Assembly (NCBI GenBank): GCA_016284115.1
Contig: JAEEOD010000147.1
Coordinates: 1-7,920, forward strand
Direction: 5' to 3'
DNA: 7,920 nt
Source of the DNA: Bacteroidaceae bacterium
Lineage (GTDB): Bacteria; Bacteroidota; Bacteroidia; Bacteroidales; Bacteroidaceae
Numbering within the stretch: the first letter of the stretch is position 1; each line of letters starts with the position of its first letter. Shown in pieces: positions 1 to 7,920 of the stretch. Position numbers and translations under genes: made by a program. The notes beneath the pieces are model-generated. The model did no database searches and had not been told where the DNA came from. It worked only from the letters and a program-made list of their open reading frames with translations.

Positions 1-1097
1 CCGAGAAACGGGAAGCGTCGTCTAGACTTAACGATATGATAGACAATGCCCGTCAGGAATTGAACAATATCAATAAGGAGAAAGAAACTGCCAGGAATGA
101 GAAGAATGAACTGGAACTACGGGCAAGGGAACTGGCCGATGCCGTCGGCGACCCGTCTGAGTCGGTGGCATTCAATGGTTTTTGCGATGCTGTCTTTACC
201 TATAACCCGAAAAGCAACGGTGCCATTATCGAGAACCTGAAAGCGAAGGGCAAGACGAAGATGACGATGATGGACGTGATAATGGCGGCATTTCAGGAGG
301 TGGATAAGGTCAGGAGCCAGAGGAAATCGGTCTTCACAAATGCCGAAGAGTTCAGAAGACAGCAGAACAATGAAATCAAGAGCATCATGACCGATATGCA
401 GACCATCCTACGCAGTTTCGATAGTGCCCACATAGAGGAACTGATCCGTAGGAGCCGTGCCATCGTCAAGCAGGAACTGCGCCAGAATGCCATCGCCATC
501 CGCAAGATTCATCAGTACGACGAGATGGCGAGAATGGGCATTACCGCAGAGAACGCTGGGGAAATCAAGGAGAAAGCCGATAAGTCCGACAGCTTGCAGC
601 GTGTTATGGAGTCACTTTGGCCGGGAATGTGGGATGCCGTTCAGACTATTGTCAATCCGCGACTCGACAAATACGTGATGTTTGATAATGAGAAGGAAAC
701 CATCAGGAAAGCCTTATGTAAAGAACCGGAAATCAGTCTGGCTAATGCCACTTGGATGATAGATGCCGCCAGAACCATCCGCGAAATCGTGAATGGCACG
801 AAAGCGGAGGTTTATGAGATAGCGGCAGAGTCGGGCGTAGACTACTTGAAGAAACTTGGGCTTGACATTGCCGAAGATGTGGCCGAAGATGTGGATAAGG
901 TGGCTGCGACGACTGTTTGCCTGTTCTTCGGGTACCTTGATGGAGCCACTATGATTTCTGAATCTTGTGGCGGAGGTGGCGGCAATAACGAACTGCCCAA
1001 GAAGAAAGACCACGAGGACGAGCTGTCCTTTGCTCGTAGATGCCATCAGATGGCCAAGGCTATGCATGCACCGAGGTACAGACTCAGAAGAGGGTGA
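1..1097 (+). CDS. MobV-like plasmid mobilisation/recombination protein, C-terminal part (5' truncated by window)
   Basis: The reading frame is open from the first bases of the window, so this is the 3' part of a longer gene. The first in-frame ATG is at 36, but the codons before it already encode the same charged helical sequence, so I do not take 36 as the start. What is visible is a Lys/Glu-rich coiled-coil stretch (first ~35 residues after 36), a long helical region, then a tail with a cysteine followed by five glycines and an acidic-to-basic end containing FARRCHQMAK and a terminal RYRLRRG. From memory, this coiled coil plus Cys-Gly-run plus 'ARRC.QMA' tail is typical of Bacteroidetes Pre/Mob (MobV) relaxases, which nick oriT to mobilise plasmids and integrated elements. 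The catalytic relaxase domain would lie upstream and is not seen, so the family call rests on the tail alone. The gene is visibly richer in G+C than the operon on the right, fitting a mobile origin. It converges with the ATPase gene. Confidence 0.62.
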   Translation, partial: EKREASSRLNDMIDNARQELNNINKEKETARNEKNELELRARELADAVGDPSESVAFNGFCDAVFTYNPKSNGAIIENLKAKGKTKMTMMDVIMAAFQEVDKVRSQRKSVFTNAEEFRRQQNNEIKSIMTDMQTILRSFDSAHIEELIRRSRAIVKQELRQNAIAIRKIHQYDEMARMGITAENAGEIKEKADKSDSLQRVMESLWPGMWDAVQTIVNPRLDKYVMFDNEKETIRKALCKEPEISLANATWMIDAARTIREIVNGTKAEVYEIAAESGVDYLKKLGLDIAEDVAEDVDKVAATTVCLFFGYLDGATMISESCGGGGGNNELPKKKDHEDELSFARRCHQMAKAMHAPRYRLRRG

Positions 1098-1112
1098 ACG
1101 GAAGGAATATAA

Positions 1113-1221
1113 CCCTTTTATTCGCCCTTTTATTCGCCCTTTCAAATATATTGATAATCAGATGCTTAAATACAAAAAACGCTCCTGTATACCTTTTTAT
1201 TTGCCCTTTTATTCGCCCTTT
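1113..1221. repeat. Two 30-bp blocks of a 12-bp direct repeat (CCCTTTTATTCG)
   Basis: Block one (1113-1142) is two perfect copies of CCCTTTTATTCG followed by a half copy CCCTTT. Block two (1192-1221) begins with a diverged copy CCTTTTTATTTG, then a perfect copy (1204-1215), then the half copy CCCTTT. The two blocks have the same length and phase and are separated by 49 bp of unrelated AT-rich sequence. The second block overlaps the end of the leftward ATPase gene, where it encodes the final Gly-Lys-Gly-Glu and the stop. No hairpin terminator is obvious between the two convergent genes. Possible roles are an iteron-like protein-binding array or the scar of a duplication at a mobile-element edge; the sequence does not decide between them. 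Confidence 0.75.
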
Positions 1222-2891
1222 CCCAGAACATAGTATAAATATTTGTTCTTTCCTTCTGTTTGCAGTCGTCCGTCTTTTCGTAGTGCATCAAGATAACTGC
1301 GCATCTGCTTCTCGGAAACATGACTGCCGACAAGCTTTTCCAAATCTGAGATTTTTGCTTTTCCATATTTATTCAGGAATGGCTTGATTACTGCCCAAAC
1401 CTGATCTAAGTCCCAATCCGTGGCTAACGAATATGCTGCCACATCTCCAGCGAATTCATAATAGCGACGAGGAAGAATGTAACGGATGGCATTTGTCTTA
1501 CCATGTTTCTCCAAGAATCCCATTTGTTCCAGCTTCTGTGCAATCTGCCTGTTAGATGGTACCTTCTTACCATCACGTACTTCGCAGAGAGCCATCACAT
1601 CAAAGACTGTCAGTTTCTTGTCTTCAGGCAATGACTGCTGTATGCTCTGCACATAGATAGCGAAAGCCTTGTCTTTTACAGTTGCTGACAAGATAGCTGT
1701 CACATTGAAGTCATCACTCTCCGTATAATCTGGATCGCACTTACCTTCGGACAGGGTTTTCAGGAAAATCTTGTCCATGCCCTGGCCTGAACGTTCCACA
1801 ATACCGGTTTTTGCCAAGATGTCAGCCAGGAGTCTGTTACGCGGCATGCTCGGAGTGGTTAGCAGATTATCGATTGTCACACCTTTGGGGAACCCTCCAG
1901 CATTGATGACCACCAGTTTTGTAGGATACTGCTTGACCACGATTTCACTATTTACTCGATAATTTCGATGTGCGAAAGCATTATTGGCAACCTCTCTTAT
2001 TACATCCTCATTGAAGAACGGAATACCAAAGATATAGGCACCTTCTCTTACAGGCACAGAGCCATTGCGCAGATTGATGGCATCCCAGAGTTTATCAATC
2101 AAGAGAAAGAACGGTTGTCCGAATTGCATACGGTTGTCGAAATGTATCTGAGGTTCTGTATTGCGATACTCCAGCATTACTTTGGCCTGTGGGAACACCT
2201 TATTGATAAACTCTTCTTTACCGACAAGTAATACGGCAGCGTTAGTGATACGATTCCCAACGATAAGGTGCAAATCACTCAATGCCTGCCTGTCATCCAG
2301 CGAAACGAAAGAAGGATTCTCCTGCTTCTTGGCATACTTCTCTTTCATTTCTTTGATTGCCTTTGAATCAAGGTCATCGAAGGTGGCTTCATCGCAGAAC
2401 TGCTCAGAAAAGTCCGGTTCCTGCTCCTGAATGATGGAGAGATATGTTTTGTCGTCCATCGGCAATAGGTCTTCGCCAACCCTCATAAGAGGCACATCTT
2501 CAAACTTGTAAACCTTACCGATAGGTCTTGACGGCACTTCGATAACAACTACTCGTCCTGTCTTGTTAGCTTCATCTTCGAATTGCTCGTAAACTTCAGT
2601 GCGAATATCTGAGTCCCTATAGATATTACTCTCCAGTTCGCCCAATGCGTTCTCGTTTTGCTTGGTTCCTGTCACCTGATGAGGATGCTTGTCGTGCATA
2701 CCAATAACCATCCTGCCACCACCCTCATTACAGAGTGCAGTGACATAGCCCAAGATGCATTTACGCCTGTCTTTGGGCCTCTCCTTGCCGCCTCCATTAT
2801 AAGAGACGTTTCCGTATTCGCCTTTCTTGAACTCTACGTGGTCTTCCGACTCGCGCATCTGTTGCAGTTGAGCTATAGTATATCTCTTCAT
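1209..2891 (-). CDS. AlbA_2/Schlafen-type domain protein with GHKL-type ATPase region (putative transcriptional regulator or defence protein)
   Basis: The 560-residue protein has three parts. Residues ~15-150 look like an AlbA_2 (Schlafen AlbA, 'putative DNA-binding') domain: an ESEDHVEFKKGE motif near 15-26, then NEGGGRMVIGMHD at 55-67 and VIEVPSRPIGKVY at 116-128. Residues ~290-375 look like a HATPase_c_4/GHKL-like region: EVANNAFAHRNY (300-311), VINAGGFPKGV (328-338), PSMPRNRLLADIL (348-359) and VERSGQGMDKI (365-375). Residues ~425-560 contain two segments resembling winged helices. Proteins of this build are often mislabelled 'RecG-like helicase'; no helicase motifs are visible. Members are known as regulators and are frequent in mobile and defence islands. 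Which role applies here is not shown by the sequence. The start at 2891 is preceded directly by AAGGA and by a good -7 box 29 bp away. It converges with the mobilisation gene and diverges from the ncRNA and lipid operon. Confidence 0.85.
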   Translation of the reverse strand: MKRYTIAQLQQMRESEDHVEFKKGEYGNVSYNGGGKERPKDRRKCILGYVTALCNEGGGRMVIGMHDKHPHQVTGTKQNENALGELESNIYRDSDIRTEVYEQFEDEANKTGRVVVIEVPSRPIGKVYKFEDVPLMRVGEDLLPMDDKTYLSIIQEQEPDFSEQFCDEATFDDLDSKAIKEMKEKYAKKQENPSFVSLDDRQALSDLHLIVGNRITNAAVLLVGKEEFINKVFPQAKVMLEYRNTEPQIHFDNRMQFGQPFFLLIDKLWDAINLRNGSVPVREGAYIFGIPFFNEDVIREVANNAFAHRNYRVNSEIVVKQYPTKLVVINAGGFPKGVTIDNLLTTPSMPRNRLLADILAKTGIVERSGQGMDKIFLKTLSEGKCDPDYTESDDFNVTAILSATVKDKAFAIYVQSIQQSLPEDKKLTVFDVMALCEVRDGKKVPSNRQIAQKLEQMGFLEKHGKTNAIRYILPRRYYEFAGDVAAYSLATDWDLDQVWAVIKPFLNKYGKAKISDLEKLVGSHVSEKQMRSYLDALRKDGRLQTEGKNKYLYYVLGKGE

Positions 2892-2919
2892 TCCTTAACT
2901 CTATTCTTCAATTTGAATG

Positions 2920-2927
2920 CAAAGGTA
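2920..2927 (-). promoter_or_regulatory. Bacteroidetes -7 box (TACCTTTG) for the AlbA/ATPase gene
   Basis: Read on the minus strand this is TACCTTTG, a perfect match to the Bacteroidetes sigma-ABfr -7 consensus TAnnTTTG. It lies 28 bp before the ATG at 2891, which predicts transcription starting near 2913 and a leader of about 20 nt. The expected -33 TTTG about 19-20 bp further upstream is not clearly present, so the match rests on the -7 box and its position. Confidence 0.55.
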
Positions 2928-3085
2928 CAAAACTTTTCCTAAAATAACCCATGTTTAGTCAAAAACGTCTTATTGTTAATACAATTAATTGGATTTTCAT
3001 GTGTCTTTTTTCGATGAAATACTAAATATTTCACCTTATTTATTATAATTTTCTATTTTTATGGCTCTATTTACGAAAAAATGTG
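2928..3085. other. AT-rich spacer without a gene
   Basis: This stretch separates the leftward ATPase promoter from the rightward ncRNA promoter. It is strongly AT-rich with several T and A runs, and I see no credible coding frame, tRNA or hairpin terminator in it. It probably holds only the upstream promoter elements of the two divergent units. Confidence 0.5.
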
Positions 3086-3093
3086 TACTTTTG
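3086..3093 (+). promoter_or_regulatory. Bacteroidetes -7 box (TACTTTTG) for the structured RNA
   Basis: TACTTTTG matches TAnnTTTG exactly and sits in an AT-rich stretch 7 bp before the first base of the first RNA helix (GTTCCC at 3100). That spacing would put the transcription start at or next to the 5' end of the folded RNA. A convincing TTTG -33 box is not visible at the usual distance. The box is the only good rightward match I found between the ATPase gene and the lipid operon. Confidence 0.55.
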
Positions 3094-3099
3094 CAAAAT

Positions 3100-3405
3100 G
3101 TTCCCACGCCGATGCTGAATCCTTACGGATAATGCGGCTGGGTTGGGGACTAACATATGGAAAGGCGTTACTGTACGCTTTGAATTTGACGTTCTAAGAA
3201 TCTCGCAAGTTCGAACGACTAGTCAAAGACAAAGCAACGGAACGCCCCTTGGGATGATTATATCACCCTCTTTCGGATTAATTGCCGTTATTGGGACAAT
3301 ATATCATTCGGTGTGGGGCTTTCGCGTTGCTCGTTTCGACTAGTCGGGCAATGCGAGAGCCTTTAGAACGTGAAGCGAGCGACAGAACTGGCTCCACGCT
3401 TTTTT
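3100..3405 (+). ncRNA. Structured non-coding RNA of about 305 nt, family not recognised
   Basis: The segment folds by eye into two parts. The 5' stem-loop pairs 3100-3105 (GTTCCC) with 3145-3150 (one G-T pair), 3108-3111 with 3135-3138, and 3119-3122 with 3127-3130. The rest is one long nested rod: CGCTT 3176-3180 with 3373-3377; ACGTTCTAA 3189-3197 with 3363-3371; TCTCGCA 3201-3207 with 3352-3358; CGACTAGTC 3216-3224 with 3338-3346; AGCAACG 3233-3239 with 3325-3331; GCCCC 3244-3248 with 3315-3319; and ATGAT/ATAT 3254-3263 with 3299-3307. Possible outer pairs are 3165-3168 with 3396-3399 and 3171-3174 with 3382-3385. It has a promoter box just upstream and ends in a six-T run. It is not a tmRNA (no tag frame, no tRNA-like end), RNase P RNA or SRP RNA by their known motifs. 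A rod with internal loops is superficially 6S-like, but I cannot support that assignment. It may be an independent RNA or the leader of the downstream operon. Confidence 0.7.
3353..3405 (+). terminator. Terminator-like 3' end of the structured RNA
   Basis: A six-T run (3400-3405) follows directly on ACGC. Two alternative hairpins could precede it. In one, GCG and GAGCC (3353-3355, 3357-3361) pair with GGCTC and CGC (3390-3394, 3397-3399) around a long loop. In the other, AGCG and AGC (3374-3380) pair with GCT and CGCT (3391-3393, 3397-3400) with a three-base bulge. Neither is a textbook compact stem, so termination may be partial. The first competes with the rod, because 3353-3358 is also used in the 7-bp helix with 3201-3207. 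Confidence 0.5.
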
Positions 3406-3468
3406 CATGTGGTTAGTGATATGTATAAACAGCCGTCAAGGTAGCCAGCGGCAACAAAATGATGGCTG
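3406..3468 (+). promoter_or_regulatory. Short leader of the lipid operon
   Basis: These 63 bases lie between the T-run of the structured RNA and the first operon gene. I see no TAnnTTTG box in them and no strong Shine-Dalgarno sequence. Two ATGs at 3459 and 3462 are out of frame with the ketoreductase start. The lack of an evident promoter leaves open that the operon is transcribed by read-through from the RNA promoter. Confidence 0.35.
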
Positions 3469-4200
3469 ATGAAGTATATTCTAGTCACTGGTGGTTCAAG
3501 AGGTATCGGGAGAGCAATCTGCCAAAGATTGATCTCAATGGGCATGCCAATAATAATAAACTACAATTCTAATCATTCTTCAGCAAATGAAACGAAATCC
3601 CTAATCGAAGATATTGGAGGTAAAGCAGAACTTCTGCCATTTGATGTTTCGGATAAGACTGAAGTTGAAAAGGCTATTGGTTGTTGGGAACAATCTCATC
3701 CAGATGACTATATTGCTGTTTTGGTAAACAATGCTGGTATAAGGCGTGATAATGTAATGTTTATGATGTCAGATGATGATTGGCATCGAGTATTGGACAC
3801 TACACTTGACGGATTCTTTTATCTTACAAGATGTTTGCTGAAGCATATGATGCCACGTAAACGCGGTGGAAGGATTATTAATATTGCGTCATTGTCAGGT
3901 GTAAAAGGATTGCCTGGTCAAACAAATTACAGTGCTGCGAAAGCGGCTTTAATTGGTGCAACAAAAGCTTTGGCTCAGGAAGTAGCTCCACGCAATATCA
4001 CAGTAAATGCCATAGCACCAGGTTTTATTGAAACTGACATGACGAAGGATTTGCCAGAGGATGATTTGAAGAAATTGATTCCTGTTGGCCGATTTGGCAA
4101 ACCAGAAGAAGTCGCTGCCTTAGTTGCTTTTCTTGCATCTGATGAAGCAGCATATATAACAGGAGAAGTAATAAATATTAATGGAGGGTTATATACATAA
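3469..4200 (+). CDS. fabG: 3-oxoacyl-ACP reductase (FabG-type short-chain dehydrogenase)
   Basis: This is a 243-residue classical SDR, the normal FabG length. It would reduce the 3-keto group of an acyl-ACP with NADPH in the cytoplasm. Visible motifs are the cofactor-binding TGGSRGIG (7-14), NNAG (87-90), catalytic Ser141 in the NIASLSG strand, and Tyr154 with Lys158 in YSAAK. The sequence around 178-191 (VNAIAPGFIETDMT) and the tail ASDEAAYITGEV...NGGLYT are close to housekeeping FabG. It is the first gene of a tight operon, six bases before the ketosynthase, so it is likely a pathway-specific paralogue rather than the essential fatty-acid enzyme. That is inferred from context. The start at 3469 is the only reasonable one, because it places the TGGSRGIG motif at the usual distance from the N-terminus. 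Confidence 0.9.
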   Translation: MKYILVTGGSRGIGRAICQRLISMGMPIIINYNSNHSSANETKSLIEDIGGKAELLPFDVSDKTEVEKAIGCWEQSHPDDYIAVLVNNAGIRRDNVMFMMSDDDWHRVLDTTLDGFFYLTRCLLKHMMPRKRGGRIINIASLSGVKGLPGQTNYSAAKAALIGATKALAQEVAPRNITVNAIAPGFIETDMTKDLPEDDLKKLIPVGRFGKPEEVAALVAFLASDEAAYITGEVININGGLYT

Positions 4201-4206
4201 TTTTCA

Positions 4207-5433
4207 ATGGCAAGACGTGTAGTAATAACTGGCATGGGCATTTGGTCATGCCTTGGAACAGACATAGAAACAGTCAGACAATCTCTTTTTGAGGGTAAGT
4301 CTGGTATTGGATTGCAACCAGAGAGGCTTGAATATGGCTACAGATCGGGACTCACTGGTATTGTAAAAACACCTGTAATCACCAAGCAGATGATTGACAG
4401 ACATACCCGCGCTGGTATGTCTGAGGAAGCGCAATATGCTTATATGGCAAGTCGTCAAGCTTTTGCTCAGGCTCAAATCAGCGACGAGTATCTTCGCGAG
4501 AACGAAATTGGCTGTATTTTTGGTAATGACTCATCCGCTAAGCCCGTGATTGAATCGTCCAAAATTATGGATGAGAAACACGACTCGGCGATGTTGGGTT
4601 ATGGATTGATTTTCCAGTCAATGAACTCGACTGTAAATATGAATTTGAGTACCATTTTCCATCTGCGTGGTGTCAATTTTACCATCAGTGCTGCCTGTGC
4701 TAGTGGCAGTCACTCCATAGGATTGGGTTACATGCTAATAAAGCAAGGCCTTCAAGACATGGTTCTTTGTGGTGGTGCTCAGGAAACCAACTATTACTCT
4801 ATGGCATCGTTTGATGCTCTTGGTGCTTTCTCAATCCGCATGGATGAGCCTGCAAAAGCCAGTCGTCCATTTGATAAAGACCGCGATGGGTTGATTCCAA
4901 GTGGTGGGGCTGCTGCACTTGTACTTGAAGACCATGATCACGCTATTGCTCGTGGAGCCACCATTCTTGCAGAAGTTGTGGGTTATGGATTCTCGAGCAA
5001 CGGTGGTGGAATTTCAGAGCCAAGCGACAATGGTTCAGTGATAGCCATGAGTCGTGCTATGAAAGACGCTGGCGTAGAACTTGATGATATTGACTATATC
5101 AATGCCCATGCAACATCAACCCTACAAGGTGATATGTATGAAGCAATAGCTCTTGACAGGCTGTTTCATGGTCAGCGAGCACTTATCAGCTCTACTAAGT
5201 CAATGACGGGTCATGAGTGCTGGATGGCAGGTGCCAGTGAGATTGTTTATAGCATCATCATGATGCAGAATAATTTCGTTGCGCCAAATATCAATTTTGA
5301 AAATCCTGATGAATATTCTGAGAAGTTGAATCTTACAGCAAAAACGGTTGAAACAGAGGTTAATACCGTCCTTAGCAACTCATTCGGCTTTGGTGGTACA
5401 AATAGTGCATTGGTAATTAAGAAAATTATATAA
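4207..5433 (+). CDS. Beta-ketoacyl-ACP synthase (FabB/FabF-type)
   Basis: The 408-residue protein has the usual length of a KAS I/II enzyme and starts with the family's MARRVVITGMG strand. It would condense an acyl primer with malonyl-ACP. The catalytic triad is intact: Cys164 in SAACASGSHS, His301 in NAHATST and His336 in KSMTGHECWMAGA. The C-terminal glycine-rich GFGGTNS loop is at 394-400. NAHATST and the sequence around 328-345 resemble FabB more than FabF. The KSMTGHECWMAGA segment differs from the usual KS(L/M)TGH..GAAG, with Cys, Trp and Met after the catalytic His, as might be expected of a specialised ketosynthase. It lies between the ketoreductase (6-bp gap) and a small secreted protein (5-bp gap), so the genes are probably co-transcribed and translationally coupled. 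The context suggests elongation in an aryl polyene/flexirubin-like pathway. Confidence 0.9.
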   Translation: MARRVVITGMGIWSCLGTDIETVRQSLFEGKSGIGLQPERLEYGYRSGLTGIVKTPVITKQMIDRHTRAGMSEEAQYAYMASRQAFAQAQISDEYLRENEIGCIFGNDSSAKPVIESSKIMDEKHDSAMLGYGLIFQSMNSTVNMNLSTIFHLRGVNFTISAACASGSHSIGLGYMLIKQGLQDMVLCGGAQETNYYSMASFDALGAFSIRMDEPAKASRPFDKDRDGLIPSGGAAALVLEDHDHAIARGATILAEVVGYGFSSNGGGISEPSDNGSVIAMSRAMKDAGVELDDIDYINAHATSTLQGDMYEAIALDRLFHGQRALISSTKSMTGHECWMAGASEIVYSIIMMQNNFVAPNINFENPDEYSEKLNLTAKTVETEVNTVLSNSFGFGGTNSALVIKKII

Positions 5434-5438
5434 CGTTT

Positions 5439-5945
5439 ATGAGACGAAGTCTGATATTATTAGTTTGTTTATTTTCATTGCTTTCAAGTTCATATGCTCA
5501 AAAAATGACAGAAGGTTCACTGGCCCCTCTAAAAAAAGGTGGGAAAACCAAAGTCATTTTGGATTTTAGCGATGCAAGTATACACGGAATGACAGTTGAA
5601 GATTTTGCAGTTTATGAGCAGGACTGGGAAATAGACAAACCAATCATTATAAGTAAATTCATGTTAGGATTGGGTGAAAAATGTCCAAGCATTCGATTTG
5701 GAACAGAACTGGATGGAGAAATAACTCTATTAGTGAAGGTTTTATCCATAAACACGAAAGGAGACTATGTCTGTGAGGCCATTATAATGAATAGCCAAGA
5801 AGAGAAGATAGCACATATTACTGATTTAAACGCAAGAGGTGGAACATTTGGATCTAAACTCAATCTTATCAAAGATGGAGCCGAACATACAGGTAAGAGC
5901 TTGGGAAAATTTCTAAAACGGACAATTGACAAATTGAGTAAATAG
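5439..5945 (+). CDS. Small secreted protein of unknown function, relative of the next gene product
   Basis: I do not recognise the family. The 168-residue product begins with a clear signal peptide: Arg-Arg at 2-3, a hydrophobic core to ~15, then SSSYA followed by Gln, suggesting cleavage after residue 20. There is no lipobox cysteine at the cleavage site, so it is probably a soluble periplasmic or surface protein rather than a lipoprotein. The mature part has alternating strands (KVILDFSDASI at 38-48, EITLLVKVLSI at 94-104) and a basic helical end (GKSLGKFLKRTIDKL). Its last third aligns by eye with the end of the next gene's product: a strand, a short turn, DL, then GTFGS...SLGKFLK. The gene starts 5 bp after the ketosynthase stop, so it belongs to the operon. 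A role in handling or placing a lipid in the envelope is a guess from context. Confidence 0.8.
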   Translation: MRRSLILLVCLFSLLSSSYAQKMTEGSLAPLKKGGKTKVILDFSDASIHGMTVEDFAVYEQDWEIDKPIIISKFMLGLGEKCPSIRFGTELDGEITLLVKVLSINTKGDYVCEAIIMNSQEEKIAHITDLNARGGTFGSKLNLIKDGAEHTGKSLGKFLKRTIDKLSK

Positions 5946-5995
5946 AGATTTAAACGATAAAATATCAACAACAGATTATAAATATTTTTAGCGCC

Positions 5996-6025
5996 TTGTG
6001 CAAATTACAAACTTCATTATGTTTA
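5996..6025 (+). promoter_or_regulatory. Possible internal promoter before the second secreted protein
   Basis: TTG at 5996-5998 is followed after 19 bp by TATGTTTA (6018-6025), one mismatch from the Bacteroidetes -7 box TAnnTTTG. This is the right spacing for a -33/-7 pair, and it lies in the only sizeable gap of the operon (98 bp), 18 bp before the ATG. Because the region is AT-rich, a chance match is quite possible. If real, it would give the second half of the cluster (secreted protein, methyltransferase, ACP) its own transcript. Confidence 0.3.
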
Positions 6026-6043
6026 ATTTAATTAGAATTAATT

Positions 6044-6676
6044 ATGAAAAAGATTAATCTTATCAAAATCGGGTTTCTTTCCGTTCTAATTTTAGCATCG
6101 CTTACCGTTTCCGCTAAAGGAGGACCGTTTAAAGTAAAACAAGGTGATCCTTTAGTTCTTTTACAGGAAAAAAAGAAAGCAGTTTACGAAATTGATTATT
6201 CCAAATTAATTATTGTTGACAAAAAAGACGCTGACAACAACATGGACTTTGAAACGTGGATGAAAGCGCAAGATGAAGACAATGATAAATGGACATCAGA
6301 TTGGGAATCAAAGGATAAAGCTGATTGTGATAAGGCTTTCCGCGAGCATTTTAATGATGAAGTTAAAGGTGGAATTCATCTTACAAAACTTGGTAAGGAT
6401 TATAAGGTAATTTTACGTTTTCTTACAATTGACTTTGGACCTGCCGCAAAAATGAAGTTAACAGGATTTAGCGGAGGTGAAGCTACGGCTAGTGGCGAAC
6501 TTGAAGTTTTAGACCTCAATACGAACGAGACTCTTCTTGTTCTCTCATTTTCAGACCTAAAGGGCGAAAGTAGTTTTAAGCAAATCGGACGATTAAAGGG
6601 CCTTTTTGAAAATCTTGGAGAAGAACTCTCGGATTTTCTAAAAGATTGTCAGAAAGCTGCTAAGAAGAAGAAGTGA
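6044..6676 (+). CDS. Small secreted protein of unknown function, second of a related pair
   Basis: The family is not recognised. The 210-residue product has a signal peptide (MKK, hydrophobic core ~8-20, TVSA then Lys), with likely cleavage after residue 24 and no lipobox. The mature protein is highly charged, with a Lys/Asp/Glu-rich middle (60-108) containing FETWMKAQDEDNDKW, then strands KVILRFLTIDFG (121-132) and ELEVLDLNTNETLLVLSF (152-169), and a basic KAAKKKK tail. Residues ~152-200 line up with 113-160 of the preceding secreted protein: matching strand pair, conserved DL, Phe, Gly-x-Leu and LG..L..FLK. The two are therefore probably diverged copies with the same fold. It is preceded by an AT-rich leader without a Shine-Dalgarno sequence and ends 31 bp before the methyltransferase ATG. 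A partner or envelope carrier role in the lipid pathway is inference only. Confidence 0.8.
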   Translation: MKKINLIKIGFLSVLILASLTVSAKGGPFKVKQGDPLVLLQEKKKAVYEIDYSKLIIVDKKDADNNMDFETWMKAQDEDNDKWTSDWESKDKADCDKAFREHFNDEVKGGIHLTKLGKDYKVILRFLTIDFGPAAKMKLTGFSGGEATASGELEVLDLNTNETLLVLSFSDLKGESSFKQIGRLKGLFENLGEELSDFLKDCQKAAKKKK

Positions 6677-6707
6677 TAATTTGCATAAGGCGCTTAAAAA
6701 AATTCAT

Positions 6708-7811
6708 ATGAACTTATCACCATCACTTTCAAAACGATACACGACAGAATCTTTGTCTGCTATACAAGCACAACGACTCGCTGAATTTATTGCGTGGGGT
6801 CCTGTAGCTTTTCAGACCTCACGCATCATGATTAAGTGGGGCATTCTTGATTTATTACGCGATTCTACGAATGGGCTTACACGTTCAGAGATTTGCGAAA
6901 AGACTGTACGGTCAGATTATGCCATAAAATGTTTATTAGAAGCCTCTTTGTGTATTGGAACGATTTTGGTCGACCCAGAAACGGAACGATATACACTGTC
7001 TAAGACTGGATGGTTTCTTTTAAATGACCCAGCAACGCGCGTTAACATAGATTTCAATCATGACGTAAACTATGAGGGATGGTTTAAATTAGAAGAATCC
7101 TTGCAGAATGGAAAACCAGAGGGATTGAAGCATTTCGGTTCATGGCCAACTATCTATGAAGGGCTTTCTCAACTTCCAGAACAAGTGCAGAAAAGCTGGT
7201 TCGGCTTTGACCATTTCTATAGTGACTCTTCGTTCCCTGAGGCATTAAAGATTATTTTCGACGAGCACCATGTTAAATCCTTGTACGATGTAGGAGGTAA
7301 CACAGGTAAATGGGCATTGCAATGTGTCGGATATAGTCCCGAAGCTGAAATAACCGTTCTCGACCTTCCTCAACAGATTGCGATGATGCAGGAAAACATC
7401 AAAGGCAAAGAAGGTGCAGACCGTATTCATGGTTATGGGATTAACCTGTTGGACTCCGAATCCGAATTTCCTCAACGTGAAGGAGGTCTTGATGCCATCT
7501 GGATGAGTCAGTTCTTGGACTGTTTCAGCATGGATGAAATAGTCAGCATATTGAATCGTGCCAAACAAGCAATGACTACCCAAACCCGTATCTATATCAT
7601 GGAAACCCTTTGGGATAGACAGAAATACGAGCCCGCAGCCTTCTGCCTGACAATGACCAGTTTATATTTTACTGCTATGGCCAATGGAAACAGCAAGATG
7701 TATAACACAGAAGACATGCAATCGTGTATCGAAAAAGCAGGTTTGAAGATTGAGCAGATTCATGATCATCTGGGACAGGGACATTCCATTATCGTATGTA
7801 AACTCAAATAA
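6708..7811 (+). CDS. SAM-dependent methyltransferase (O-methyltransferase family 2 type)
   Basis: A 367-residue class-I methyltransferase. The N-terminal ~115 residues form a helical/winged-helix dimerisation domain typical of this family (FIAWGPVAFQTSRIMIKWGI, then a MarR-like segment). The SAM fold follows: motif I DVGGNTG at 194-200, VLDLP at 217-221, GINLLD at 244-249, MSQFLDCF at 266-273 and METLWD at 298-303. In plant and bacterial O-methyltransferases the fourth of these usually reads LHDW, with His as catalytic base; here it reads LDCF, so that His is Asp and the chemistry may differ (for example C- rather than O-methylation). I chose ATG 6708 over the in-frame TTG at 6681: the TTG adds nine basic residues with no family counterpart and would lie 5 bp after the previous stop. 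In an aryl polyene/flexirubin setting the substrate would be the aromatic head group, which is known to be methylated in such pigments. Two stop codons occur in tandem at the end. Confidence 0.87.
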   Translation: MNLSPSLSKRYTTESLSAIQAQRLAEFIAWGPVAFQTSRIMIKWGILDLLRDSTNGLTRSEICEKTVRSDYAIKCLLEASLCIGTILVDPETERYTLSKTGWFLLNDPATRVNIDFNHDVNYEGWFKLEESLQNGKPEGLKHFGSWPTIYEGLSQLPEQVQKSWFGFDHFYSDSSFPEALKIIFDEHHVKSLYDVGGNTGKWALQCVGYSPEAEITVLDLPQQIAMMQENIKGKEGADRIHGYGINLLDSESEFPQREGGLDAIWMSQFLDCFSMDEIVSILNRAKQAMTTQTRIYIMETLWDRQKYEPAAFCLTMTSLYFTAMANGNSKMYNTEDMQSCIEKAGLKIEQIHDHLGQGHSIIVCKLK

Positions 7812-7834
7812 TAAAACAATAAAACAATTTAAAA

Positions 7835-7920
7835 ATGACAAGACAAGAGATTGAAGAAAAAGTAAAAGCATTCCTCATTGACGATTTGGAGATTGACGAG
7901 GAGAAGATTTTCGATGATGC
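7835..7920 (+). CDS. Acyl carrier protein, N-terminal part (runs off window)
   Basis: The visible 28 residues begin MTRQEIEEKVKAFLIDDLEI and continue with acidic residues (DEEKIFDDA). This is the first helix and the start of loop 1 of an acyl carrier protein, which carries growing acyl chains on a phosphopantetheine arm. The DSL-type serine attachment site would be about 8-10 residues beyond the end of the window and cannot be checked. The ATG follows an A-rich leader 23 bp after the methyltransferase stop, so it is in the same operon. ACPs with this EEKV..FL..(D/E)LEIDEEKI start are common in Bacteroidetes aryl polyene/resorcinol clusters, as far as I recall. A dedicated ACP next to the ketosynthase and reductase supports a secondary lipid pathway. 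Confidence 0.8.
   Translation, partial: MTRQEIEEKVKAFLIDDLEIDEEKIFDD

Follow-up and report, generated by a model that had tools for sequence, protein, structure and literature searches.

A large covarying RNA ahead of a flexirubin operon belongs to an apparently undescribed Bacteroidaceae family and is a candidate transcription attenuator

What is the strongly folded RNA encoded just ahead of a flexirubin pigment operon in a rumen Prevotella (Bacteroidaceae), and does it stand alone or belong to the genes that follow it? We addressed this in a 7,920-nt stretch of DNA (the window), in which a preliminary description had placed a self-contained RNA of about 305 nt ending at a T-run. In order, the RNA is followed by genes for the reductase FlxB and a ketosynthase, then for two proteins (5439–5945 and 6044–6676, + strand) that begin with signal-like sequences and match nothing in Pfam or NCBIfam, and then for an FlxJ family methyltransferase. 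On the 5′ side, a divergent gene (1209–2891, − strand) encodes both Schlafen AlbA_2 and RecG C-terminal-like domains, and a 364-aa protein (3–1097, + strand) without a Pfam or NCBIfam match may resemble a mobilisation protein. The closest sequence is the RUG10775 contig (L001), from a rumen MAG of an uncultured Prevotellaceae, at 97% over 5,910 bases and 99.7% over 3050–3420. The FlxB gene has the RNA upstream in L001, in L002, and in L093 and L094 of two further genomes. When R1, the family model introduced below, was run against 80 loci fetched by the ketosynthase, some of them shortened by contig ends, three matched (L001, L002 and L035), and the copy in L035 lies 4 kb away from the ketosynthase. 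A 10-nt repeat at 2994 and 3402, considered as a target-site duplication, is absent from L002 and was therefore taken as chance.

The folding energy of 3086–3405 is −120.9 kcal/mol; 100 dinucleotide shuffles averaged −88.15 (sd 5.2), and none was as low (z −6.3). The nested long-range helices of the preliminary description are present, with 8, 7, 9 and 6 bp at 3190–3370, as are the separate 5′ stem-loop and the T-run that it named. The main features of the core and its surroundings are as follows, with alignment A3 described in the next paragraph.

3086–3093, + strand: TANNTTTG promoter box (TACTTTTG), read in the window sequence
3100–3150, + strand: 5′ stem-loop in the MFE fold; sequence differs between copies
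3165–3178, + strand: P1 hairpin (GCG/CGC); the pairing of its loop to GGUAGA, PK1, is weak in the window copy
3190–3197, + strand: La 5′ strand CGUUCUAA, 8 bp with 3363–3370
3198–3212, + strand: hpA hairpin (GAA/UUC), its loop holding the Lb 5′ strand UCUCGCA (3201–3207); z 7.0
3216–3224, + strand: Lc 5′ strand CGACUAGUC, 9 bp with 3338–3346
3234–3239, + strand: P3 5′ strand GCAACG, 6 bp with 3325–3330
3240–3310, + strand: variable apical region (alignment A3)
3338–3346, + strand: Lc 3′ strand GACUAGUCG, partner of 3216–3224
3347–3361, + strand: hpB hairpin (GGC/GCC), its loop holding the Lb 3′ strand UGCGAGA (3352–3358)
3363–3370, + strand: La 3′ strand UUAGAACG, partner of 3190–3197
3400–3405, + strand: T-run
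3469–4200, + strand: flexirubin-type reductase FlxB, first gene 3′ of the RNA (NCBIfam NF053542, E 4.4e-121)

The window RNA is real and one of a large, apparently undescribed family. We built a sequence-only model, R1, covering 103 positions of the 3′ part of the RNA, from 29 copies including the window, which itself scores 91.2 bits as one of these building sequences. A BLASTN search at E ≤ 1e-3 recovered relatives from 90 of the 200 genus genomes. R1 matched in 65 of 100 genus genomes (E ≤ 1e-3), and at E ≤ 1e-4 in 118 of 201 family genomes (at most 14 matches per genome), 25 of the 38 genomes of the genus of G550, and 22 of 247 order genomes. Among 395 phylum genomes there were four with matches (E ≤ 1e-3), which include the centre genome and two weak and partial cases. 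In 300 kb of control sequence, taken as 20 regions from six of these genomes, R1 had no match at E ≤ 0.01. R1 yielded 87 matches, or 86 once a second, weak one in L253 was set aside. Leaving out L239, L181, L233, L227 and L272 (missing, odd or weak 5′ half, or contig end) and the near duplicates L183, L128 and L267 gave alignment A3 of 78 copies. A held-out set comprised 60 high-scoring R1 matches with near duplicates kept, of which L435 was dropped from swap tests for its weak core, leaving 59. On single contigs, G857:C54 and G866:C8, pairs of matches lie about 0.9 and 2 kb apart, as if each neighbouring gene had its own leader.

Copies also occur in Bacteroides finegoldii, a named species of the human gut (strain TSDC17.2-1.1, record NZ_OY725942.1), and on viral contigs. 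L133 as query returned one B. finegoldii record and two unverified phage contigs, and L232 returned two phage contigs, one of them already obtained with L133; R1 confirms two of three records fetched through these queries. The copies in L128 and L133 are themselves on viral contigs, and five of 12 pattern-matched viral contigs have a copy. The patterns AAAGCAACGGKARATG and GGGCAATGCNAGAGCCTC retrieved 70 and 3 viral contigs, respectively; R1 matched none of 71 newly fetched loci, and the remaining two of the 3 contigs from GGGCAATGCNAGAGCCTC were copies already known. A 20-base pattern from the 5′ hairpin matched no viral contig, L175 as query found no match in plasmids, and the window sequence found none in plasmids or phages.

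Covariation among homologues, on which the preliminary description would have its RNA judged, is strong. In A3 a structure of 56 pairs has 89.3% of its cells paired, with 40 pairs changed on both sides, and its covariation of 0.353 compares with 0.162 (sd 0.005) in shuffles, none of 500 reaching it, and with at most 0.110 when slid. In partner-swap tests, which preserve segment make-up and leave the relatedness of copies in the z values, La reached z 34.9 and Lc z 33.3 over the 78 copies, while four unrelated segment pairs stayed between −0.6 and 0.6; in the 59 held-out copies the values were 27.7 and 24.7 (control −1.3). Three column pairs of La (39–333, 40–332 and 41–331) show all four Watson-Crick pairs and are paired in 96–99% of copies. 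Both helices are hypervariable in sequence among copies while complementarity is kept within each copy, and their columns are about 46% alike even where the core identity of copies exceeds 90%. The window RNA shares the marks of the family: an R1 match, the 5′ core, and its own copy-specific La and Lc. By column, 39–44/327–333 (La) and 93–98/302–309 (Lc) of A3 evolve far faster than the remaining RNA with pairing kept. The two helices might serve as a private lock against pairing between paralogous copies; one test of whether paralogues in the same genome avoid shared La/Lc sequence gave no clear difference.

The fold goes beyond one long nested hairpin: two hairpin loops kiss, a helix closes the core, and the loop of a 3′ hairpin pairs back. 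The highly structured RNA of the preliminary description stands, and a single long nested hairpin is an incomplete view of it. The kissing contact, Lb, is a 7-bp loop-loop pairing of hpA with hpB (3201–3207/3352–3358). Covariation is clear in hpA; hpB hardly varies, though three copies carry compensated changes at one pair. P3 (z 8.9) is likewise almost invariant, five of its six positions being paired in 97–100% of copies. Another candidate helix, P2, found no support in the swap test (z 1.8). An ORF at 3143–3343 was rejected as protein-coding on one-base gaps within the frame in several copies, with pairing kept, as judged by eye in the alignments.

We compared this RNA with known families. 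No Rfam 15 covariance model matched in the window at E up to 5. On 18 loci with relatives searched at E up to 0.5, none matched the RNA, the only matches there being two sub-threshold ones to microRNA models in L108, outside it. These searches bear out the earlier suggestion that it may be an undescribed RNA, with no match on it to 6S, tmRNA, RNase P, SRP, known riboswitches or introns, and ARAGORN found no tRNA or tmRNA. The suggestion of a diverged 6S RNA is further at odds with up to 14 matches per genome placed directly before co-directional genes. GOLLD, ROOL and OLE are free-standing RNAs, whereas this RNA appears tied in cis to the next gene and does not match their Rfam models. It resembles them in being a large, conserved and intricately folded bacterial RNA, as they are presented in the available part of PMC12286853. 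With riboswitch and T-box leaders it has in common the 5′ position, a large conserved core, a hairpin followed by a T-run, and exclusive pairings of the terminator strand; it differs in its unrelated downstream genes, its kissing loops and hypervariable helices, and in having no known ligand or Rfam match. The put and EAR antitermination leaders similarly precede operons of varied function, but this RNA is larger, has a terminator-like element on its 3′ side, and comes without an identified partner protein. A literature search found no description of it, and an unnamed earlier listing in supplementary tables is possible. Published comparative RNA candidates include, in the portions available, two reported to be confined to Prevotella in a single data set, close to uvrC; the candidates measure 38–132 bp where a length is given, and none described there fits this RNA. 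The available passages of PMC8040213 do not describe it, nor do those of PMC11109978 and PMC8632094, in whose main text "Bacteroid-" and "Prevotella" are absent.

The RNA does not end at the T-run. A closing helix and a hairpin extend the structure 3′ of it to 3452, short of the start codon at 3469, and the pairings of this part, with the alternatives that involve it, are as follows.

3149–3159, + strand: P0 5′ strand ACUAACAUAUG, pairs with 3406–3417
3311–3318, + strand: P5 5′ strand GUGUGGGG, alternative partner of 3392–3399; z 8.8, held-out 5.3
3326–3337, + strand: P4 5′ strand GUUGCUCGUUUC, pairs with 3372–3383 and overlaps the P3 3′ strand; z 6.4
3370–3397, + strand: T, terminator-like hairpin (GUGAAGC/GCUCCAC, one mismatch); z 10.0
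3388–3393, + strand: PK2 5′ strand CUGGCU, pairs with the P6 loop 3443–3448 (AGCCAG); z 9.3, held-out 8.5
3406–3417, + strand: P0 3′ strand CAUGUG GUUAGU, partner of 3149–3159
3432–3452, + strand: P6 hairpin (GCCG/CGGC); stem z 13.2

P0, which spans the T-run, gives 16.39 against 14.81 (sd 0.30) after partner swap. The P6 stem has at least 4 bp in 103 of the 125 copies that have a site, out of 137 examined, and PK2 takes the form GGCUCC/GGAGCC, GAUUCCC/GGGAAUU or CAGCGACCC/GGGUUGCUG in other copies. Since P0 and P6 covary beyond the T-run, the proposed self-contained RNA of about 305 nt is too short; its start probably lies near 3100 and its 3′ end, with P6, at 3452. In 76 of the 78 copies the MFE fold has T closed; its median energy is −11.2 kcal/mol and its mean z, relative to mononucleotide shuffles, −2.1. 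T, P5 and PK2 all use the strand just 5′ of the T-run, CUGGCUCCACG, which therefore has three competing partners. P4 and P5 are alternatives to P3 and T whose variation consists chiefly of one-sided G-U changes; one column of P5 is paired in only 49% of copies, and the set of P2, P4 and P5 has a covariation of 0.258 against 0.224 shuffled. By sequence comparison and folding alone, T, P5, PK2 and P4 supply the terminator-like hairpin and the mutually exclusive alternatives expected of an attenuator.

The flanks of the RNA are also characteristic of the family. As proposed for the window, a promoter box, of the Bacteroidota type, precedes the RNA: 67 of 78 copies have TANNTTTG at 25–130 nt upstream of the core, where mononucleotide shuffles predict 5.1. 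At least five T occur near the place of the T-run in 64 of 78 copies, and 14 have fewer than five consecutive T. A generic sigma-70 promoter and terminator scan, whose scope excludes Bacteroidota promoters and loops longer than 8, called neither here. We defined the first gene as an ORF of at least 70 codons and used all 86 copies of the first set, two of which end within 600 nt. The first gene is co-directional in 78 of 84 copies, as expected if the RNA is a 5′ leader, and in 70 of 84 it starts no more than 260 nt away; 54 of these 70 starts fall 44–112 nt after the R1 match. For the held-out copies the figures are 59 of 60 and 48 of 60, with 42 of the 48 at 44–113 nt. Comparison among copies demonstrates, at the level of sequence, most of the pairings and the position before co-directional genes. 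Two copies without a T-run, L132 and L256, have no nearby co-directional gene either, an anecdotal observation.

On balance we read the RNA as a cis-acting 5′ leader of about 350 nt, of an undescribed family, that would be co-transcribed with the flexirubin operon from TANNTTTG and act as a transcription attenuator. It probably controls whether the downstream accessory genes are transcribed. In the proposed mechanism, the strand CUGGCUCCACG would pair with the adjacent GUGAAGC to form hairpin T, and the U-run that follows would stop transcription. Alternatively, the compact core of La, Lc and the kissing loops would hold P4, which occupies the 5′ strand of T; while P4 is held, P5 could take the 3′ strand of T and let the polymerase pass. 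After passage, P6 would take the strand before the T-run (PK2), P0 would close, and the operon would be expressed. The trigger could be a ligand, a protein, or a signal that alters polymerase speed.

The leader could instead act on translation or mRNA stability or, like put or EAR, cause processive antitermination by modifying RNA polymerase, which we consider rather unlikely. P6 and PK2 do lie near the start codon, and in P0 the T-run can find partners in A's upstream of the core, so the T-run may be just one strand of a helix. However, three competitors for the strand before it are what an attenuator predicts, and such an antiterminator would come without a known partner protein. That the RNA is a free-standing gene acting in trans and ending at the T-run, with the downstream gene reached by read-through only or near by chance, seems to us decidedly unlikely. 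Such a gene would account for the RNA's own promoter box, T-run and terminator-like hairpin, its compact fold and its many copies per genome. Against it, P0, P6 and PK2 covary using sequence past the T-run, among 144 first genes 137 are co-directional and 118 start no more than 260 nt away, and a second TANNTTTG box between the T-run and the ORF is rare (3 of 70). Taken together, up to 14 matches per genome, co-directional genes directly 3′, and covariation on both sides of the T-run favour a leader over a free-standing gene. Very improbable, finally, is the insertion into leaders of a mobile or catalytic RNA such as an intron, ribozyme or transposon-related guide RNA. There are many copies, some on viral contigs, and in L004, L005 and L006 the FlxB gene, first of its operon, has no RNA and a TANNTTTG box nearby instead. 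Against this, no Rfam intron or ribozyme model matches, the RNA keeps a steady position between promoter box and gene, and the listed first-gene Pfam families (25 of 42 and 25 of 38) share no mobility gene. A reverse transcriptase gene, as a retron would have beside its RNA, was found neither among those listed families nor in the seven window ORFs scanned.

The genes that the RNA precedes are diverse. Family scans covered 68 of 70 first genes in the first set, all 48 in the held-out set and, as controls, 67 of the 69 genes sampled from 79 candidates. LRR_5, of the BspA type, was found in 8 of the 68 first genes and in 6 of the 48 held-out ones; among the 67 controls it is not one of the six families with at least two members, single-member families being listed in part. 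Other first genes encode BREX BrxP and DISARM-like DrmD helicases (2 of 68 each) and one type III methyltransferase, and kinase, VWA and HSP70 matches are present as well. Copies in L128, L133 and L191 precede PAPS-reductase-type genes, that of L191 being BrxP by PADLOC. PADLOC models match control genes too, chiefly through methyltransferases (27 families against 109), and we therefore claim no enrichment for defence. Signal-peptide-like or lipobox starts were found by a crude rule in 32 of 70 first genes and 19 of 69 controls. A leader dedicated to defence was dropped as an explanation, BspA-type LRR and secreted or lipoprotein-like genes being frequent in the wider contexts. By eye, L177 and L182, and likewise L186, L240 and L397, are similar operons that carry the leader in different genomes; some leader-operon pairs therefore look conserved.

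The shared downstream pathway of a metabolite riboswitch was not found among the first genes, which come from unrelated families. Because the downstream genes are unrelated, the pattern suggests a trigger in the general state of the cell rather than one pathway metabolite. Only tentatively do we extend this to a new class of regulatory RNA, in which the two-arm kissing fold would be a standard leader cassette sensing cell-wide state ahead of many unrelated accessory operons (flexirubin pigment, BspA-type surface proteins, BREX, DISARM-like and type III modification).

An RNA this large, supported by covariation and matching up to 14 times in single genomes of a group that is dominant in gut and rumen, is without an Rfam match. 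The single strand common to T, P5 and PK2 makes the proposed switch directly testable. If the RNA is an attenuator, it would be a common layer of control for accessory genes of the Bacteroidaceae, including some for phage defence and many for surface or secreted proteins.
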